A stretch of DNA of 64,000 nt from Candidatus Eremiobacterota bacterium (GTDB lineage Bacteria; Vulcanimicrobiota; Vulcanimicrobiia; Vulcanimicrobiales; Vulcanimicrobiaceae): assembly GCA_019235885.1 (NCBI GenBank), contig JAFAKB010000105.1, positions 1 through 64,000 on the forward strand, written 5' to 3'. Of the stretch, positions 1 through 64,000 are shown one piece after another; within the stretch, counting starts at the first letter, position 1, and each line of letters begins with the position of its first letter. The position numbers were made by a program, and so were the translations under genes. The notes beneath the pieces are model-generated. The model saw nothing but the letters and a program-made list of their open reading frames with translations, was not told where the DNA came from and did no database searches.

Positions 1-932
1 GCGTGGACGCCGTCGTGGACGTTGAAGCGCTCGAGGACCTGTTGGGCGGCGGCGTAGGGGTCGAGGTCGGCGGAGAGCTCGCCGATCGCGGTTTCGATGC
101 GGCCTTCGAGCGTGCCGAGCGCGAGCTGGCGGACGCGGTGCGCGAAGGCCTCGCGGCGCTTGCGCTCGATCGCGCCGGTCTCGCGCAGCCACGCGTCGTG
201 CTGCACGATCGCGTCCCAGAGCTTGTCGATGCCCTTCCCTTCGATGGCTTGCGTGCTCACCAGCTTCGGGACCCAGCCCTCGAAGCTGAGCATCTCCATC
301 ATCGAGCGGATCTCGCGCTGGAGCTGGAGCGCCATCGGGTGATCGCTCTTGTTCACCACGAACACGTCGGCGATCTCGAGCACGCCGGCCTTGAGCACTT
401 GCACCGAGTCGCCGCTCCCGGGCTGCAGCGCGACGAGCGTCGTGTCGGCGACCTCGGCGATCTCGATCTCCGACTGGCCGACGCCGACCGTCTCGATCAG
501 CACGACGTCCTTGCCGAAGGCATCCATCAGCGAGACCGCGTCGGCGGTCGCGCCGGCGAGCCCGCCGAGATGCCCGCGCGAGGCCATCGAGCGAATAAAG
601 ACGTCGGGATCGACGAAGTGCTCGGCGAGCCGGATGCGGTCGCCGAGCAGCGCGCCGTGCGAGAACGGCGAGCTCGGATCGACCGAGATCACGCCGACCG
701 TCTTTTCTTGCCTGCGCAGGTGCGCGACGAGCGCCGAGGTGAGCGTCGACTTGCCGACGCCGGGCGGTCCGGTCAGGCCGACCGTCAGCGCGCGCCCGGT
801 CAGCGGGTAGAGCGCGCGGATCAGCTCCGCGCCGCGGCCCGATTCGCAGCGCGAGATCGCACGCGCGAGCGCGCGCGGATCGCCGGCGCGAAACGCGTCC
901 AGCAGCTCGCTGTGCGCGGCCGGAGAGCTCAT
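1..932 (-). CDS. meaB: Methylmalonyl-CoA mutase-associated GTPase MeaB (partial)
   Basis: MeaB/ArgK family P-loop GTPase that protects and loads B12-dependent acyl-CoA mutases. About 310 residues are visible and the C-terminus runs off the left edge. The ATG at 932 gives a normal N-terminus. Near residue 55 is the Walker A GPPGVGKST, followed by the switch region ISVDPSSPFSHGALLGDRIR and the G3-like ETVGVGQSE. NKSD is the guanine-specificity motif. The sequence up to the edge reads like the dimerisation region. The mutase itself is not in view and may lie to the left. Identification from motifs is strong. Confidence 0.93.
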   Translation of the reverse strand, partial: MSSPAAHSELLDAFRAGDPRALARAISRCESGRGAELIRALYPLTGRALTVGLTGPPGVGKSTLTSALVAHLRRQEKTVGVISVDPSSPFSHGALLGDRIRLAEHFVDPDVFIRSMASRGHLGGLAGATADAVSLMDAFGKDVVLIETVGVGQSEIEIAEVADTTLVALQPGSGDSVQVLKAGVLEIADVFVVNKSDHPMALQLQREIRSMMEMLSFEGWVPKLVSTQAIEGKGIDKLWDAIVQHDAWLRETGAIERKRREAFAHRVRQLALGTLEGRIETAIGELSADLDPYAAAQQVLERFNVHDGVH

Positions 933-969
933 CGCGCCCGGCGTTCACGCCGCCGCGGCGCGGTTCCCG

Positions 970-1176
970 TTAGGCCGACTTCTGTTCGGCGACGCGCTCA
1001 ACGGCGTCAGCCAGCTCGTCGACGGCGTGCTCGAGGTTGTTGAACTTCGCCGCGATCTTGCGCTGGTCGATGCGCCCCGTCAACGGCTCGGTCACGTCCT
1101 GAATGAACGTACGACGGCCGACCCGCGCGCGGACGTCCTCGAGAAGCTCTTTGACGGTGCGTTCATCTTGTTCCAT
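970..1176 (-). CDS. Small predicted helical protein, function unknown
   Basis: 68-residue ORF just upstream of meaB on the same strand, 37 bases away, so probably cotranscribed with it. It has no recognised domain. It is charged and heptad-like, with the C-terminal part (AVDELADAVERVAEQ) predicted to be amphipathic helix or coiled coil. Start is ATG at 1176 or the preceding GTG at 1179; the purine-rich GGAG lies almost on top of the start, so the exact start is unsure. Codon use matches the neighbours. Position next to meaB suggests, but does not show, a link to mutase assembly. Confidence 0.55.
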   Translation of the reverse strand: MEQDERTVKELLEDVRARVGRRTFIQDVTEPLTGRIDQRKIAAKFNNLEHAVDELADAVERVAEQKSA

Positions 1177-1283
1177 CACTCCGGGCTCAGTCGTACCCCG
1201 CGCAGAACAGCAGCCAAACGGTTTAAAGGAAGCCCCTGCCGGGCACCAGGGACTCCTTCACCCCGTCCGCGTACCCGTCGCGG

Positions 1284-4200
1284 GTGACTTCCTGTGGCTA
1301 CGTCCGCACCCCGACCATCGCCGGCGAGCGGATCGTCTTCGCGTGCGAGGACGACCTGTGGACGGTCGGCACGGAAGGCGGGATCGCGCGGCGGCTGACC
1401 ACGACCGAAGGCGAGTGCACGCTGCCGCGCCTCTCGCCCGACGGCAAGCTGCTGGCGTTCGTCGGCCGCGACGAAGGAAACCCGGAACTGTACGTGATGC
1501 CGGCCGAGGGCGGCGTTCCGCGGCTGCTCACGCATCTCGGCAGCGAGGTGCTGCACGCGTGCGGCTGGTCGCGCGACGGGCGCTACGTGTACTTCACCAC
1601 CGACGCCGGCTCGCCGTTCGTCAAGGAGACGCTCGCATTTCGCATCGAGGCGTCCGGCGGCGAACCGGTCGACCTGGGGATCGGGCACGCGATGACGCTC
1701 GACGTCGCCGCGAACGGCGCGACGCTGCTCGGCCGCAACGCGATCGATCCGGCGCGCTGGAAGCGGTACCGCGGCGGAACCGCCGGTCACGTGTGGGTCG
1801 ACGCGCACGGCACCGGCGAGTACGCGCGCATCTGCCGTGAGCTCGACGGCAACTTGGTGTGGCCGCTGTGGCTCGGCGAGCGCGTGCTCTTCCTCTCCGA
1901 CCACGACGGGATCGGCAACCTGTATTCGGTCTTGCCCGACGGCAGCGACTTGCAACGCCACACCGGCGAGCGCGACTACTACGCGCGCTTTCCGGCGAGC
2001 GACGGCAAGCGCGTGGTCTATGCGTGCGGCGGCGAGCTGGTGCTGTTCGACGCGCGGGACGGCAGCGTGCGGCGCGTCCCGGTCGAGATGCCCTCGAACG
2101 CGCCGGAAACGGCACGCCGGTTCGTCGACGCGGCCGACCTGCTGGAGACCTGGCGACCCTCGCACGACGGTACCGCGCTAGCGCTCGTCTCGCGCGGCCG
2201 CGCCTACACGATGCCGCTGTGGGAAGAAGCGGTCACCGAGCACGGGATCGCCCTTCCTCCGAGCTTGTCGAAGGGTCAGGATGACACCGAAGTGCAGGCC
2301 GACGGCGCCGGCGTGCGGCGGCGGTTGCTGACGTTTCTGCACGACGACAAACGGGTCGCGTACGTCGACGACGTCGGCGGCTACGAGCGCATCGTCGTCG
2401 CGCCGGTCGACCAGAGCGCGCCGCCGCGCTACGTCACCGGCGCGGACACCGGGATCATGCACCAGCTCGCCGCCTCGCCGGCCGGTGAGCGGCTCGCGTA
2501 CGCGAACAACCGCAACGAGCTGTGGCTGCTCGAGATCGGCGGCGAGCCGCAGCTGCTCGACCGCAGCGTCGGCGAGCGGATCGACGACCTCGCGTTCTCG
2601 CCCGACGGCCGCTGGCTCGCGTACACGTGGTCGCCGAAGGCGCACACGACGATCGTTCGGCTGGCCGACTGCGAGACGCGGCGGATCGTCGATGCGACGA
2701 GCGCGCTGCGCGAAGACCGCTCGCCGGCCTGGGATCCGGAAGGGCGGTACTTGTACTTCATCTCCTCGCGCGACTTCCACCCGGTCTACGACGCGCTGCA
2801 GTTCGAGCTGAGCTTCCCCGAGGCGTGGCGGCCGTATCTGCTCACGCTGCGCGAGGCTGAGCCGAACCCGTTCGTGCCGAAGCCGGCGCCGCTGCACAAG
2901 CACCGCGACGACGACGATGACGACGACGAGAACAAGCCGAAGGTCGAGGTCGTCGTCGAAGCGGAGGGCTTGCCGCAGCGGATGCTGGCGTTTCCGGTCG
3001 ACGAAGGCGCGTACGACCGGATCGCCGCAGCGAAGGGCCGCGCGATCTTCTCGCGCTTTCCGGTGCGCGGGATTCGTCCCAACGAGCGCGAGCGCGAGGA
3101 GTCGGACGGCGAGCTGCAGGCGTACGACTTCGAGGAACAGCGCAGCGCCGTGCTGGCCTTCGAGATCGAGGACTTCACGATGGGCGGCGACGGCCGCACG
3201 CTGGTGTACTCGTCGCACGGCAAGCTGCGCGCGCTCGACGCGACCGACGATCTCCCCGAGGAGGGCGAGGAAGAGAAGCCGCCGCAGGAGACCGGCCGGC
3301 GCACCGGCTGGCTCGATCTGGGTCGCATCAGCGTGCTGGTCGAGCCGCGCGCCGAGTGGCGGCAGATGCTGCGCGAAGCGTGGCGGCTGCAGCGCGAGAA
3401 CTTCTGGGATCCGGAGATGTCGGGCATCGACTGGAACGCCGTGTTGCCGCGCTACGAGGCGCTGCTCGAGCGCGTGCGCACGCGCAACGAGCTCTCCGAC
3501 GTCATCTGGGAGATGCAGGGCGAGCTCGGCACCTCGCACGCCTACGAATTCGGCGGCGACAAGCCGCTTCCGCCGCAGTACAAACGCGGTTTTGTCGGTG
3601 CGGATCTGGCGTGGGACGAATCGGCGAAGGCGTACCGCGTCGCCCGCATCTTGCGCGGCGACGCGTGGAACCGCGAAGCCGACTCGCCGCTGGCCGAGCC
3701 CGGGGTCAACGTGAAGGAAGGCGATCTGATCGTCGCGGTCGGCGGCCGCCCGCTCGACGCGCGGAACGGTCCGGGCGCGCTGCTCGTCAACCAAGCCGGC
3801 AAAGACGTGGTGCTCTCGGTCGTGCGTCCTTCGACGAGCTCAGGACAGGGCGAGGGCACGCCGCGGCGCGTTCTCGTTCGCACGCTGAAGGACGAGCGAA
3901 TGCTGCGCTACCGCGCGTGGCTCGAGGCGAACCGCGCGCAGGTGCACGCGCGCACCGGCGGACGCGTCGGGTACGTGCACGTTCCAGACATGGGGCCGTG
4001 GGGGTTCGCCGAGTTCCACCGCGGCTATTTGACGGAGTTCGACCGCGACGGCTTGATCGTCGACGTGCGATACAACCGCGGCGGCCACGTCAGTGCGCTG
4101 CTGCTCGAGAAGCTCGCGCGCAAGCGCGTGGGCTACGACGTCTCGCGCTGGACGCCGCCGTTCCCATATCCCGAAGAGTCGGTCGCCGGCCCGGTCGTCG

Positions 4201-4571
4201 CGCTGACGAACCAGTTCGCCGGCAGCGACGGCGACATCTTCAGCCACTGCTTCAAATTGTACGGGCTCGGCCCGCTGGTCGGGATGCGCACCTGGGGCGG
4301 CGTGGTCGGGATCAACCCGCGCCACCGCCTGGTCGACGGCACCGAGACGACGCAGCCGGAGTTTTCGTTCTGGTTCGTCGACGCCGGCTGGGGCGTGGAA
4401 AACTACGGTACCGACCCGACACACGAAGTCGACGTCGCCCCGCAAGACACGGTACGCGGCGTCGACCCGCAGCTCGACACGGCGCTGCGCCTGATGGCGG
4501 AAGCGCTCGCGAAAGCACCCTCGCGGCCGGAATTTCCGGCGCGGCCGAACCGGCGCTTTCCGTCGTCCTGA
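1284..4571 (+). CDS. Tricorn-type S41 protease with beta-propeller, PDZ and protease domains
   Basis: 1095-residue tricorn protease homologue, likely cytoplasmic since no signal peptide is seen. Residues about 1-680 are TolB/WD-like propeller blades (recurring SPDG and FxxEDDLW elements). The domain around 690-760 carries the conserved His in GTSHAYEF (near 751). A PDZ domain follows (about 770-860), then the C-terminal S41 domain with NQFAGSDGD, whose Ser near 980 is the expected nucleophile, and RYNRGG. In tricorn the propellers gate substrates and the S41 site releases di- to tetrapeptides. GTG 1284 gives the family N-terminus (GYVRTPTIAG). An acidic run of seven Asp lies near residue 545. 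Two copies of the dispersed CTTCGAC repeat are translated in frame, one in a propeller loop and one in the PDZ-S41 linker. Confidence 0.93.
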   Translation: MTSCGYVRTPTIAGERIVFACEDDLWTVGTEGGIARRLTTTEGECTLPRLSPDGKLLAFVGRDEGNPELYVMPAEGGVPRLLTHLGSEVLHACGWSRDGRYVYFTTDAGSPFVKETLAFRIEASGGEPVDLGIGHAMTLDVAANGATLLGRNAIDPARWKRYRGGTAGHVWVDAHGTGEYARICRELDGNLVWPLWLGERVLFLSDHDGIGNLYSVLPDGSDLQRHTGERDYYARFPASDGKRVVYACGGELVLFDARDGSVRRVPVEMPSNAPETARRFVDAADLLETWRPSHDGTALALVSRGRAYTMPLWEEAVTEHGIALPPSLSKGQDDTEVQADGAGVRRRLLTFLHDDKRVAYVDDVGGYERIVVAPVDQSAPPRYVTGADTGIMHQLAASPAGERLAYANNRNELWLLEIGGEPQLLDRSVGERIDDLAFSPDGRWLAYTWSPKAHTTIVRLADCETRRIVDATSALREDRSPAWDPEGRYLYFISSRDFHPVYDALQFELSFPEAWRPYLLTLREAEPNPFVPKPAPLHKHRDDDDDDDENKPKVEVVVEAEGLPQRMLAFPVDEGAYDRIAAAKGRAIFSRFPVRGIRPNEREREESDGELQAYDFEEQRSAVLAFEIEDFTMGGDGRTLVYSSHGKLRALDATDDLPEEGEEEKPPQETGRRTGWLDLGRISVLVEPRAEWRQMLREAWRLQRENFWDPEMSGIDWNAVLPRYEALLERVRTRNELSDVIWEMQGELGTSHAYEFGGDKPLPPQYKRGFVGADLAWDESAKAYRVARILRGDAWNREADSPLAEPGVNVKEGDLIVAVGGRPLDARNGPGALLVNQAGKDVVLSVVRPSTSSGQGEGTPRRVLVRTLKDERMLRYRAWLEANRAQVHARTGGRVGYVHVPDMGPWGFAEFHRGYLTEFDRDGLIVDVRYNRGGHVSALLLEKLARKRVGYDVSRWTPPFPYPEESVAGPVVALTNQFAGSDGDIFSHCFKLYGLGPLVGMRTWGGVVGINPRHRLVDGTETTQPEFSFWFVDAGWGVENYGTDPTHEVDVAPQDTVRGVDPQLDTALRLMAEALAKAPSRPEFPARPNRRFPSS
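2256..2285. repeat. Dispersed repeat copy 1, inside tricorn gene
   Basis: Contains GAGCTTGTCGAAGGGTCAGG followed by ATGAC. It is a near copy, in this orientation, of the elements at 3825, 22163 and 49777. It is translated as SLSKGQDD in a propeller loop without breaking the frame. Confidence 0.75.
3825..3851. repeat. Dispersed repeat copy 2, inside tricorn gene
   Basis: Core CCTTCGACGAGCTCAGGACA, in the opposite orientation to copy 1. It encodes RPSTSSGQGEG between the PDZ and S41 domains. The PSTSSG peptide is the same as at the end of citrate synthase at 49777. Confidence 0.75.
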
Positions 4572-4730
4572 ATCGAGGGATCGCGCGCGGAAAATGGAAC
4601 GAGGACGGCGGCCGGCACGGCGGCCACCTGTCCGCGGAAAGGACTCAGCCCGCCGGCATCCTCGCCAGACTCGGTTCGACCTTTCCTGCCCGTTTTGCGG
4701 ACACCGGGCGTTCACAGGAGAGGACGCACC

Positions 4731-5990
4731 ATGCCGAACCTTCCCGCGCGGCCTTCGCGCGAGCACCTGCGCAAAGCGGCAAAACGCCTCGCGCGCGACC
4801 GTTCGCTTAAGCTCGCCGCCGCGCAGCATGCGCTCGCGAGCGACTACGGCTTTCGCACGTGGGCAGATCTCATGCGCCACGTCGACGGCGTGCGCGGCGA
4901 GCCCGTTCCGCCGTTGTTCGCGCCGGTGCGCGCGGGCGACGTCGATGCGGTCCGCGCGCTACTGGCGAACGGCGCGAACCCCCGGCTCGGCGACGGGCGC
5001 GAGACGCCGCTGCACCTCGCGGCGCGTCACGGGCCGGCGGCGCTCGTCGAGGCGTTGCTCGAAGGCGGCGCGCTGGAGTGGCAGCCCGACCGTAAGGGCC
5101 GCACCGCGCTCGAGGTCGCGCAGCGCGCGCGCCCGCGAGAACGCGCTGCGATCATCGCGCTGCTCGACCGCAGCCGCATCGCGGACCCGTCTTTCCGGGC
5201 CGCGGTCGCCGCGATTCATGCCGGCGACACGGTGATGCTCGGCCGGCTGATCGATGCCGAACCGCGCTTGCTGCGCGAACGAATTCGCGAGCCCGAGGTC
5301 TACCGGCGCGTGAAGCGCTTCCAGTACTTTCTCGATCCGAAGCTGTTTTGGTTCATCGCAAACAATCCGACGCGCGTCGAGCATTTGCCGCCGAACATTG
5401 CCGACGTTGCGAGGACCATGATCGACCGGGGCGTCGAGCAGGACGACCTCGACTACGCGCTCGGGTTGACGATGACGAGCGAAGCGGCGCGCAAGGACGG
5501 CGTGCAGCGCCCGCTCATCGGCGAGCTGATCGCCGCCGGGGCCCGCGTGACGCCCGAGACGATCGACGGAACGGCGGCGTATCACGAGCTCGATGCGCTG
5601 CGCGCGCTGATCGAGAACGGATTTGCGATGACCGCACCGATCGCGGCTGCGCTCGGCGAGCTGGACGCGCTGCGCGAGCTCCTGAGAATTGCGGGCTCGG
5701 AAGAGGTGCAGTCGGCGTTCGCTTTGGCGGTGATCAACGGCAACGTCGAGGCCGCGCGGCTGGCGCTGGACCGCGGCGCGGACGTCAGCGCGTTCTTACC
5801 GGTGCACGCGCACAGTACGGCGCTGCACCAAGCGGCGGCGAACGACGATCCGGCGATGGTCGAGCTGCTGCTGGCGCGCGGGGCGCAGACGGACACGCTC
5901 GACACGCTGTGGGAAGGAACTCCGCTCGGCTGGGCGATCTATCTGGACAAACCTCGTGCCCGCGCCGCGTTCGAGGCGGCGGAGAGATAG
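4731..5990 (+). CDS. Ankyrin-repeat protein
   Basis: 419-residue protein. ATG 4731 is chosen over the upstream 4695 because AGGAGAGG lies 8 bases before it. The N-terminal 45 residues (LRKAAKRLARD, then AQHALASDYGFRTWADLMRH) match a short helical module often found before ankyrin repeats in bacterial proteins. Ankyrin-like units follow at about 55-150 (GANPRLGDGRETPLHLAARHG) and again at about 320-400 (HSTALHQAAANDDPAMVELL). The middle is more diverged. It has no signal peptide or membrane segment. Likely a protein-binding scaffold with unknown partner. The next gene begins 8 bases downstream. Confidence 0.85.
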   Translation: MPNLPARPSREHLRKAAKRLARDRSLKLAAAQHALASDYGFRTWADLMRHVDGVRGEPVPPLFAPVRAGDVDAVRALLANGANPRLGDGRETPLHLAARHGPAALVEALLEGGALEWQPDRKGRTALEVAQRARPRERAAIIALLDRSRIADPSFRAAVAAIHAGDTVMLGRLIDAEPRLLRERIREPEVYRRVKRFQYFLDPKLFWFIANNPTRVEHLPPNIADVARTMIDRGVEQDDLDYALGLTMTSEAARKDGVQRPLIGELIAAGARVTPETIDGTAAYHELDALRALIENGFAMTAPIAAALGELDALRELLRIAGSEEVQSAFALAVINGNVEAARLALDRGADVSAFLPVHAHSTALHQAAANDDPAMVELLLARGAQTDTLDTLWEGTPLGWAIYLDKPRARAAFEAAER

Positions 5991-5997
5991 ATTTGCG

Positions 5998-6201
5998 ATG
6001 AACGAAGAGAAGCTCAACGCAACGATTCGCCGATTTCTCAAAGAGGTCGGCGTGACGTCGCAGCGCGAGATCGAGAAAGCCGTTCGCGCCGCGATCGAAA
6101 GCGGCCGATCCGGAGAGACGGAGTCGTGCGCGGCAACGATGACGCTGGAGATGCCCGCGCTCGGACTAAGGCACGTGATCCAAGGCAAGATCGAGTCATA
6201 G
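5998..6201 (+). CDS. Small DUF6494-like protein
   Basis: 67 residues, ATG 5998, starting just after the ankyrin gene. The N-terminal helical part (IRRFLKEVGVTSQREIEKAV) and the C-terminal strand-like MTLEMPALGLRHVIQGKIE match my recollection of the DUF6494 family of about 70 residues. Function unknown. GGAGAG at 5981-5986 is a possible, rather distant ribosome site. The family assignment is from memory of the pattern, not a search. Confidence 0.7.
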   Translation: MNEEKLNATIRRFLKEVGVTSQREIEKAVRAAIESGRSGETESCAATMTLEMPALGLRHVIQGKIES

Positions 6202-6271
6202 CCGCGGCGTAGCGGCCTCCGCTACCGGCTGCTTACCCTGGTGTGGTACAGGTCCGCCCAGGGAAGCGTCC

Positions 6272-6301
6272 TTGACTGCCACCCCGCGGACGTGGTACGC
6301 T
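6272..6301 (+). promoter_or_regulatory. Possible sigma70-type promoter for infC operon
   Basis: TTGACT at 6272-6277 and TACGCT at 6296-6301 with an 18-base spacer. Transcription would begin near 6308, inside or just after the first hairpin of the leader. The hexamers are imperfect, so this is a candidate only. Confidence 0.35.
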
Positions 6302-6400
6302 CCGCGGGCCGAAGCAGGGCCGCAAGGTCCTCACCGGATGCCCGCGGGCGATCCGGTTCCATCTCGAAGGCGGGGACCGCTTCGGCGTCTTCGTTTTTTT
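6283..6400 (+). promoter_or_regulatory. Structured infC leader with intrinsic terminator (attenuator)
   Basis: Three strong hairpins are visible. P1 pairs CCCGCGGA 6283-6290 with TCCGCGGG 6301-6308. P2 pairs ACCGGAT 6333-6339 with ATCCGGT 6351-6357, with extra GC pairs inside. P3 pairs CGAAGGCG 6365-6372 with CGTCTTCG 6386-6393 (one G.T) and is followed at once by seven T residues (6394-6400), a classic intrinsic terminator 24 bases before the infC start. An alternative smaller stem (6365-6373 with 6377-6384) shares its left arm with P3. In other bacteria L20 binds the infC-rpmI-rplT leader to repress the operon. This element is in the right place for the same job, but L20 binding is inferred. 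Confidence 0.65.
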
Positions 6401-6423
6401 GTGTTCTTTCCGGAGAGTTTGTC

Positions 6424-7080
6424 ATAGCGAGACCGCTTCGCGTCAACGAGCAGATCAGAATCCGCCAAGTCCGCGTCATCGACGACGAGGGCCGCCAGCT
6501 CGGCATCATGCCGACCGAGGAGGCGCTCCAGATGGCCCGGACCCGAGGGCTCGACCTCATCGAGGTCTCGCCCACCGCGGCTCCTCCGGTCTGCCGGATC
6601 GGCGACTACGGTCGCCTCAAGTACGAGCAGTCGAAGAAAGACAAAGAGGCGCGCAAGAAGCAGCGCAACTGGGAGTTGCGCGAGGTCAAGCTGCGCCCCA
6701 AGATCGACGTCCATGACTACGAGGTCAAGGCGAAGATGGCCGAACGCCTTCTTCTCGACGGCGGCAAGGTCAAGGTCACGATCATGTTCCGCGGGCGCGA
6801 GATCACGTACACCGCGTTCGGGAAACGGCTGCTCGACCGCATCGCCAAAGACCTCGAGAACGTGGCGACGGTCGAGCGCGACGCCAAGCTCGAAGGCAAG
6901 AACATGTTTCTCATCCTGGCTCCGCGAGCCACCCCGCTCGGTCCGCCGCGTTTCGTCCACCTGAAGGAAGACACGGCGCACCACGAGGCCGCGACCGTCG
7001 ATCATCACGATGATCGCGTGAGCGGCAACGGCGTAAGCGACACGGACGCGGCAGCCACCATCGGGGGAGCCAGTGCCTAA
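6424..7080 (+). CDS. infC: Translation initiation factor IF-3, apparent AUA start
   Basis: IF-3 binds the 30S subunit and proofreads start codons. The N-terminal domain (RPLRVNEQIRIRQVRVIDDE, IMPTEEALQMA), linker and C-terminal domain (VKLRPKIDVHDYEVK, VKVTIMFRGREI) are complete. No ATG, GTG or TTG lies in frame near the family N-terminus. The best start is ATA at 6424, 7 bases after CGGAGAG (6411-6417), giving 218 residues. Rare start codons on infC are known elsewhere and allow autoregulation by IF-3. The C-terminus carries an extra tail of about 40 residues rich in His, Asp and Ala. It overlaps rpmI by 8 bases. Function is certain; the start is inferred. Confidence 0.93.
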   Translation: MARPLRVNEQIRIRQVRVIDDEGRQLGIMPTEEALQMARTRGLDLIEVSPTAAPPVCRIGDYGRLKYEQSKKDKEARKKQRNWELREVKLRPKIDVHDYEVKAKMAERLLLDGGKVKVTIMFRGREITYTAFGKRLLDRIAKDLENVATVERDAKLEGKNMFLILAPRATPLGPPRFVHLKEDTAHHEAATVDHHDDRVSGNGVSDTDAAATIGGASA

Positions 7081-7279
7081 GATCAAGACGCACCGTAGCA
7101 CCGCGAAGCGCGTGAAAGTGACCGCCACCGGCAAGGTCACGCACCGCCACCAGTTCGACGGCTGCGGTCATATCCTCAGCAAGAAGTCGCGCAAGCGCAA
7201 GCGGAAGTTCCGCAAGGACCAGCCGACCTTCAAGGGCGATCTCAAGCGCTTCGCGCCGCAGATCCCGTACTTGCTTTAA
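7073..7279 (+). CDS. rpmI: 50S ribosomal protein L35
   Basis: 68 residues beginning MPKIKTHRSTAKRVKVT, with the family's KxKRKFRK and the C-terminal YLL. The start is GTG 7073, overlapping the end of infC; GGGGGAG lies 5-10 bases upstream. Second gene of the conserved infC-rpmI-rplT operon. Full length for the family. Confidence 0.96.
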   Translation: MPKIKTHRSTAKRVKVTATGKVTHRHQFDGCGHILSKKSRKRKRKFRKDQPTFKGDLKRFAPQIPYLL

Positions 7280-7296
7280 TTGTAGGAGACTGACAC

Positions 7297-7671
7297 ATGG
7301 CTCGTATCAAGCGCGGTCTCAACAAGATCAAGCACCGCCGCAAGGTGATGAAGCTCGTCAAGGGCTTCCGCGCGGCGCGCCGCCGCAACTACCGCGTCGC
7401 GAACGAAGCGCTGCTGCACTCGCTGGCGTACGCGTTCCGCGACCGCCGCGTGCGCAAGCGCGACTTCCGCTCGCTCTGGATCGCCCGCATCAACGCCGCC
7501 GCCCGGCGCGAAGGGCTCACGTACTCCAAGCTCATGGCCGGCCTCAAGAAGTCCGGCGTCGTCGTGAACCGCAAGGCGCTGGCCGACTTGGCCGTGCACG
7601 ACGCGGCCGCGTTCGCACGGCTCACCTCGCTGGCGAAGAGCGCCGTCGGGACCACCACGACCGCGGCCTGA
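7297..7671 (+). CDS. rplT: 50S ribosomal protein L20
   Basis: 124 residues beginning MARIKRGLNKIKHRRKVMK, with the Arg-rich N-terminal tail and globular domain (FRSLWIARINAAARREGLTY, YSKLMAGLKKSGV). Needed early in 50S assembly and, in bacteria studied, autoregulates this operon through the leader mRNA. TAGGAGAC precedes the ATG by 6 bases. Followed by a terminator hairpin. Confidence 0.97.
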   Translation: MARIKRGLNKIKHRRKVMKLVKGFRAARRRNYRVANEALLHSLAYAFRDRRVRKRDFRSLWIARINAAARREGLTYSKLMAGLKKSGVVVNRKALADLAVHDAAAFARLTSLAKSAVGTTTTAA

Positions 7672-7694
7672 CTCGCGGCTGATCCGGAACCAGC

Positions 7695-7724
7695 CGAAGG
7701 GCGCTCCGCAAGGGGCGCCCTTCG
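7695..7724 (+). terminator. Terminator hairpin after rplT
   Basis: CGAAGGGCGC (7695-7704) pairs perfectly with GCGCCCTTCG (7715-7724) around a 10-base loop, 24 bases past the rplT stop. No T-run follows, so termination strength is uncertain; it may also mark the mRNA 3' end. Confidence 0.65.
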
Positions 7725-7746
7725 CGTTCGGCCGAATGCTCGCTTC

Positions 7747-8448
7747 ATGCGCGGGATACGGCCGTCTACGGTCCTCGCCGCTGCGCTCGTGGCGGGCGCC
7801 CTGCTGTGCGCCTGCGGCGGGCGCGGCGGACAGCAAGCCGCGACGCCGGCGCCGCAGCGCGGAAACCTCGAGAACCCCAGTACCTTCCCGCTCTATCCGC
7901 GCAGCCGCGTGACGGTCGTCGTGCCGGTCAACACGAAGCAGATCTTCGCCGCGATCAAGGCGAGCGATCCGCGCGCCAGCTTGCCGCCCAACTTCCACGG
8001 CCACGAAGTGATCGCCGAGAGCAGCGCTTCGATCCGGCAGCTCGACGGCTGGGTGATCGGGCTCGAGAAAGCGCCGCCGCGCGGCTTGATGATCGCCGAA
8101 CGCCTCGACACGCCGGATCCGACGCTGAACGGCCGAAACTCCAGCGGCGGCGTGAGCACGTCGTTCGACTCGACCGACGGCGCGCGGCACGTCTATCTGA
8201 TCGCCGTCGACCCGAAGCGCCTGCGCGAAGAGGCCGGGCCGATGTTCGCATTGATTGAAAACTATTCGGCGGTTCCGGGCGCGCTGCGCGGCCCGATCGA
8301 CCAGCAGGCGAAACAGCAGTTCGGCTACACCGTCAGCGAGATGCTCGACGAGAAGAGCCCGGTCGGCGCGGCGGTCGCCGAGCTGAAGCGCCTCTCGGAG
8401 ACGGACCGGCGCGCGATCCTCGTCCTCGACCTCGCCCAGACGAAGTAA
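7747..8448 (+). CDS. Putative lipoprotein, function unknown
   Basis: 233 residues with a hydrophobic signal (STVLAAALVAGALLCAC) ending in a plausible lipobox Cys near residue 23, then a Gly/Arg/Ala-rich linker. The rest is a single soluble domain with mixed alpha/beta pattern (SRVTVVVPVNTKQIFAAIK at the start). I recognise no family. Likely anchored to a membrane and exposed outside the cytoplasm. It stands between the L20 terminator and a convergent amidohydrolase gene, so it is probably its own transcription unit. Confidence 0.75.
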   Translation: MRGIRPSTVLAAALVAGALLCACGGRGGQQAATPAPQRGNLENPSTFPLYPRSRVTVVVPVNTKQIFAAIKASDPRASLPPNFHGHEVIAESSASIRQLDGWVIGLEKAPPRGLMIAERLDTPDPTLNGRNSSGGVSTSFDSTDGARHVYLIAVDPKRLREEAGPMFALIENYSAVPGALRGPIDQQAKQQFGYTVSEMLDEKSPVGAAVAELKRLSETDRRAILVLDLAQTK

Positions 8449-8454
8449 CGCTGG

Positions 8455-9624
8455 TTATGTGGCCGCGCGCGTCGCCGCCAGCGCGATGACGACGTGCGCG
8501 GCGATCCCGGCGGCCATCGCGTTCTCGTCGATGTCGAAGGCCGGATGGTGGTTCGGGAAACGGTGCGCCTCGCTGCCCGCGCCGAGGAAGTAGAAGCACG
8601 CCGGAACGCGCTGCGCGTAGTACGAGAAGTCCTCGCTGCCCATCACCGGCGGGATCTCCAGGACGCGCTGCGCGCCGAACTCCGCCGCGAGCGTCTCGCG
8701 CACGAACGCCGCCTCGCGCGGATCGTTCTCCGTCACCGGATACGACGGGTGCAGCGTGAGCGAGCAGCTCGCCTTCGCCGACGCGCAGATGTGCTCCGCG
8801 ATGCGGCGGATCCGCTCTTCCATCGTGTCGCGGGTCGCGGCCGACATCGTGCGGATCGTCCCTTTGAGCGCGACGCGCGGCGGGATCACGTTGTAGGTCG
8901 TCCCGCCGTTGATCGCGCCGACCGTCACGACCGCCGGTTCGATCGGATCGATCTCGCGGCTGACGACGCGCTGCAGCGCGCCGACCACCTCGGCCGCGGC
9001 GACGACCGGATCGACCGAGAGGTGCGGCATCGCCCCGTGTCCCCCGTGTCCTTCGACGACGAGGTCGAACGAGTCGACCGCCGCCATCAGCGGGCCGGGA
9101 CGCAGCCCGAACACGCCGGTCGGCAAAATCGTCACGACGTGCAGCCCGTACGCGCGCTCGATGCCGAAGCGCTCGAAGAGATCGTCCTCGATCATCCGCT
9201 GCGCGCCGGCGCCGCCCTCTTCGGCCGGCTGAAAGACGAGCGCGACGCGGCCGTGAATCTCGCTCGCGCTCTCCCGCAGCAGCCGCGCCGCGCCGAGCAG
9301 CATCGCGACGTGCGCGTCGTGCCCGCAGGCGTGCATCACGCCGGCGTTTTGCGAGACGTACGGGACGGCGTTCTCTTCCGGGATCGGAAGCGCATCCATG
9401 TCGGCGCGCAGCATGATCGTCGGGCCGTCATGCTCGCCCGGCACGATCCCGACGACGCCGGTTCCGCCGATCCCGGTGTGCGTCTCGATGCCGAGCGCGC
9501 GCAGCCGCTCCGCGACGATCCCCGCGGTGCGGTGCTCCTGAAAAGCGAGCTCGGGCTGCGCGTGCAGGTCGCGCCGGATCGCGACGGTATCGGCGAACAG
9601 CTCCGGCAGAATCGCGGTCGGCAT
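8455..9624 (-). CDS. M20 family amidohydrolase (hippurate/IAA-amino acid hydrolase type)
   Basis: 389 residues. Cytosolic metallo-amidase cleaving N-acyl amino acids; the true substrate is not evident. Metal motifs are HACGHDAHVAMLLG and the later FQPAEEGGAGA, with the dimerisation (lid) domain between about 180 and 290. The start at ATG 9624 is set by the family N-terminus (RRDLHAQPELAFQEHRTAGI); the frame stays open far upstream only because it lies opposite aroA. No clear ribosome site is seen. Convergent with the lipoprotein gene, 6 bases apart. Confidence 0.9.
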   Translation of the reverse strand: MPTAILPELFADTVAIRRDLHAQPELAFQEHRTAGIVAERLRALGIETHTGIGGTGVVGIVPGEHDGPTIMLRADMDALPIPEENAVPYVSQNAGVMHACGHDAHVAMLLGAARLLRESASEIHGRVALVFQPAEEGGAGAQRMIEDDLFERFGIERAYGLHVVTILPTGVFGLRPGPLMAAVDSFDLVVEGHGGHGAMPHLSVDPVVAAAEVVGALQRVVSREIDPIEPAVVTVGAINGGTTYNVIPPRVALKGTIRTMSAATRDTMEERIRRIAEHICASAKASCSLTLHPSYPVTENDPREAAFVRETLAAEFGAQRVLEIPPVMGSEDFSYYAQRVPACFYFLGAGSEAHRFPNHHPAFDIDENAMAAGIAAHVVIALAATRAAT

Positions 9625-9720
9625 CGTGCCGCGGGGTTCGGCGGGACGCGCACGTAGTCCGGCGGCAAGCGGCGAACGCTCGGCGGACGCTCGCTTGCCT
9701 TCCTGGAAGCGGTTGCGCGG

Positions 9721-9750
9721 TTGACAAACGGCCGGGCCGTCTGCTTTACT
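9721..9750 (+). promoter_or_regulatory. Promoter of the shikimate operon leader
   Basis: Perfect -35 TTGACA (9721-9726), 18-base spacer and extended -10 TGC-TTTACT (9742-9750). The expected start is about 9757, only 1-2 bases before the leader peptide ATG, so the leader mRNA would be nearly leaderless. Confidence 0.7.
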
Positions 9751-9758
9751 CGACGCAC

Positions 9759-9833
9759 ATGTCCGCTCGCGCGTATTCGTACCGGTATTACGGCTGCACG
9801 GTTCCCGTGCCGGTCGAGCTCGGCGTCGCGTAA
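9759..9833 (+). CDS. Tyrosine-rich leader peptide of the aro operon
   Basis: 24-codon ORF from ATG 9759 to TAA 9831-9833. Residues 6-11 are YSYRYY, four Tyr codons in six (9774-9776, 9780-9782, 9786-9788, 9789-9791), in a 24-residue peptide. It lies just after a good promoter and 31 bases before a strong terminator that precedes aroA. This is the layout of a ribosome-mediated attenuator sensing charged tRNA-Tyr, as for trp, his and phe leaders in other bacteria. Coding is inferred from the arrangement; no homologue is known to me. Confidence 0.6.
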   Translation: MSARAYSYRYYGCTVPVPVELGVA

Positions 9834-9900
9834 GCAGCAAGTTCCCCATCACACTGCACGCGAGCCTCTCGCCGACACGGCGAGAGGTTCGTTCGTTTTC
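9822..9900 (+). terminator. Attenuator: anti-terminator stem and intrinsic terminator
   Basis: Terminator: CCTCTCGCCG (9865-9874) pairs perfectly with CGGCGAGAGG (9878-9887), loop ACA, followed by TTCGTTCGTTTTC. A competing upstream stem pairs GGC 9822-9824, TCGCGT 9826-9831 and GCAG 9834-9837 with CTGC 9854-9857, ACGCGA 9858-9863 and GCC 9864-9866. It includes the leader stop codon on its left arm and takes two bases of the terminator on its right. A ribosome finishing the leader would cover the left arm and favour termination. One stalled at the Tyr codons would leave it free. Confidence 0.65.
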
Positions 9901-9922
9901 GGCGAAACGGCGAACCAGAGTA

Positions 9923-11176
9923 ATGACCGCGACGACCCCTCCGCTGACCGTCCCCGGCGACAAGTCGATCGCGCACCGCGCGCTGTTGCTGGCCGCGCTC
10001 GCGCGCGGCGCGTCGCGGCTGCGCAACCTTCCCGCCGGGCTCGACGTGCGCTCGACGCAGCGCGTGCTGCGCGCGCTCGGCGTCGCGATGCGCGAGGACG
10101 GTGGCGCGCTGGTGGTGACCGGCAGCGGCGGCGCGCTCGTCGCGCCTCCTGAACCGCTCGACTGCGGCAACAGCGGGACGACGATCAGGCTGCTCTCCGG
10201 CGTGCTCGCGACGCGCGCCCTCGTCGCGACGCTCGACGGCGACGCCTCGCTGCGCGCGCGGCCGATGCGGCGCATCGCGCAACCGCTGACGGGGTTCGGC
10301 GCGCGCTTCGAACTCTCGAAGTACGGGACGGCGCCGTTCGTGCTGCACGGCAACGGCGAGGCGCGCGGCGCGCAGGTGGAAATTACCGTGCCGAGCGCGC
10401 AGGTGAAGTCGGCCGTGCTGCTCGCCGCGCTCGGCGCGCACGGCCCGACGCGGCTGACCGGCGCGCTCGCGACGCGCGATCACACCGAGCGACTGTTCCG
10501 GGCCTTCGGCATCTCGTGCGCGGCCGACGACGGCGCACTCCTCGTCGAAGGCCCGCAAGTCCCGCGCGCATGCGACGTCGACGTGCCGGGCGACGTCTCG
10601 AGCGCCGCGTTTCTGCTCGCCGCCGCGGCGGCGGTCCCCGGCGCGCGCGCCGTCGTCGACGGCGTTGGCCTGAACCCGACGCGCACGGCGTTCTTCGAGG
10701 TGCTGCGCCGCTTCGGCGCGGAGGTCGACGTGCTGACGACCGACGCCTCGGCGGAGCCGCGCGGGCGCGTCGACGTTCGCGGCGCCGCGCTGCGCGCGAT
10801 CGTGATCGAGCCGGACGAAGTCCCGGGCCTCATCGACGAGTTGCCGCTGGTCGGCGTGCTCGGCGCGTTCGCGCGCGGAACGACCGTCGTCACCGGCGCC
10901 GCGGAGCTGCGGGTGAAAGAGTCGGATCGCATCGAGACGTTTGCGCGCGCGGCGCGCGCGCTCGGCGCGGAAGTCGAGACGTTCGGCGACGGCTTCGCGG
11001 TGCACGGTCCGGCACGGTGGCGCAGCGGATCGGTGGTGACCGCGGGCGATCACCGCATCGCGATGGCGTTCTCGGTCGCCGCGCGCGCGGCCGGCATCTC
11101 GGTCGTGCTCGACGATCCGGACTGCATGGCGGTCTCGTTCCCCGGCTTTGCGCACGCGCTGGAGCGCGTCGCGTGA
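9923..11176 (+). CDS. aroA: 3-phosphoshikimate 1-carboxyvinyltransferase (EPSP synthase)
   Basis: 417 residues. Joins shikimate-3-phosphate and PEP to form EPSP, step 6 of the chorismate pathway. Signature motifs: PGDKSIAHRALLLAAL (residues about 10-25), DCGNSGTTIRLLSGV, and LRVKESDRI near 330. ATG 9923 gives the expected N-terminus. First gene of the aroA-aroE-aroC-aroKB-aroQ operon, 23 bases after the attenuator T-stretch. Its stop overlaps the first possible start of aroE (GTGA). Confidence 0.96.
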   Translation: MTATTPPLTVPGDKSIAHRALLLAALARGASRLRNLPAGLDVRSTQRVLRALGVAMREDGGALVVTGSGGALVAPPEPLDCGNSGTTIRLLSGVLATRALVATLDGDASLRARPMRRIAQPLTGFGARFELSKYGTAPFVLHGNGEARGAQVEITVPSAQVKSAVLLAALGAHGPTRLTGALATRDHTERLFRAFGISCAADDGALLVEGPQVPRACDVDVPGDVSSAAFLLAAAAAVPGARAVVDGVGLNPTRTAFFEVLRRFGAEVDVLTTDASAEPRGRVDVRGAALRAIVIEPDEVPGLIDELPLVGVLGAFARGTTVVTGAAELRVKESDRIETFARAARALGAEVETFGDGFAVHGPARWRSGSVVTAGDHRIAMAFSVAARAAGISVVLDDPDCMAVSFPGFAHALERVA

Positions 11177-11209
11177 GCGCGCAACGCGGAGCGCATTGCG
11201 TGAGCGCGC
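11161..11209 (+). repeat. Tandem duplication of the aroE translation start region
   Basis: The 22 bases 11161-11182 (GGAGCGC...GTGAGCGCGC) recur at 11188-11209 with two mismatches, period 27. Each copy holds a GGAG eight bases ahead of a GTG (11173 and 11200), and the two GTG codons are in the same frame. Confidence 0.8.
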
Positions 11210-11991
11210 CGCGTCGTGCCGCGGTGATCGGCCATCCGGTCGCGCACAGCCGTTCGCCGGCGCTCTTCGCGCGCTTCGCCGCGGCGAGCGGGATCGCGCT
11301 GGCGTACGACGCCGTCGACGTGCTTCCGGAGGAGCTCGAAGCGACGCTCGCGCGCTGGCGCGGCGATCCCGCGTTCGTCGGCTGCAACGTCACGCTGCCG
11401 CACAAGGAGCGCGCGCTCGCGCTCGCCGACCGCGCCGAGCCGGCCGCGCGCGCGTGCGGGGCGGCGAACGTGCTCACCCGCGACGGCGGCGCGCTGGTCG
11501 CCGGCAACACCGACGTCGCCGGCATCGAAGCGGCGCTCGCGAAGTACGGCGTCGCGCTGCGCGGCGCGCGGGTCGCGATTCTCGGCGCGGGCGGCGCCGC
11601 GCGCGCCGTCGCGGAAGCGGCGCGGCGTAGCGGCGCGGCGATAATCACGATTGCCGCACGCGACGCCTCGCGCGCCGCGGCGCTCGCGGCGGATTTCGGT
11701 GCCGGCGCGTGCACGCTCGGCGCCGTGCCGGTCGCGGACGTGTACGTGAACGCGACGCCGGCCGGGATGCAGGGCCAGCCGCAGATCTCGCTGCTGCCGA
11801 ACGATGCGCCGGCGGGCGCGGCGGCGTTCGATCTGGTGTACGTTCCCGAAGAGACGGTGTTCTTGCGTGACGCCCGCGCGCGCGGGCTGCGGACCGTGCC
11901 GGGGACCGCGATGTTTCTGGCGCAAGCTGCCGCGACGTTCGAAAAATGGTTCGGCATAGCGCCGCCGCTCAGGATGATGACGACGAGATGA
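11173..11991 (+). CDS. aroE: Shikimate dehydrogenase
   Basis: 272 residues if started at GTG 11173, 263 if at GTG 11200. NADPH-dependent reduction of 3-dehydroshikimate to shikimate. Substrate-site motifs are GHPVAHSRSPALF, NVTLPHKERA (catalytic Lys) and GNTDVAGI. The nucleotide-binding glycine motif is GAGGAARAV. The C-terminal GTAMFLAQAAATFEKWFG is typical. The start at 11173 overlaps the aroA stop, suggesting translational coupling. The duplicated start region makes both starts usable. It overlaps aroC by ATGA. Confidence 0.95.
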   Translation: MSAQRGAHCVSAPRRAAVIGHPVAHSRSPALFARFAAASGIALAYDAVDVLPEELEATLARWRGDPAFVGCNVTLPHKERALALADRAEPAARACGAANVLTRDGGALVAGNTDVAGIEAALAKYGVALRGARVAILGAGGAARAVAEAARRSGAAIITIAARDASRAAALAADFGAGACTLGAVPVADVYVNATPAGMQGQPQISLLPNDAPAGAAAFDLVYVPEETVFLRDARARGLRTVPGTAMFLAQAAATFEKWFGIAPPLRMMTTR

Positions 11992-13154
11992 GCGGGCTTC
12001 GGTTTCTCACCGCGGGGGAGTCGCACGGGCCGGCGCTGGTCGGGATCATCGAAGGGGTCCCGAGCGGTCTGGCGCTCGATGCGGAGATACTGCTCGCGCA
12101 GGCGCGGCGGCGCAAGCTGGGCTACGGGCGCGGCAACCGGCAGAACATCGAAACCGACGAGGTGCGGATCGTCGCCGGCGTGCGGCGCGGGGTGACGATC
12201 GGCTCGCCGGTCGCGCTGATTCTAGAAAACAAGGATCACGTGCGGTGGTCGGAGATCATGCGCGTCGATCCGCCCGCGGACGACACGCCGCCGGCGCGGC
12301 AAGTTCACGTCCCGCGGCCCGGACACGCCGACCGCATCGGCGGGATCAAGTACGCGCGCGAGGATCTGCGCGACGTCCTCGAGCGCGCGAGCGCGCGCGA
12401 GACCGCGATGCGCGTCGCGCTCGGCACCGTGGCGCGCGCGCTGCTGGGCGCGCTCGGCGTGACGCTTAGCAGCCGCGTGGTGCGCATCGGGCGCGTCGTC
12501 GACGAGACGCCGTGGCGCGATGCGTCGCCGGAGGAGATCGACGCTTCGCCGGTGCGCGCGCTCGACGCCGTGGCCGCCGAGGCGATGGTGCGCGAGATCG
12601 AGCAGGCCAAAGCGGCGGGCGACTCGCTCGGCGGCGTGTTCGAGGTCGTGGCGCGCAACGTTCCGGTCGCGCTCGGTTCGTACGCGCAGTGGGACCGGCG
12701 GCTCGAAGGCGAGGTCGCCAAAGCGTTCATGTCGCTCAACGCGATCAAGGGCGTCGAGATCGGGCTCGGCTTCGGCGCCGCCGCGATCCACGGCTCGCAA
12801 GCGCACGACGAGTACGAGCCGGGCGGCGATGCGCGCACGCGCTACCGCAGCAACCGCGCGGGCGGAATCGAAGGCGGCATGACGACCGGCCAGCCGATCG
12901 TCGTGCGCGCCGGGATGAAACCGATCGCGACGCTGATGCAGCCGCTCGACTCGGTCGATCTCCGCACCGGCCAAGCGACGCCCGCGCACATCGAGCGCAG
13001 CGACACCTGCGCCGTCCCGGCCGCCGCGGTGATCGGCGAGTCGCTGCTGGCGCTCGTTCTCGCCGGCGCGGTGCTCGAGAAGTTCGGCGGCGACTCGATG
13101 GGCGAGCTGCGCGAGCGCGTGGAAGCTTGGGAGCGCACCGTCCGTGCTCGGTAA
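11988..13154 (+). CDS. aroC: Chorismate synthase
   Basis: 388 residues. FMN-dependent conversion of EPSP to chorismate, the last common step. Family motifs: LTAGESHGPAL at the N-terminus, RRKLGYGRGNRQNIETDEV, RPGHADRIGGIKY and ERSDTCAVPAAAVIGE. ATG 11988 overlaps the aroE stop by ATGA. The C-terminus overlaps aroKB by 11 bases, so the two are probably translationally coupled. Confidence 0.97.
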   Translation: MSGLRFLTAGESHGPALVGIIEGVPSGLALDAEILLAQARRRKLGYGRGNRQNIETDEVRIVAGVRRGVTIGSPVALILENKDHVRWSEIMRVDPPADDTPPARQVHVPRPGHADRIGGIKYAREDLRDVLERASARETAMRVALGTVARALLGALGVTLSSRVVRIGRVVDETPWRDASPEEIDASPVRALDAVAAEAMVREIEQAKAAGDSLGGVFEVVARNVPVALGSYAQWDRRLEGEVAKAFMSLNAIKGVEIGLGFGAAAIHGSQAHDEYEPGGDARTRYRSNRAGGIEGGMTTGQPIVVRAGMKPIATLMQPLDSVDLRTGQATPAHIERSDTCAVPAAAVIGESLLALVLAGAVLEKFGGDSMGELRERVEAWERTVRAR

Positions 13155-14745
13155 CGTCTACCTGTGCGGCCCGCCGGGCGCCGGGAAGTCGTCGGTCGCG
13201 CCGCTGCTGGCGGCGCTGTGGCACGGCGAGGCGGTCGACGTCGACGCGCTCATCGAGGCCGCCGACGGGCGCCCGATCGCGCGCATCGTCGAAGAGGACG
13301 GTGAGCCGGCGTTTCGCGCGCGCGAGCGCGCGACGATCGCGGCGCTCGCGCAGCGCGAGAACCTCGTCGTCGCGTTGGGCGCCGGTGCGCTCGAGTTCGC
13401 GGAGAACCGGCGCGCGGTCGAGGCGAGCGGGGTCACGGTCTTTCTCGATGCGTCGCTCGAGACGTGCGAGCGGCGCACCGCGCGCCAGAACGGAACGCGT
13501 CCGCTGCTGCGCGAGCCGGGCGCGCTGGCGCGCCTGCACGCCGCACGGCGGCCGCGCTATCTCGGCGCGGCGATCCGCGTCAGCGCGGACGACGAGTGGC
13601 CGCAGGGCGTGGCGCTCGCGATCGAGGCGCGGTTGAACGACGCCCGCGCGCCCGCGCGCGGCGGCGAGCGCACCGTTCGCGTGAAGACGGCGAAACCGTA
13701 CGACGTCGTGATCGGCGAGAACGCGGTCCGCGACATCGCCGAACGCGTGCGCCCGCGCGCCGGCGGACGCGTCGCCGTGATCGCCGACGAGCGGGTCGGC
13801 GCGGTGGCGGAGATCGTCGAAGCGGCGTACGCGGCTGCCGGGTTCGCCGTGAGCGTGACGCGCGTGCGCGCCGACGAAGCGCTCAAGTCGATGGACGGGC
13901 TCGCGATGCTGTACGGTGCGCTGGTCGAAGCGCGGGTCGACCGGCGCGGGATCGTCGTCGGGGTCGGCGGCGGAACGATCGGCGATGCGGTCGGGTTCGC
14001 GGCGGCGACGTTCCAGCGCGGCGTGCCGTACGCCGGCGTGCCGACGACGCTGCTGGCGGCGGTCGACGCGGCGATCGGCGGCAAGACCGCGATCAACCTG
14101 CCGAGCGGGAAAAACATGGTGGGGACGGTGACGCAGCCGGCGCACGTCGCGATCGCGCCCGAGGCGCTGCACGGCCTCGACGAACGCGACAAGCTCTCCG
14201 GGTACGGCGAGATGCTCAAGTACGGGCTCGCGCTCGACGCGCAGCTCTACCGGACGATGCGCGAGAACGAGCGCGCGATCGTCTCGGACCCGGCGCACGC
14301 GCTCGACGTCATCGCGCGCTGCGTCGAGCTCAAAGCGGAGAGCGTCGCGCGCGACGAGGAGGACCGAACGGGTCTTCGCGCGCTGCTCAACTTCGGGCAC
14401 ACCGTCGGCCACGCGCTCGAGCGGGTCGCCGGATACGGCGCGTTGCGCCACGGCGAAGCGGTGATCGTCGGGATGCGCGCCGCGCTGGCAATTTCCGCCC
14501 GCTGCGCGGCGCTGGACGAGCGCGAGCGTGAAGACGCCGACGTGCACCTCGCGGGCCTGCCGGTGCCGGAGTCGTGGCGCGACTTGGACGCCGAGGCGAT
14601 CGTCGCGGCGACGCACGGCGACAAGAAGCGCCATGCCGGGGGGACGCAGTACGTCGTGCTCGACGCGATCGGCAGCAGTCGTCCGCACGACGGCGTGACG
14701 GACGACGAGGTGCGCGCGGCACTGCGCGAGATCGGCCTGCGATGA
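13144..14745 (+). CDS. aroKB: Fused shikimate kinase / 3-dehydroquinate synthase (AroKB)
   Basis: 533 residues. Residues about 1-165 are shikimate kinase: Walker A GPPGAGKSS near 9, the VDVDALIEA segment, ALGAGALEF and the lid with an RPLL motif. Residues about 180-533 are dehydroquinate synthase: VGGGTIGDAVGFAAATFQRG, PTTLLAAVDAAIGGKTAINL, and metal ligands in NFGHTVGHALE and the preceding GYGEMLKYG. It therefore performs steps 2 and 5 of the pathway in one chain. Such fusions are known in a few bacteria. GTG 13144 lies within the aroC end. The linker (about 165-180) is Ala/Arg-rich. Confidence 0.95.
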   Translation: MLGNVYLCGPPGAGKSSVAPLLAALWHGEAVDVDALIEAADGRPIARIVEEDGEPAFRARERATIAALAQRENLVVALGAGALEFAENRRAVEASGVTVFLDASLETCERRTARQNGTRPLLREPGALARLHAARRPRYLGAAIRVSADDEWPQGVALAIEARLNDARAPARGGERTVRVKTAKPYDVVIGENAVRDIAERVRPRAGGRVAVIADERVGAVAEIVEAAYAAAGFAVSVTRVRADEALKSMDGLAMLYGALVEARVDRRGIVVGVGGGTIGDAVGFAAATFQRGVPYAGVPTTLLAAVDAAIGGKTAINLPSGKNMVGTVTQPAHVAIAPEALHGLDERDKLSGYGEMLKYGLALDAQLYRTMRENERAIVSDPAHALDVIARCVELKAESVARDEEDRTGLRALLNFGHTVGHALERVAGYGALRHGEAVIVGMRAALAISARCAALDEREREDADVHLAGLPVPESWRDLDAEAIVAATHGDKKRHAGGTQYVVLDAIGSSRPHDGVTDDEVRAALREIGLR

Positions 14746-15206
14746 ACGTCTTGGTGATCAACGGACCGAACTTGAACCTGCTCGGCGAACGCGAGCCGGA
14801 GATCTACGGGCGCAAGACGCTGCGCGATCTGGAGCGCGAGGTGAGCGCGCGCGCGCGTAAGCTGCGCCAGCGCGTTCGCTTCTTCCAGTCGAACCACGAG
14901 GGCGAGATCGTCGACGAGCTGCACCGCCTGCGCAGGTGGGCCGACGCGATCGTGATCAACCCGGCCGCGTTCACCCACTACTCGTACGCGATCCGCGACG
15001 CGCTGCTCGCGCTTGCGCTGCCCGCCGTCGAGGTGCATCTCACCGACGTCGACGGCCGGGCGGAAAAAGAAGGCGAGTTTCGCAAGATCTCCGTCGTGCG
15101 CGACGTGTGCGTGCACCGCTTCACCGGCGAGGGGATCGGCTCGTACCTCAAAGCGCTCGACGCGCTCGCCGCCGACCGCGACGCCGCCCGAAAGAAACGC
15201 CGGTGA
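14742..15206 (+). CDS. aroQ: Type II 3-dehydroquinate dehydratase
   Basis: 154 residues, normal length for the dodecameric type II enzyme that converts 3-dehydroquinate to 3-dehydroshikimate. Motifs: [17 protein letters not shown] (catalytic Tyr), [29 protein letters not shown] and [22 protein letters not shown] overlaps the aroKB stop (ATGA). With this gene the operon covers all steps from DAHP to chorismate. The DAHP synthase is not in the window. Confidence 0.96.
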
Positions 15207-16198
15207 TCGCGCGAAGGCTCGGCGCCGACGGCCCGCACGTCGGCGCGATCGCGCTCGGCTGCATGGGGATGTCGGAGTTCTACGAGCCGGTCGACGAGCG
15301 CGAGGCGATCCGCACGATCCACCGCGCGCTCGAGCTGGGCATGACGCTGCTCGACACCTCGGACATGTACGGCCGCGGCGAGAACGAGCGCCTCGTCGGC
15401 CGCGCGCTCCGCGGACGACGCGAGCGCGCGGTGCTCGCCACGAAAACCGGGATCATCCGCAGCGACGACCCGGCATACCGCGGCGTCGACGGCCGCCCCG
15501 AGTACGTGCGCGTCGCCTGCGATGCATCGCTCGCGCGCCTCGGCGTCGACTGCATCGACGTGTACTACCTGCACCGCGCCGATCCGAACGTTCCGATCGA
15601 AGAGACGGTCGGCACGATGCGGGAGCTCGTCGCGGCGGGGAAAGTGCGCCACCTCGGCGTCTCCGAGCTGAGCGCAGACATGCTGCGGCGCGCCGCCGCC
15701 ACCGCGCCGCTCGCGGCATTGCAAAGCGAGTACTCTCTGTTCACGCGCGACGTCGAATCAAATGGTGTTCTGGCGACGGCGCGCGAGCTGGGGATCGGCT
15801 TCGTCGCGTACGCGCCGCTCGGCCGCGGAATGCTGACCGGAACGGTCCGCTCGACCGCGGCGCTGGCGGAGGGTGACCTGCGCCGGCGCGTTCCCCGCTT
15901 CGACGCCGCCAACCTCGAGCGCAACCTCACGCTGGTCGACGAGCTCGCCGCGCTCGCGAGCGCGGCCGGCTGCACGCCGGCACAGCTCGCGCTGGCGTGG
16001 CTGCTCGCGCGCGGCGACGACGTCGTCGCGCTGCCGGGCTGCGAGCGAGTGGTGCACGTCGAAGAGAACGCGCGTGCCGCGGAGCTCCGTCTCGCCGAAG
16101 CGACGCTGACCCGAATCGAGCAGCTGTTCCCGCCCGGCGCCGCCGCCGGCGCGCGGCTGCGCGGACCCGCGGTGCGGGCGGCCGAAGCGGCGCGCTGA
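15203..16198 (+). CDS. Aldo/keto reductase
   Basis: 331-residue NADPH-dependent (beta/alpha)8 barrel of the AKR13/YajO-like group. N-terminal [13 protein letters not shown]; catalytic Asp and Tyr in [14 protein letters not shown]; Lys in [23 protein letters not shown], and the cofactor-binding tail [19 protein letters not shown] 15203 overlaps the aroQ stop by GTGA, so it is the last gene of the shikimate operon although no known pathway step needs it. Substrate unknown. Confidence 0.9.
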
Positions 16199-16235
16199 TC
16201 AGACTCTTTTCACGTTCGCCGCGCATCATGCGCGC

Positions 16236-16850
16236 ATGTCCCCGCTCCGCGCCCTCCCGCTCGCGATCACCGCCGTAGCGCTCGGCACGGCCGTCGCGGT
16301 ACTCCCGGCGACCGGCGCCCGCGCCGCGGCCGCCGTCTCGGCGCGCACGGAGATCACGCGCTCTGCCGATCTCGCGAGCTCGAGCGTCTCGCTCACCGTC
16401 TCGCAGCTCTTCTTCTCGCGCGTTCACGGAACGATCGCGATCACGTCGGCTTCGATCGTGACGCCGGCGGCGACGGAGGTTCCGCGCAAGGTCGACGTAG
16501 CGCTCGACGCCGCCTCGACGACGTCGGGTGATCCGCAGCGCGACGCCGATCTGCGCAGCGGGAAGTTCTTCGATGCCGCGCGCTATCCGACCGTCACCTT
16601 CACCAGCGATCGAATCGTCGGGACCGATCCGGCGAGGTTCACCATTGCGGGCAACCTGACGATCAAGGGGATCAGCCGCCCGATCAGCTTCGAGACGCGC
16701 GTCACGGGAACGAGCACCGGCTCGGACGGCAAGCAGCACGTCCGCTACGTCGCGGTCGGCAGCTTTCGCCGCTCGGCCTATGGAATAACGTACGCCCGCG
16801 GGATCGTCGGCGACAACGTCACCTTGCACGTCGTCATCGACGCGGTGTAA
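16236..16850 (+). CDS. YceI family periplasmic lipid-binding protein
   Basis: 204 residues. The N-terminal signal peptide (ALPLAITAVALGTAVAVLPA) is followed by a cleavage-like ARA-A. The mature part is a YceI lipocalin-like barrel: VSLTVSQLFFSRVHGTI, RDADLRSGKFFDAARYPTVT and GNLTIKGISRPISFE. YceI proteins bind isoprenoid or fatty lipids in the cell envelope. Starts 37 bases after the reductase; possibly its own unit. Convergent with the hydrolase operon. Confidence 0.92.
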   Translation: MSPLRALPLAITAVALGTAVAVLPATGARAAAAVSARTEITRSADLASSSVSLTVSQLFFSRVHGTIAITSASIVTPAATEVPRKVDVALDAASTTSGDPQRDADLRSGKFFDAARYPTVTFTSDRIVGTDPARFTIAGNLTIKGISRPISFETRVTGTSTGSDGKQHVRYVAVGSFRRSAYGITYARGIVGDNVTLHVVIDAV

Positions 16851-16877
16851 CCGGAGAGCCGCCGCGGACCCGGGACG

Positions 16878-17777
16878 CTATCGCGGTTTCGTGCGCGCGT
16901 CGATCACCAGATCGGTCGCTGCGGGCGGCGCGTCCAGCAGCGCGTGCAGCAGCGGGAGAAAGCGTGCAGCCGGGGCGTGGCGGCGTTCCGGCTCGACGAC
17001 GTCGTGCGAGGGGCCCAGGCCGACGAGCTGGTGGACGCGGACGTGCTCGCCGCCGGCGGCGCGCCACAGCGCCACCAGATCGTCGATCGCCTTGTTGTTG
17101 ACGGCCGTCTCGCTCGCGTTGCGGACGATCGCGACGTGCGCCGCGCGCGGCGGGCCGCTGCGCGCGTCCTCGCGCAGCGCGTCGGCGAGCGCGAGCCCGG
17201 CGGCGAGCGCACGCGTCGTGTAGCGGTGGTATCCGTGTTCCGGAACGCCGCGGCCGCGCTCGATCGGGTTCCAGTACAGGAAGCGGTTCGGCGCGCGCTC
17301 GAGCAGCCGGCGGGCCGGCGTGTGCCAGTCGCGCGGCAATCGGTTGATACCGAGGAACGGCGCGACGGCGACCGCGCGCCCGACGCGCGCGTCGCGGTGC
17401 GCGAGATGAAGCGCGAGCGCGCCGCCCAGCGAGTGTCCGACGAGTACGATCTCCTCGCCGAGCGCGGCGGCCCCGTCGACCACCCGCTCGGCGTGCTCGA
17501 ACAACTCCTCGCTGCTCAGCTCGGCCAGCGCGTCCGACATGCGGTCGGCGTGGCCGTGCCGCGGAAGGCGGGGCACGAGCACGTTCTCGCCGCGGCTGAA
17601 ACGCGCGCGCGCGAACGCGTGCCAGGTGCGCGGGCTGGCCGTCAACCCGTGCAGGAGCACGACGACGCGCGCGGTGCGCGCACCGTGATCCAGCACGACG
17701 GAGCGCATCTCCTCGCCGAGGAGGTGCGCTTCGCCGGCGTCGAGCGAGCGCAAAAGCGCGTCGAGCTCGAGGCTCAT
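16878..17777 (-). CDS. Alpha/beta hydrolase (serine lipase/esterase type)
   Basis: 299 residues. Oxyanion HGLTASPRTW near 50, nucleophile elbow GHSLGG near 125, and a late His in LGPSHDVVEPER, with Asp or Glu in the usual place before it. Resembles serine aminopeptidase/monoacylglycerol lipase-like hydrolases. Start ATG 17777 overlaps the upstream stop (ATGA); the open frame further upstream is non-coding. Last gene of a minus-strand operon epimerase-NUDIX-unknown-hydrolase. Substrate unknown. Confidence 0.87.
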   Translation of the reverse strand: MSLELDALLRSLDAGEAHLLGEEMRSVVLDHGARTARVVVLLHGLTASPRTWHAFARARFSRGENVLVPRLPRHGHADRMSDALAELSSEELFEHAERVVDGAAALGEEIVLVGHSLGGALALHLAHRDARVGRAVAVAPFLGINRLPRDWHTPARRLLERAPNRFLYWNPIERGRGVPEHGYHRYTTRALAAGLALADALREDARSGPPRAAHVAIVRNASETAVNNKAIDDLVALWRAAGGEHVRVHQLVGLGPSHDVVEPERRHAPAARFLPLLHALLDAPPAATDLVIDARTKPR

Positions 17778-18160
17778 GCGTTGGCGAGCGCGATCACGGC
17801 GAAGCTGCGCTCGTCGCTTTCCAGCGCCTCCTCGCGCACGATCTCGCGCAGCGGCTTCGCGCACTCGCAGGCGAACGCGCGCGCAGCCGGCGTGCCGAGC
17901 TGCGCGATCGTCGTCGCCGCCGCGATCAGGTCGTCGACGCCGCGCAGAAAGCCTTCATGGATCGCGCGCTCGGCGTCGCGCTCGGGGATGCGCACGCCGG
18001 CCGTGCCGGTGGCGAGCATCAGGACGTAGTCGAGCGCCGCCGCGCTAGCGAGCACGCGCGCGTGGTGCGGCGCGAACGCTTCTTCGTCGCCGAACTCGCT
18101 CGCCGCGCGCAGCAGCGCCGCCTGCAGTTCGACGACTAGCCGCGGCCGCTCAGCGCCCAC
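17774..18160 (-). CDS. Hypothetical helical protein between NUDIX and hydrolase genes
   Basis: 128 residues if started at GTG 18160, which overlaps the NUDIX 3' end by 25 bases; the start is uncertain because no good ribosome site is seen and a later GTG exists. The sequence is mostly helical and Ala/Glu-rich (HHARVLASAAALDYVLMLATG; ECAKPLREIVREEALES). No family recognised. It overlaps the hydrolase start by 4 bases, so it is part of the same operon. Confidence 0.6.
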   Translation of the reverse strand: MGAERPRLVVELQAALLRAASEFGDEEAFAPHHARVLASAAALDYVLMLATGTAGVRIPERDAERAIHEGFLRGVDDLIAAATTIAQLGTPAARAFACECAKPLREIVREEALESDERSFAVIALANA

Positions 18161-18663
18161 AGCACCGCGATCTGCGTCTTCGAGTCCGGCAACTCGTCGT
18201 CGCGGATCTTCCGCCACAGATCCTCCAGCGTGAAGATGCCGAGCTCCATCTCTTCCTCGCCGGCGTCGAAGCCGCTGCGCTCGCCGATCTCGTAACCGTC
18301 CACCACGCAGAAGTGCAGCAGCTCCTCGCAGAAGCCCGGCGCGGAGAACGCCGACCACAGCCACTCGACGCGCTGCGCGAGGTAGCCGGTCTCCTCGCGC
18401 AGCTCGCGCGCCGCCGCCTCCGCCGGCGTTTCGCCCGGATCCATCACTCCGGCGACGACCTCCCAGTGGTCGCGTCCGAGCGGATGCCGGTACTGCTTCA
18501 CCAGCAGCAGCTCGTCCGGCCGCGGCCGCACGATCACGACGACCGCCTCGGCGTGCTCGACGACCTCGACCTCGTGCGTCTTGCCGTTCTTTCCGCGCAG
18601 CGTGTCGACCCGCAAGCCGACGACCTTGCCGCTGTAGACGCGGCGCGTCGAGACGACGTCCAC
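18136..18663 (-). CDS. NUDIX hydrolase, ADP-ribose pyrophosphatase type
   Basis: 175 residues. NUDIX box GVMDPGETPAEAAARELREE then TGY (G-x5-E-x7-REUxEExGU), with the ADP-ribose pyrophosphatase-like flanks ELLLVKQYRHPLGRDHWEVVAG and FSAPGFCEELLHFCVV. Likely hydrolyses ADP-ribose or related nucleoside diphosphates in the cytosol. GTG 18663 shares one base with the stop of the epimerase gene (TAGTG), implying translational coupling. Confidence 0.92.
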   Translation of the reverse strand: MDVVSTRRVYSGKVVGLRVDTLRGKNGKTHEVEVVEHAEAVVVIVRPRPDELLLVKQYRHPLGRDHWEVVAGVMDPGETPAEAAARELREETGYLAQRVEWLWSAFSAPGFCEELLHFCVVDGYEIGERSGFDAGEEEMELGIFTLEDLWRKIRDDELPDSKTQIAVLWALSGRG

Positions 18664-19538
18664 TACACGACCGTCGTGCCGGCGAGCTCTTCGAGGAGCG
18701 TCGGGCGGTGCGGTTCCCAGCCCAGCTCCCGCGCCGCCTTGCCGCTGTCGACGTTCAGATCGCAGGCCAGCGCGTCGGCGAAGCCGCCCATCTGCGCGCG
18801 CGCTTCCTGCAGCTCGACGTACTCCACCTCACCGTCGCCGCCGGCGGCGCGCGACGCGGCGCGCGCGATCTCGTCGTAGGGTACGGACGCGCCGCGCGTC
18901 GCGTTGTAGACACCCTGCGCGACGCGCTTGTCGACGACGTCGCCGTACAGTTCGGCCAGTGCGTCGTGGCGAACGGTCGGCCAGCGGTTCGTTCCGTCGC
19001 CGATCACGCGCAGCGCGCCTTTTCGCGCATCCTCCACCATCCCGCCCGGGATCCCGCCGCCGTCGCCGAAGACGATCCCCGGCCGAATCACGACGGTGCG
19101 CAGGCGGCCGTGCTGCGCGAGCACCAGTTCTTCGTGCGCCGGCCGCCATGCGACGAGCTCGAGCGGGCTCAGCGGCGAGGTCTCGTCGATCAGGGCGTCG
19201 CCGCGCGAGCCGTAGACCCACACGCCGCTGGTGTACACGAACGCGCGGCCCTCGCGCGCCGCGTCGAGCATCGCTTCGAGCGCGGCGCGCTCGACCGCCA
19301 CCGTCTCCGGCGAGTACTCGAACGCGCAGTGCACGACCGCGTCGGCCTGCGCCGCCTCCGTGCGCAGCACCGCGAGATCGCGCAGCTCGCCTTGCACCGG
19401 CTCCGCCCCGAGCTGCCGCAGCTTTTCCGCGGAGGCCTTGCAGCGCGCCAGCGCGCGCACGACGTGCGTGCGCTTGCGCAGCTCGCGCACGACGCTGGCG
19501 CCGACGTATCCCGTTCCGCCCGTGATGAAAACCGGCAT
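18663..19538 (-). CDS. NAD(P)-dependent epimerase/dehydratase (SDR family)
   Basis: 291 residues of the extended SDR type. Rossmann motif ITGGTGYVGASVVREL at residues 4-19; VVHCAFEYSPE; VYTSGVWVYGSRG around the Ser/Tyr active site, although the canonical YxxxK is not obvious (WRPAHEELVL in its place), so it may be an atypical or non-catalytic member. ATG 19538 has AAGGAG 6 bases upstream. Divergent from murG with 72 bases between. Confidence 0.85.
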   Translation of the reverse strand: MPVFITGGTGYVGASVVRELRKRTHVVRALARCKASAEKLRQLGAEPVQGELRDLAVLRTEAAQADAVVHCAFEYSPETVAVERAALEAMLDAAREGRAFVYTSGVWVYGSRGDALIDETSPLSPLELVAWRPAHEELVLAQHGRLRTVVIRPGIVFGDGGGIPGGMVEDARKGALRVIGDGTNRWPTVRHDALAELYGDVVDKRVAQGVYNATRGASVPYDEIARAASRAAGGDGEVEYVELQEARAQMGGFADALACDLNVDSGKAARELGWEPHRPTLLEELAGTTVV

Positions 19539-19610
19539 GACGCTCCTTAGAGTACCCAATATGCACCATTCCGCATGGAACCGGCCGCTCCCGGCTGAAA
19601 TGCCCGGTCC

Positions 19611-20762
19611 GTGAAGCTGCGGATCGCGTTCGCCGGCGGAGGGACCGGAGGCCACATCTACCCGGCGCTCGCGATCGACGACGCGCTCCGTTCGCGCGAC
19701 TCCGCCGACGCCTACGAGCCGCGATTTTTCGGCAACCGGCACGGTCTCGAGGCGACGCTGGTCAGTACGATCCCGCTCACCTTCGTCCCCAGCGCGCCGC
19801 TGCAGCGCTCGCTCTCGCTTTCCACGCTGCGCACCGCCTTCGCCAACGCCGCGGGCATCGTTGTCGCGTTGCGCGCGCTGGCGCGGTTCAAACCGTCGTG
19901 GGTGATCGCGACCGGCGGCTACGTCTGCTTTCCGGTCGTCGTCGCGGCGCGCATCCTGCGGCTGCTCCGCATCGTGCGCCCGCGAATCGCGCTGCTCGAA
20001 ATCAACGTCACCCCGGGGCTGACGAACCGGCTGCTGGCGCCGCTGGTCGACGAGGTTTGGACGACGTACGCCGCTTCGGAGAAGTCGTTCGGCCGCAAAG
20101 CGGTTCTCACCGGCGCACCGGTGCGCGCGTCGCTGCGCATCGCCAAGGACGCGCCGAGCGCGCGCGAGCGGCTCGGACTCGATCCAGACCGCATGACGAT
20201 CGTGGTGATGGGCGGCAGCCAAGGCGCCCGCTCGATCAACGAAGCCGTCGCAGCGCTGGTGACGCGCCGCACGCTGGGCGAGGATCGCCAAGTGCTGCAC
20301 GTCAGCGGCGAGCGCGACTATGCGTACATGCAGGCCGAAGAGCGCGAGCTCGGCGCCGGCAATCGCGTGAAGCTCGTGCCGTACCTCGCCGATCCCGCCG
20401 ACGCGTATGCCGCCGCCGACGTGGTGATCGCGCGCGCCGGCGCCTCGACGCTCGCCGAGCTGGCGGTGACCGGGACGCCGGCGATCTTGATCCCGTATCC
20501 GCACGCCGCAGACCAGCACCAGGCGCACAACGCGGCGCTGTTCGCGGAGAGCGGCGCGGCGGTCGTGCTGCGCGACGGCGAGGTGGACGGCGACAAGCTG
20601 TGGTGGACGCTGCGCGAGGTGCTCGACGAGCCCGACCGCTGCGCCGCGATGCGACGGGCCGCACGGTCGCTGGCGCCCCGCAACGCGGGCGCGGCGATCG
20701 TCGCGCGGATCGAAGCCTCGCTGCGCGCGGGTGGTTCCGAGCACGGGCCCGAACACGAGTAG
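19611..20762 (+). CDS. murG: UDP-GlcNAc:undecaprenyl-PP-MurNAc-pentapeptide GlcNAc transferase
   Basis: 383 residues. GT28 glycosyltransferase forming lipid II at the inner face of the membrane. Motifs: GGGTGGHIYPALAID at the N-terminus, ATGGYVCFPVVVAA, GGSQGARSINEAV, ARAGASTLAELAVTGTPAILIPYPHAADQHQ. GTG 19611 is the start. First gene of a murG-murC-murB-ddl row, the tail of a division/cell-wall cluster. Confidence 0.96.
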   Translation: MKLRIAFAGGGTGGHIYPALAIDDALRSRDSADAYEPRFFGNRHGLEATLVSTIPLTFVPSAPLQRSLSLSTLRTAFANAAGIVVALRALARFKPSWVIATGGYVCFPVVVAARILRLLRIVRPRIALLEINVTPGLTNRLLAPLVDEVWTTYAASEKSFGRKAVLTGAPVRASLRIAKDAPSARERLGLDPDRMTIVVMGGSQGARSINEAVAALVTRRTLGEDRQVLHVSGERDYAYMQAEERELGAGNRVKLVPYLADPADAYAAADVVIARAGASTLAELAVTGTPAILIPYPHAADQHQAHNAALFAESGAAVVLRDGEVDGDKLWWTLREVLDEPDRCAAMRRAARSLAPRNAGAAIVARIEASLRAGGSEHGPEHE

Positions 20763-20765
20763 CCC

Positions 20766-22151
<1,386 letters not shown>

Positions 22152-22162
22152 GCCGTCCCAAT

Positions 22163-22190
22163 GTCACCCTGAGCTTGTCGAAGGGTGCGC
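22163..22190. repeat. Dispersed repeat copy 3, between murC and murB
   Basis: GTCACCCTGAGCTTGTCGAA followed by GGGTGCGC. It fills most of the 43-base gap between murC and murB and lies 4-5 bases before the murB ATG, displacing any normal ribosome site except the AAGGG it carries. Confidence 0.8.
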
Positions 22191-22194
22191 CACG

Positions 22195-23142
22195 ATGAAG
22201 CCCATCGGCCTCCTCGACGAATCCGACCGTGCCGTGCTGCGCGAGCGCTTCGGCGAGCGCGCGCGGTTCGACGAACCGCTCGCGCCGTTCACGTGGTGGA
22301 AGATCGGCGGCCCGGCCGACGCGCTGCTCGACGTCGAGACGACCGACGAGCTGGCGTTCGTGCTGCGCCGCGTCTTCAAGCGCAGGCTGCCGATGTTCGT
22401 GCTCGGATCGGGGTCGAATCTGCTGGTCGGCGACGGCGGGATCCGCGGGATCGTGCTGCGGCTCGAAGGCGAGTTCGCGCGGCTCGAGGTGCGCGTGGAA
22501 GACGGCGTAGTGGTCGTCGAGGCCGGCGGGAGCGCGTCGCTGCCGGTGGTGTGCACGAAGGTCGCGAGCCTGGGCGGGGTCGGCGTCGACGGGCTGGCCG
22601 GGATCCCGGCGACGGTCGGCGGCTCGATCCGGATGAACGCCGGGACCGACCGCGAGATCGGCGAGTTCGCGCGCGAGGTCGTCGTGCAGACGCCGGCGCG
22701 GCCCGACCCGCACCCGATCGACGTGGCCTGGCGCTACCGGCAGACGACGATCCCGCGCGACGCGATCGTGGCCCGCACGACGCTGCGGTTCGAGCGCGGC
22801 GAGCCGGCGGCGGTCCGCGAGCGGCTGCAGTCGCGGCTGGTGCGGCGGAAGGCGACGCAGCCGGTGGCGATCCCGAACTCCGGCTCGTGCTTCCGGAACC
22901 CCGAGGGCGATTTTGCGGCCCGGCTGATCGAGGCCGCCGGGGCCAAGGGCTGGCGCGAAGGGGGAGCCGAAGTGTCGGGCTTGCACGCCAACTTCATCGT
23001 CAACACCGGCGGCGCGTCGGCGCGCGACGTCGCGACGCTCCTGGCCCGGGTCCGGCGAGCGGTCGAAGAGCGGTTCGGCGTCGATCTGCAGCTCGAAGTC
23101 CACCTCGTGGGAGAATTCACGGACACCGAATGCCCAGCCTGA
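22195..23142 (+). CDS. murB: UDP-N-acetylenolpyruvoylglucosamine reductase
   Basis: 315 residues. FAD enzyme reducing enolpyruvyl-UDP-GlcNAc to UDP-MurNAc. Motifs: TWWKIGGPADALLDV, VLGSGSNLLVGDGGIRG, GIPATVGGSIRMNAG, SGSCFRNPEGDFAARLIE (catalytic Ser) and HANFIVNTGGASARDV. ATG 22195; the upstream repeat supplies AAGGG as a possible ribosome site. Overlaps ddl by 13 bases. Confidence 0.96.
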   Translation: MKPIGLLDESDRAVLRERFGERARFDEPLAPFTWWKIGGPADALLDVETTDELAFVLRRVFKRRLPMFVLGSGSNLLVGDGGIRGIVLRLEGEFARLEVRVEDGVVVVEAGGSASLPVVCTKVASLGGVGVDGLAGIPATVGGSIRMNAGTDREIGEFAREVVVQTPARPDPHPIDVAWRYRQTTIPRDAIVARTTLRFERGEPAAVRERLQSRLVRRKATQPVAIPNSGSCFRNPEGDFAARLIEAAGAKGWREGGAEVSGLHANFIVNTGGASARDVATLLARVRRAVEERFGVDLQLEVHLVGEFTDTECPA

Positions 23143-24059
23143 AAGTAGCGGTCGTCATGGGCGGTCCGAGCGCCGAACGTGAGGTCTCGATCGAGAGCGG
23201 AACCTGCGTGATGCGCGCCCTCACCGCACTCGGCCACGACGCCCGAAGTTTGGACTTCGATGAGCGGTTTGTCGATGCGATCCGGGAGATCGCGCCCGAC
23301 GTGGTGTTCAACGCGCTGCACGGGCGTGGGGGCGAGGACGGCACAATCCAGGGCGTGCTGGAATGGATGGGGATTCCGTACACCGGAAGTGGCGTCGCGG
23401 CGTGCGCGATCGCGATGGACAAGCACCTGACGAAGAAGCTGCTCGCAGCGGAAGGCCTGCCGACGCCGGCTTGGGATACATTCGATTTGACTGGCGGGAC
23501 GTTGCCGCTGCTGCCTGGATCACTGAATCTGCCATTAGTCGCGAAGCCGCGGGCGAGCGGGTCTAGCGCCGGCGTGGCGATCGTGAAGACACACGAGGCG
23601 TGGACGAAAGCAATGATCGAGGCTGCGGAGCGGACTCCGGAGATTTTGGCGGAAGAGTTTGTCCCGGGGCGAGAGTTCTCGTGCGGAGTGCTTGGCGAAG
23701 AGGCGTTGCCGGTTGTGGAGATACTCTCCTCGGACGAGTTCTATACCTATGATGCGAAGTACAAGCCCGGAGGATCGCGGCATCTGATTCCGGCACCAAT
23801 TGACCATGACTTGACGTTGCGCTTGCAAACCTTAGCGCTATCAGTACACCGATTGGTTGGACTGCGAGACTACTCGCGGACCGACTTCGTTGTGACTGGC
23901 CACGGGCGACCAATGATTCTAGAAGTAAACGCCTTGCCAGGATTAACCTCAACTAGCTTGTTGCCAGATGAGGCGTCTCATGACGGCATTCCATATGAAG
24001 CACTCATAGAGCGGCTTCTGCAGTATGCGTTTCTTCGACGTGCCCAAGAGGTCGCGTAA
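23130..24059 (+). CDS. ddl: D-alanine--D-alanine ligase, with composition break inside the gene
   Basis: 309 residues. ATP-grasp ligase making D-Ala-D-Ala for the peptidoglycan stem. Motifs: VVMGGPSAEREVSIESG, LHGRGGEDGTIQGVLEWMGIPYTGSG, MDKHLTKKLL, PLVAKPRASGSSAGV, EVNALPGLTSTSLLPDEA. ATG 23130 lies in the murB end. Up to about 23,400 the codons are as GC-rich at third positions as murB. Beyond it A/T-ending codons (tta, gta, cca, aat) become common and stay so into the following genes. The protein is intact throughout, so the 3' part looks replaced by recombination. Confidence 0.95.
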   Translation: MPSLKVAVVMGGPSAEREVSIESGTCVMRALTALGHDARSLDFDERFVDAIREIAPDVVFNALHGRGGEDGTIQGVLEWMGIPYTGSGVAACAIAMDKHLTKKLLAAEGLPTPAWDTFDLTGGTLPLLPGSLNLPLVAKPRASGSSAGVAIVKTHEAWTKAMIEAAERTPEILAEEFVPGREFSCGVLGEEALPVVEILSSDEFYTYDAKYKPGGSRHLIPAPIDHDLTLRLQTLALSVHRLVGLRDYSRTDFVVTGHGRPMILEVNALPGLTSTSLLPDEASHDGIPYEALIERLLQYAFLRRAQEVA

Positions 24060-24782
24060 ATGCGCATAACCGGCTTCCGCTGGGAAAGCGAGATGATTGC
24101 GGTATTACGGTCGCACTTTGCTTCCGTCGCTGCTGTGGTCGAGGAACTCGATGTGCGACACGGTCGCGTCGACTTGTGTGTTTATGAGTGCGAAGAACAG
24201 CGTGCGCCCATATCTGCACCTGCGCTCCGATTATATTCAAAGCTGCACCGGCGGTTCGTGCATCTATCGGAGTTGACTCTTACACTGCTTGCATCAGTGC
24301 GAGTACTTCAGCAGTATGCTAGGGAATTAGAACATCACCAACTTATCGATCGTCGAGCGTCTCTAGTCAGGCGCCGTCGCGCGTATCGATACCCGATCCG
24401 CAAAATCATCGCTGTCGAGGCAAAGTTAGCAGATTGGCAGAGAGCTTGTGAACAAGTTTTATTGCATCGTGGGTTTGCCGAAGAGCTATGGATTGCGCTG
24501 GACTTCAAACACGTTGCGCGAGTGAATATTGAGCAGGTGAAGAAACATAACATCGGTGTTGTGGCGACGGATCGCGATGGGTTATTCATTATGCATCCAG
24601 CCGTAGCGACTCCATTTTCCAGATCCTTCGCCTTGGAACGAGCGATGGTACACGAATCGCTGCTAGCGCGTCAAACCAGTGGCGACCACGATGTCTCGTG
24701 CATGCGTGCCGCAACGCTCGCCTCAAGTAGTGCGTTCGATCCTCTGAGACTACAGGCATTCGCAAGCCATGCTCTCACATAA
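24060..24782 (+). CDS. Putative PDDEXK-type nuclease-fold protein with inserted winged helix
   Basis: 240 residues, ATG directly abutting the ddl stop. I see a restriction-endonuclease-like outline: Asp in GRVDLCVYE (about residue 42), then E-x-K in KIIAVEAKLADWQRACEQVL, followed by strands ELWIALDFKHV and NIGVVATDRDGLFIMHP. Between the two metal motifs lie about 75 residues that read like a winged helix (LSELTLTLLASVRVLQQYA; HHQLIDRRASLVRR). Low GC, foreign to the neighbours. Possible defence or DNA-handling protein; the fold is inferred from pattern alone. Confidence 0.55.
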   Translation: MRITGFRWESEMIAVLRSHFASVAAVVEELDVRHGRVDLCVYECEEQRAPISAPALRLYSKLHRRFVHLSELTLTLLASVRVLQQYARELEHHQLIDRRASLVRRRRAYRYPIRKIIAVEAKLADWQRACEQVLLHRGFAEELWIALDFKHVARVNIEQVKKHNIGVVATDRDGLFIMHPAVATPFSRSFALERAMVHESLLARQTSGDHDVSCMRAATLASSSAFDPLRLQAFASHALT

Positions 24783-24957
24783 TGGCGGACATTCCCGCTT
24801 GCACCAGCGGCGTCTAGCCTTTCGCGATAGATTCGAATGCGGTGCTCAAATTTCGCCGCATCATCGAGTGCTGTCGCGAGTGCTCCATTGCAGCACTGGC
24901 GGTGACAGGGATACGATGGAAACGCTGCCGCTATCACGCGTGGCGGCGGCAATACCA
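24783..24957. other. Low-GC gap between convergent island genes
   Basis: No convincing gene. A GTG at 24841 begins MLKFRRII in a short open frame, but it soon lies opposite the next gene and is probably not coding. No terminator hairpin seen. Confidence 0.4.
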
Positions 24958-25833
24958 TCATGACGTCGTCGACGTGATATTTGGTGGTCGTCCGTGGTCC
25001 CCCGCCGCCACGCATAACGGGTTCGGAATGCTCTTCAACGCCGATAATTCCCGCACCGAACCCGCCGCCCCATTTGCTACGCAGACAAACCCGAAGAACC
25101 CAACTTTCGACGCGATGACTGGTGCCTGCCGCGACAGTGAGGTTACGAGGTCGATGTAAGCTGCGTCTGCTATCGGCGCCGACTTTTCATCATCGTGCGC
25201 AATTTGTAGCACAAACATGGTTACTGGAAGTTCTCGATAGGCCGCGATGATGGCGGCTCGATCATGAGCCGCGGTTATGGCGTTCGCCTGCGCGCTAATT
25301 TGAACAATTAGAGATTCGTCGTTCGCTAAGGCAGCCGCAGTGCGGTGTGCGGCGTACACTGATTCGGTAAACCAGGCATCCGATGAGTTGGCAAAGCTAA
25401 AGGAAGGCGCCTGAATTCCGAACGGTGCGTAGTTACGTTGGAATGCGATCACGTTATCGGTAAACGTGTCGTGATGTGCGGATAGCCAGGCCAGGTCGAG
25501 TGCTCCCAAGAGTGCTGGATTTTCCCTGAATTGCGCTAGCAATGCCTGGAGGCTCTGAGTTCTGCTAACGACAATGGGGAAGGCTAATCGCTCCGTATCT
25601 GGATCGACATAAAATTGCGCTGACGCAGTATGCGCAGCCGATAGAAGTGCGGGCGAAGCCGATAGGAGTGCGCTTCCAAGAACTTGAACCAGTTCAAACG
25701 GTCTTGGCACCGCAAACGCCGTTAAGCGTGTTGCATCCATGCTCGTAACGCGAGGCACGAATATGGGCACCCGTTGCGGCATAAGGAGTCGGGGCAACGT
25801 ATTTCCTCCGGCAGCCGCACTGAAGCACCTCAC
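24958..25833 (-). CDS. Unrecognised 291-aa protein of the accessory island
   Basis: Starts at GTG 25833; ATG 25782 (MPQRVPIFVPRV) is an alternative. No signal peptide or membrane segment. The pattern of strands and helices (FYVDPDTERLAFPIVV; GFFGFVCVANGAAGSVRELS near the C-terminus) would suit a barrel-like enzyme fold, but I cannot name a family. Convergent with the PDDEXK-like gene. GC is well below that of the core genome. Function unknown. Confidence 0.6.
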   Translation of the reverse strand: MRCFSAAAGGNTLPRLLMPQRVPIFVPRVTSMDATRLTAFAVPRPFELVQVLGSALLSASPALLSAAHTASAQFYVDPDTERLAFPIVVSRTQSLQALLAQFRENPALLGALDLAWLSAHHDTFTDNVIAFQRNYAPFGIQAPSFSFANSSDAWFTESVYAAHRTAAALANDESLIVQISAQANAITAAHDRAAIIAAYRELPVTMFVLQIAHDDEKSAPIADAAYIDLVTSLSRQAPVIASKVGFFGFVCVANGAAGSVRELSALKSIPNPLCVAAGDHGRPPNITSTTS

Positions 25834-25872
25834 TCCAGCCCCGTCACCCGCCGTGAGACCAGGACGAAGCCT

Positions 25873-26001
25873 TTACCGGAATTTTGCGGCGCTGCCATTC
25901 CGATAGTTATGCCAGTTCGGCTGAGCTGAAATTGGTCCTCCGCGGAGACCAGCCGGAAAGCTGAAGGACGTGGATTCAGTATTGCGGTGAGAAGCGGGCA
26001 T
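25873..26001 (-). CDS. Small ORF upstream of the 291-aa gene
   Basis: 42 codons, ATG 26001, stop TAA 25873-25875, same strand as and 39 bases before the 291-aa gene. AAGGGAA lies 6 bases before the ATG. The peptide is Ser/Asn-rich (SFSFPAGLRGGPISAQPNW) with no known motif. It could be a real small protein cotranscribed with the gene below, or chance. Confidence 0.3.
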   Translation of the reverse strand: MPASHRNTESTSFSFPAGLRGGPISAQPNWHNYRNGSAAKFR

Positions 26002-26175
26002 AGCGTTTCCCTTGAGCAGAATTCCGGCGAACGACGTCGCCGCCTTGACGGGTCTGCGAACTTATAACGTGGCTTGTGCTAATAAATTACAACCAACCGG
26101 TCAAAAGCAAAAACTGGGGCGCGGTTGGAGCGTACCCGCGTCAACCAGGACTTCATCCCCCGCGCCGCAGATGGC
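26002..26175. other. AT-richer intergenic stretch, no gene seen
   Basis: Contains TTATAA and AATAAATTA tracts suited to promoters on the minus strand, but no clear -35/-10 pair. No gene supported. Confidence 0.4.
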
Positions 26176-26787
26176 TTAACGCGGATCAACTAGTCGTTTG
26201 CCGGCTTCTGCTTTACCAGTCGCCGTATTGCGCCGTCGGTAGACTTCCCTTATGTCGATGCCTTCCGCCATTGCATGTTTCATTTTATCGAGGGCAAGCT
26301 GAGAGTACCCGTAGACCTTTTGCGAGCCGACTCTCTTCTCATAGTACATATTGGGGTCGTCTTTTAGCCCCAATTCCTTTGCCAAAGCTGAGCCCTGCAC
26401 GTAGGATGGCAGGCCTAGAATCTCCGCAATTTGTTTATAGCGAAACGGAAACCGATTCCAAACATCGATTTCGCGCACGACCGTCGCGCCTTCCGCTGCT
26501 GGATCGTCCTCCTTGACGATTCGAACGGCCGGCAGATCGTCGCTCTTTGAGATCCGCACGACGAGAGTAGCGCCCTCGCCGGAGAATGTCGCCGCAATAG
26601 TGGGCAGCGCCGGAAAGAGCTCTTTCCAGGACTTGTTCTGCTTAATGCCTTTTTCGGCTCGGTTAACGTCTCGTTCGGTTACCAGCACGTCATCCGCTAC
26701 ATGTGCTTCCATGGCGCGTCGAATCGAGCGACTGTCATTGGGTGGGTTCTCTCCATCGGGTGACGGACTCGGTCGCTGTTCCAGCAC
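26176..26787 (-). CDS. Hypothetical island protein
   Basis: 203 residues from the first start, about 178 if ATG 26712 (MEAHVADDVLVTERDVNRA) is used. The first 25 residues are Pro/Ser/Asn-rich and overlap a hairpin, so the shorter form is likelier. The C-terminal 90 residues look helical with a winged-helix-like part (FRYKQIAEILGLPSYVQGSA; YSQLALDKMKHAMAEG), as in the tails of some DUF3644-type proteins, but this is weak. No catalytic motif seen. Confidence 0.5.
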   Translation of the reverse strand: MLEQRPSPSPDGENPPNDSRSIRRAMEAHVADDVLVTERDVNRAEKGIKQNKSWKELFPALPTIAATFSGEGATLVVRISKSDDLPAVRIVKEDDPAAEGATVVREIDVWNRFPFRYKQIAEILGLPSYVQGSALAKELGLKDDPNMYYEKRVGSQKVYGYSQLALDKMKHAMAEGIDIREVYRRRNTATGKAEAGKRLVDPR

Positions 26788-26807
26788 CGGCCGAGTCGCT
26801 TTTATTG
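26766..26807 (+). terminator. Terminator-like hairpin in the accessory island
   Basis: GACTCGGTC (26766-26774) pairs with GGCCGAGTC (26789-26797, one T.G) and is followed by GCTTTTATTG. No plus-strand gene ends here. Shares CAGCACCGGCCGAG (26782-26795) with the leader hairpin at 28192-28205. Confidence 0.4.
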
Positions 26808-27126
26808 TCGGCGCGTAGCGCGTGTCATCATTGTAGCACTACACAATCCAGCAGGCAAGAAGTTTCAGACCCCAATTCAGCGCTCATCCATATGCAAATT
26901 CGGTTACGCTACTGGCTGAAACGCAACGGGGTAATTGGAGTATTGACAATGCACGACAAGCGTGTTCAAATATCGCCGCACGATCGCGTCGCATTTAGCC
27001 GGCGAGCTTCGCGCGATTCGCGGCTCAAGTGTTCATCAGGCGGTAGGAGCGCCCAACTGTGACTCGAAATGACTTCCCCCCAAGGACGGAGCTGCTGCAG
27101 CGCGCCGGCGCTCGCGCACCGTCTCA
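26808..27126. other. Intergenic stretch with possible promoter remnant
   Basis: TTGACA at 26943-26948 has only a weak -10 (TCAAAT, 26966-26971). A 37-codon frame from ATG 26949 and an overlapping frame resembling a broken helix-turn-helix are visible, neither convincing. I see no supported gene. Confidence 0.35.
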
Positions 27127-27840
27127 ATGCGTCTCATGTCCGTAATTGTCGACGGCTGCCCAGCAATCCGAGGCGTCGATCGAGCTTGCGCAAACTGCGG
27201 TAGCGCGGAACTCTACTCAGGCGCGGCTGCGACGCTCTGCGGATTTGAGATCCGTTACCTACGCGGCCTCCTCGACAAGGAACAAGCGTTCGCCGCCGCT
27301 GTGGCGTCGGCTCGAAACACGGACGCTGCGACGCTAGACCTTCCGCTACCCGGCCAGCTTGATGACATCGGTCTTTCAGCGCGCATCTCGGGGGCGATGA
27401 TACTCGACCCTCGGGCCGTCGACCGGAATAGCCTCTTCGCGCATCTGTGGGTGGGGCCCGGCCGGCACCGCCTGATCGACGTGCCAGGCCCGCTTGGCGC
27501 TGTGCGTGTCGACGAGTATGCTGTAACGCATCTTGAAGAGAACCGATATCAGCGCTGGGACAGGGACCACGTCGGCTACGTTCCGCTTGTCGAGAGCACC
27601 CTCAAGCACCCATTCGAAATATGGTTCGGAGCCGGCTCGCAGCTAGGCGACGCCGGGCGACCGAATTATCGCTTCCTCGCACTGTATCAGCTCGGCGCCG
27701 CCTACATCACGCACGTCGTCATTTACAATCCGCGCCGCAAGAAGGTCGTTACGAGCCATCGGGTCACGGGATGGAAGAACACCATGCATCGTCGCCGTGG
27801 CGTCCCGATCTATGGCGCATACGTCCGCAAAAAGACGTGA
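27127..27840 (+). CDS. Putative BECR-fold (barnase/EndoU/ColicinE5/RelE-like) RNase
   Basis: 237 residues. The N-terminal half is unknown, with a paired-Cys start (RACANCGSAEL). The last 100 residues follow the pattern of PBECR nuclease domains: WDRDHVGYVPLVESTLKHPF, an aromatic strand region, AAYITHVVIYNPRRKKVVTS and HRVTGWKNTMHRRRG with candidate catalytic His/Arg/Thr. Such domains act as phage or toxin RNases. No immunity gene is obvious next to it. Its stop lies inside structured repeat A. Assignment is by pattern only. Confidence 0.5.
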   Translation: MRLMSVIVDGCPAIRGVDRACANCGSAELYSGAAATLCGFEIRYLRGLLDKEQAFAAAVASARNTDAATLDLPLPGQLDDIGLSARISGAMILDPRAVDRNSLFAHLWVGPGRHRLIDVPGPLGAVRVDEYAVTHLEENRYQRWDRDHVGYVPLVESTLKHPFEIWFGAGSQLGDAGRPNYRFLALYQLGAAYITHVVIYNPRRKKVVTSHRVTGWKNTMHRRRGVPIYGAYVRKKT

Positions 27841-27909
27841 ACCCCGGACGTTTCCATCCGGGGCCTCGCCAGCGCAGCTCCAGCGCCCACGCGTTGAGCG
27901 CTGCTGCAC
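27835..27909 (+). repeat. Structured repeat, copy A
   Basis: Begins GACGTGAACCCCGGACGT, which includes the stop of the RNase-like gene. Hairpin CCCCGGA...TCCGGGG (27842-27848 with 27857-27863) follows, then CAGCTCCAGCGC and CGCTGCTGCAC. Copy B at 29188 keeps the pairing although two bases of the stem differ. Confidence 0.7.
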
Positions 27910-28111
27910 GAAGAATGGTACCACTTCAGATGCATCCTGTAAATACCGTACATGGCGCTCATGCAAGACTGCTACCAGAGATAGTGCGTCAGCACTACGA
28001 AGTGCTTTCGTGTACGTCGGCGGTGTGCCAGGTCAGCATAGAGCCGCCGGCAGCGAGTTGAACGTCGATATTTTTCTTTCATTTCGAAACGAAGACAAAC
28101 CGTTTCCAATC
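27910..28111. other. Intergenic stretch before the small XRE operon
   Basis: Nothing coding is convincing. AT content rises toward the promoter (ATATTTTTCTTTCATTTCG near 28070). Confidence 0.4.
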
Positions 28112-28140
28112 TTGATTCGAACGCATGTTCGTGCTATAAT
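28112..28140 (+). promoter_or_regulatory. Strong sigma70-type promoter
   Basis: TTGATT (28112-28117), 17-base spacer, TATAAT (28135-28140). Start expected near 28147, giving a leader of about 70 bases with an imperfect hairpin at 28175-28206 before the small ORF at 28217. Confidence 0.75.
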
Positions 28141-28216
28141 TGTTTCACAGCGAAAACCTCGCTTACAACAAAGCGGCCCGACCGGCGTTATCAGCACCGG
28201 CCGAGCCCGTCACCCG

Positions 28217-28333
28217 ATGAAAGCCCATCGAATGACAACCTCCGAATTCGACGTACTGACGTCGAGCCCTCGGCGCAGCTTTTCCGCCGCCGAACAGCGT
28301 CCGCTTCAACATCGCCGGTCGGTGATCGCATGA
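28217..28333 (+). CDS. Small ORF, first of a coupled three-gene unit
   Basis: 38 codons, ATG 28217, ending TGA 28331-28333 and overlapping the next ATG by ATGA. Peptide has no motif (MTTSEFDVLTSSPRRSFSAA in its first part). The promoter upstream and the overlap with the next gene favour a real small protein or a translated leader. Confidence 0.4.
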   Translation: MKAHRMTTSEFDVLTSSPRRSFSAAEQRPLQHRRSVIA

Positions 28334-28620
28334 TGGCGTCGCTTACCGAATTTCACGCCTCGATCGCCGACGTGACGGACGAAAACCACCAGAACACCGC
28401 CGGCTTGGTGCAGGCTGACGACTTCAATGCCGAGGTCGTCGTGCGCTTCCTCCGCGACAACGGTATCGACGCGTCGGTCGACGAGTCGACCGGCGGCTTT
28501 CGGTACATGGCCGCGGATCCCACGCATGCCTCGCACGTACGGTTCGCCTGCGTCTGCCTGCGTGCGTCGATCAGCTACGCGCTGGAAGCTGCCTTCTGGT
28601 GCATCAAGGCGAAGCGATGA
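28330..28620 (+). CDS. Hypothetical 96-aa protein
   Basis: ATG 28330, overlapping the previous stop and itself overlapped by the XRE gene (ATGA at 28617). Acidic N-terminal half (VTDENHQNTAGLVQADDFNA), then AEVVVRFLRDNGIDASVDES and FACVCLRASISYALEAAFWC. Could be a small alpha/beta domain. Function unknown. Its tight coupling to an XRE regulator resembles toxin-antitoxin or phage control units. Confidence 0.55.
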   Translation: MMASLTEFHASIADVTDENHQNTAGLVQADDFNAEVVVRFLRDNGIDASVDESTGGFRYMAADPTHASHVRFACVCLRASISYALEAAFWCIKAKR

Positions 28621-29045
28621 TCAACAAGCATTCGCGCTCGCCCCATGCTCCGCGGTGGAACGGACAACGGAGAATCCCACCGGTAGAGCCACTATCGGCC
28701 CGCGTTCTCCGCCTCCGGATCGCACGCGGCTACAGTGCCTCCGATCTGGCAACGGAGGCCGGCGTCCTGGCGGGCAGGATCCGCCGGCTCGAGTCCGGCA
28801 AGCCCGTCGACAAGCGCATCCTGCCGGCGGTCGCCGCAGCGCTCGGCGTGCCGTACTGCCGTCTCATCTGCGGCGACCACAGCTGCGCCGAACGCGCCTG
28901 CGTGCCGCTGCGGTCGATACCTGAGCCCAGGCGCAGCCGCGCCGATCATCGCTTCCGACCTCCACGCGAAAAAGGGCGGCCCGTAGGCCGCCCTTTCGCA
29001 TCGTCAGTGGTATACTGTTTGCGGGTAAGGCCCTCGGTGGGCTAA
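28617..29045 (+). CDS. XRE-family helix-turn-helix regulator
   Basis: 142 residues from ATG 28617. Residues about 25-85 form a Cro/C1-type HTH: LRIARGYSASDLATEAGVLA, GRIRRLESGKPVDKRI, LPAVAAALGVPYCRLI. The C-terminal 40 residues are Arg-rich and are encoded across a perfect 11-bp hairpin (28971-28996), so the frame may be shortened in nature or the hairpin may terminate only partly. Likely represses its own operon; the shared 14-base element in the leader is a candidate operator. Confidence 0.7.
   Translation: MINKHSRSPHAPRWNGQRRIPPVEPLSARVLRLRIARGYSASDLATEAGVLAGRIRRLESGKPVDKRILPAVAAALGVPYCRLICGDHSCAERACVPLRSIPEPRRSRADHRFRPPREKGRPVGRPFASSVVYCLRVRPSVG
28971..28996 (+). terminator. Perfect hairpin, probable bidirectional terminator
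   Basis: AAAGGGCGGCC (28971-28981) pairs with GGCCGCCCTTT (28986-28996) around CGTA; A-rich on the left and T-rich on the right. It lies inside the last part of the XRE reading frame. Confidence 0.7.
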
Positions 29046-29157
29046 CAATCTCCCCTGGGGTTCCCGAAATCGGGATGCCCGACAGCAGCCGGCGATCGGG
29101 CTGGACTGTGTAAACCGTCGAAGCGAGGCGCCGTCTAGGCGCCTTCGTTATTATCTG
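29008..29157 (+). ncRNA. Predicted small structured RNA with own promoter and terminator
   Basis: Extended -10 TGG-TATACT (29008-29016) right after the upstream terminator; RNA start expected near 29022. The following 130 bases hold no good ORF but several hairpins: GGCCC/GGGCT (29029-29043), TCCCGA/TCGGGA (29062-29075), GCCCGA/TCGGGC (29077-29101), and a final GAGGCGCC/GGCGCCTT (29125-29145) followed by CGTTATTATC, an intrinsic terminator. No -35 is evident. I match it to no known RNA family. Prediction rests on structure and signals only. Confidence 0.45.
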
Positions 29158-29187
29158 ACGAAGCCCGCCGGCGGTGCCGCATAAGAA

Positions 29188-29263
29188 GACGTGAACCCCG
29201 AACGTCGCCATTCGGGGTTCGCCAGAACAGTTCCAGCGCACGAGCGCGCTCCTACGCTGCTGC
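29188..29263 (+). repeat. Structured repeat, copy B
   Basis: GACGTGAACCCCGAACGTCG, hairpin CCCCGAA...TTCGGGG, CAGTTCCAGCGC and CGCTGCTGCAC, in the same orientation as copy A. The bases just before it (CGCATAAGAAGACGTGA) resemble the gene end preceding copy A, as if a related gene had once ended here. Confidence 0.7.
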
Positions 29264-29371
29264 ACCGAGACAATATCAGTCGTCGAGATAATTGTCAATC
29301 GCTGAAATAATGATGAATCCGCCAACGTTTCCGTCGCGAAGCTCTTCGGCGCTCAGGTTCGGTTTGGCACT

Positions 29372-30076
29372 TTACGTCATCCCTCCGGCGTCGAGCATCT
29401 TGTGCACTCGCCGACCCAAATCCATCCAGTGCTGCGTCGTCGTACCATGCGCGGTCGGATGCTTCTCGACCACGAACGCGGTCTCACCGACGCGCACAGG
29501 CTGGTCAACCTCGAGATCTGCCTGCGCGATCTCTCGCCAGTGGTGCAGGTACGGAACGTTGTGTACCGGGTCGGTGCCGAGGCCGTAGAAGACGACGAAC
29601 CGCGGCGGCGTGCGTGCGAGGTGCGCGCGCAACGTCGCTATCCGCTCCGGCAGGTGCAATAGGCGCATCGCCTCGCCATGCGCGACGGACTTCGCGGCGA
29701 CCGCGGAGAGCTCAAGGACTGCCGTGTCGCCCTCGGTCCGACCCCAGCGTTCGTCTTGGTACCGCCGCGCCGCATGAGCATCCCAAGTCTGAGCGCCCTC
29801 GAACGCCAGCGTCATCGCGATCAGTGGACGCCAAGTCGGCTGCAGATTCGGTCCGGGCTCGGGCCCGTGCCACAGACCCGGACCGCCAGCGGCGCAATCC
29901 CGGTCGTGATCGTTGCAGTCGATCAGCTCGTTTCCGCCCAAGCGTTGCCAGGACGCGTACTGTTCGGGATCGTCCGCGCCGCCGGGCTCTTTGCCGATGA
30001 ACCAATACGGCGCGTCCCAGCGGCCGTACCCGAACCAGTGTGCCGCCGCGAGCGCCTTCGGCTCGGTAACCGCCAT
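29372..30076 (-). CDS. Uracil-DNA-glycosylase-like fold protein, function unknown
   Basis: 234 residues. N-terminal HWFGYGRWDAPYWFIGKEPG resembles the GxxPG loop of the UDG superfamily, and VVEKHPTAHGTTTQHW near the C-terminus resembles its HPS loop. Central FVVFYGLGTDPVHN may be the core strand. It might act on damaged or modified DNA, but the assignment is by motif order only. GC somewhat above its island neighbours. No partner gene on the same strand. Confidence 0.5.
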   Translation of the reverse strand: MAVTEPKALAAAHWFGYGRWDAPYWFIGKEPGGADDPEQYASWQRLGGNELIDCNDHDRDCAAGGPGLWHGPEPGPNLQPTWRPLIAMTLAFEGAQTWDAHAARRYQDERWGRTEGDTAVLELSAVAAKSVAHGEAMRLLHLPERIATLRAHLARTPPRFVVFYGLGTDPVHNVPYLHHWREIAQADLEVDQPVRVGETAFVVEKHPTAHGTTTQHWMDLGRRVHKMLDAGGMT

Positions 30077-30223
30077 GGAGCGCGATCTTCGACATCCGCG
30101 GTCTCAAGACGTCTGGGGATGCCGCTGCTGCCCGCTTCAGTCCCAAAACGTTGCTGGCGCCGTGCGCTGCAGCGAGCGGCTGCGATCTTGTCATGGTTAG
30201 CGTCAATATTATAGACTAAATCC

Positions 30224-30835
30224 ATGACAAACCGAGGGCCGAGAACTAATCGCCGGCGAGAGCTAGCGGAGCTAGCAGGCCAGCTGGGTGGCATATTCAC
30301 CGCCGCGGCTGCTCGCGACCTCGGTCTCGGTTCGGGCGCGCTAGCGCATCACACCCGCACGGGGACGGTCGAACGTGTAGGCCGCGGAGTCTACCGTCTT
30401 GCGGGCTTCCCGCCGAGCGAGAATGACCGGCTCGTTGCCGTCGCCGCCGCCCTTGGTGATGGGGCCGTCGCCTCCCACGAAACGGCTCTGAAGCTCTATG
30501 GAGTGTCAGACGTCGCGCCGTCGCGCCTGCACTTCACGATGCCGCGAGGGCGTCGCTACGTCAGCAACCCGCGCCCCGACGTGCAAATACACACCACAAC
30601 CAGCCCGGTGCCCGCGAATGAGATTGTACAGCACGAAGGATTTCGAGCCACATCGCTGCCTCGCTCCATCGTGGACTCCGCGCGAACGCATACGGATCCC
30701 GAGCAAATCATTGCGGCAACACGCGAAGGCATTCGACGCGGCCTGCTGACGGAGCGGCGGCTTCGCCAAGCCGCTAAGAATGCTCCGAAGCGCGTTCGAG
30801 ACCTCATCGAGTCCGCAATCAGCGAGGCGTCGTGA
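30224..30835 (+). CDS. AbiEi-type antitoxin/regulator of type IV toxin-antitoxin system
   Basis: 203 residues. N-terminal winged helix (RELAELAGQLGGIFTAAAAR; HHTRTGTVERVGRGVYRL) and the antitoxin C-terminal domain (ASHETALKLYGVSDVAPSRL; SLPRSIVDSARTHTDP). AbiEi binds operator DNA and counteracts the AbiEii nucleotidyltransferase toxin without direct binding. TAGACT (30212-30217) lies 6 bases before the ATG and no ribosome site is present, so the mRNA may be leaderless. GTGA overlap with the toxin gene. Confidence 0.9.
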   Translation: MTNRGPRTNRRRELAELAGQLGGIFTAAAARDLGLGSGALAHHTRTGTVERVGRGVYRLAGFPPSENDRLVAVAAALGDGAVASHETALKLYGVSDVAPSRLHFTMPRGRRYVSNPRPDVQIHTTTSPVPANEIVQHEGFRATSLPRSIVDSARTHTDPEQIIAATREGIRRGLLTERRLRQAAKNAPKRVRDLIESAISEAS

Positions 30836-31782
30836 ACGCCGAGCCGCATCGACGTTACGCTACGATTGCGGCATTCGACGCGGCACTGCGTGCAAAGCTC
30901 ATGGCACAGGTGAGCGCCCAGCGTACATATCAAGATCTTCGCAAGGAGCTCGCCTTTGACCGCGTCCTCGCGCGTCTAGTATTGGCCGCTCCCGACTCGT
31001 GGCTGCTCAAGGGTGCCGTTGCTCTCGAGTACCGACTGGATTTAGCGCGAGCGACCTCCGATATCGACATTTCGGCCCGTGTCGGCTTAGAGGAAATGGC
31101 ACAAGCTTTGGAAGACGCGGCCGCTCTTCAGCTCGGTGACTACTTCGCGATTCGAATTGGGGAGCGAACGAAGCCCGTCGCGGATATCGAGACCTTTCGC
31201 TTCCACATCGACGTACTGTACGAGAACGGGCGCCTATTCGAGCACCTTAAGATTGATGTCGGCTTCGCAGATCCGTGGATCGGTGAGCCGCAGGAGCTCA
31301 GTGCCCCGGCGCTCTTGGAATTCGCCGGCATTCCACCCGCGAAGGTTCGCGCAATTCCCGTGCACCAACACCTCGCAGAGAAAATCCACGCATATACGCG
31401 ACGCTATGGCAGCCGTGCGTCAACGCGAGTAAAAGACCTGGTGGACATGGCGCTCATCATCGAGGGCGTGCCAATCGAGGAAGAATCGCTGGCCCTTGTT
31501 CTACGTCAAATCTTTTCAACTCGTTCGACCCACATAGTCCCGGTGGCGCTCCCCCCGCCGCCCGTGGCATGGCAGCAGGTCTATGCGCAGCTCGCGGTCT
31601 TCCGATTCCGCAAACGCTTGGCGAGGCACATCGACTCGTGGCGACTCACGTCGATGCCGCGCTCGCGCGAGCACGCTACGTCGAGTTCCGAACGGCGCTT
31701 TGGCCGATGCTTGAGGAGTCGTTGGGCCGGACGAGCAGCGAGATTAACGAAGATCAGCACATGTTCGATCCGGCAATCGTAA
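30832..31782 (+). CDS. AbiEii nucleotidyltransferase toxin, C-terminus frameshifted
   Basis: As read, 316 residues. Nucleotidyltransferase motifs are intact: WLLKGAVALEYRLDLARATS then DIDIS, the second Asp region LKIDVGFADPW, and HLAEKIHAYTRRYGSRASTR VKDLVDM. After PPPPVAWQQVYAQLAVF (to about 31,600) the frame turns into Arg/Ser-rich non-family sequence. The expected continuation (PQTLGEAHRLVATHVDAALA) is found in another frame from about 31,606. So a single-base-scale frameshift has altered the last 60 residues. The toxin may be inactive, or the base call may be wrong. Confidence 0.85.
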   Translation: MNAEPHRRYATIAAFDAALRAKLMAQVSAQRTYQDLRKELAFDRVLARLVLAAPDSWLLKGAVALEYRLDLARATSDIDISARVGLEEMAQALEDAAALQLGDYFAIRIGERTKPVADIETFRFHIDVLYENGRLFEHLKIDVGFADPWIGEPQELSAPALLEFAGIPPAKVRAIPVHQHLAEKIHAYTRRYGSRASTRVKDLVDMALIIEGVPIEEESLALVLRQIFSTRSTHIVPVALPPPPVAWQQVYAQLAVFRFRKRLARHIDSWRLTSMPRSREHATSSSERRFGRCLRSRWAGRAARLTKISTCSIRQS

Positions 31783-31946
31783 CGACAAGCGACCTCCGCA
31801 CTCGAATTCATATTCAAGCGACGCGGGCCTTGGAATTCGGCAGACCGGAGCTCACAAGCCAGCGCCGCGACTTTGCCTATGAGCTAGCCGACGATCCGCG
31901 CACCGCCGCGATCGAGGTCGCAGCGTTTATTGATAGTGTGCGGTGA
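31606..31946 (+). pseudogene. Out-of-frame C-terminus of AbiEii toxin
   Basis: Open frame continuing the toxin: PQTLGEAHRLVATHVDAALA, RYVEFRTALWPMLEE, MFDPAIV, to the stop at 31946. The upstream ATG at 31569 in this frame overlaps the intact toxin frame and is not a likely real start. The last 50 residues go beyond the usual end of the family. Confidence 0.65.
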
Positions 31947-32054
31947 TTACATTCTCTGCGAGTTACGGCTACTCATTTGTTACGAAAGTACTAAGAGAAC
32001 CGCGGACCGCCATTTAAGCGTGGCAAAAGGAACGGCCCTGGTTCTCGACAGCCC
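31947..32054. other. Gap with no gene seen
   Basis: AT-rich at its left, no supported coding or signal. Confidence 0.4.
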
Positions 32055-32435
32055 TTGACGACGCTCGCTTCTCGGGGCCGTGGCTGCGGGTCCATTCGAG
32101 ATCGGCGAGACGCTCGGAGACGAAGCCGGGGCGCCGAAGTCATCCGCCGCATCCTGCGCCGCGAAGGCTACGCCGCCCAGCGCAGCGTCGTCGCCGAAGT
32201 GAACCCGTCCGAAGCGCCCGTCCTCTCGCTCGACGCCGCCATGCTGCTCGTCGAAACCGCCCTCCTCCGCGCCGGCGCGAAGTCGGCAACCCGCGAAGAA
32301 GTCCAAGACGCGATGGCCGACCTCGTCCGAGCCGCCGAAGCCATCCGCATCAAACCGAGACGGCATCATAATCCGCCGCGGCCCTTTAGCGCCCAATGCA
32401 ATGCAGAGACTCCGAAGTGGCGGGGATGGCGTTAG
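32055..32435 (+). pseudogene. Possible gene fragment, high-GC patch in the island
   Basis: Between about 32,130 and 32,360 the plus strand reads EVIRRILRREGYAAQRSVVA and MLLVETALLRAGAKSATREE, with the strong GC third-position bias of core genes, unlike the flanks. Outside these bases the frame is low-complexity Arg-rich. I take it for a remnant of a core-type gene; function unknown. Confidence 0.35.
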
Positions 32436-32541
32436 ACAGCTTGCTCTGCTCGACTTAGGAGTCGCCTGCTAAACAGGTCAGCCGCGACATGAGCGCTACA
32501 ATAAGATGACAAAATAACGACGTTTATGCTACCCTAGTGCT

Positions 32542-32892
32542 ATGGCTGCGATCCTTGAAGAGTTGTATGACAATATCGGGCGAGTCGACATGGCGGCCGT
32601 AGCCGAGATGACCGGCGAGCCGATCGCGCGGCTCGCGCAGATGACGCCGCTGACGGCCGGCGCTCTGCGCAAGAACCCAACCTCAGAACGAGCGCAGCCG
32701 GCAGCGCGCCGCTTCGTGGGCATGTTCGCTAGCGCAGCGCGATTGCTCGGGAGTCGCAAAGCTGCCCTGATTTGGTTGCGAACGCCCCACCCCGAACTCG
32801 AGAACCACAGTCCGCTCGATTTGCTCTACGACCAGCGCTTCGAAGCCGTCGAGGGTCTCGTTCACGACCTTCGCTCCGGCGCTCCTGGATGA
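32542..32892 (+). CDS. Solitary MbcA/ParS/Xre-type antitoxin-like protein
   Basis: 116 residues. N-terminal helix region (VAEMTGEPIARLAQMTPLTA) and the C-terminal toxin-binding-like domain (ARRFVGMFASAARLLGSRKA; ALIWLRTPHPELENHSPLDL LYDQRFEAVEGLV, with the family's P..L.. .P.DLL core). In complete systems a RES-domain NAD-degrading toxin follows; none is here. TACCCT (32530-32535, TGC before it) sits 6 bases before the ATG, so the mRNA may be leaderless. Confidence 0.75.
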   Translation: MAAILEELYDNIGRVDMAAVAEMTGEPIARLAQMTPLTAGALRKNPTSERAQPAARRFVGMFASAARLLGSRKAALIWLRTPHPELENHSPLDLLYDQRFEAVEGLVHDLRSGAPG

Positions 32893-33002
32893 TCAGCCAA
32901 CGCAGACTCGAGCAGATTCTCGCATCAATTGCAAGCAGCGCCCAGCGAGTATGTCGTATAAGATTCAGCCACGCGAGTGACTCACGGGGGTACATCGATC
33001 GC

Positions 33003-33200
33003 GGCACATGACGCCGCGATCCAGCAACGCGTGCCGCATCTCGCCGGCGTTCTTGTAGCTTCCGTCGTCGTTGCGAAGCAGCTCGATCGGGAGGTGGACG
33101 GCACCCGGAACGTGCCCCGCGCGGCCGGCGCCTGCGGTCGCGCCGGACGGCCTTCGCCGCCAGGTATCCCGAAACCGCGCCGCGAGAGCATCCTACTCTG
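33003..33200 (-). pseudogene. Rhodanese (sulfurtransferase) fragment at the island edge
   Basis: Minus-strand codons in the frame through 33112-33114 read [20 protein letters not shown] then [18 protein letters not shown], a typical rhodanese middle region. The part expected just before it ([16 protein letters not shown]) is in another frame. Homology stops near 33,003, where sequence becomes island-like, with no cysteine loop. It is a decayed, truncated piece. Confidence 0.7.
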
Positions 33201-33944
33201 ATGCCGCCTACTGCAGCGATCGAGTTTTCCGGCGTCCAGAAGTGGTTCGGGAACAACCACGTCCTGGCCGACGTCGACCTGTCGGTCGCGACCGGCGAGG
33301 TGCTCGTCGTCGTCGGGCCGTCGGGTTCGGGAAAGAGCACCTTGATCCGCTGCATCAACGGGCTCGAAGCGGTGCAGGCCGGGACGGTCGTCGTCGACGG
33401 CAAGCAGCTCATCGCGAAGGGCGGCGCGCTGGCCGCGATCCGGCGCGAGGTCGGGATGGTCTTTCAGGCCTTTCACCTCTATCCGCACAAGACCGCGCTG
33501 GAGAACATCACCCTCGCACCGATCGCGGTGAAGCGCGTCTCGCGCGAGCAGGCCGAGCGTGAGGCGCGCGCGCTGCTCGAGCGCGTCGGACTGCCGGAAA
33601 AGGCCGACGCCTATCCGGCGCAGCTCTCCGGCGGCCAGCAGCAGCGCATCGCGATCGCGCGCGCGCTGGCGATGCAGCCGAAGGTGCTGCTCTTCGACGA
33701 ACCGACCAGCGCGCTCGACCCCGAGATGATTAAAGAAGTGCTCGACGTGATGAAGGACCTCGCGCACACCGGGATCACGATGGTCGTCGTGACCCACGAG
33801 ATGGGCTTCGCCCGCGAGGTCGGCGACCGCGTCGTCTTCATGGACGGCGGCCGCATCGTCGAGCAGGCGCCGCCCGAGCAGTTCTTCTCCGCGCCGAGCA
33901 ACTCGCGCGCGCAGCTCTTCCTCTCCAAGATTCTCGCCCACTAA
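33201..33944 (+). CDS. Polar amino acid ABC transporter, ATP-binding subunit
   Basis: 247 residues, GlnQ/HisP type. Walker [18 protein letters not shown]-loop [18 protein letters not shown], signature [15 protein letters not shown], Walker [14 protein letters not shown], switch His VTHEMGFA. First gene of an operon: ATPase, binding protein, two permeases. First gene after the island boundary. Confidence 0.95.
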
Positions 33945-33978
33945 CCCACGCCGCCGTCACCCTGGTCGGAGGTCATTC

Positions 33979-34857
33979 ATGAAACTCACGCGTCCAACCA
34001 TTCTCACGGCAGCCTTCGCGTTCGTCGCGGTGTTCGCGCTCGGCCCCGCCGTGCCGGTGCGCGCCGCCGACGACAACTCGGTCGACGCAATCAAGAAGCG
34101 CGGCACGATCAAGATCGGCGTGAAGTACGACGCGCCGCCGTTCGGCTCGCTCAACCCGCAGACGAATCAGGTCACCGGCTTCGACGTCGACATCGCGCGC
34201 GCGATCGCCAAGAAGATCCTCGGCTCGCCCGACAAGGTGGAGCTGGTCCAGGTCAAGTCCGACAACCGCATCCCGCTGGTGCAGAACGGCGACATCGACG
34301 CGTTCGTCGCCACCGCGACGATCACGCCCGCGCGCATGAAGACGATCGACTTCTCGAATGTCTACTACCGCGCCGGCCAGTCGCTGCTGGTCAAGAAAGG
34401 CTCGCCGGTCAAGAGCTACAAGGACCTCGAGGGCAAAGGCGTCTGCTCCGTCCAAGGCTCGACGCCTGAACAGACGATCCGCCGGCTCGTCCCCAAAGCG
34501 AACGTCGTCACCTTCGAGACCTATCCGGAATGCCTCACCGCGCTGCGCGGCGGCCGCGTCGACGCGGTGACGACCGACAACGTGATCCTCGGCGGCTTCG
34601 AAGCGCAAGACCCGAACAATCTGGAGCTCGTCGGCGGCCTGTTCACCTTCGAGCCGTACGGAATCGGGATTCGCAAGGGCAACGCATCGCTGGTCAAGGC
34701 GATCAACGACACGCTCGCCGATCTGAAGAAGAACGGCGAGTACGCGAAGCTGCACGAGAAATGGCTCAAGAAGCCGCTTCCGGCCGACTTCAACAAATGG
34801 TACGAGATGCCGGCAGCCGCCGCGGCGGAGCAGTTCGCCAACCAGAAAGTCGGCTGA
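33979..34857 (+). CDS. Amino acid ABC transporter, substrate-binding protein
   Basis: 292 residues with a signal peptide (TILTAAFAFVAVFALGPAVP, cut near VRAADD). Bacterial family 3 solute-binding fold: KRGTIKIGVKYDAPPFG, VTGFDVDIARAIAKKIL, DAFVATATITPARMKTIDFS, KGVCSVQGSTPEQTIRR. Similar to glutamate/aspartate or glutamine binders; ligand not provable. GGAGG 5 bases before the ATG. Acts outside the membrane. Confidence 0.93.
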   Translation: MKLTRPTILTAAFAFVAVFALGPAVPVRAADDNSVDAIKKRGTIKIGVKYDAPPFGSLNPQTNQVTGFDVDIARAIAKKILGSPDKVELVQVKSDNRIPLVQNGDIDAFVATATITPARMKTIDFSNVYYRAGQSLLVKKGSPVKSYKDLEGKGVCSVQGSTPEQTIRRLVPKANVVTFETYPECLTALRGGRVDAVTTDNVILGGFEAQDPNNLELVGGLFTFEPYGIGIRKGNASLVKAINDTLADLKKNGEYAKLHEKWLKKPLPADFNKWYEMPAAAAAEQFANQKVG

Positions 34858-34863
34858 GCCCAG

Positions 34864-35508
34864 ATGGATTGGTCGGTCCTGGGCGAGAACGCCGGACTTC
34901 TCGCCCACGGGCTGCTGGTCACGCTCGAGGTCTCCGCGCTGGCGCTAGTGCTGGCGCTCCTCCTCGGCGTGATCGTCGCAACGCTGCGCGTCGCACCGTC
35001 GCCGCCGCTGCGCCGCATCGGCACGGCGTACGTCGAGGTCTTGCGCAACGTCCCGCTGCTGGTGCAGCTGTTCTTTCTGTTCTTCGCGCTGCCGAGCGTG
35101 GGGATCCGGCTCGACGCGTTCCTCTGCGGCGTGCTCGCGCTCGGCGTCTACACGTCCGCGTTCGTCGCCGAGGCGATCCGCAGCGGGATCGCGGCCGTCC
35201 CGAAGGGCCAGCTCGAAGCCGGCCTTTCGAGCGGGATGGGCTACGCTCTGGAGATGCGGACGATCGTCCTCCCGCAAGCGGTCGCGAAAACGATCCCGCC
35301 GCTCGGCAACACCACGCTGAACCTGATCAAGAACTCCTCGCTGGTGAGCACCGTCTCGGTGCTCGACGTGCTCGGCACCGCGAACCTGATCGGCTCGCGC
35401 ACTTTCGAGTACGTCCCGATGTTCGTCGGCGCCGCTATCTGCTATCTGATCCTCACGATCCCGACCGCGTTCGCGGTGAACCGGCTCGAGAAGCGGTACG
35501 CGCGCTGA
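34864..35508 (+). CDS. Amino acid ABC transporter permease 1
   Basis: 214 residues, HisM/GlnP type, with about five membrane helices starting LLVTLEVSALALVLALLLG. The EAA loop that docks the ATPase reads RSGIAAVPKGQLEAGLSSGM. Shares one base (TGATG) with the next permease. Confidence 0.93.
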   Translation: MDWSVLGENAGLLAHGLLVTLEVSALALVLALLLGVIVATLRVAPSPPLRRIGTAYVEVLRNVPLLVQLFFLFFALPSVGIRLDAFLCGVLALGVYTSAFVAEAIRSGIAAVPKGQLEAGLSSGMGYALEMRTIVLPQAVAKTIPPLGNTTLNLIKNSSLVSTVSVLDVLGTANLIGSRTFEYVPMFVGAAICYLILTIPTAFAVNRLEKRYAR

Positions 35509-36161
35509 TGGACCTGAGCTGGCTCTTCAACGGCCCGACGCTGATCTTTCTCGCCGGCGGCCTCGGCATCACGCTCGAGCTGGCGGCGATCTCGATCGCG
35601 ATCTCGTTCGTCACCGGCGTTTTGCTCGCGCTCGGGCGCCTCTCGCGCTTCCGGCCGCTGAGCCTGATCGTGACGACGTACATCGAGGGAATGCGCGCGG
35701 TGCCGGTCTTGCTGGTGATCTTTTTCGCCTACTTCGCGCTGCCCCGGATTCTCGGCTTGAAGCTCGACCCGTTCGTCGCCGGCGTGATCGCGCTGTCGGC
35801 GTTCACCGCGGCGCTCGTCGCGGAGATCGTGCGCGCCGGCATCCTTGCCGTGCCGAAAGGCCTCACCGAAGCCGCGCTCTCGCAGGGGCTTTCGCAAGCA
35901 CAGGTCCTACGCATCGTTACGTTGCCGATCGCCGTACGCCAGATGATGCCGGCGCTGGTCGCGCAGTTCGTGACCCTGCTGAAAGACACGTCGCTCACCG
36001 CGGTCATCGGCATCCTCGAGCTCACTCGTCGCGGCCAGATCGTCTTCGCGCAGCCGCCGTTCCAGCCGATCCCCGTCTTCGCGCTGATCGCGCTGATCTA
36101 TTTCACCGCGAACTTCGGCCTCTCGCAAATCGGCCGCCGCCTCGAAGCCCGCACGCTCTGA
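35508..36161 (+). CDS. Amino acid ABC transporter permease 2
   Basis: 217 residues, same family as the previous gene. ATG 35508 overlaps its stop, and MDLSWLFNGPTLIFLAGGLG is the normal N-terminus. EAA loop RAGILAVPKGLTEAALSQGL. Probably forms a heterodimer with permease 1. Confidence 0.93.
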   Translation: MDLSWLFNGPTLIFLAGGLGITLELAAISIAISFVTGVLLALGRLSRFRPLSLIVTTYIEGMRAVPVLLVIFFAYFALPRILGLKLDPFVAGVIALSAFTAALVAEIVRAGILAVPKGLTEAALSQGLSQAQVLRIVTLPIAVRQMMPALVAQFVTLLKDTSLTAVIGILELTRRGQIVFAQPPFQPIPVFALIALIYFTANFGLSQIGRRLEARTL

Positions 36162-36184
36162 CGACGACCGCCCGCCGGCTCCGA

Positions 36185-36904
36185 TCAGCCCGGCAGGTCC
36201 GAGTGCTCGAAGGCGTCCATGAAGTTGCCCGGTTTCGGAAAGTCCGGAATCATGCGGCGCGCCACGTCCGCGACGAAGCCGGCGGCGGCGCGCGGCTTGC
36301 GGCGCGCGACGTCAACCGTTGCGTCGATGAACGCGCGCCGGAACCCGTCGCGCGGCACCGCCTTGAACACCTCGTCCGCAATGCGCCGCTCTGCCGGCTC
36401 GAATCCGCCCAGCACGTCGCCGCCGATGCCGTTGGCCAGCGCGCGCACTTCGACTTCCTTGTACTGCGCGATCCCGCCGGTCGCGTGCAACGCGACGGCG
36501 TCCCAGGCGATGCGCGCGGCGTCGGCGTCGCGGCCGTGCTCGAGCAGAACCTTCCGCGCGACGTCGGCGCCGTCGATCTCGAAGCCCCGGTTGGGCGAGC
36601 GATACGCCGCCGTCATCCCCAGATCGTGCGCGATCCCGGCCACGTAGAGGATCTCGTCGTCCATCTGCTCGCCCGGCGCGCCGAGCGCGCGCGCCAGCAA
36701 GAACGAGCGCAGCGCGTGCCCGAACAGCGGTGCAGGATATGCGGCGCGCGCGAGCTCGGTCACCGCGAGCGCGGCCGGCGTCTTCGGAATGCGCACGCCG
36801 GCGATCATCTCCGGCAACGGTGAAGCCTCCGTAGCGCGCTCGGCGCCGCCGACCGCGACGAGACCCGCGCAGCAACCCTCGCGCACGAACAACTCTCGCG
36901 TCAT
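36185..36904 (-). CDS. HD-domain metal-dependent phosphohydrolase-like protein
   Basis: 239 residues. HD motifs: FGHALRSFLLARALG, EILYVAGIAHDLGMTAAY, then a later His in WDAVALHATGGIA. Similar in outline to cyanamide-hydratase-type HD proteins. ATG 36904 is chosen because the sequence upstream is opposite strand to other features. TACGAT (36917-36912) preceded by TGC lies 7 bases upstream with no ribosome site, suggesting a leaderless mRNA. Substrate unknown. Confidence 0.85.
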   Translation of the reverse strand: MTRELFVREGCCAGLVAVGGAERATEASPLPEMIAGVRIPKTPAALAVTELARAAYPAPLFGHALRSFLLARALGAPGEQMDDEILYVAGIAHDLGMTAAYRSPNRGFEIDGADVARKVLLEHGRDADAARIAWDAVALHATGGIAQYKEVEVRALANGIGGDVLGGFEPAERRIADEVFKAVPRDGFRRAFIDATVDVARRKPRAAAGFVADVARRMIPDFPKPGNFMDAFEHSDLPG

Positions 36905-36917
36905 GGTATCGATCGTA

Positions 36918-37217
36918 GCAGACGCGGCATCGTGCGCCAGAGCCAATCCACGAGGCGCACTGCGTCCACCGTAACAGCTGCCTCCGAAACTGCCGGCGCC
37001 CCGCCCGTCGTAGCCCTTTACAGGGCACGGGCTTTCGGCTCGACACCGGACCGAACTGCTGGACGGGCTTGCACCCGCAGATTCGCGTGACGGTCGCAAA
37101 CGGCGACGGCGACGACCATCACGGCGACTCCGACTAGCTCGACCGGCAGGTCCTAGGCCTCTTTGCGAGCACTCACCCGGCCGAAACAAAAGCCGTGGAG
37201 TTCGCAAAGGGGTCGTC
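36918..37217. other. 300-base gap with hairpin and possible protein remnant
   Basis: GCCCGT/ACGGGC with inner GCCC/GGGC (37003-37032) forms a hairpin. The plus strand from about 37,035 to 37,138 reads GFRLDTGPNCWTGLHPQIRV and ends GDGDDHHGDSD-stop, which looks like the end of a secreted protein but has no start. No intact gene. Confidence 0.35.
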
Positions 37218-39899
37218 TTGAAGCGCCTGGGGTTCCTTTTTCTCGCTAGCATTCTGCTGCTGCCGAATGCGGCGCCGGCGCAAGTCGCCTCGCCTGCGCC
37301 CGCTGCATCGGCGCCGGCCGAAGCGGCCGGCGTCGTGCGCGAGACGCTCGCCAACGGCCTGCGCGTCATCGTGCTGCCGAACAAGCTGGCGCCGGTCGCG
37401 ACGACCTACGTCTCCTACGGGGTCGGCTCGGACGACGACACAATGCCCGGGATCGCGCACGCGACCGAGCACATGCTCTTCCGCGGCACGTCCGACGTCT
37501 CGGGCGGACAGCTCGCCGACATCGCCGCGCGCATGGGCGCCGAGTACAACGCGTTCACCACCGATCAGTACACGCTCTACTACTACAAGTTCCCCGCGGC
37601 GTACGCCGACGTCGTGCTGCACCTCGAAGCCGACCGCATGGCGAACGCCGCGATTCGCGCGCAGGACTGGGCGACCGAGCGCGGCGCGATCGAGCAGGAG
37701 ATCCGCGCGCAGGAGAGCCGCCCGCTGCACGCCGTCTCGATGAAGCTGCGCGAGCGCTTCTTCGCCGGAACGCCGTTCGCGACCGCGTCGGCCGGCACGG
37801 TGCCGAGCTTCGAGAAGATGACCGCCGACGACATCCGCGCGTTCTACCGCGCGTGGTACAAGCCGAGCAACGCCACGCTGATCGTCGCCGGCGACGTCGA
37901 CCCGCAGCGCACGCTCGCCGACGTGCACCGGCACTTCGACGCGATTCCGGCCGGCGAGGTTCCGGCGCGCAAGCCGATCGAGGTCCCGCCGCTCGCCAGC
38001 TCGTCGCTCGAAGAGCCGATCGACTTTCCGGTCGGCGTCGGCGTGCTCGCGTACCGCCAGCCGGGCTCGAACGACGCGGACTACGCCGCCTCGCGCGTGC
38101 TCGCGCAAGTCTTCAGCAGCGGCCGCGGCGTGCTGGCCGACCTCACCGCGACCGGCAAGACGCTCGGCGTGTTGAGCTTCACCAACCAGTATCCCGAGAT
38201 GGGCGCCGGTTTCTTGCTCGCGATTCCCGCCCGCGGAAGCACGCCCCAGGCGGCGCAGTCGCTCCTGTCCGGCGTGCTCGACGACTATCGCACCAACGGC
38301 GTTCCGGCCGAGCTGATCGACGCGGCGCGCACGCGTCTGCTGAGCGAACAGGCGTACCAGCAGTCCTCGATCTCCGGGCTCGGCCTGGCCTGGGCAGACG
38401 CGAACGCGCAGCATCGCACGCCGGATGCGGTCTACGCGGCGATCGCCAACGTCACCGCCGACGACGTCAACCGCGTCCTGCGCACGTACTACACTGCCGA
38501 TCATCGGCTCTCGATCGTGCTGACGCCGAAGCCCTCGTCGACGGTTCCGAAAACCGACCCGAGCGCCGGCATCGAGCATGTCGGCTTCACCCCGACGATG
38601 CACGAGCCGCTCCCGGCGTGGGCCCAGTCCGCGCTGAAAGCCCCGCTGCACCCGCCCTCCGGCGAGATCGGCGCGCGCCCGCACCGGCTCGCGAACGGAA
38701 TGCGCTACGCGGTGCGCCGCGAGACGGCGGCGCCCACCGTCGTCGTGAGCGGCGTGATCCGCACCAGCCCGCTGCTCTACGAGCCGAAAGGAAAGGACGG
38801 CGTCCACCTGCTCGTCGACGCACTGCTCCCGTGGGGCACGACGACGTACGACCGCAAAGGCTACGAAGCGCAGCTCGACGCGATCGCGGCCTCGGCCGCG
38901 CTCGGCGAGTCCTTCGCGCTCAAGGTGCAAGCGAAAGACTTCGAGCGCGGGATCGCGCTGCTCGCCGACGGCATGCTGCATCCCGCCTTCGCGCCGTCCG
39001 CGTTCGCGATCGTGCGCGCGAACACGATGCAGAGCGTGGCGCTCGCCGACAAGCTGCCGAAGACGAAAGCCGAGCTCGCGCAGCGGCTCGCGCTCTACCC
39101 GGCCGGCGACCCGCGGCGCCGCGACGTCACCGAGCAGACGATCGCCGGCAGCAGCCTCGACGACGCGAAGCGCTGGTACCGCTTCGCGTTCCGCCCCGAC
39201 GAGACCACGCTGGCGATCGTCGGCGATGTCGCGCCCGAGCGCGCGGACGCCGCGATCCGCAAGTACTTCGGCGCGTGGAAAGCGGCCGGCGCGCCGCCGT
39301 CGTTCCGCTTCCCGCAGCTGCGCGCGAAGGCGAAGCAGGCGCAGACCGTGACCGTGAAGGTTCCGACCAACGTTCAATCCGAGGTGACGCTCAAACAGGT
39401 GTTCCCGATGCGGCGCGACGACGCGGACTACGTGCCGCTGCTGCTCGCGAACACGATGCTCTCCGGCGAAGGGACGGGCTCGCTGCTGATGGAGGAGTTG
39501 CGTACGCACCGCGGCTACGTCTACACCGCCGACTCCGACTTCAACGTGAACGCGGCCGGCGCGGAGTTCAGCATCTCGTTCTCGAGCGATCCGAAGAACG
39601 TCGGCCGCGCGAACGCGGCGGTCGTCGCGATGATCAAGCGTTTGCAGAGCGCGCCGCTCTCGGCGGTCGAGCTGCAGCGCGCGAAAGCGCTGCTGCTCGC
39701 GCAGCGCGTTCTGCCGCTCGACAGCTACGCCGGCGTCGCGGCCGACATGCTGGCCGGCGTGAAAGACGGCTACACCGAGTCCGACGAGAGCTGGTTCTGG
39801 AACGCGCTGCTGCGCACCACGCCGGGGCAGATACAGCACGCACTGCGCCGCATCGACGCGGACCATTTCGTCCGGGTGATCGTCGAACCGGGGTCGTAA
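37218..39899 (+). CDS. M16 family zinc metallopeptidase, two-unit, exported
   Basis: 893 residues. Signal peptide LGFLFLASILLLPNAAPAQ. First M16 unit (about 35-440) has the inverted zinc motif HATEHM (HxxEH) near 85 and the distal Glu in TERGAIEQEIRAQE. The second unit (about 480-890) lacks HxxEH, as usual for the structural half. Acts outside the cytoplasm on peptides. TTG start 37218 with AAAGGGG 5 bases upstream. Monocistronic. Confidence 0.93.
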   Translation: MKRLGFLFLASILLLPNAAPAQVASPAPAASAPAEAAGVVRETLANGLRVIVLPNKLAPVATTYVSYGVGSDDDTMPGIAHATEHMLFRGTSDVSGGQLADIAARMGAEYNAFTTDQYTLYYYKFPAAYADVVLHLEADRMANAAIRAQDWATERGAIEQEIRAQESRPLHAVSMKLRERFFAGTPFATASAGTVPSFEKMTADDIRAFYRAWYKPSNATLIVAGDVDPQRTLADVHRHFDAIPAGEVPARKPIEVPPLASSSLEEPIDFPVGVGVLAYRQPGSNDADYAASRVLAQVFSSGRGVLADLTATGKTLGVLSFTNQYPEMGAGFLLAIPARGSTPQAAQSLLSGVLDDYRTNGVPAELIDAARTRLLSEQAYQQSSISGLGLAWADANAQHRTPDAVYAAIANVTADDVNRVLRTYYTADHRLSIVLTPKPSSTVPKTDPSAGIEHVGFTPTMHEPLPAWAQSALKAPLHPPSGEIGARPHRLANGMRYAVRRETAAPTVVVSGVIRTSPLLYEPKGKDGVHLLVDALLPWGTTTYDRKGYEAQLDAIAASAALGESFALKVQAKDFERGIALLADGMLHPAFAPSAFAIVRANTMQSVALADKLPKTKAELAQRLALYPAGDPRRRDVTEQTIAGSSLDDAKRWYRFAFRPDETTLAIVGDVAPERADAAIRKYFGAWKAAGAPPSFRFPQLRAKAKQAQTVTVKVPTNVQSEVTLKQVFPMRRDDADYVPLLLANTMLSGEGTGSLLMEELRTHRGYVYTADSDFNVNAAGAEFSISFSSDPKNVGRANAAVVAMIKRLQSAPLSAVELQRAKALLLAQRVLPLDSYAGVAADMLAGVKDGYTESDESWFWNALLRTTPGQIQHALRRIDADHFVRVIVEPGS

Positions 39900-39957
39900 C
39901 CGGCGCTGGGCGTCGAAGCTTGGTACGGTGAGCAGCCGTCCCGGCGGGTAGTCGTCC

Positions 39958-39985
39958 TTGAATTCTCGTTTCGTTGTGCTACTAT
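39958..39985 (+). promoter_or_regulatory. Promoter of the DUF2283-like gene
   Basis: TTGAAT (39958-39963), 16-base spacer, TGC-TACTAT (39980-39985). Start near 39992, leaving a 5' UTR of about 100 bases. Confidence 0.6.
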
Positions 39986-40020
39986 GGCCGCATCCACGTA
40001 CGTCAAAAGTCGTGGCTGCG

Positions 40021-40045
40021 GTACCTCGGGATTTCATGCCCGGGG
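40021..40045 (+). promoter_or_regulatory. Hairpin in the 5' UTR of the DUF2283-like gene
   Basis: ACCTCGGG pairs with CCCGGGGT (one T.G) around ATTTCATG, 47 bases before the ATG. Not followed by a T-run, so not a terminator; may affect translation or stability. Confidence 0.45.
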
Positions 40046-40091
40046 TCTGTCGTGCTTCAGGTCTCTCGTACGTCAGGCGAAGGTTTCAGCA

Positions 40092-40397
40092 ATGAGCCCG
40101 GCTGTGTTCTCCGTTGACCTCGAATCCAAGGCAGCATATGTCTCCTACCGGCCCTCGTCGCAGATCGCGCAGCAAGTGCGCGTCGTGCGGGGACGAACCG
40201 GGCGACTGGGCGCGATTCCCTATGGCCCGGCGCTGCACGGCATGCCGCACCTGATCGCCGAGTACGACGCCGCGGGCGAAGTCGTCGGCGTGCAGTTGCA
40301 TGGCATTTCACCGGAGCTGATCGGCCTCGCCGACGAGTTCCTCGGCCTGGTCGACCTCGCGCTCCCCGACCCGCTCGCGCGCACGATCCTGGCCTGA
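40092..40397 (+). CDS. DUF2283-like small protein
   Basis: 101 residues from ATG 40092. VDLESKAAYVSYRPSSQIAQ then AEYDAAGEVVGVQLHG fit the short beta-sandwich DUF2283 pattern (a D..Y.. first half and a D..G.vvGI second half). Family function unknown. An upstream ATG at 39984 overlaps the promoter and is rejected. Confidence 0.7.
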   Translation: MSPAVFSVDLESKAAYVSYRPSSQIAQQVRVVRGRTGRLGAIPYGPALHGMPHLIAEYDAAGEVVGVQLHGISPELIGLADEFLGLVDLALPDPLARTILA

Positions 40398-40466
40398 CGT
40401 AACGCGCGAAGCGCGTCTTCGCTATTTCTTTACGCGCCGCCACGTCGCCGATGGCGTCGTGGGCGC

Positions 40467-41942
40467 TCAGGGAACGACGAGTGCCGAGCGGAGGTCGATG
40501 AACGGGCCGCCTTCCTTCGCGTTCGGCGCGTCGGGCTCGAAGCGCAGCTCGTGCGGTCCGCTCGTGCGCCAGCGCCACGCGAACAGAACCGCGTCGGGAA
40601 GCGCTTTGCCCGCGCTGGATTTGTTCTGCCAGATCCCCGTGCGGTCGACGGGCTCGCGGCCGTCGATCAGCAATCGCGCCCGGCCGAGCTCGCAGCAGCG
40701 TTCGCCGAGCGTTCCGCGCAGCGCGACCGCCGAGCCGGTGAAGCGGAAGGTCTGCGGCAGCGATGTGATCGCGAGCGGTTGTGACGACATCGCCGGCCAG
40801 GGATCGTTCGCCTCCGGGCGCTCGTTCGGCGCGAGCGCGCCGGCCGCGATCATCAGCGCGAGCGCGCCGTTCGCCTGCCAGGCGGTGACGACGCCGCTCG
40901 GCGGCGGGCCGTCGAAGAAGCGGCCGTACGCGCCGTCGGTCGCGCGCCGCGCGTGCGCGGCCGCGGCGGCGTTGCGCACGATCCAATCGCGCGCGGAGCT
41001 CTCGCCGTCGCGCGCGAGCAGCAGCATCGCGAAGACGAGCGGCTGCACGATGTCGTTCTCCGCTTGCAGGTCGGTGAAGACGTCGCGGTCGTCGTCGAGC
41101 GCGCGGATCGCGCGCGCCGTCACGCGCGCTTCTTCGCCGTAGCGCCTTTCGCCGGTGGCGCGCGCCAGCACGAGGCCTGCTTCGATCATCACGCCGTTGA
41201 CGGACGCGAAGAAACGGTGCGGCAGCGCGCGGCACGTGTGTCCGTCGTCGAAGACGTAGACGGTGTAGAGCGGCAGCTCGGGATCGAGGAACCACTTCCG
41301 CACCGCCGCATAGTGCCGCGTTGCGTCCTCGAGATAGTCGCTGCGCTTCAAGCGCTCCGCCAGCAGCGCCGCGGCGAGCGTTCGGTTCGCGTCGGTCTCG
41401 AGCGTCTTCAGGCCGCCGCTCTCGGCGTGCGGTCGCTGGTAGTCGATCTCCGGACACGCGCCGCGCGCGAAGACATCGGAGCTCGCGATGAACCGGTACG
41501 CGGCTTCGGCGTTCGTCAGGGCTTTGCCGTCACGGGTCGCGTCGTACGTGCGCACGGCCGCGACGGCGTCCCACATCGGCACGTCGCTCCACGCGGTGCA
41601 GCGCGGCCGCCGGCAGTCGCCGTAGGCGGGCTCGGTCTGTTCGAGCTCGCGCAGCAGCGAGAGCAGCGTTTCATCGTGCGTCAGCAGCCGGCGCTCGTAA
41701 ACGATTGCGGTGAGGCTGTCGGCGGCCCAGTCCACGTTCCCCGCACCGCAGCTCGCATCGAGGCACGCGTACCATCTTCCCGCACCCGCATAGAACCGTG
41801 TCGCCAGCGTCTCGGCGGCGTCGTCCGCCAGCGCTTTGAACGTCGCCGGCGCGACGCGCGCCGCCGCAGGCGTCGTCGTTACCTTGTAGCCGAAGACGAG
41901 CAGCAGCACGGCGTACCCGGTCCCTGCCGCGACCACGACCAC
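40467..41942 (-). CDS. Membrane-anchored GH76-like (alpha/alpha)6 protein
   Basis: 491 residues from GTG 41942. N-terminal membrane helix (VVVAAGTGYAVLLLVFGYKV), then a helical-repeat catalytic-type domain with GH76-like features (WYACLDASCGAGNVDWAADS; TAWSDVPMWDAVAAVRTYDA; FASVNGVMIEAGLVLARATG) and a beta-rich C-terminal 110 residues. GH76 enzymes cut alpha-1,6-mannan, but I see no certain catalytic Asp pair. The hydrophobic stretch continues upstream of the first GTG without a usual start codon, so the true start may differ. Confidence 0.65.
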   Translation of the reverse strand: MVVVAAGTGYAVLLLVFGYKVTTTPAAARVAPATFKALADDAAETLATRFYAGAGRWYACLDASCGAGNVDWAADSLTAIVYERRLLTHDETLLSLLRELEQTEPAYGDCRRPRCTAWSDVPMWDAVAAVRTYDATRDGKALTNAEAAYRFIASSDVFARGACPEIDYQRPHAESGGLKTLETDANRTLAAALLAERLKRSDYLEDATRHYAAVRKWFLDPELPLYTVYVFDDGHTCRALPHRFFASVNGVMIEAGLVLARATGERRYGEEARVTARAIRALDDDRDVFTDLQAENDIVQPLVFAMLLLARDGESSARDWIVRNAAAAAHARRATDGAYGRFFDGPPPSGVVTAWQANGALALMIAAGALAPNERPEANDPWPAMSSQPLAITSLPQTFRFTGSAVALRGTLGERCCELGRARLLIDGREPVDRTGIWQNKSSAGKALPDAVLFAWRWRTSGPHELRFEPDAPNAKEGGPFIDLRSALVVP

Positions 41943-42023
41943 GACCGCAGCGGCGAAAAACGCGAACGCCGGCGCGACGAATCGCAGCGCCGCGCGAAGG
42001 CGTCTGATGCCGACGGCACGGCC

Positions 42024-42905
42024 TCAGGCCGGCGTCATCGCCGGCTCGACGTCGAGCGTCGTGACGCGGTGCAAATCGCGGCGGTCGTTCGCTTCGTCGA
42101 ACGGCAGGCCGCGGTGCATCGTGCACCGGTTATCCCAGATGACGAAATCGCCGACGCGCCAGGTGTGCCGGTAGACGAACTGCGGCAGCGTCGCGAGGCT
42201 CATCAGCTCGCGCAGCAGCAACCGGCCGTCCGGAACCGGCCAGCCCACGACGTGCGCGGCGTGCGAAGCGATGAACACGCTCTTCCGTCCGGACCCGGGA
42301 TGCGTGCGCACCAGCGGCTGCACCGCGCCCGGGAACTGTGCACGCTCGGCGTCGGTGAACTCGGTGAAGCCGATCGTCTCGCGCGAGTAGATGATCGAAT
42401 GAAACGCGCGCAGCTCCGCGATCTGCGTCTTCATCGCCTCGGGCAGCGCGTCGTACGCCGCGCGCATGTCGGCGTACTCCGTCTCGCCGCCTTTGCTCGG
42501 CACCTCTTTCGCGGAGAGCATCGAGTAGCGCGCGGACGGGCTCTGAAACGACGAGTCGCTATGCCACAGCCGGTTGCCGAGCGAGTACATCCGCCGCCGG
42601 TCGTCGCGCGCGATGATGTCCTCGTTCTCGTCGAGGTTCGAGATGTCGGTCATCGCCGGATCCTTCAACCGCGGGTTCGCGTCGATGACGCGCCGCCCGA
42701 CGGTCGTAACGAGCTCGCCCCCGAGCCGCCGCGCAAACGCAACCTGCTCCTCGTCCGTGAACGGCTGCTCCCGCACGACGAGCACCGCATGCCGGTCCAT
42801 CAACCCGCGGACCTCGTCGAGCCCCCGCTCGTCCAACGCCGGCAGGTCAACCCCCGAAATCTGCCCCGCAAACCCCGGATGAAGAAACCGCGCCTCCATA
42901 GCCAT
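42024..42905 (-). CDS. TauD/TfdA family Fe(II)/2-oxoglutarate dioxygenase
   Basis: 293 residues. Iron ligands HxD in RLWHSDSSFQSPSA and the distal His in CTMHRGLPFDEA; 2-oxoglutarate Arg in RRDLHRVT. Family members hydroxylate taurine, 2,4-D or related acids; substrate here unknown. ATG 42905 has TAGAAT 6 bases before it (42917-42912) and no ribosome site, so possibly leaderless. Confidence 0.92.
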   Translation of the reverse strand: MAMEARFLHPGFAGQISGVDLPALDERGLDEVRGLMDRHAVLVVREQPFTDEEQVAFARRLGGELVTTVGRRVIDANPRLKDPAMTDISNLDENEDIIARDDRRRMYSLGNRLWHSDSSFQSPSARYSMLSAKEVPSKGGETEYADMRAAYDALPEAMKTQIAELRAFHSIIYSRETIGFTEFTDAERAQFPGAVQPLVRTHPGSGRKSVFIASHAAHVVGWPVPDGRLLLRELMSLATLPQFVYRHTWRVGDFVIWDNRCTMHRGLPFDEANDRRDLHRVTTLDVEPAMTPA

Positions 42906-42960
42906 AGACCTATTCTACTACGAACATCAACGGGCCGGCACCGGGGCACGGACAGAAGTA

Positions 42961-43566
42961 GTGGCCTACATTCTGAAATTCGTCCGCGAGCTTACTGCGC
43001 TCTTCGCAGCTCTTGGTTACGCCGTCGACCAAGTGCGCGAACTCCGGCAGCGCGGTCCTCGGGTGCAGGTGGGCGACGAGGCGGGGGAACGGCCGGAGCC
43101 GCCGGACGACGTAGCGTTTGGGGATGACTTCCTCTACGATGCGGTCGCTCGGATCAACGAAGCAGTCGTCGCAAACATCGACACGGTGGATCTGTCATTG
43201 CTCGCCGTCATCGGCGGGACGCTTGCGGTCCTGGTCTTCGGGATCGACAAGATACGCGAGCTCGCGCCACCGTGGGCGATTGCGGCTTATTGGCTTCTTG
43301 GCGGTTCCGTTACAGTGTGCGCTTTCGGGTACCTAATCGGCTTCGGAAGTCCGCGAGAATCGACCGACCCCGAGTCGTTTACGGTCGCTTTCGCCGAATA
43401 CCCCGGGGAAACGATATCCGTCGCTATCAAAGATACCGCGCGTGCATATCGAGACAACGCGCGTATTCGCTTGCTCAAGCGAGTCGGGGTTGTCACCGCG
43501 CTGGCGTTGCTGATTGCTGGAACGGTCGTGATCGCTCTGGCGCGCTCCATCGGCGCGGTGGTATAA
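42961..43566 (+). CDS. Predicted three-helix membrane protein, function unknown
   Basis: 201 residues from GTG 42961. Membrane segments at about 79-95 (LLAVIGGTLAVLVFGI), 107-127 (AIAAYWLLGGSVTVCAFGYL) and 178-198 (VVTALALLIAGTVVIAL). A soluble N-terminal 75 residues and a 45-residue loop between helices 2 and 3. No family recognised. GC below the flanking core genes. Ends 8 bases before the next ATG. Confidence 0.65.
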   Translation: MAYILKFVRELTALFAALGYAVDQVRELRQRGPRVQVGDEAGERPEPPDDVAFGDDFLYDAVARINEAVVANIDTVDLSLLAVIGGTLAVLVFGIDKIRELAPPWAIAAYWLLGGSVTVCAFGYLIGFGSPRESTDPESFTVAFAEYPGETISVAIKDTARAYRDNARIRLLKRVGVVTALALLIAGTVVIALARSIGAVV

Positions 43567-43567
43567 T
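43562..43567 (+). promoter_or_regulatory. Extended -10 of a probable leaderless promoter
   Basis: TGG-TATAAT with the box at 43562-43567, within the end of the membrane-protein gene; the next ATG (43575) is 7 bases on, where transcription should begin. Confidence 0.65.
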
Positions 43568-43574
43568 CCGAGAC

Positions 43575-43772
43575 ATGAGTCATCGGCGTGTGCGGCGGAC
43601 CATAGGCGTTTCGGAGGCCGTGAAGGCTATGGCGCAGCGGCTTGGACGCGAGCTCGGCATCAGGCCGCTCCAGCCGGGGGAACGCCGCCCCGATGGTTAT
43701 TTCCTGGTAAGCCACCTCACCGGGAAACCCATCATCAAAGACCGCAACGCCGTGGTCCGCGACCAAGACTAG
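43575..43772 (+). CDS. Small basic protein
   Basis: 65 residues. RVRRTIGVSEAVKAMAQRLG and FLVSHLTGKPIIKDRNAVV; Arg-rich, possibly nucleic-acid-binding, no known motif. No ribosome site; its own -10 box at the right place suggests a leaderless transcript. Convergent with livF, 18 bases apart. Confidence 0.55.
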   Translation: MSHRRVRRTIGVSEAVKAMAQRLGRELGIRPLQPGERRPDGYFLVSHLTGKPIIKDRNAVVRDQD

Positions 43773-43790
43773 CCCAATCGTGCCGACGCG

Positions 43791-44531
43791 CTAACGCGCG
43801 GCGACTTCGAGGCCCATCAGGGTGCGGATGCGGTCGCGGTCGGCGGCGAGCTCGGCGGCGGGGCCGGCGTGGACGATGCGGCCGCTGTCCAGCACGTACG
43901 CGCGGTTCGATATCTTCAAGGCGAGCAGCGCGTTTTGCTCGACGATCAGGATCGCGACGCCGGTTTGCTTCAGCTCGCCGAGGATGCGGTAGACGTCCTC
44001 GACGATCAGCGGCGCGAGGCCCTGCGAGGGCTCGTCGACCAGCAGCAGCCGCGGGTTCGAGACGAGCGCGCGGCCGATCGCGAGCATCTCTTGCTCGCCG
44101 CCGGAGAGGCGGCCAGCTTTGCGCGCGCGCAGCTCGGCGAGCTTCGGCAGGTGGTCGAACACGCGCGCGATCGTCCAGCTCCCGCTCCGCCCGTTTTCGG
44201 CTAGCTGCAAATTCTCGAGCACGCTGAGATCCTTGAACATGCGGCGGCCTTCGGGGACGTAGCCGACGCCGAGCCGTGCGATCTTGTAGGCGGGCCAGCC
44301 GGTGACGTCCTGGCCGGCATAGCGGATGCTCCCGGCGCGCGGCGGGGTGAGGCCCAGGATGCTGCGCATCGTGGTCGTCTTGCCGGCGCCGTTGAGGCCG
44401 AGCAGCGCGACGACCTCTCCTTCGCCGACGGTCAGCGAGACGTCGCGCAGGATGCGGATCTTGCCGTAGTTCGTGCACAGCCCGTCGACGCTTAGCAGCG
44501 GGTCGCCGCCCGGCGTGCGCGCGTCAGACAT
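43791..44531 (-). CDS. livF: Branched-chain amino acid ABC transporter ATPase LivF
   Basis: 246 residues. Walker A GLNGAGKTTTMRSILG, LivF-type VGYVPEGRRMFKDLSVLENL, signature LSGGEQEMLAIGRAL, Walker B RLLLVDEPSQGLAPL, IVEQNALLAL. Last gene of the minus-strand liv operon K-H-M-G-F; overlaps livG by 8 bases. Confidence 0.95.
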   Translation of the reverse strand: MSDARTPGGDPLLSVDGLCTNYGKIRILRDVSLTVGEGEVVALLGLNGAGKTTTMRSILGLTPPRAGSIRYAGQDVTGWPAYKIARLGVGYVPEGRRMFKDLSVLENLQLAENGRSGSWTIARVFDHLPKLAELRARKAGRLSGGEQEMLAIGRALVSNPRLLLVDEPSQGLAPLIVEDVYRILGELKQTGVAILIVEQNALLALKISNRAYVLDSGRIVHAGPAAELAADRDRIRTLMGLEVAAR

Positions 44532-45300
44532 GCTCGAGAACTCCCTCGCCGAGATACGCGCTGCGAACCGCCTCGTTCGCGGCGATCTCGGCCGGCGTTC
44601 CTTCGGCGAGCAGCTTGCCGCGGTCGAGCACGGTGATGCGGTCGGCGAGGCTCAGCACCACCCGCATGTTGTGCTCGACGAACAGCACCGTCAGCCCGAG
44701 CCGCTCGCGCAAGTCGCGGATCACGCCGATGATGCGATCGGTCTCCGCTTCGGCGAGCCCGGCCATCGGCTCGTCGAGCAGGACCAGCACCGGATCGGTC
44801 GACAGGCTCATCGCGATCTCGACCAGCCGCTGCGAGCCGTGCGCGAGCTCCGAGAGCGGACGGTCGCGCTGCGCGGTGAGGTTCACGAAGCCGAGCAGCT
44901 CGTCGACGCGCTGGTCGAGCGCCGCCTTCGCCTCGCCGCGCGGCGCGCGCAGCCGAAACGCCTGCTTCGCGTGCGCGTTCACGCCAAGGCGCACGTTTTC
45001 GTCGACGGTCAGCTCCGGGAAGATGCTCGGGGTCTGAAACGTCCGCCCCATGCCCATCGCGATGCGGCGCCAGTTCAGCATTCGCGTCACGTCGGTACCC
45101 AGAAAGCGAACGCTGCCGCGCTCGGGGAACATGTAGCCCGAAATCGCGTTGAAGAACGTCGTCTTGCCGGCGCCGTTGGGGCCGATGAGCGCGTGGATCG
45201 TGCCCTCGCGAACCTGCAGCGACACGTCGTCCACCGCCCGCACGCCGCCGAACACCTTGGAGACGTTCGCCGCCTCGAGCATAATGCGGTCAGACGCCAC
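44524..45300 (-). CDS. livG: Branched-chain amino acid ABC transporter ATPase LivG
   Basis: 258 residues. Walker A GPNGAGKTTFFNAISGY, signature region ELAHGSQRLVEIAMSLS, Walker B VLVLLDEPMAGLAEAE, FVEHNMRVVLSLADRI. GTG 45300 overlaps livM by 11 bases. Pairs with LivF to power LivHM. Confidence 0.95.
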   Translation of the reverse strand: MASDRIMLEAANVSKVFGGVRAVDDVSLQVREGTIHALIGPNGAGKTTFFNAISGYMFPERGSVRFLGTDVTRMLNWRRIAMGMGRTFQTPSIFPELTVDENVRLGVNAHAKQAFRLRAPRGEAKAALDQRVDELLGFVNLTAQRDRPLSELAHGSQRLVEIAMSLSTDPVLVLLDEPMAGLAEAETDRIIGVIRDLRERLGLTVLFVEHNMRVVLSLADRITVLDRGKLLAEGTPAEIAANEAVRSAYLGEGVLEHV

Positions 45301-46312
45301 GCCCCACCTCGACCGGTGCGTTCGGGTCGAACGCGGCGTTGACGTCGTCGTCGGCGAACGTCTGCGGCGCGCGGCGCTTCAGTGCTTGCAGCGTGCCGAG
45401 GATGCCGCGCGGGAAGCCGAGCACGCATGCCACGAACAGCGCGCCCAGGTAGATCTGCCACCACGCCGTCATCGTCGAGATGACGTCCTTGCCGACGACG
45501 TAGATGAACGCGCCCACCAGCGAGCCCCACACGGTGCCTGCGCCGCCGAGAATCATGGCGAGCACGAAGTTACCCGACTCATGCCAGTCGAGCTGCAGCG
45601 GTGCGGCGAAGTCGATCAGCAGCCCGAAGAGCGCGCCGCTCAAGCCCGCCATCGTCGCAGAGATCAGCAACGCGACGAAGATGAAGCGGTCGGTGTTCAG
45701 CCCCAGGTAGCGCACACGCGGCTCGTTCTGCCGGATCGCGATGAGCGTGCGCCCGAACGGCGAGCGCACGATCGTGCGAAACGCGAACAGCGCCACCACG
45801 AACAGCGCCAGCGAGACGTAGTAGAAGCCGAAGTCGCTCACGACCACGTGCGCCGACGGCAGCCCCGCGTATGGGCGCACGATCTGCATGCCGTCCTCAC
45901 CGCCGGTGATGTCGGTGAACTTGTACGCGATGAAGTAGAAGACCTGACCGAACGCGATCGACAGCAGGCCGAAATAGATGCCGCGCCGGCGCAGCAGGAA
46001 CGGTCCGAGCAGCAGTCCGCCGAGCAGCCCCGCCGCCATCCCGATCAGAATCGCCAGCACGAAATCGACCTGCGGAAGATATTTCTGCGACAGCGCTACG
46101 CCGTACAGGCCGAGCCCGAAATACGCCGCGTTGCCGAACGCCGGCAGCCCGGTGTACCCGAGCAGCAGGTTCACGCTCATCACGGCGATCGCGGTGACGA
46201 ACACCTCGCTCACCGTAGAGAGCTCCACGTGCGCCAGCGGCGAGAGCCACGGGCCGAAGCAGCACAGCACGACGACGACCGCCGAGACGAACAGCTCCCT
46301 GCGAGCAGTCAC
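45290..46312 (-). CDS. livM: Branched-chain amino acid ABC transporter permease LivM
   Basis: 340 residues, about nine membrane helices. LivM motifs: VMSVNLLLGYTGLPAFGNAA, YFGLLSIAFGQVFYFIAYKF, RQNEPRVRYLGLNTDRF (coupling region) and ILGGAGTVWGSLVGAF. GTG 46312 overlaps the livH stop (GTGA). The longer open frame upstream is on the livH opposite reading and is not real. Confidence 0.94.
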   Translation of the reverse strand: MTARRELFVSAVVVVLCCFGPWLSPLAHVELSTVSEVFVTAIAVMSVNLLLGYTGLPAFGNAAYFGLGLYGVALSQKYLPQVDFVLAILIGMAAGLLGGLLLGPFLLRRRGIYFGLLSIAFGQVFYFIAYKFTDITGGEDGMQIVRPYAGLPSAHVVVSDFGFYYVSLALFVVALFAFRTIVRSPFGRTLIAIRQNEPRVRYLGLNTDRFIFVALLISATMAGLSGALFGLLIDFAAPLQLDWHESGNFVLAMILGGAGTVWGSLVGAFIYVVGKDVISTMTAWWQIYLGALFVACVLGFPRGILGTLQALKRRAPQTFADDDVNAAFDPNAPVEVGRGV

Positions 46313-47181
46313 CCGAAGATGCCCTCTTCCCCGAACAGGCCCCGCGGCCGCACCAGCAGCACGATCGCCATCAGCACGTACATCGAGACCTCGCTGGCGG
46401 CCGGGATGAACAGCGTCGTCATCGAGATCGCGATCCCGACGAGCAGTCCGCCGACGATGCTGCCGAACAGGCTGCCCATCCCGCCGATGATCACGGTCAC
46501 GAACGCCGGCATCAGCAGCGCGTTGCCGCTGGTCGGCGCGAGCCCGAGCAGCCCGGCCGCGAGCACGCCCGCGATCCCGGCGAGAAAGATGCCGAGGCTG
46601 AAGTTCACCGCATAGAGCAGCTGCGTGTTGGTGCCGAGCGCGGCGATCATCTCGTTGTCCTGCACCGCCGCGCGCAGCCGCAGCCCGAAGCGCGTCCGCG
46701 TGAGGAAGAGCGCGAGCGCGACGATCGCGATCACGAGCACGAGGACGATGAAGATGCGAAACGTCGGAAAATGCATGAAGCCGATGTTGGCCGCGCCCGA
46801 GAGGGACGGCGGCGGCGAGAACGGGACGCCGTTCGGCCCCCAGATGAGCCGGAACACTTCCTCGGCGATGAGGGAGAGTCCGAACGTCATCAGGAGGCTG
46901 TAGAACGGCTCGCGCTTGTAGAGCGGGCGCACCAGCAGCCGCTCCACCACGACGCCCACGAACACGGCGAACAGCGGCGCCAGCACCAGCGCCCACCCGA
47001 ACGGGACGTTGCGCAGCACCAGCGAGTACGCGAGGTAGCCGGCCAGCGTCATGAAGCTCCCGTGCGCCATGTTGATGGTCCCGGTCAGGTTCATGATCAG
47101 CGAGAGACCGAGCGCCACGATCGCGTAGAACGCGCCCAGCACGATCCCGTTGAAGAGCTGGGGCCCGAGGTGCTCGATCAC
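46309..47181 (-). CDS. livH: Branched-chain amino acid ABC transporter permease LivH
   Basis: 290 residues with about eight helices. FNGIVLGAFYAIVALGLSLI, TINMAHGSFMTLAGYLAYSL, LRAAVQDNEMIAALGTNTQL (coupling loop), IIGGMGSLFGSIVGGLLVGI. GTG 47181, 7 bases after livK stop. Confidence 0.95.
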   Translation of the reverse strand: MIEHLGPQLFNGIVLGAFYAIVALGLSLIMNLTGTINMAHGSFMTLAGYLAYSLVLRNVPFGWALVLAPLFAVFVGVVVERLLVRPLYKREPFYSLLMTFGLSLIAEEVFRLIWGPNGVPFSPPPSLSGAANIGFMHFPTFRIFIVLVLVIAIVALALFLTRTRFGLRLRAAVQDNEMIAALGTNTQLLYAVNFSLGIFLAGIAGVLAAGLLGLAPTSGNALLMPAFVTVIIGGMGSLFGSIVGGLLVGIAISMTTLFIPAASEVSMYVLMAIVLLVRPRGLFGEEGIFG

Positions 47182-47188
47182 GCCGACG

Positions 47189-48454
47189 TCAGCCGGGATA
47201 GCCCAGCTTGCAGACGGCCTGCTTCTGCGCGATGGTTTGCTCGACGGCTTCGGCGGCGTTGACGTCGGTGACGTCGAACAGGTCGTACTTGTCGCCGGGC
47301 GTGCCGTTGGGGCGGATCTTCGCGACCCACATCGGCCACATCAGCTGGTGGTCTTCCTTGCGGTAGTACGCCGAGCCCGCGAAGATCGAGTTGAAGTGCG
47401 TGCCTTCGATCGCGCGCGCCACCTTCACGGCTTCGATGCTCTTCGCGTCGTGCATCGCCTGCGCCAGCCGGTCGAGCGTGATGTATCCGAACGCATCGCG
47501 CGCGGTCGGCGGACGCCCGTTCTTGCGGCGGGTCGCCTCGGCGACGAACTCGTGCGCGAGCTTGTTGTTCTTCCCGAGCGTCTTGTCGCTCTTGTAGTAC
47601 CACTCGATGCCCCAGTAGCCTTCGCGCGCCTCGGGCGGCAGTCCCCAAAGCGGCTCGAGCTCGACCTGCGGCCCGCCGACCGGGTACTTCTTGAGCAGCC
47701 CGAACTGGTTCATCTGCTTGAGGCAGTTCGTGTAGTCGTCGCCTTGGACGAGGACGAGCACGACGTCGGGCTTCGCGGCATCGATCTTGGTGAGGTAGGA
47801 GCTGAAGTCGGTCGTACCCAGCGGCGTCAGCTCGTTGCCGACGATGCTGCCCCCGATGTGCGCGAGCACGTCCTTGAAGCCGGCCTCCAGCGAATGCCCG
47901 TACGCATAGTCCGGGGTGATGAGGAACCACTTCTTGCCGAACCGCTTCTGCAGCGCGTAGCCGGTCGCGTGCGTCTCCATCCACGTGCTGTGGCACGTGC
48001 GAAACACGCTCCAGTGACAGTTCTTGCCGGTGACGTCGTCGGTGTGGCCGCCGGAATCGATGAACAGCGTGTTGGTGGTCGTCGCGACGCCGGCGACCGA
48101 CAGCGACACGCCGCTCGACACGGTGCCGACCAGCGCCGCGACCTTGTCCTGGTTGATGAGCTTGCGCGCCTTCTGCGCGGCGATGCTCGTGTCGTTCTGC
48201 TCGTCTTCCTTCACCAGCTCGATCTTGCGGCCGAGGACACCGCCGCGCTTGTTCCACGCGTCGACGGCCATCTCGAAGCCGACGGTCTCGTTCTCCGCCG
48301 GCCCGGCATAGGGCCCAGTGTAGGGCTCGAGCAACCCAATCTTCAGCACGTCGGCGGCCTCGCCGATCTTCGGCAGGTACGCCGGGATGCCGAAGGCGGC
48401 GGCCGTGCCGGCGCCGGCGAGCGTGACGAACGAGCGACGACTGAGACGACTCAT
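47189..48454 (-). CDS. Branched-chain amino acid-type ABC substrate-binding protein, Tat signal
   Basis: 421 residues. N-terminal twin-arginine signal SRRSFVTLAGAGTAAAFG, so folded before export. Mature part is a type I periplasmic binding fold: LKIGLLEPYTGPYAGPAENE, AWNKRGGVLGRKIELVKEDE, ALVGTVSSGVSLSVAGVA, ITPDYAYGHSLEAGFKDVL. GAGGAGG 5 bases before the ATG. Ligand could be an amino acid, amide or urea; several liv-type systems are not for leucine. Confidence 0.9.
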   Translation of the reverse strand: MSRLSRRSFVTLAGAGTAAAFGIPAYLPKIGEAADVLKIGLLEPYTGPYAGPAENETVGFEMAVDAWNKRGGVLGRKIELVKEDEQNDTSIAAQKARKLINQDKVAALVGTVSSGVSLSVAGVATTTNTLFIDSGGHTDDVTGKNCHWSVFRTCHSTWMETHATGYALQKRFGKKWFLITPDYAYGHSLEAGFKDVLAHIGGSIVGNELTPLGTTDFSSYLTKIDAAKPDVVLVLVQGDDYTNCLKQMNQFGLLKKYPVGGPQVELEPLWGLPPEAREGYWGIEWYYKSDKTLGKNNKLAHEFVAEATRRKNGRPPTARDAFGYITLDRLAQAMHDAKSIEAVKVARAIEGTHFNSIFAGSAYYRKEDHQLMWPMWVAKIRPNGTPGDKYDLFDVTDVNAAEAVEQTIAQKQAVCKLGYPG

Positions 48455-48596
48455 GAAACCTCCTCATCGATGCGTGGCGCGGCCCCCGAGCCGGCGCCTG
48501 GGAGGAGGCAGTTAAGACTTTTGCCGCTGCGGCCCTTTCGCTCAGTGCAAGTGGCCGGATGGGAGAAGCGCCCGGCACCGAGAAATCCTGCCCGTT

Positions 48597-49799
48597 ATGC
48601 CGTCCACCGTGGTCAATCCGGGTCTCGAAGGAATCGTCGTCGGCGAGACCGTGCTGAGCAACGTCGAGGGGGAGGTCGGGCGACTGACCTACCGCGGCTA
48701 CGACATCCACGACCTGGCCGAGAACGCCAGCTTCGAGGAGGTCGTGCACCTGCTGCTGTTCGGGCACTTGCCGACGCACCAAGAGCTGCACGAGCTGAAC
48801 GCGCACATCGCCGCGCGCCGCGCGCTCCCCTCGGGACTGATCGCGATGATGCACGCGATCCCGCGCGACGCCTGGCCGATGGACGTGCTGCGCACCGGCG
48901 TCTCCGCCGTCGCGCACTTCGTCCCGCACCGCCCCGACGGCGCGCACGAGACGTCGGTCGACACCGCGCTCGACCTGATCGCAAAGTTTCCCACCATCGT
49001 CGCGACCTGGCACCGCATGCGCCGCGGCCTGGAGCCGATCGCGCCCGACCCGAAGCTCACCACCGCCGCGAACTTCCTCTACATGCGCACCGGCGAGCAC
49101 CCGATCCCCGAAGCGGAAGATGCGCTCGACACCTACCTCGTGCTGCTGGCGGACCACTCGTACAACGCCTCGACGTTCTCCGCGCGCGTGACCGCCTCGA
49201 CCGGCGCCGACATCTACGGCGCGATCACCGCCGCCGTAGCGACGCTCGCCGGCGACTTGCACGGCGGCGCGCCGAGCAAGGTCATGACGATGCTCGAAGA
49301 GATCGGCTTGCCCGACAAGGCCGAGCCGTACGTGCGCGCGCTGCTCGGCCGCGGCGAGAAGATCATGGGGATGGGGCACCGCGAGTACAAGATTCGCGAC
49401 CCGCGCGCGCAGCAGCTGGAGCAGATGGCGCGCAACCTCACCGAGAAGTCGCACACCAAGTGGTACCTGATCGCGCGCGCGCTCGAAGACGCCTCGAACA
49501 AGGTGCTGCAAGAGCTCAAGCCCGGCAAGCGGATCTACGCTAACGTCGAGTTCTACACCGCGCCGACCCTCTCGTCGCTGGGGATTCCCTCCGACGAGTT
49601 CACCTGCATGTTCTCCTGCGGGCGCATCGCCGGCTGGACGGCGCACGTCTTGGAGCAGTTCGCGCACAACCGCCTGATCCGCCCGCAGGCGACCTACGTC
49701 GGACCGCAAGTCCATCCGTACGAGCCGATCGGCGAGCGCCGCGCGCAGAACGGCAAGCCGAACGGCAAATCCGCGGGCCCTTCGACAAGCTCAGGATGA
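48597..49799 (+). CDS. gltA: Citrate synthase family protein
   Basis: 400 residues. Condenses oxaloacetate (or propionyl-CoA in methylcitrate synthases) with acyl-CoA. Motifs: LTYRGYDIHDLAENASFEEV, LADHSYNASTFSARVTASTG (catalytic His), AGDLHGGAPSKVMTML, MGMGHREYKIRDPRAQQLEQ, and Asp in FYTAPTLSSLGIPSDEF. The C-terminal GPSTSSG and its TGA are encoded by dispersed repeat copy 4, which ends at the hisB GTG. Type (citrate or 2-methylcitrate) cannot be told from this. Confidence 0.92.
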   Translation: MPSTVVNPGLEGIVVGETVLSNVEGEVGRLTYRGYDIHDLAENASFEEVVHLLLFGHLPTHQELHELNAHIAARRALPSGLIAMMHAIPRDAWPMDVLRTGVSAVAHFVPHRPDGAHETSVDTALDLIAKFPTIVATWHRMRRGLEPIAPDPKLTTAANFLYMRTGEHPIPEAEDALDTYLVLLADHSYNASTFSARVTASTGADIYGAITAAVATLAGDLHGGAPSKVMTMLEEIGLPDKAEPYVRALLGRGEKIMGMGHREYKIRDPRAQQLEQMARNLTEKSHTKWYLIARALEDASNKVLQELKPGKRIYANVEFYTAPTLSSLGIPSDEFTCMFSCGRIAGWTAHVLEQFAHNRLIRPQATYVGPQVHPYEPIGERRAQNGKPNGKSAGPSTSSG

Positions 49800-49803
49800 C
49801 GTG
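49777..49803. repeat. Dispersed repeat copy 4, at the gltA-hisB junction
   Basis: CCCTTCGACAAGCTCAGGAT then GACGTGAG. It encodes the last residues and the stop of citrate synthase and touches the GTG start of hisB at 49801. A decayed copy (CCTTCGACGAAAGG) may be present near the end of hisB at 50359. Confidence 0.8.
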
Positions 49804-50397
49804 AGCCCGCGTAGCGCGCAGGTGCGGCGCGAGACGAAGGAGACGCGGATCGAGCTGCGGCTCGCGCTCGACGGCGGCCCGGTCTCCGTCGAGACCGATG
49901 TCGACTTCTTCGACCACATGCTGACCGCGCTGGCGACGCACGCCGGGCTCGGTCTCGAGCTGGTCGCGCACGGCGACGGGATGGACCATCATCATTTGGT
50001 CGAGGACGTCGGGATCGCGCTGGGCCGCGCGATCGACGAGGCGCTCGGCGAGAAGCGCGGGATCACGCGCTTCGGCTCGGTCGCGGTTCCGCTCGACGAC
50101 GCGCTGGTGCAGTGCGCGGTCGATCTGAGCGGCCGGCCGTTCTTGAACTACGACGTCCCGCTCTCCGCGCCGGCGCTCGGCGCGCTCCCGACCGAGCTGA
50201 TCCCGCACTTCTTCCGCAGCGTCGTTGACCACGGCAAGTTCAACCTGCACCTGCTGCGCTGGGCCGGGACGAACAACCACCACCTGTGCGAGGCGGCGTT
50301 CAAGTCGTTCGCGCGCGCGTTCGCGCAGGCGAAGGCCCTCACCGCGTCGGCCGAGGTGCCTTCGACGAAAGGTTCGTTGACCGAACGCCCGGGCTGA
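49801..50397 (+). CDS. hisB: Imidazoleglycerol-phosphate dehydratase
   Basis: 198 residues. Mn-dependent dehydration of imidazoleglycerol phosphate (histidine step 6). Metal motifs DFFDHMLTALATHAG, HHHLVEDVGIALG, RSVVDHGKFNLHL and TNNHHLCEAAFKSFARA. GTG 49801 directly follows the citrate synthase stop. The last 16 residues (EVPSTKGSLTERPG) are an extra tail possibly from a decayed repeat. hisH and hisA are 3.6 kb downstream, separated by other genes. Confidence 0.95.
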   Translation: MSPRSAQVRRETKETRIELRLALDGGPVSVETDVDFFDHMLTALATHAGLGLELVAHGDGMDHHHLVEDVGIALGRAIDEALGEKRGITRFGSVAVPLDDALVQCAVDLSGRPFLNYDVPLSAPALGALPTELIPHFFRSVVDHGKFNLHLLRWAGTNNHHLCEAAFKSFARAFAQAKALTASAEVPSTKGSLTERPG

Positions 50398-50400
50398 CGC

Positions 50401-50535
50401 TCAGAAGCTGAACATCACGGCGACCACGACCAACACGACGGCCGCTCCGAGCACCGTCGCGGAGAAGTCGTACTCGGGCGGCAGCCTCTTCTTTTGCCGG
50501 CGTTCCTTCGCGCGCCACCCTGCGATCGTGATCAA
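50401..50535 (-). CDS. Small single-pass membrane protein
   Basis: 44 residues, TTG 50535 to TGA 50401-50403, with GGAGGG 9 bases upstream. A basic start (GWRAKERRQKKRLPPEY) is followed by a C-terminal membrane helix (ATVLGAAVVLVVVAVMFSF). Too short for automated calling but with a good ribosome site and codon bias. Convergent with hisB. Function unknown. Confidence 0.55.
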   Translation of the reverse strand: MITIAGWRAKERRQKKRLPPEYDFSATVLGAAVVLVVVAVMFSF

Positions 50536-50607
50536 CCCTGTGGGCCCTCCTGGCCAGGTTCCCCTCGGTCGCTTCTTTCCGTGAACCGGCTCGGCCGAAA
50601 CGTGTTT

Positions 50608-50940
50608 TCAGCCCGCGACGAACTCCAGCGCCTCGGCGGCGCTCTCGCGGAAGTGCGCCTCGCGGATCGAGCCCGCGTGGGTGAGCCACTCGTTCGGCGG
50701 CGCCGGCGGCACGATCGCGACCGTCGCGCCGTAGCGCAGCGAGCGCCGGATGAAGATGACGATCTCGGCCGCGACGATGGCGTCGACGTGGCCGACCTTC
50801 GACAGGTCGACGACCAGCGGCCGGCCCTTGGCGACCTTCGCCGCTTCGAGCGCCGCATGCACTTCGGGGTACCGCTCCACCGCCAGGTCGCCGGCAAACG
50901 CCACCACCGCCGGGTCCGTCACGACCACACCGCCGAGCAC
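50608..50940 (-). CDS. STAS-domain protein lacking the phosphorylatable serine
   Basis: 110 residues. STAS fold as in anti-sigma factor antagonists: VAFAGDLAVERYPEVHAALE, RPLVVDLSKVGHVDAIVAAE. The position usually Asp-Ser in DLSxVxFIDSxG is Asp-Ala here, so control by phosphorylation is unlikely. Divergent from a serine-kinase-like ATPase gene 100 bases away. Confidence 0.8.
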   Translation of the reverse strand: MLGGVVVTDPAVVAFAGDLAVERYPEVHAALEAAKVAKGRPLVVDLSKVGHVDAIVAAEIVIFIRRSLRYGATVAIVPPAPPNEWLTHAGSIREAHFRESAAEALEFVAG

Positions 50941-51039
50941 CGCATGCCTACAGAATACTCGCCGAACGCTCGCCCGGCAATCGTCACCGTTCGGTCATTC
51001 CCTGATTCATTTTCACAGGAACGGGCACGTACGAGGACC

Positions 51040-51459
51040 GTGGACGATTCCCGGTACTGGTCGTACGTCGGGGCTCGGGCCGAGGAGACGTCGGGCGTTC
51101 GCCGCGAGGTGCGCACCTTCTTGGAGACCGAGGCCGACGCCAAGCGCTCGGACCTCGACGCCGCCGAGCTTGTCGTCGGCGAGCTGGTCGCGAACGCGGT
51201 CCGCCACGGCGCGCCGCCGTTCGGCGTCTGCATCGACTGGCACGACGACCCGCCGATCCTGTGCGTCGTCGACCGCGGCCCAGGGATGCGCCCGCTCTAC
51301 CCGGCGCCCGACCCGGAGTCCGAGCGCGGCCGCGGCCTGCTGCTCGTGCGCGCGCTCGCCGGCGACGTCGTCGTCGACGCGGCCGACGGCGAGCGCAACG
51401 GAACGCGCGTCGTCGTGGCGCTGCCGGTCCACCGCCGCGAGCGGCCGCGCGCGGCCTAG
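51040..51459 (+). CDS. Anti-sigma-factor-like ATP-binding protein (HATPase)
   Basis: 139 residues from GTG 51040. GHKL ATPase boxes: N-box ELVVGELVANAVRHG, G1 VDRGPGMRPL, G2 ERGRGLLLVRALAGDV, and NGTRVVVALP. Resembles RsbW/SpoIIAB-type kinases that bind sigma factors or STAS partners. The divergent STAS gene is a natural partner although its Ser is missing. The start could be further upstream (ATG 50944), which would overlap the promoter region. Confidence 0.8.
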   Translation: MDDSRYWSYVGARAEETSGVRREVRTFLETEADAKRSDLDAAELVVGELVANAVRHGAPPFGVCIDWHDDPPILCVVDRGPGMRPLYPAPDPESERGRGLLLVRALAGDVVVDAADGERNGTRVVVALPVHRRERPRAA

Positions 51460-51514
51460 TGGGTTCACCGTTGGTGAACCCTCGCGTTCGGGCTTCGCCC
51501 GATCCGCCAGCGGT

Positions 51515-52648
51515 TTAGCGATGCGGGCGGATGCGGTAGATCGCGCCGCCCAGATCTTCGCTGATGAAGAGCGACCCGTCCGTGCCGACCGCGACGCCGG
51601 TCGGGCGGCAGACGCGCGAGCCGTCCGCGCTCTGGCAGCCACCGAGGAACTCGGTCCACTGCGCGCCGGGATTCGACCAGTCGACGCTCTTCGCAGGCTC
51701 GCCGTTCTTGAACGGCAGGAACGCGACGCGCGGCGGGACCGGCGGCTGGTGCCACGAGCCGTGCAGCGCGACGAATGCGCCGCCGCGGTAGCTGGCCGGA
51801 AAGGCGTGCGCGCCGGTCGCGCCCAGCGGGTAGAACGCCGCGCCGATCGGCGTGTCGTACGCCGGAAAGACTGCTTTCGGAACGACGACGTTCGCACAGC
51901 TCGCATTGCCGATCGGCTTGCGGTCGTCGTAGCAGGTGAGCCAGCCGTAGTCCGGCGTCCCCGCGTGCGCGCTCACGTCGTCGAAGATCTCGTACGGGTG
52001 ACCGTGCTCCAAGTCGTCGCGCCCGGCGACGCCGGCCCACAGGTCGGCGTTGCCCGGCGCAAGCGCGAGCGCGATCGCGTTGCGGATGTCGACCGCGCGC
52101 GCGTGCATGTTTTTGCCGTCCGGCGTCATCGCTTGAATCGTCGCGCGCGTCGGATCCGTTTCCTTGCAGGCGTTGCACGACGAGCCGACGCTCGCGTAGA
52201 GCGTGCCGTTCGCGAGCGCGACGGTCGTCGTGCTGTGCGAACCGCTCCCGCCTGGGCGAACGCTCGCAATCTTCTGCGGCGCGCTGCGCGCTTCGCGGTC
52301 ACCGCTGCGGTACGGGATCCGGTAGACGCCGAACTGGCCGCCCGCGTACAGCGTGTCGCCGACGATCGTCACGCCGTGCATCGGACGGTCGTCGAAGCTC
52401 GCGAAGATGCGCGGCGCGCCGGCGTTCTTCTCGGCGTCGGGGACGACGTAGATCGCATCGCCGTTCGTGCCGACGAACAGATCGCCGTTCGGCGCGACGG
52501 CGAGCTCTCGGGCGCGCGGAACGGTCGCGATCCGCTCGATGCTGAACCCGCTCGGCACGGTCGGGAGCGGGTCGGCCGCGCGCGCCGGCAGCGCGCCGAG
52601 CGCGACGAGACCGGCGAGCAGCGGGACGTGTATCGAACGACGGCGCAC
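51515..52648 (-). CDS. Sorbosone/glucose dehydrogenase-like beta-propeller, exported (copy 1)
   Basis: 377 residues. Signal peptide IHVPLLAGLVALGALPARA. Six-bladed propeller of the PQQ-type sugar dehydrogenase/sorbosone dehydrogenase group: FSIERIATVPRARELAVAPN, VGSSCNACKETDPTRATI, AFPASYRGGAFVALHGSWH. Cofactor and substrate not evident. GTG 52648 with GAGGG upstream. Tandem with a similar lipoprotein gene 11 bases away. Confidence 0.88.
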   Translation of the reverse strand: MRRRSIHVPLLAGLVALGALPARAADPLPTVPSGFSIERIATVPRARELAVAPNGDLFVGTNGDAIYVVPDAEKNAGAPRIFASFDDRPMHGVTIVGDTLYAGGQFGVYRIPYRSGDREARSAPQKIASVRPGGSGSHSTTTVALANGTLYASVGSSCNACKETDPTRATIQAMTPDGKNMHARAVDIRNAIALALAPGNADLWAGVAGRDDLEHGHPYEIFDDVSAHAGTPDYGWLTCYDDRKPIGNASCANVVVPKAVFPAYDTPIGAAFYPLGATGAHAFPASYRGGAFVALHGSWHQPPVPPRVAFLPFKNGEPAKSVDWSNPGAQWTEFLGGCQSADGSRVCRPTGVAVGTDGSLFISEDLGGAIYRIRPHR

Positions 52649-52659
52649 GCCTCGCCCTC

Positions 52660-53985
52660 TCAGCGACGAACCTTCGCGCTGGTCGCGAGCGCCGAGGGCC
52701 GAATGCGGTAGATGTTTCCGGTCGCGTCGTCGGCGACGAACAAGCTCCCTTGCGGGCCGACCGCGACACCGGTCGAGCGCCCGATCCGCGCCCCCGACGC
52801 GTTTTGAAAACCGGTCAGGAAGTCGTTCCACTGCGCCGTCGGGTCGTTCCAGTTCACCGCGCGCGCCGGCGCGCTGCCGTTGAGCGGCACGAACGCGACG
52901 TGCGGCGGCGCGATCGGCACGCCGTTGCTGCCGGCGTGCCACGAGCCGTGCATGCTCGCGAAGAGCCCGCCGCGCCAAGCGGCCGGAAAAGCGTACGCGC
53001 CGGTTTGCGATGTCGGATAGACGGCGACGCCGATGATCGTCGAGTACGCGGGGAACACCACTGCCGGAACGACGACGTTCGAGCAGTTCGCGCCTGGCGT
53101 GTACGCGACGTGGTTCTCTTCGCAGTCGGGCCAGCCGTAGTCGGCCGGCGCGGCGCGCGTCGAGACCGGATCGGCGTACTCGTACGGATGGCCCTGCGGC
53201 AGATTGTCTTGTCCCGCGCCGCCGGCCCACACGACGCCGCTGACCGGATCGGTGGTGATGCCGATCGCGTTGCGCCAGCGCCGCGCCTGCGCGCTCATGC
53301 CGCTGCCGTCGAGCGCCATGCGCTGAATCGTCGCCCGCGTCGGATCGGTCTCGACGCAGGCGTTGCACGACGAGCCGACGCTCACGTAGAGCGACGAGCC
53401 GCTCACCGTCACCGAGCTGCTGGTGTGGTCGGAGCTTCCGCCGGGGCGAACCGACGCGATCTTCTGCGGCGTGCCGCTCTGCGCGCCGGTGCTGTACGGG
53501 ACGCGGTAGACGCCGAACTGCGTCGCGACGAACACGAAGCCGCCGCCGTACGCGACGCCTTGCGCCGGCGCGTCGTCGATCGTCGCGAACGTCGCCGGCG
53601 TTCCCGCGGCGCCCGGGCTTTCGGCGTTCGGCACGATCGCGACCGTCGTCCCTTCCGTCCCGACGATCAGGTCGCCGTTCGGGAGCGGGGCCAGCTGGCG
53701 CGCGCCGCCGACCTGCGCGATCGTGCTGATCAGGAAGCCGGCCGGAACGTGCAGGTTCGGATCGGCGGCCGGCGCCGGCGGAACGCTCGGCGCGCTGGTC
53801 GGCGTCGCGGTCGGAACGGGGGTCGGCGTCGCGGGCGCGCTGGTCGGGCCGCCGACGACCCCCACTACGACACCGGGCGGCTGATTGTTGCCGCTCGCCG
53901 GCGTGGTCGAGCCGCCGCCGGAGCATGCGGCGAGCGCGGCGGCAAGCAACGCGGCGCCGGCGAGCGAAGCGAGAAGCTGGTGCAC
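52660..53985 (-). CDS. Sorbosone/glucose dehydrogenase-like lipoprotein (copy 2)
   Basis: 441 residues. Lipoprotein signal LLASLAGAALLAAALAACSG with Cys near 21, then a Gly/Pro/Thr linker (TPTPVPTATPTSAP), then a propeller closely similar to copy 1 (YVSVGSSCNACVETDPTRAT; FPAAWRGGLFASMHGSWH). Probably arisen by duplication. The GTG start at 53985 forms a palindrome GTGCAC with the hisH GTG on the other strand. Confidence 0.88.
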   Translation of the reverse strand: MHQLLASLAGAALLAAALAACSGGGSTTPASGNNQPPGVVVGVVGGPTSAPATPTPVPTATPTSAPSVPPAPAADPNLHVPAGFLISTIAQVGGARQLAPLPNGDLIVGTEGTTVAIVPNAESPGAAGTPATFATIDDAPAQGVAYGGGFVFVATQFGVYRVPYSTGAQSGTPQKIASVRPGGSSDHTSSSVTVSGSSLYVSVGSSCNACVETDPTRATIQRMALDGSGMSAQARRWRNAIGITTDPVSGVVWAGGAGQDNLPQGHPYEYADPVSTRAAPADYGWPDCEENHVAYTPGANCSNVVVPAVVFPAYSTIIGVAVYPTSQTGAYAFPAAWRGGLFASMHGSWHAGSNGVPIAPPHVAFVPLNGSAPARAVNWNDPTAQWNDFLTGFQNASGARIGRSTGVAVGPQGSLFVADDATGNIYRIRPSALATSAKVRR

Positions 53986-54597
53986 TCGCAGCGGATCGCG
54001 GTGATCGACTACGGCGGCGGGAACGTCGGCTCGCTGCTGGCGGCGCTCGAGCGGCGCGGTGCGTCCTTCGCGCTGACCGAGGATCCGCGCGAGGTCGTGA
54101 GCGCCGGCGCGGCGATTCTGCCGGGCGACGGAGCGTTCGGCGCGACCGTCGAGGCTCTGCGCGACCGCGGGCTGGACTTGGCGGTGCGGGAGACGATCGC
54201 CGCGGGGCGGCCGTTCCTCGGCATTTGCGTCGGAATGCAAGTGTTGTTCGACTCCAGCGACGAGTACGGCGGCGCCGTGGGCCTGGGTATCCTACCCGGC
54301 AACGTACGGCGCTTCACGAACGCTCCCCGCGTCCCGCACATGGGCTGGAACGACCTCGTGATCGAGCGCACGCACCCGTTCGTCGGCGGACTCGCCGACG
54401 GCGCGTGGGCCTACTTCCTCCACTCGTACTGCGTCTCGGCGGGAGCGGACTCGCTCGTCGCCTCGTGCGAGTACGGCGAGCGCTTCGCGGCGATCGTCGC
54501 CCGCGACAACGTGATGGCGACGCAGTTCCATCCCGAGAAGAGCCGCGCCGCCGGCGCCCGTCTGCTCGACAACTTCCTCCGCATCGCCGCCGCGTGA
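53980..54597 (+). CDS. hisH: Imidazole glycerol phosphate synthase glutaminase subunit
   Basis: 205 residues. Glutamine amidotransferase supplying ammonia to HisF. Motifs: IAVIDYGGGNVGSLLAALER, FLGICVGMQVLFDSS (nucleophile Cys), YFLHSYCV, ATQFHPEKS (His/Glu). GTG 53980 overlaps the opposite gene's start by 6 bases; GAGAAG precedes it. Overlaps hisA by GTGA. hisF is not in the window. Confidence 0.94.
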   Translation: MHSQRIAVIDYGGGNVGSLLAALERRGASFALTEDPREVVSAGAAILPGDGAFGATVEALRDRGLDLAVRETIAAGRPFLGICVGMQVLFDSSDEYGGAVGLGILPGNVRRFTNAPRVPHMGWNDLVIERTHPFVGGLADGAWAYFLHSYCVSAGADSLVASCEYGERFAAIVARDNVMATQFHPEKSRAAGARLLDNFLRIAAA

Positions 54598-55325
54598 GCC
54601 GCACGCTGACGCTCTATCCGGCGATCGACTTGCGCGCCGGCCACGCCGTGCGCCTCGAGCGCGGCGATCCGGCGCGCGAGACGCGCTACGACGCCGACCC
54701 GGTCGCGCGCGCGAAAGCGTTCGCCGCCGCGGGCGCGCAGGCGCTGCACGTCGTCGACTTGGACGGCGCGTTCGGCACCGGCGAAAATCAAACCGCCCTG
54801 CGTGCGATTTGCGGGGCGGCCGGCGTTCCGGTGCAGACCGGCGGCGGGATTCGCAGCGCGAACGACGTCGAAGCGCGCTTCGCCGCGGGCGCGCACGCCG
54901 TCGTGATCGGCACGCTGCTGGTCGAAAAGCCGGACGAAGCGCGCGCAATAGCGGAGCGCTGGGGCGAGCGCATCGTCGCCGGCATCGACGCGCGCGGCGA
55001 CGCCGTCGCGACGCGCGGCTGGGTCACCGCAACCGCCGTCTCGCGTGACAAGCTGGTGCGGACCGTCGCCGCGTGGGGGATTCGGCGCGTCGTCTACACC
55101 GAGATCGCGCGCGACGGAATGGGCGCCGGCTACGACGTCGCCGCGCTGGCGCACGTCGCGTCGCTTGCGCCGCTGCGCGTCACCGCCAGCGGCGGCGCGC
55201 GCACGCTCGCCGACCTGCTCGACCTGCGCGCCGGCACGCCGGCGAACGTGGACGCGGCGATCGTCGGCCGCGCGCTCTACGAAGGAACGCTCGACCTCGC
55301 CGAAGCGCTCGCCGCGCTGCGCTGA
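54594..55325 (+). CDS. hisA: ProFAR isomerase HisA
   Basis: 243 residues. TIM barrel opening the ProFAR ribose ring. LYPAIDLRAGHAVRLERGD (catalytic Asp), LHVVDLDGAFG, PVQTGGGIRSANDVE, VAGIDARGDAVATRGW (Asp), TASGGARTLADL. GTG start within the hisH stop. Last core gene before the second low-GC insert; hisF would be expected next but is absent. Confidence 0.95.
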   Translation: MSRTLTLYPAIDLRAGHAVRLERGDPARETRYDADPVARAKAFAAAGAQALHVVDLDGAFGTGENQTALRAICGAAGVPVQTGGGIRSANDVEARFAAGAHAVVIGTLLVEKPDEARAIAERWGERIVAGIDARGDAVATRGWVTATAVSRDKLVRTVAAWGIRRVVYTEIARDGMGAGYDVAALAHVASLAPLRVTASGGARTLADLLDLRAGTPANVDAAIVGRALYEGTLDLAEALAALR

Positions 55326-55590
55326 TCGAGATGGGGCACTCCCAAAGTGTCGTTGTCTTCCACTGTAAGCGCCTCTTTCGCATAAGCCGCGAAAGATGTA
55401 AATTGAGCTGTCGTCAAATATCGCTATCCAAGCCATCATGAGCTCCTTGTGTAATCATGGTCTCTTGATGGTCGCTCGGATCTCCACAATTGAAAAGAGA
55501 CCCAATTCGCACGAAACTGGACCCGTAGAGTCCCAATCGCCTTCGATCTGGACTCTATTCAAAAATGCGTAGATATGTAAGAGTAGACCA
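55326..55590. other. Low-GC gap after hisA
   Basis: Composition drops sharply here. CTTTCGC/GCGAAAG hairpin (55372-55394) around ATAAGCC may end the his transcript, but no T-run follows. No gene supported. Confidence 0.4.
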
Positions 55591-56685
55591 ATGCCCAAGC
55601 TAAAAGCAAATGCCTCATGGTACGTAGCGCTGCGATTCGGAGCGTGGTTAGATTGGCAGCAAAGAAGGCTGAAATGGAGCAATTACCGGCTCGGGAAGGT
55701 GCTGGGCGGCGTACAAGCGTCACGCGTTAAGTCATGGCTGATAGGTGCACGCGCGATCTCACCGGAGACCGCATTTGATTATGGCCAGCGACTAGCTCGG
55801 GCCGGATCGGAGTTTGCGAGCGGACCACTTGCTCTTTTCGCGTGCGGCTTCTTCGCAGATTACCTGAAGCTACTCCAGCGGCTAGGCTCGATGCTATGGG
55901 ACGACGGTAATCGGCTCGCAGTAACTTTATATTGTGGAACGCCACACGCACTCGCTTGGCTCGATGAATTCGGCGGAGAGGAGGTACACCGGCGCGCCAT
56001 GGACAAAATGTTTGCGTCGGGAAGAGGGCTTACGCGGACCACTTATCGGGAATCGACGTACATATGTGGAAATCGCCGGGTGCCACGTTCACTAATAACA
56101 GATCTTCGCAATGACAGCTCCTCGGAGGCTATTCTTCGCAGCTATGATGACGCTTGGGAGCAAACGCTGCGAGATGAGCCATTCGCCGATGAAAGTTTCG
56201 GCTATGAAATCAATGAGACGCCGTACGACCTAGATCCCGAAGACGACGAACCATACAAGATTGCTGTGGAACGCTGGTTATCCCTGATTCGAGTGCGCCC
56301 TGAGATTTCAGAGAGTCTCAGAACTTGGGCGCTTGAGCGCCCTCGTGGAATGGGGTTCACGCCAGGCTCTTTGCTTCAATGGTTCCAAGACCGTCCCTCG
56401 GTTTTGCGGACTAAGAGTCAACTGCTATCCGCGTTGCCACAACCCGGGAACTGGACCTTAGACGAAGCAGAATGCGAGCTTCTTGGCGCCTTCGAGCGGC
56501 GGGACACCGCGATTGGCGTAATCGACTATGTCATTGAGTATGCTGCGACCAAAGAAGCGCCTTATCTAATGTTTACGGCGCCCCGAGCGTGGAGAATGCT
56601 GACTGAATGGGCAGTATTGTTGGACGAACGCGCTTTCAGAAAATTGCGACGCTTCATCCCTCCTGCTTATAGACCGATTTGGTAG
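55591..56685 (+). CDS. HTH-containing protein of unknown function
   Basis: 364 residues. The first 75 residues resemble a Cro/C1-like HTH (DWQQRRLKWSNYRLGKVLGG; ASRVKSWLIGARAISPETAF). The rest is helical with no family I can name. Conspicuous stretches are acidic (YEINETPYDLDPEDDEPYKI) and aromatic. Low GC and A/T-ending codons mark it as acquired. Followed by the AAA ATPase gene in the same direction, 292 bases apart. Confidence 0.6.
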   Translation: MPKLKANASWYVALRFGAWLDWQQRRLKWSNYRLGKVLGGVQASRVKSWLIGARAISPETAFDYGQRLARAGSEFASGPLALFACGFFADYLKLLQRLGSMLWDDGNRLAVTLYCGTPHALAWLDEFGGEEVHRRAMDKMFASGRGLTRTTYRESTYICGNRRVPRSLITDLRNDSSSEAILRSYDDAWEQTLRDEPFADESFGYEINETPYDLDPEDDEPYKIAVERWLSLIRVRPEISESLRTWALERPRGMGFTPGSLLQWFQDRPSVLRTKSQLLSALPQPGNWTLDEAECELLGAFERRDTAIGVIDYVIEYAATKEAPYLMFTAPRAWRMLTEWAVLLDERAFRKLRRFIPPAYRPIW

Positions 56686-56977
56686 CGCAATCGGTGGTGA
56701 CGGGCAGTTAGGCGAGCGCCCTTCGGGTAGAAAAGACGACGTTGAAGTGATCCGCATCGTACACGAGGTCGCTGCCGGTTCATGACCTGCTCCACGACGA
56801 CCATCATGTCCGAATCATCGAGGACTGAGGCCAGCTAGCTTATAATACTAAACTTAAGGAGCATGCCATCGCTGCCTCGTAGGAAAGGACCAAGCGCACG
56901 CCTCAAGTTTGGATAAACTTATTGCACTTTCACGTCATAACTCCACCTAATCTTGCCTAAAGTGCTAGAATCGACTT
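56686..56977. other. Intergenic region with a possible promoter and mini-ORF
   Basis: TATAAT at 56841-56846, then a 17-codon frame from ATG 56863 (MPSLPRRKGPSARLKFG) with AAGGAG too close to the start to be convincing. TAGAAT at 56966-56971 belongs to the ATPase gene. Confidence 0.35.
56966..56971 (+). promoter_or_regulatory. Extended -10 of a probable leaderless promoter
   Basis: TGC-TAGAAT, six bases before the GTG start of the ATPase at 56978; no ribosome site between. Confidence 0.6.
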
Positions 56978-58189
56978 GTGGACCCGCTCTTGAACCCCTA
57001 CCGCCCAGGTGCGGGTACGCAACCACCGCTCCTTACCGGCCGCGACGACTTGATCTCGACGTTTGAGGTTACGCTTCGACGGACGCTTGCTTTGCAACCG
57101 TCGAAAAGCCTCATGCCGATTGGACTTCGAGGGGTCGGCAAAACGGTGTTGCTCAATCGCTTCGCGGCCGACGCAGTGAAGCTGGGCTATGAGGTGTGTT
57201 CTTTGGAGGCGCCCGAAGGGGGCAATTTGCCGTTGCTGCTCGTCGCGAAGCTGCGCCGTGCGCTCTACTCCTTGGACGCCACGGCGAATCTAAGGAAAAA
57301 GATCACCCGAACAATAGCGCAAGCGCTAGGTGTCCTCAAGAGCTTTGCTCTCTCCACACCGGATGGATCGAAGATCTCGCTCGACCTCGATCCTGCAAGG
57401 GGATTCGCTGACTCCGGCAATCTGACCGAGGATCTGACTGACGTCCTAATTTCGGTCGGCGAAGCTGCAAGGGATGTCGAGAGCGGACTGATGATCGCAA
57501 TCGATGAGATTCAATATCTTGAAGACAGTGAGTTTGCGTCCCTTATCACCGCTATTCACCGCACGACGCAGAAGGATCTTCCGGTTGTTCTCGTCGGCAC
57601 TGGCCTGCCATCAGTGCCAGGCCGCGTTGGCGAGGCAAAGTCTTATTCAGAGCGCTTATTTGCCTTTCCATCGATCGGCTCTCTTCCCGTCGACAGTGCG
57701 AAGGCTGCCGTGTCGGAGCCGGCGGCTGCCCGAGGCGTTCGGTTCGAGGACGGCGCACTTGATGAAATCATCAAAGTAACGCAGTGTTATCCATACTTTC
57801 TTCAAGAATGGGCGTCCCATGTGTGGAATCATGCTCCCAAAACGACGATTACGCGTAGTGACGTATCGGCCGTGCGCGAGGTCGTTCAGAGCGCTCTCGA
57901 CAGCAACTTTTTCCTCGTGCGGCTCGATCGTTTGACGCCTGCAGAAAAAGATTATATGCGGGTCATGGCAGAGCTTGGTGCGGGGCCTCATCGCTCTGCA
58001 GACATCGCGGCTCGGTATGGCGCAAAGATGGAGTCCGTCAGTCCGTTGCGCTCGCAGCTAATTCGGAAAGGCATGATTTATTCTCCCGCGTACGGCGACA
58101 CGGCCTTCACGGTTCCATTGTTCGACGATTTTCTCCGTCGCGTAATGCCGGCGCCTCTCGCGAAAAGGCAGGCGAAGAAGAAAAGCTAG
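56978..58189 (+). CDS. ORC1/Cdc6-like AAA ATPase
   Basis: 403 residues. NPYRPGAGTQPPLLTGRDDL is the family N-terminus; Walker A GLRGVGKTVLLNRFA near 50; Walker B LMIAIDEIQYLEDSEFA near 175; sensor VVLVGTGLPSVPG; C-terminal winged helix (YMRVMAELGAGPHRSADIAA). Such bacterial proteins occur in mobile and defence loci; function unknown. Ends in a Lys-rich tail. Lower GC than core genes, though higher than its neighbour. Confidence 0.88.
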   Translation: MDPLLNPYRPGAGTQPPLLTGRDDLISTFEVTLRRTLALQPSKSLMPIGLRGVGKTVLLNRFAADAVKLGYEVCSLEAPEGGNLPLLLVAKLRRALYSLDATANLRKKITRTIAQALGVLKSFALSTPDGSKISLDLDPARGFADSGNLTEDLTDVLISVGEAARDVESGLMIAIDEIQYLEDSEFASLITAIHRTTQKDLPVVLVGTGLPSVPGRVGEAKSYSERLFAFPSIGSLPVDSAKAAVSEPAAARGVRFEDGALDEIIKVTQCYPYFLQEWASHVWNHAPKTTITRSDVSAVREVVQSALDSNFFLVRLDRLTPAEKDYMRVMAELGAGPHRSADIAARYGAKMESVSPLRSQLIRKGMIYSPAYGDTAFTVPLFDDFLRRVMPAPLAKRQAKKKS

Positions 58190-58263
58190 ATCGCAGAACC
58201 ACCTACGAGCCTAGCGGTCCGTGCCGGTGATGAGCGTGACGCGGTTCCGAAGTCAGAATCCCA

Positions 58264-59211
58264 CTACGTCAGCGCGAGCGCCGGGGTGCCGTGGACGGCG
58301 CGCAGCTCGCTGCCGAAACGGGGGTCGCGGCCGCGGGTGACGTCGTCGTAGACGCGGGCGATTGCGGTTGCGACGGGCCCGGCGCTGCCGCTGCCGATGA
58401 CGCGGTGATCGAGCGTGCGCAGCCAGGCGATGCCGACGCCGGTTCCGCACATGATCACTTCGTCGGCGGAGTACAGCTCGGTGCGGTCGATCGTGCGCTC
58501 GACGACCGGGATGCCGAGCTCGCGCGCGATGATCTGCGCGACCAGCTTGCGGGTGATCCCCTCGAGCAGGTTGTGCGCGACGCCCGGCGTCGAGACCGTT
58601 CCGTCGCGCACGACGAACAGGTTCGCCGCGGAGCTCTCCGAGACGTGGCCGTCGTCGGTGAGCATGATCGCTTCGTCGAAGCCGTTCAGCCGGGCTTCGC
58701 TCTTGGCGAGCGCCGAGTTGACGTAGCTGCCGGTGATCTTCGCGCGCGCCGGCTCGGCGTTGTCGTCGAGGCGCCGCCAGCTGCTCACGCACGCCTTCAC
58801 GCCCTCGTTCGTGTCGAGGTACTTGCTGTTCGGGAACGCGACGACGAAGAGGTCGTGCTCGAGGTCGTCGAGCCGCACGCCGAACGTCTCTTCGCTCTTG
58901 TAGAGCACCGGCCGGATGTAGACGTCGCTGCGGAAGCCGTTGCGCCGGCAGAGCTCGACCGTCAGCTGCGAGAGCTCCTCCGGCGCGAGCGGCAGGTCCA
59001 TCAGCAGCACCTTCGCCGACGCTGCGAGCCGCCGGAAGTGCGCGGTCGGCTCGAACACGTACAGCTCGCCGGCCCCCTCGCTCCAGAACGCTCGAATCCC
59101 TTCGAAGCATCCGGTCCCGTAGTTCAGCGCGTGCGTCAGGAGGCCGAGCTTCGCGTCGGGATACGGCTTGAACTCGCCCCGGTGGTACACGATGAGGTCG
59201 TCGAGCTGCAT
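58264..59211 (-). CDS. ilvE: Branched-chain amino acid aminotransferase
   Basis: 315 residues from ATG 59211; the open frame extends 24 codons further but without family similarity. PLP fold type IV: LTHALNYGTGCFEGIRAFWS, ARAKITGSYVNSALAKSEA (PLP Lys), LTDDGHVSESSAANLFVVRD, EVIMCGTGVGIAWLRTLDHR. Transfers amino groups to form Val, Leu and Ile. No leader peptide seen. Confidence 0.94.
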   Translation of the reverse strand: MQLDDLIVYHRGEFKPYPDAKLGLLTHALNYGTGCFEGIRAFWSEGAGELYVFEPTAHFRRLAASAKVLLMDLPLAPEELSQLTVELCRRNGFRSDVYIRPVLYKSEETFGVRLDDLEHDLFVVAFPNSKYLDTNEGVKACVSSWRRLDDNAEPARAKITGSYVNSALAKSEARLNGFDEAIMLTDDGHVSESSAANLFVVRDGTVSTPGVAHNLLEGITRKLVAQIIARELGIPVVERTIDRTELYSADEVIMCGTGVGIAWLRTLDHRVIGSGSAGPVATAIARVYDDVTRGRDPRFGSELRAVHGTPALALT

Positions 59212-59279
59212 GCCAGCAGCATCCCACGCGCGCGCTCGCCTGTGAAGCGCCAGTTGGCCCATCGGCGGGCAGGCCACTT

Positions 59280-60731
59280 TCACTTCAGTGGCAAGCGGTT
59301 CGTGACGAAGCCGGAGATCTTGTCGGCGGCGTCGGGGTCGCGGTTCGCCAGCACGGCGACGACGTAGCGGCCGCCGGCGCAGATCGCGAGATCGCCGCTC
59401 ATTCCGGGCGCGCCGCCGTTGTGCCCGACGCAGCGCGTCCCGTTCACCATCTCGTCCCCGAAGCCGTAGGCGTAGCGGCGGCCGCCCGGCATATCGACCT
59501 TGCCGGTGGTCAGCAATTCCGTGTAGTTCGCGTCGAGGAGCTTGTGATCGTGAAGCGCGTTCGCGAACCGCAGCAAGTCTTCGACCGTCGAATATCCGCC
59601 GCCCGCGGAGGTCCCGCGATACGGCAGCGTATCGGTGTTGGGCTTCAGGTTACCCGCCTCGTCCGTCATGTAGCCGATGCTGCGGTTGGGCACGGCGGTG
59701 CTCTCCGGCTCCGAGCCGGTCGACGTCATCCCGGCCGGAGCGTAGACGTGCTCGCGCACGTAGTCGTAGTAGCTTTGACCGCTGACCTTGTGGATGACCG
59801 CGCCGAGCAGGATGAAGCCGTAGTTGCTGTACGCCCAGCGGCTTCCCGGCTCGAAGCTCAGCCCGCGCTGGCCGTACGTGCGTACGTAGTCGTCGAGCGT
59901 GCGCAGCTCCAGCCGGTGCGCCTCGAACTGCGGGCCGAAGATGTCGCCGGTCCCGCCGGTGTGCGTGAGCAGCTCGTGGATCGTCACCTTCGCCGCGACG
60001 TCTTTGTTCGGATAGTCGGGAAGATAGGTGCCGAGCGAAGCGTCGAGGCGCAGCTTCCCGGCTTGCCCGAGCTGGAGAACCGCTACCGCGGTGAACATCT
60101 TGTTCATCGAGCCGATGCGGAAGCGCGTCTGCAGCGTGTTCGGGATCTTGTGCGCGATGTCGGCGAGACCGTACGCCTGAGCGAAGACCGGCTTGCCGTC
60201 TTGAGCGACGAGCACCGCGCCGGCAAAGCGATCGGCCGCCGAATCGCGCTGCAGCTTCGCGCGCAAGGCGGCGACGAGATCGTCCATGCTCAGGTGCGGC
60301 AGCGCGAACTCGGCGGGGCGCGGCACGGCGCGCAGCAGCAGCTCGGCGATGTGGTGCGGTTCGGCCGCCTCGACGGTCAGGATCACTTGCGCGAGCTGAT
60401 CGGAGTTTCGCTCCTGCACGAGCGCGACGAACTTCGCCGGCGTGGACGACGGGTCGACTTTGCGCAGGTCGAAGCCGCCGGTCGTTTCCCGAAAGCGCTT
60501 GTCCTCCGCCAAGAACTTCACCCCCGCGGGCCAGTTCTTTTCGACGAACGCCTTGTACGCCGCCGGGTCGCCGCCGTTGAACGCAGCAAGCCAGCCCGCA
60601 AATTGCGTTCCCGCGGGCGTCTGCGGGATGGTGCTCTGCGGGACGGTGCTCTGCGCGTCGGCGCAGACCGCGCCGAGCAACACGAAGACGACGACTCGGC
60701 ACGCCAAGGCGGCGCGGCGCAGATAGGTCAA
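59280..60731 (-). CDS. Class C beta-lactamase-like serine hydrolase (S12), exported
   Basis: 483 residues. Signal peptide ALACRVVVFVLLGAVCADA. An extra N-terminal domain (about 30-165, NTF2-like size) precedes the hydrolase. Active-site SMNK (SxxK) near 207, YSN in WAYSNYGF, and HNGGAPGMSG in place of KTG. Likely an esterase or D-Ala-D-Ala peptidase. TTG start with AAGGAGAG upstream. Confidence 0.9.
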   Translation of the reverse strand: MTYLRRAALACRVVVFVLLGAVCADAQSTVPQSTIPQTPAGTQFAGWLAAFNGGDPAAYKAFVEKNWPAGVKFLAEDKRFRETTGGFDLRKVDPSSTPAKFVALVQERNSDQLAQVILTVEAAEPHHIAELLLRAVPRPAEFALPHLSMDDLVAALRAKLQRDSAADRFAGAVLVAQDGKPVFAQAYGLADIAHKIPNTLQTRFRIGSMNKMFTAVAVLQLGQAGKLRLDASLGTYLPDYPNKDVAAKVTIHELLTHTGGTGDIFGPQFEAHRLELRTLDDYVRTYGQRGLSFEPGSRWAYSNYGFILLGAVIHKVSGQSYYDYVREHVYAPAGMTSTGSEPESTAVPNRSIGYMTDEAGNLKPNTDTLPYRGTSAGGGYSTVEDLLRFANALHDHKLLDANYTELLTTGKVDMPGGRRYAYGFGDEMVNGTRCVGHNGGAPGMSGDLAICAGGRYVVAVLANRDPDAADKISGFVTNRLPLK

Positions 60732-60822
60732 CGAACTCTCCTTCGGCGGCGGACAGGCTCTCTCATAGAGAGGGCTGCAGGCGGACGAATTGTTTGCGCC
60801 GGGCGGAAATTTTTCGTCCGCG

Positions 60823-62355
60823 TCAGCCGGGGAGCTCGCGGGCCGCGCGCGGGAGCGGGCGCAGCGCGCGCGGTCGCTGCGCGACCTGAGCCAAGCAGCG
60901 CGCGAGCGGCGGCACGGCGCGCTCGATCGCGGCCAGGCCGGCGACGCCGAAACCGAGCAGCAGCCCGCGCCGTGCCGGGGACGTCAGGTACTGCTGCGAG
61001 AGCGGCGGCGCGATCACGCCGGCGTCCTGCGCGCGCAGCGACAGCGCGCGGTCATCCGTGCTCGGGGGCAGCGGAACGACGATATGCAATCCGGACGCCG
61101 TCGGCGCGATCTCGATCCCGGCGAGCTCGCGCAGCCGCTCGATCAAACGCGCCTGGCGCTCGGCGTAGATCGCTTGCATTCGCGCGCGGTGCCGGTGGTA
61201 GTGGCCGTCGTAGATGAACTCCGCCAGGATCGCTTGATCGAACGACGAGGTCTGCCGGTCGGCGACGGCTTTGGCGGCGATGAAGGCGCCGACCAGCGGC
61301 GGCGGCGCGATCAAGAAGCCGATGCGCAAGCCGGGGAACGTCGTCGTGCTGAACGAGCCGGTGTAGATCACGCGGTCGCTGCGGTCGAGCGCGCGCAGCG
61401 TTTCGGGCCGCATGCCGTCGTAGCGGACGACGCCGTCGTACTCGTCCTCGACGATCCACGCGTCGGACTCGTCGGCCCAGCGCAGCACTTCTTCCCGGCG
61501 CGCGCGCGACATCGTGACGCCGAGCGGCCATTGGTGCGCGCTGGTGACGTGCGCGAGCCGCGCGCGCGGCGCGAGCTCGCGGCCGCGGGCGACATCGAGC
61601 CCTTCGCCGTCGACCGGAACCGGAACCATCGTCACGCCGGCGCCGATGAACGCGGCGCGCACGCTGCGCGAGGACGGCTCTTCGATCCAGACCTCGTCGC
61701 CCGGGTCGAGCGCGAGCCGGCAGACCAGGTCGAGCGCCTGCTGCGTCCCGCCGACGACGACGATCTGCTCGTCGCTGCACGCGATCCCTTTGCGCGAGCG
61801 CAGCTCGGCGGCGATCACCTCGCGCAGCGGCCGGTGCCCGGCCGGATCGCCGTAGCTCACCAGCTCCGCGCGCGGGCGGCGCATCAAGCGCGCCGCGATG
61901 CGCGACCAGGTGTCGAACGGAAAGTGCTCGAGGTCCGGAATTCCCGGCTGAAACGGCAGCGGCTGTTTCCCGAACGCGCGCTCCTCGGTGTTGATCGCCG
62001 CCAGCAGTTTGCCGCGCGACGAGGCGCGCTCCCACGAGCTGCCCCGGAGCGGTGCGGCGCGCGCCGAGAGCGCGATCGCGTTCGGTGCCACGTACGTGCC
62101 CGAACCATGGCGCGCGACGAGGTAGCCTTCGGCGACGAGCTGCGCGAAGACGTCCCCGACGGTGTTGCGCGAGACGGTCAGCTCTTTGGCGACCGCGCGC
62201 GTCGAGGGCAGGCGAAATCCGGCCCGCATCTCGCCGCGCACGATCGCGTCGCGCACGCGCACGTAGATCTGCTGGCGCAAGCTCTCGTCGGCCGCACGGT
62301 CGATCGCGAGCAGCGAAAGCCCGATGATCTGCGAACGCCGCCGCACGGACGCCAT
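60823..62355 (-). CDS. MocR-type regulator (GntR HTH + aminotransferase fold), PLP lysine absent
   Basis: 510 residues from ATG 62355; a GTG/ATG up to 62445 is possible but outside the family. GntR winged helix at about 25-95 (DESLRQQIYVRVRDAIVRGE; LPSTRAVAKELTVSRNTVGD), linker, then class I aminotransferase fold (YGDPAGHRPLREVIAAELRS; WIVEDEYDGVVRYDG). The PLP Lys motif normally GTFSK is GSFSTT here (Thr near 337), so a covalent PLP aldimine is not expected. Regulatory target unknown. Confidence 0.88.
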   Translation of the reverse strand: MASVRRRSQIIGLSLLAIDRAADESLRQQIYVRVRDAIVRGEMRAGFRLPSTRAVAKELTVSRNTVGDVFAQLVAEGYLVARHGSGTYVAPNAIALSARAAPLRGSSWERASSRGKLLAAINTEERAFGKQPLPFQPGIPDLEHFPFDTWSRIAARLMRRPRAELVSYGDPAGHRPLREVIAAELRSRKGIACSDEQIVVVGGTQQALDLVCRLALDPGDEVWIEEPSSRSVRAAFIGAGVTMVPVPVDGEGLDVARGRELAPRARLAHVTSAHQWPLGVTMSRARREEVLRWADESDAWIVEDEYDGVVRYDGMRPETLRALDRSDRVIYTGSFSTTTFPGLRIGFLIAPPPLVGAFIAAKAVADRQTSSFDQAILAEFIYDGHYHRHRARMQAIYAERQARLIERLRELAGIEIAPTASGLHIVVPLPPSTDDRALSLRAQDAGVIAPPLSQQYLTSPARRGLLLGFGVAGLAAIERAVPPLARCLAQVAQRPRALRPLPRAARELPG

Positions 62356-62622
62356 GCAAGCCCACGTTCGGCCCGCGCCGGACGCCTCCGCCCCGAGTGG
62401 CTCACACCGCGGCGCGGAAAGTGGCTCTACGCCGGCTTCGTTCAAGGCCAGCTTGACTGAGGGCCACCGGCATGAGACAATTCTTTGCCAGAGGCCATAA
62501 AATGGCGACTGGGAATTTGCAGGCAGCTTTTATCTAACGGGTGAGATAAAAATGAACGTAGCGTCTGTGCTTCGATTTCGCTTCTGCTTCGCATCGCTCG
62601 CAAGGACCTACGCGGGGGGCTC
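62356..62622. promoter_or_regulatory. Divergent intergenic region with perfect AT-rich palindrome
   Basis: TTTTATCT (62528-62535) and AGATAAAA (62544-62551) form a perfect 8-bp inverted repeat around AACGGGTG, between the MocR-type gene and the lipoprotein. A 27-codon frame from ATG 62552 follows directly. It may be an operator or an RNA hairpin. Confidence 0.5.
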
Positions 62623-63336
62623 TTGCGGGTGCTAGCGATTCCGCTCGTCGCGCTAGCGATGAACGGCTGTGGTGGCGACTCAGGCCAGCACTTGGCGCCG
62701 ATTCCGCAACCGCATGCACAGAAGTCCGTTTCAACGTACATCGAGACACCGACGCCGACATGTGGCGATTCAGGGTGTTGGGTATATCCGTGCGATGTCT
62801 GCTCGGCGTTAATTGAGATCATAGTCCAAGGCAACTACAGCGGTGACGCGGGGAGCAGTGGCGGCACGTCGCCCTTACCGTTAACTGACCAGTCTGCGAG
62901 TACCGACCAGGACCTGAGTGCGGTCAACACTGCCGCAGGTGCCTGTAGCGCGTTCGGCGAGGGCTACGATCCTGCCAATCAGGTGTGCTATCTGCTCGGC
63001 ACGCTAGGCGAATTCGGCATGTCGAAGTTCACGTACGGCGCTTGCCGTGCGGGGTCGTATACTTACAACGGCAGCGCCTATGTGCTAACATGTAAAGTCC
63101 CACCTCACCCAAACCCAAACCAACCAAATGTATTCTATCAGTACACCTTCTTGCCGGACACAGGCCCACCTATTGTGGGGCCGGAGGCAATTGCGACTGC
63201 GGGGAGCACTCTGGAAATCACCGTGAGAGGCCCTCGGGTGGTGTTTACGAATTTGAGTATTGCATTTTTCGCTGCGGCGTCCGCGACGAAGCCGTTCACG
63301 ACGGGCGGCGCGATCTCCGTGGGCATCGGTATTTGA
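62623..63336 (+). CDS. Putative lipoprotein with Cys-rich N-terminal region
   Basis: 237 residues from TTG 62623, a G-rich stretch upstream. Short signal LAIPLVALAMNGC with a lipobox-like Cys at 16. Then two CxxC-like groups (CGDSGCWVYPCDVCSALIEI), a Ser/Thr/Gly part and a final beta-rich domain (FYQYTFLPDTGPPIVGPEAI). Lower GC than core genes. No family recognised. Its stop overlaps the next start (TTGA). Confidence 0.6.
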   Translation: MRVLAIPLVALAMNGCGGDSGQHLAPIPQPHAQKSVSTYIETPTPTCGDSGCWVYPCDVCSALIEIIVQGNYSGDAGSSGGTSPLPLTDQSASTDQDLSAVNTAAGACSAFGEGYDPANQVCYLLGTLGEFGMSKFTYGACRAGSYTYNGSAYVLTCKVPPHPNPNQPNVFYQYTFLPDTGPPIVGPEAIATAGSTLEITVRGPRVVFTNLSIAFFAAASATKPFTTGGAISVGIGI

Positions 63337-63857
63337 CGACGTTTTCGCGGAGTAGCGCCGCGGCATTTTCCGATGCAGCAGCCCTCTCCGCTCGATTCGC
63401 CATACCGGTGAGCCCCGGGCTCGTATTCTTCAGTGCTGTTGCACGAACCGTAGAATCGGCGGATCCACTGATTACCGCCGATATATTAGAAGCGGCGATC
63501 AGCGAGTACGCGCGTGACGCCGATTTCCCGGAACGCCTTGCGCACGACTTCATGAGGCAATTGGCTGAAAGAGCGTATTCAATTGCGAGCGACGATAGCA
63601 GCGAGGAAATTACTCTTGCGCATCTCATCCTCGTTTCAGCGGCGTTGGCAATGGAGTCCCTGGAAAAGTCGCTTCGAGCCGTCGACTGTTCTTTGAGCGG
63701 GATAGTCAGGCGCGTGGCCGGCTGGTCGCCGGAATTTCTTCTTTCCCTTCAGCCGCCGCCCCCAAGTGCCGAAAACGTCAAGAGTTTCTCCGTGACGGCG
63801 CGGCAGCTAGAGTCCGGACATTCACCCGCCGCCGGAGACAAAGACCTCTACGAATAA
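63333..63857 (+). CDS. Hypothetical helical protein, weakly Clp-N-like
   Basis: 174 residues from TTG 63333, coupled to the lipoprotein. Helical core (ITADILEAAISEYARDADFP; ITLAHLILVSAALAMESLEK) recalls the Clp N-terminal repeat, in which a conserved HLL segment follows a helix. The similarity is weak. Ala/Pro-rich C-terminus. Function unknown. Confidence 0.5.
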   Translation: MTTFSRSSAAAFSDAAALSARFAIPVSPGLVFFSAVARTVESADPLITADILEAAISEYARDADFPERLAHDFMRQLAERAYSIASDDSSEEITLAHLILVSAALAMESLEKSLRAVDCSLSGIVRRVAGWSPEFLLSLQPPPPSAENVKSFSVTARQLESGHSPAAGDKDLYE

Positions 63858-63885
63858 GCGGCAAAGCACGGCGCAAAAGGTCGCT

Positions 63886-64000
63886 CTATGCCGGCGGTTT
63901 CGGGCTCGGCGTGGGAACCGGCGTGCGCGGCGGGCGCGGCGGCGTGCCGAGGACGCGCCGCATCACGGGCGTCGGCGTTGCAGTCGGAGTCGGCACGGGC
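63886..64000 (-). CDS. C-terminus of a Pro/Thr-rich protein (partial)
   Basis: Minus-strand frame open from the right edge to TAG at 63888-63886. The 37 visible residues are PTPTATPTPVMRRVLG and PRPPRTPVPTPSPKPP, a low-complexity tail like that of secreted or cell-wall-linked proteins. The functional part lies outside the window. Confidence 0.6.
   Translation of the reverse strand, partial: PVPTPTATPTPVMRRVLGTPPRPPRTPVPTPSPKPPA

Follow-up and report, generated by a model that had tools for sequence, protein, structure and literature searches.

A probable ribosome-mediated attenuator with aromatic leader codons upstream of a shikimate operon in Vulcanimicrobiaceae

A shikimate operon, aroA-E-C-KB-Q, lies in DNA from a soil bacterium of the phylum Vulcanimicrobiota (formerly WPS-2/Eremiobacterota). 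The intergenic stretch in front of aroA raises the question of whether it controls the operon and, if so, which signal it senses. A preliminary description had seen there the layout of ribosome-mediated attenuation, with a leader peptide sensing tyrosine. We analysed the whole 64,000-nt stretch of DNA (the window) and compared it with genomes of the same genus and family.

The operon, its promoter and its leader ORF

All five gene identities given in the preliminary description were backed by Pfam:

9923..11176, + strand, aroA (EPSP synthase), first structural gene (PF00275, E=4e-100)
11173..11991, + strand, aroE (shikimate dehydrogenase), start approximate (PF08501/PF01488)
11988..13154, + strand, aroC (chorismate synthase) (PF01264, E=1e-109)
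13144..14745, + strand, aroKB fusion (shikimate kinase and 3-dehydroquinate synthase) (PF01202, PF01761, PF24621)
14742..15206, + strand, aroQ (type II dehydroquinase) (PF01220, E=1e-50)

For comparison we used 11 genomes of the genus, including the window species' own genome (G000); aroA was detected in nine. Among named relatives, the closest aroA genes were those of the metagenome-assembled genomes RYN_345 and palsa_1490. The genus includes a cultivated strain, Vulcanimicrobium alpinum WC8-2, whose chromosome has been published (PMC9758169) and whose family is Vulcanimicrobiaceae according to the NCBI taxonomy; we infer that genome G006 is this strain. The leader arrangement described below was kept in eight of the nine genus members with a detected aroA, including G006. 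In the remaining member, G009, there was no leader before aroA. A Na+/H+ antiporter-like gene adjoins aroA there (L104, 2530-4107, minus strand), an apparent natural loss of the attenuator.

The following elements of the leader were found upstream of aroA:

9721..9726, + strand, -35 box TTGACA, invariant in 8/8 species
9742..9750, + strand, extended -10 element (TGC TTTACT), TG[C/G]T[T/C][T/C/G]A[C/A]T in all eight except G001 (GGC)
9759..9833, + strand, leader peptide ORF MSARAYSYRYYGCTVPVPVELGVA (ATG to TAA, 24 codons), conserved in 8/8 species
9774-9776, 9780-9782 and 9786-9791, + strand, regulatory Tyr codons 6, 8, 10 and 11 within the leader ORF

The good promoter noticed earlier is thus present and conserved across eight species. 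It is composed of the -35 box, an 18-nt spacer, the -10 hexamer TTTACT (9745-9750) and its TGC extension (9742-9744). The promoter escaped a strict sigma-70 scan, which demands an A at position 2 of the -10 box. The leader ATG lay 37-38 nt from the first base of TTGACA in all eight species. Transcription would therefore be expected to start at the ATG or 1-2 nt before it (about 9757-9759 in the window), leaving no room for a Shine-Dalgarno sequence. The leader ORF is thus probably leaderless.

The 24-codon ORF with YSYRYY near its start, as reported before, was recovered with its four Tyr codons. Four Tyr in codons 2-14 have P ~3e-5 against the protein composition of the window. Across the eight species, 38 of 104 residues (37%) in codons 2-14 were Phe, Trp or Tyr, compared with 4.6% in the neighbouring proteins; as the sequences are related, a joint P for this enrichment is indicative only. 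Each of the eight leaders had three to six aromatic codons in this stretch. The peptides were:

G000 (window species), MSARAYSYRYYGCTVPVPVELGVA
G007, MRASFWYRSYYGYTEPVSVELGVA
G004, MSACAFWYRHYDGYTGFVSVEFGAA
G008, MSACAFWYRLYYGYTGFVSVEFGAA
G001, MSHRAAYRYSYGSTKFVSVEFGVAQ
G002, MSPSAFWYRRYYGCTKSVSVEFGIA
G005, MSRPYLLAWYFGCTALVSVELGNA
G006, MLSGAYFYRWYPRCTQVVSVEFGIA

Only the window species and one relative have Tyr-only leaders; the other relatives use Phe, Trp and Tyr codons. The identity, order and position of the aromatic residues shift between species, which argues that selection acts on the aromatic codons and not on the peptide. The proposal of Tyr sensing therefore holds, with one refinement: aromatic codons are conserved and the window leader is Tyr-only, but relatives mix the three amino acids. 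Because relatives carry Phe, Trp and Tyr codons, the sensed signal appears to be aromatic amino acids generally, and "Tyr only" as a general label is ruled out by their Phe and Trp codons.

Terminator, competing pairing and the probable switch

The RNA downstream of the aromatic codons can be assigned to the following elements:

9796..9810, + strand, region 1:2 hairpin, GCACG (9796-9800) with CGTGC (9806-9810), candidate pause or anti-antiterminator, core CACG:CGTG invariant
9807..9837, + strand, region 2, 5' strand of the antiterminator (GTGCCGG-t-CGAG...GGC-g-TCGCG..GCAG), covering codons 17-24 and the stop
9854..9878, + strand, region 3, 3' strand of the antiterminator, which overlaps the terminator's 5' arm and loop
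9861..9899, + strand, intrinsic terminator from terminator scan and conservation, 13-bp stem (9861-9873/9879-9891), loop GACAC, U-rich tail (9892-9899)

The terminator, with the tail TTCGTTTTC, was the best of 11 terminator-like sites in a scan of the window. The nearest upstream gene encodes an amidohydrolase on the minus strand, divergent from aroA, so the terminator at 9861-9891 belongs to the aro leader and closes no upstream operon. A perfect 10-bp terminator had been described at 9865-9887. A terminator is indeed there, but those ten pairs are nine Watson-Crick pairs (9865-9873/9879-9887) and one wobble; the G-U and further pairs extend the stem to 13 bp. This stem was paired in 104/104 cells across the eight species. 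Two double-sided compensatory changes were found in it: the window has U-A in place of C-G, and G001 has G-C in place of A-U.

The competing antiterminator comprises 19 bp and was kept in 8/8 species. Two segments in the last leader codons, GUGYCGG-u-CGAG and GGC-n-YCGCG, pair with CGCGAGCC and CUCGCCGACAC, which form the terminator's 5' arm and loop. The antiterminator stem proposed earlier at 9822-9866 exists, but it makes up just the inner half; in the outer half, 9807-9818 pair with 9868-9878. In register, 93% of the positions were paired, compared with 30-49% when the register was shifted. In none of the eight species was there a better duplex between the two strands than the pairing of region 2 with region 3. 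In seven species 2 to 17 of 500 shuffles equalled it, and in G001 83 of 500 did. Compensatory changes were absent from the antiterminator across the eight species because its columns hardly vary, so the covariation among relatives for which the preliminary description had suggested looking is found in the terminator but not in the antiterminator. Five codons of the C-terminal motif VSVE.G.A were identical in all species (P ~4e-5 at the rate of codon conservation in aroA of the same genomes), and, among synonymous recodings, the codons chosen ranked in the best 4-12% for pairing between regions 2 and 3. Codon invariance and the recoding test support selection on the RNA at the antiterminator 5' strand.

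Conservation of VSVE(L/F)G.A in the peptide as well as in the RNA could also be explained by nascent-peptide arrest of the TnaC or antibiotic-leader type, in which a small molecule, for example free tyrosine or a drug, would cause the peptide itself to stall the ribosome. However, the motif is conserved at the codon level, which base pairing accounts for. The aromatic residues differ in order and identity, and the C-termini are unrelated in the sister leaders for other amino acids described below. We therefore regard peptide arrest as highly unlikely, and attribute the conserved codons to their pairing in the RNA.

The mutual exclusion of terminator and antiterminator would also be expected of an RNA sensor working without protein, such as a T-box or an aromatic amino acid riboswitch, with the ORF incidental. 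Such a sensor would have only about 100 nt between the start and the terminator, and it would leave the coding constraint and the aromatic codons unexplained. No family, T-box included, matched anywhere in the 64,000-nt window at the gathering thresholds of Rfam 15, and a T-box or riboswitch was rejected for this reason. The RNA-sensor explanation is exceedingly improbable.

The region 1:2 hairpin is a candidate pause or anti-antiterminator. Its outer pair is A-U in three species, G-U in three, G-C in the window and broken in G001, giving one compensating position. Folding predicted the hairpin in only some of the species, and weakly in several.

For a co-transcriptional snapshot, the RNA was cut just before the 3' arm of the terminator and the footprint of the ribosome was masked. 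With the ribosomal A-site on codons 9-13, the antiterminator had a probability of about 0.9-0.96 in 8/8 species, with a dip at codons 12-13 in G006 (V. alpinum). In all eight, the probability dropped around codon 14-15, reached 0.00 at codon 15 or 16 and stayed there up to the stop. This switching window has the aromatic cluster on its permissive side. When the full terminator was included at equilibrium, with ribosomes masked, the terminator had a probability of about 1 at every ribosome position. Since the terminator always wins at equilibrium, the switch must be kinetic and decided during RNA synthesis, as in classical attenuators.

The dominance of the terminator at equilibrium is also what a plain promoter followed by a partial, constitutive terminator would give, with a chance ORF and a fixed low expression of the operon. 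A chance ORF would not explain why the ORF is conserved and so rich in aromatic codons over background. Nor would it explain the conservation of the competing pairing, or the parallel leaders whose codons match the pathways downstream of them. We consider constitutive termination very unlikely.

With its conserved aromatic ORF, compensated terminator and a conserved, correctly placed competing antiterminator, the leader has the layout of ribosome-mediated attenuation that had been suspected. We conclude, with high confidence, that a ribosome-mediated transcription attenuator controls the shikimate operon. RNA polymerase would begin the transcript at the leader AUG or 1-2 nt ahead of it, and ribosomes would load on the leaderless message. 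A shortage of aminoacylated Tyr-tRNA (Phe-, Trp- or Tyr-tRNA in relatives) would stall the ribosome within codons 6-11. The stall would free region 2 (codons 17-24 and the stop region) to pair with nascent region 3, and the polymerase would read through into aroA-E-C-KB-Q. When charged tRNA is plentiful, the ribosome would reach the stop codon inside region 2 and cover this region; region 3 would then pair with region 4, and transcription would end at about 9892-9900. The operon is thus probably turned on when aromatic amino acids run short. The presence of the leader in G006, the genome resembling V. alpinum WC8-2, makes this prediction checkable in pure culture; the first cultivated member of the phylum was reported in 2022.

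Related leaders in the family

A covariance model (R1) was built from the eight aro leaders, with no promoter in the model, and 99 genomes of the family were searched with it. Besides the aroA leaders, the matches included dozens of similar attenuators; we examined about 80, of which about 14 had no convincing leader. For ten examples, the downstream gene families were assigned. Leaders with Thr runs precede homoserine dehydrogenase and threonine synthase, and Met leaders precede homoserine dehydrogenase and O-acetylhomoserine sulfhydrylase. A Cys leader precedes the ATPase of a sulfate-type ABC transporter, and a Cys/Met leader precedes a sulfonate-binding protein. An Ile leader is found before threonine ammonia-lyase, Val/Leu/Ile leaders before acetolactate synthase and ketol-acid reductoisomerase, a Leu leader before isopropylmalate synthase, and the Trp-containing MYLVHWCVHWCSDRPGGW before trpD. 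The set includes L144, L145, L148, L150, L152, L204, L219, L227, L236 and L239, with Cys, Leu, Met, branched-chain, Ile, Thr and Trp leaders. The Met leader-peptide attenuators, located upstream of homoserine dehydrogenase and metY, appear especially unusual.

A TTGACA-like box (at least 5 of 6 matches) lay 36-43 nt before the start codon in 44 of 48 other leaders (19 of them aromatic), compared with 3.8% of control ATGs. The 5' arm of the terminator was more sequestered with the ribosome on the regulatory codons than with the ribosome at the stop in 28 of the 37 leaders analysed, a set from which automatic terminator finding had missed a few leaders. The same layout was also matched outside the family: before an acetolactate synthase-like gene in a second family of the order, and before a homoserine dehydrogenase-like gene in a further family of the class.

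The window species' own genome has at least three attenuators by the model search alone. One is a threonine attenuator with the leader MFGLCVTTTTTMTTTSLGEGRSRSTSA before homoserine dehydrogenase (L246, G000:C85:48495-48599, minus strand). Another has a second aromatic leader, MTRATWSYRYFSYASRSAPAR, before a prephenate dehydratase-DAHP synthase fusion (L247, G000:C42:16384-16485, plus strand). The 18-mer GTGCCGTGCGAGTTCGGC, present in about 10 copies in the genome resembling V. alpinum (for example, G006:C1, 192967-192984), is probably a repeat or mobile element.

Nine genus members had a separate aromatic leader before the DAHP synthase gene. At the TrpE loci of the genus, there was no aromatic leader within the upstream stretch inspected. 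In G015 (L105) and G028 (L106), PDT-DAHPS, aroA, aroE, aroC, aroKB and aroQ follow an aromatic leader in a single run, so that one leader stands before a near-complete aromatic pathway. In G095 (L248), an aromatic leader is followed by at least PDT-DAHPS and aroA. The simplest reading is that one ancestral aromatic operon was split in Vulcanimicrobium, with each part keeping or gaining an aromatic leader.

On a broader level, it seems likely that leaderless attenuation is the main control of amino acid synthesis in Vulcanimicrobiaceae, and probably in the class, for Thr, Met, Cys, Ile, branched-chain amino acids, Leu, Trp and pooled Phe/Trp/Tyr. The same proposal, held at this strength, includes an ancestral single attenuated operon PDT-DAHPS-aroA-E-C-KB-Q, observed whole in two other genera and partly in a third; in Vulcanimicrobium it would have divided into two operons, each with its own aromatic leader.

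Comparison with known attenuators

In Escherichia coli, trpL before trpEDCBA and pheL before pheA carry codons specific for the end product, in a leader with a ribosome-binding site. The aro leader resembles them in the logic of regions 1-4, the stop codon inside region 2 and the intrinsic terminator. It differs from them in its mixed aromatic codons, its apparently leaderless ORF and its shared pathway.

The nearest precedent is Corynebacterium glutamicum aroR, whose attenuator before aroF was reportedly described by Neshat and colleagues in 2014. The aroR attenuator was predicted in PMC4046766. According to PMC11802643, the aroR leader carries the codons Phe-Tyr-Phe, precedes the DAHP synthase operon of aroF and responds to Phe and not to Tyr. 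Both systems have a leader with aromatic codons before an operon of the common aromatic pathway and use ribosome-mediated attenuation. In contrast to the DAHP synthase operon of C. glutamicum, the target here is aroA-E-C-KB-Q, the window leader is Tyr-only, and phylum and sequence are different. The preliminary description knew of no attenuator for a full shikimate operon, and our literature search agrees, with aroR as a close precedent. Within the open-access literature, which leaves out most subscription papers, we found neither an attenuator of a whole shikimate operon nor an attenuator or leader peptide from Eremiobacterota.

The Sinorhizobium meliloti trpL transcript begins at the ATG of the leader ORF and ends at the attenuator terminator (PMC7298713). 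The aro leader is similar in its apparently leaderless ORF, judged from the predicted start, and in its attenuator terminator. The S. meliloti system, however, serves a Trp operon in an alphaproteobacterium and has known extra functions in trans (rnTrpL/peTrpL). A terminated leader RNA or peptide might likewise act in trans here, with or without attenuation in cis, since a leaderless leader transcript ending at the terminator is what S. meliloti trpL produces (PMC7298713). The arrangement in cis is sufficient, though, and we think a function in trans very unlikely; attenuation in cis remains our reading.

Leaders made without a Shine-Dalgarno sequence or ribosome-binding site have a further parallel in C. 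glutamicum ilvBNC, as reported by Morbach et al. 2000, cited in PMC4046766. In Actinobacteria, leaders for Trp, Cys and Leu have been described, and no RNA elements were reported for Thr, Met, Phe or Tyr operons (PMC1262725). The Vulcanimicrobiota leaders resemble ilvBNC and the actinobacterial leaders as amino acid leader peptides serving several pathways in one lineage. They differ from ilvBNC in the amino acids concerned, and from the Actinobacteria in that this family shows Thr, Met and aromatic leaders.

The mechanism is therefore classical, and the target, the codon mix, the phylum and the scale are new. A leader with Phe, Trp and Tyr codons would provide the common aromatic pathway with one sensor that works through translation. 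The apparently leaderless attenuators of the family would together form a large natural series for testing the timing of leaderless initiation, RNA folding and termination.
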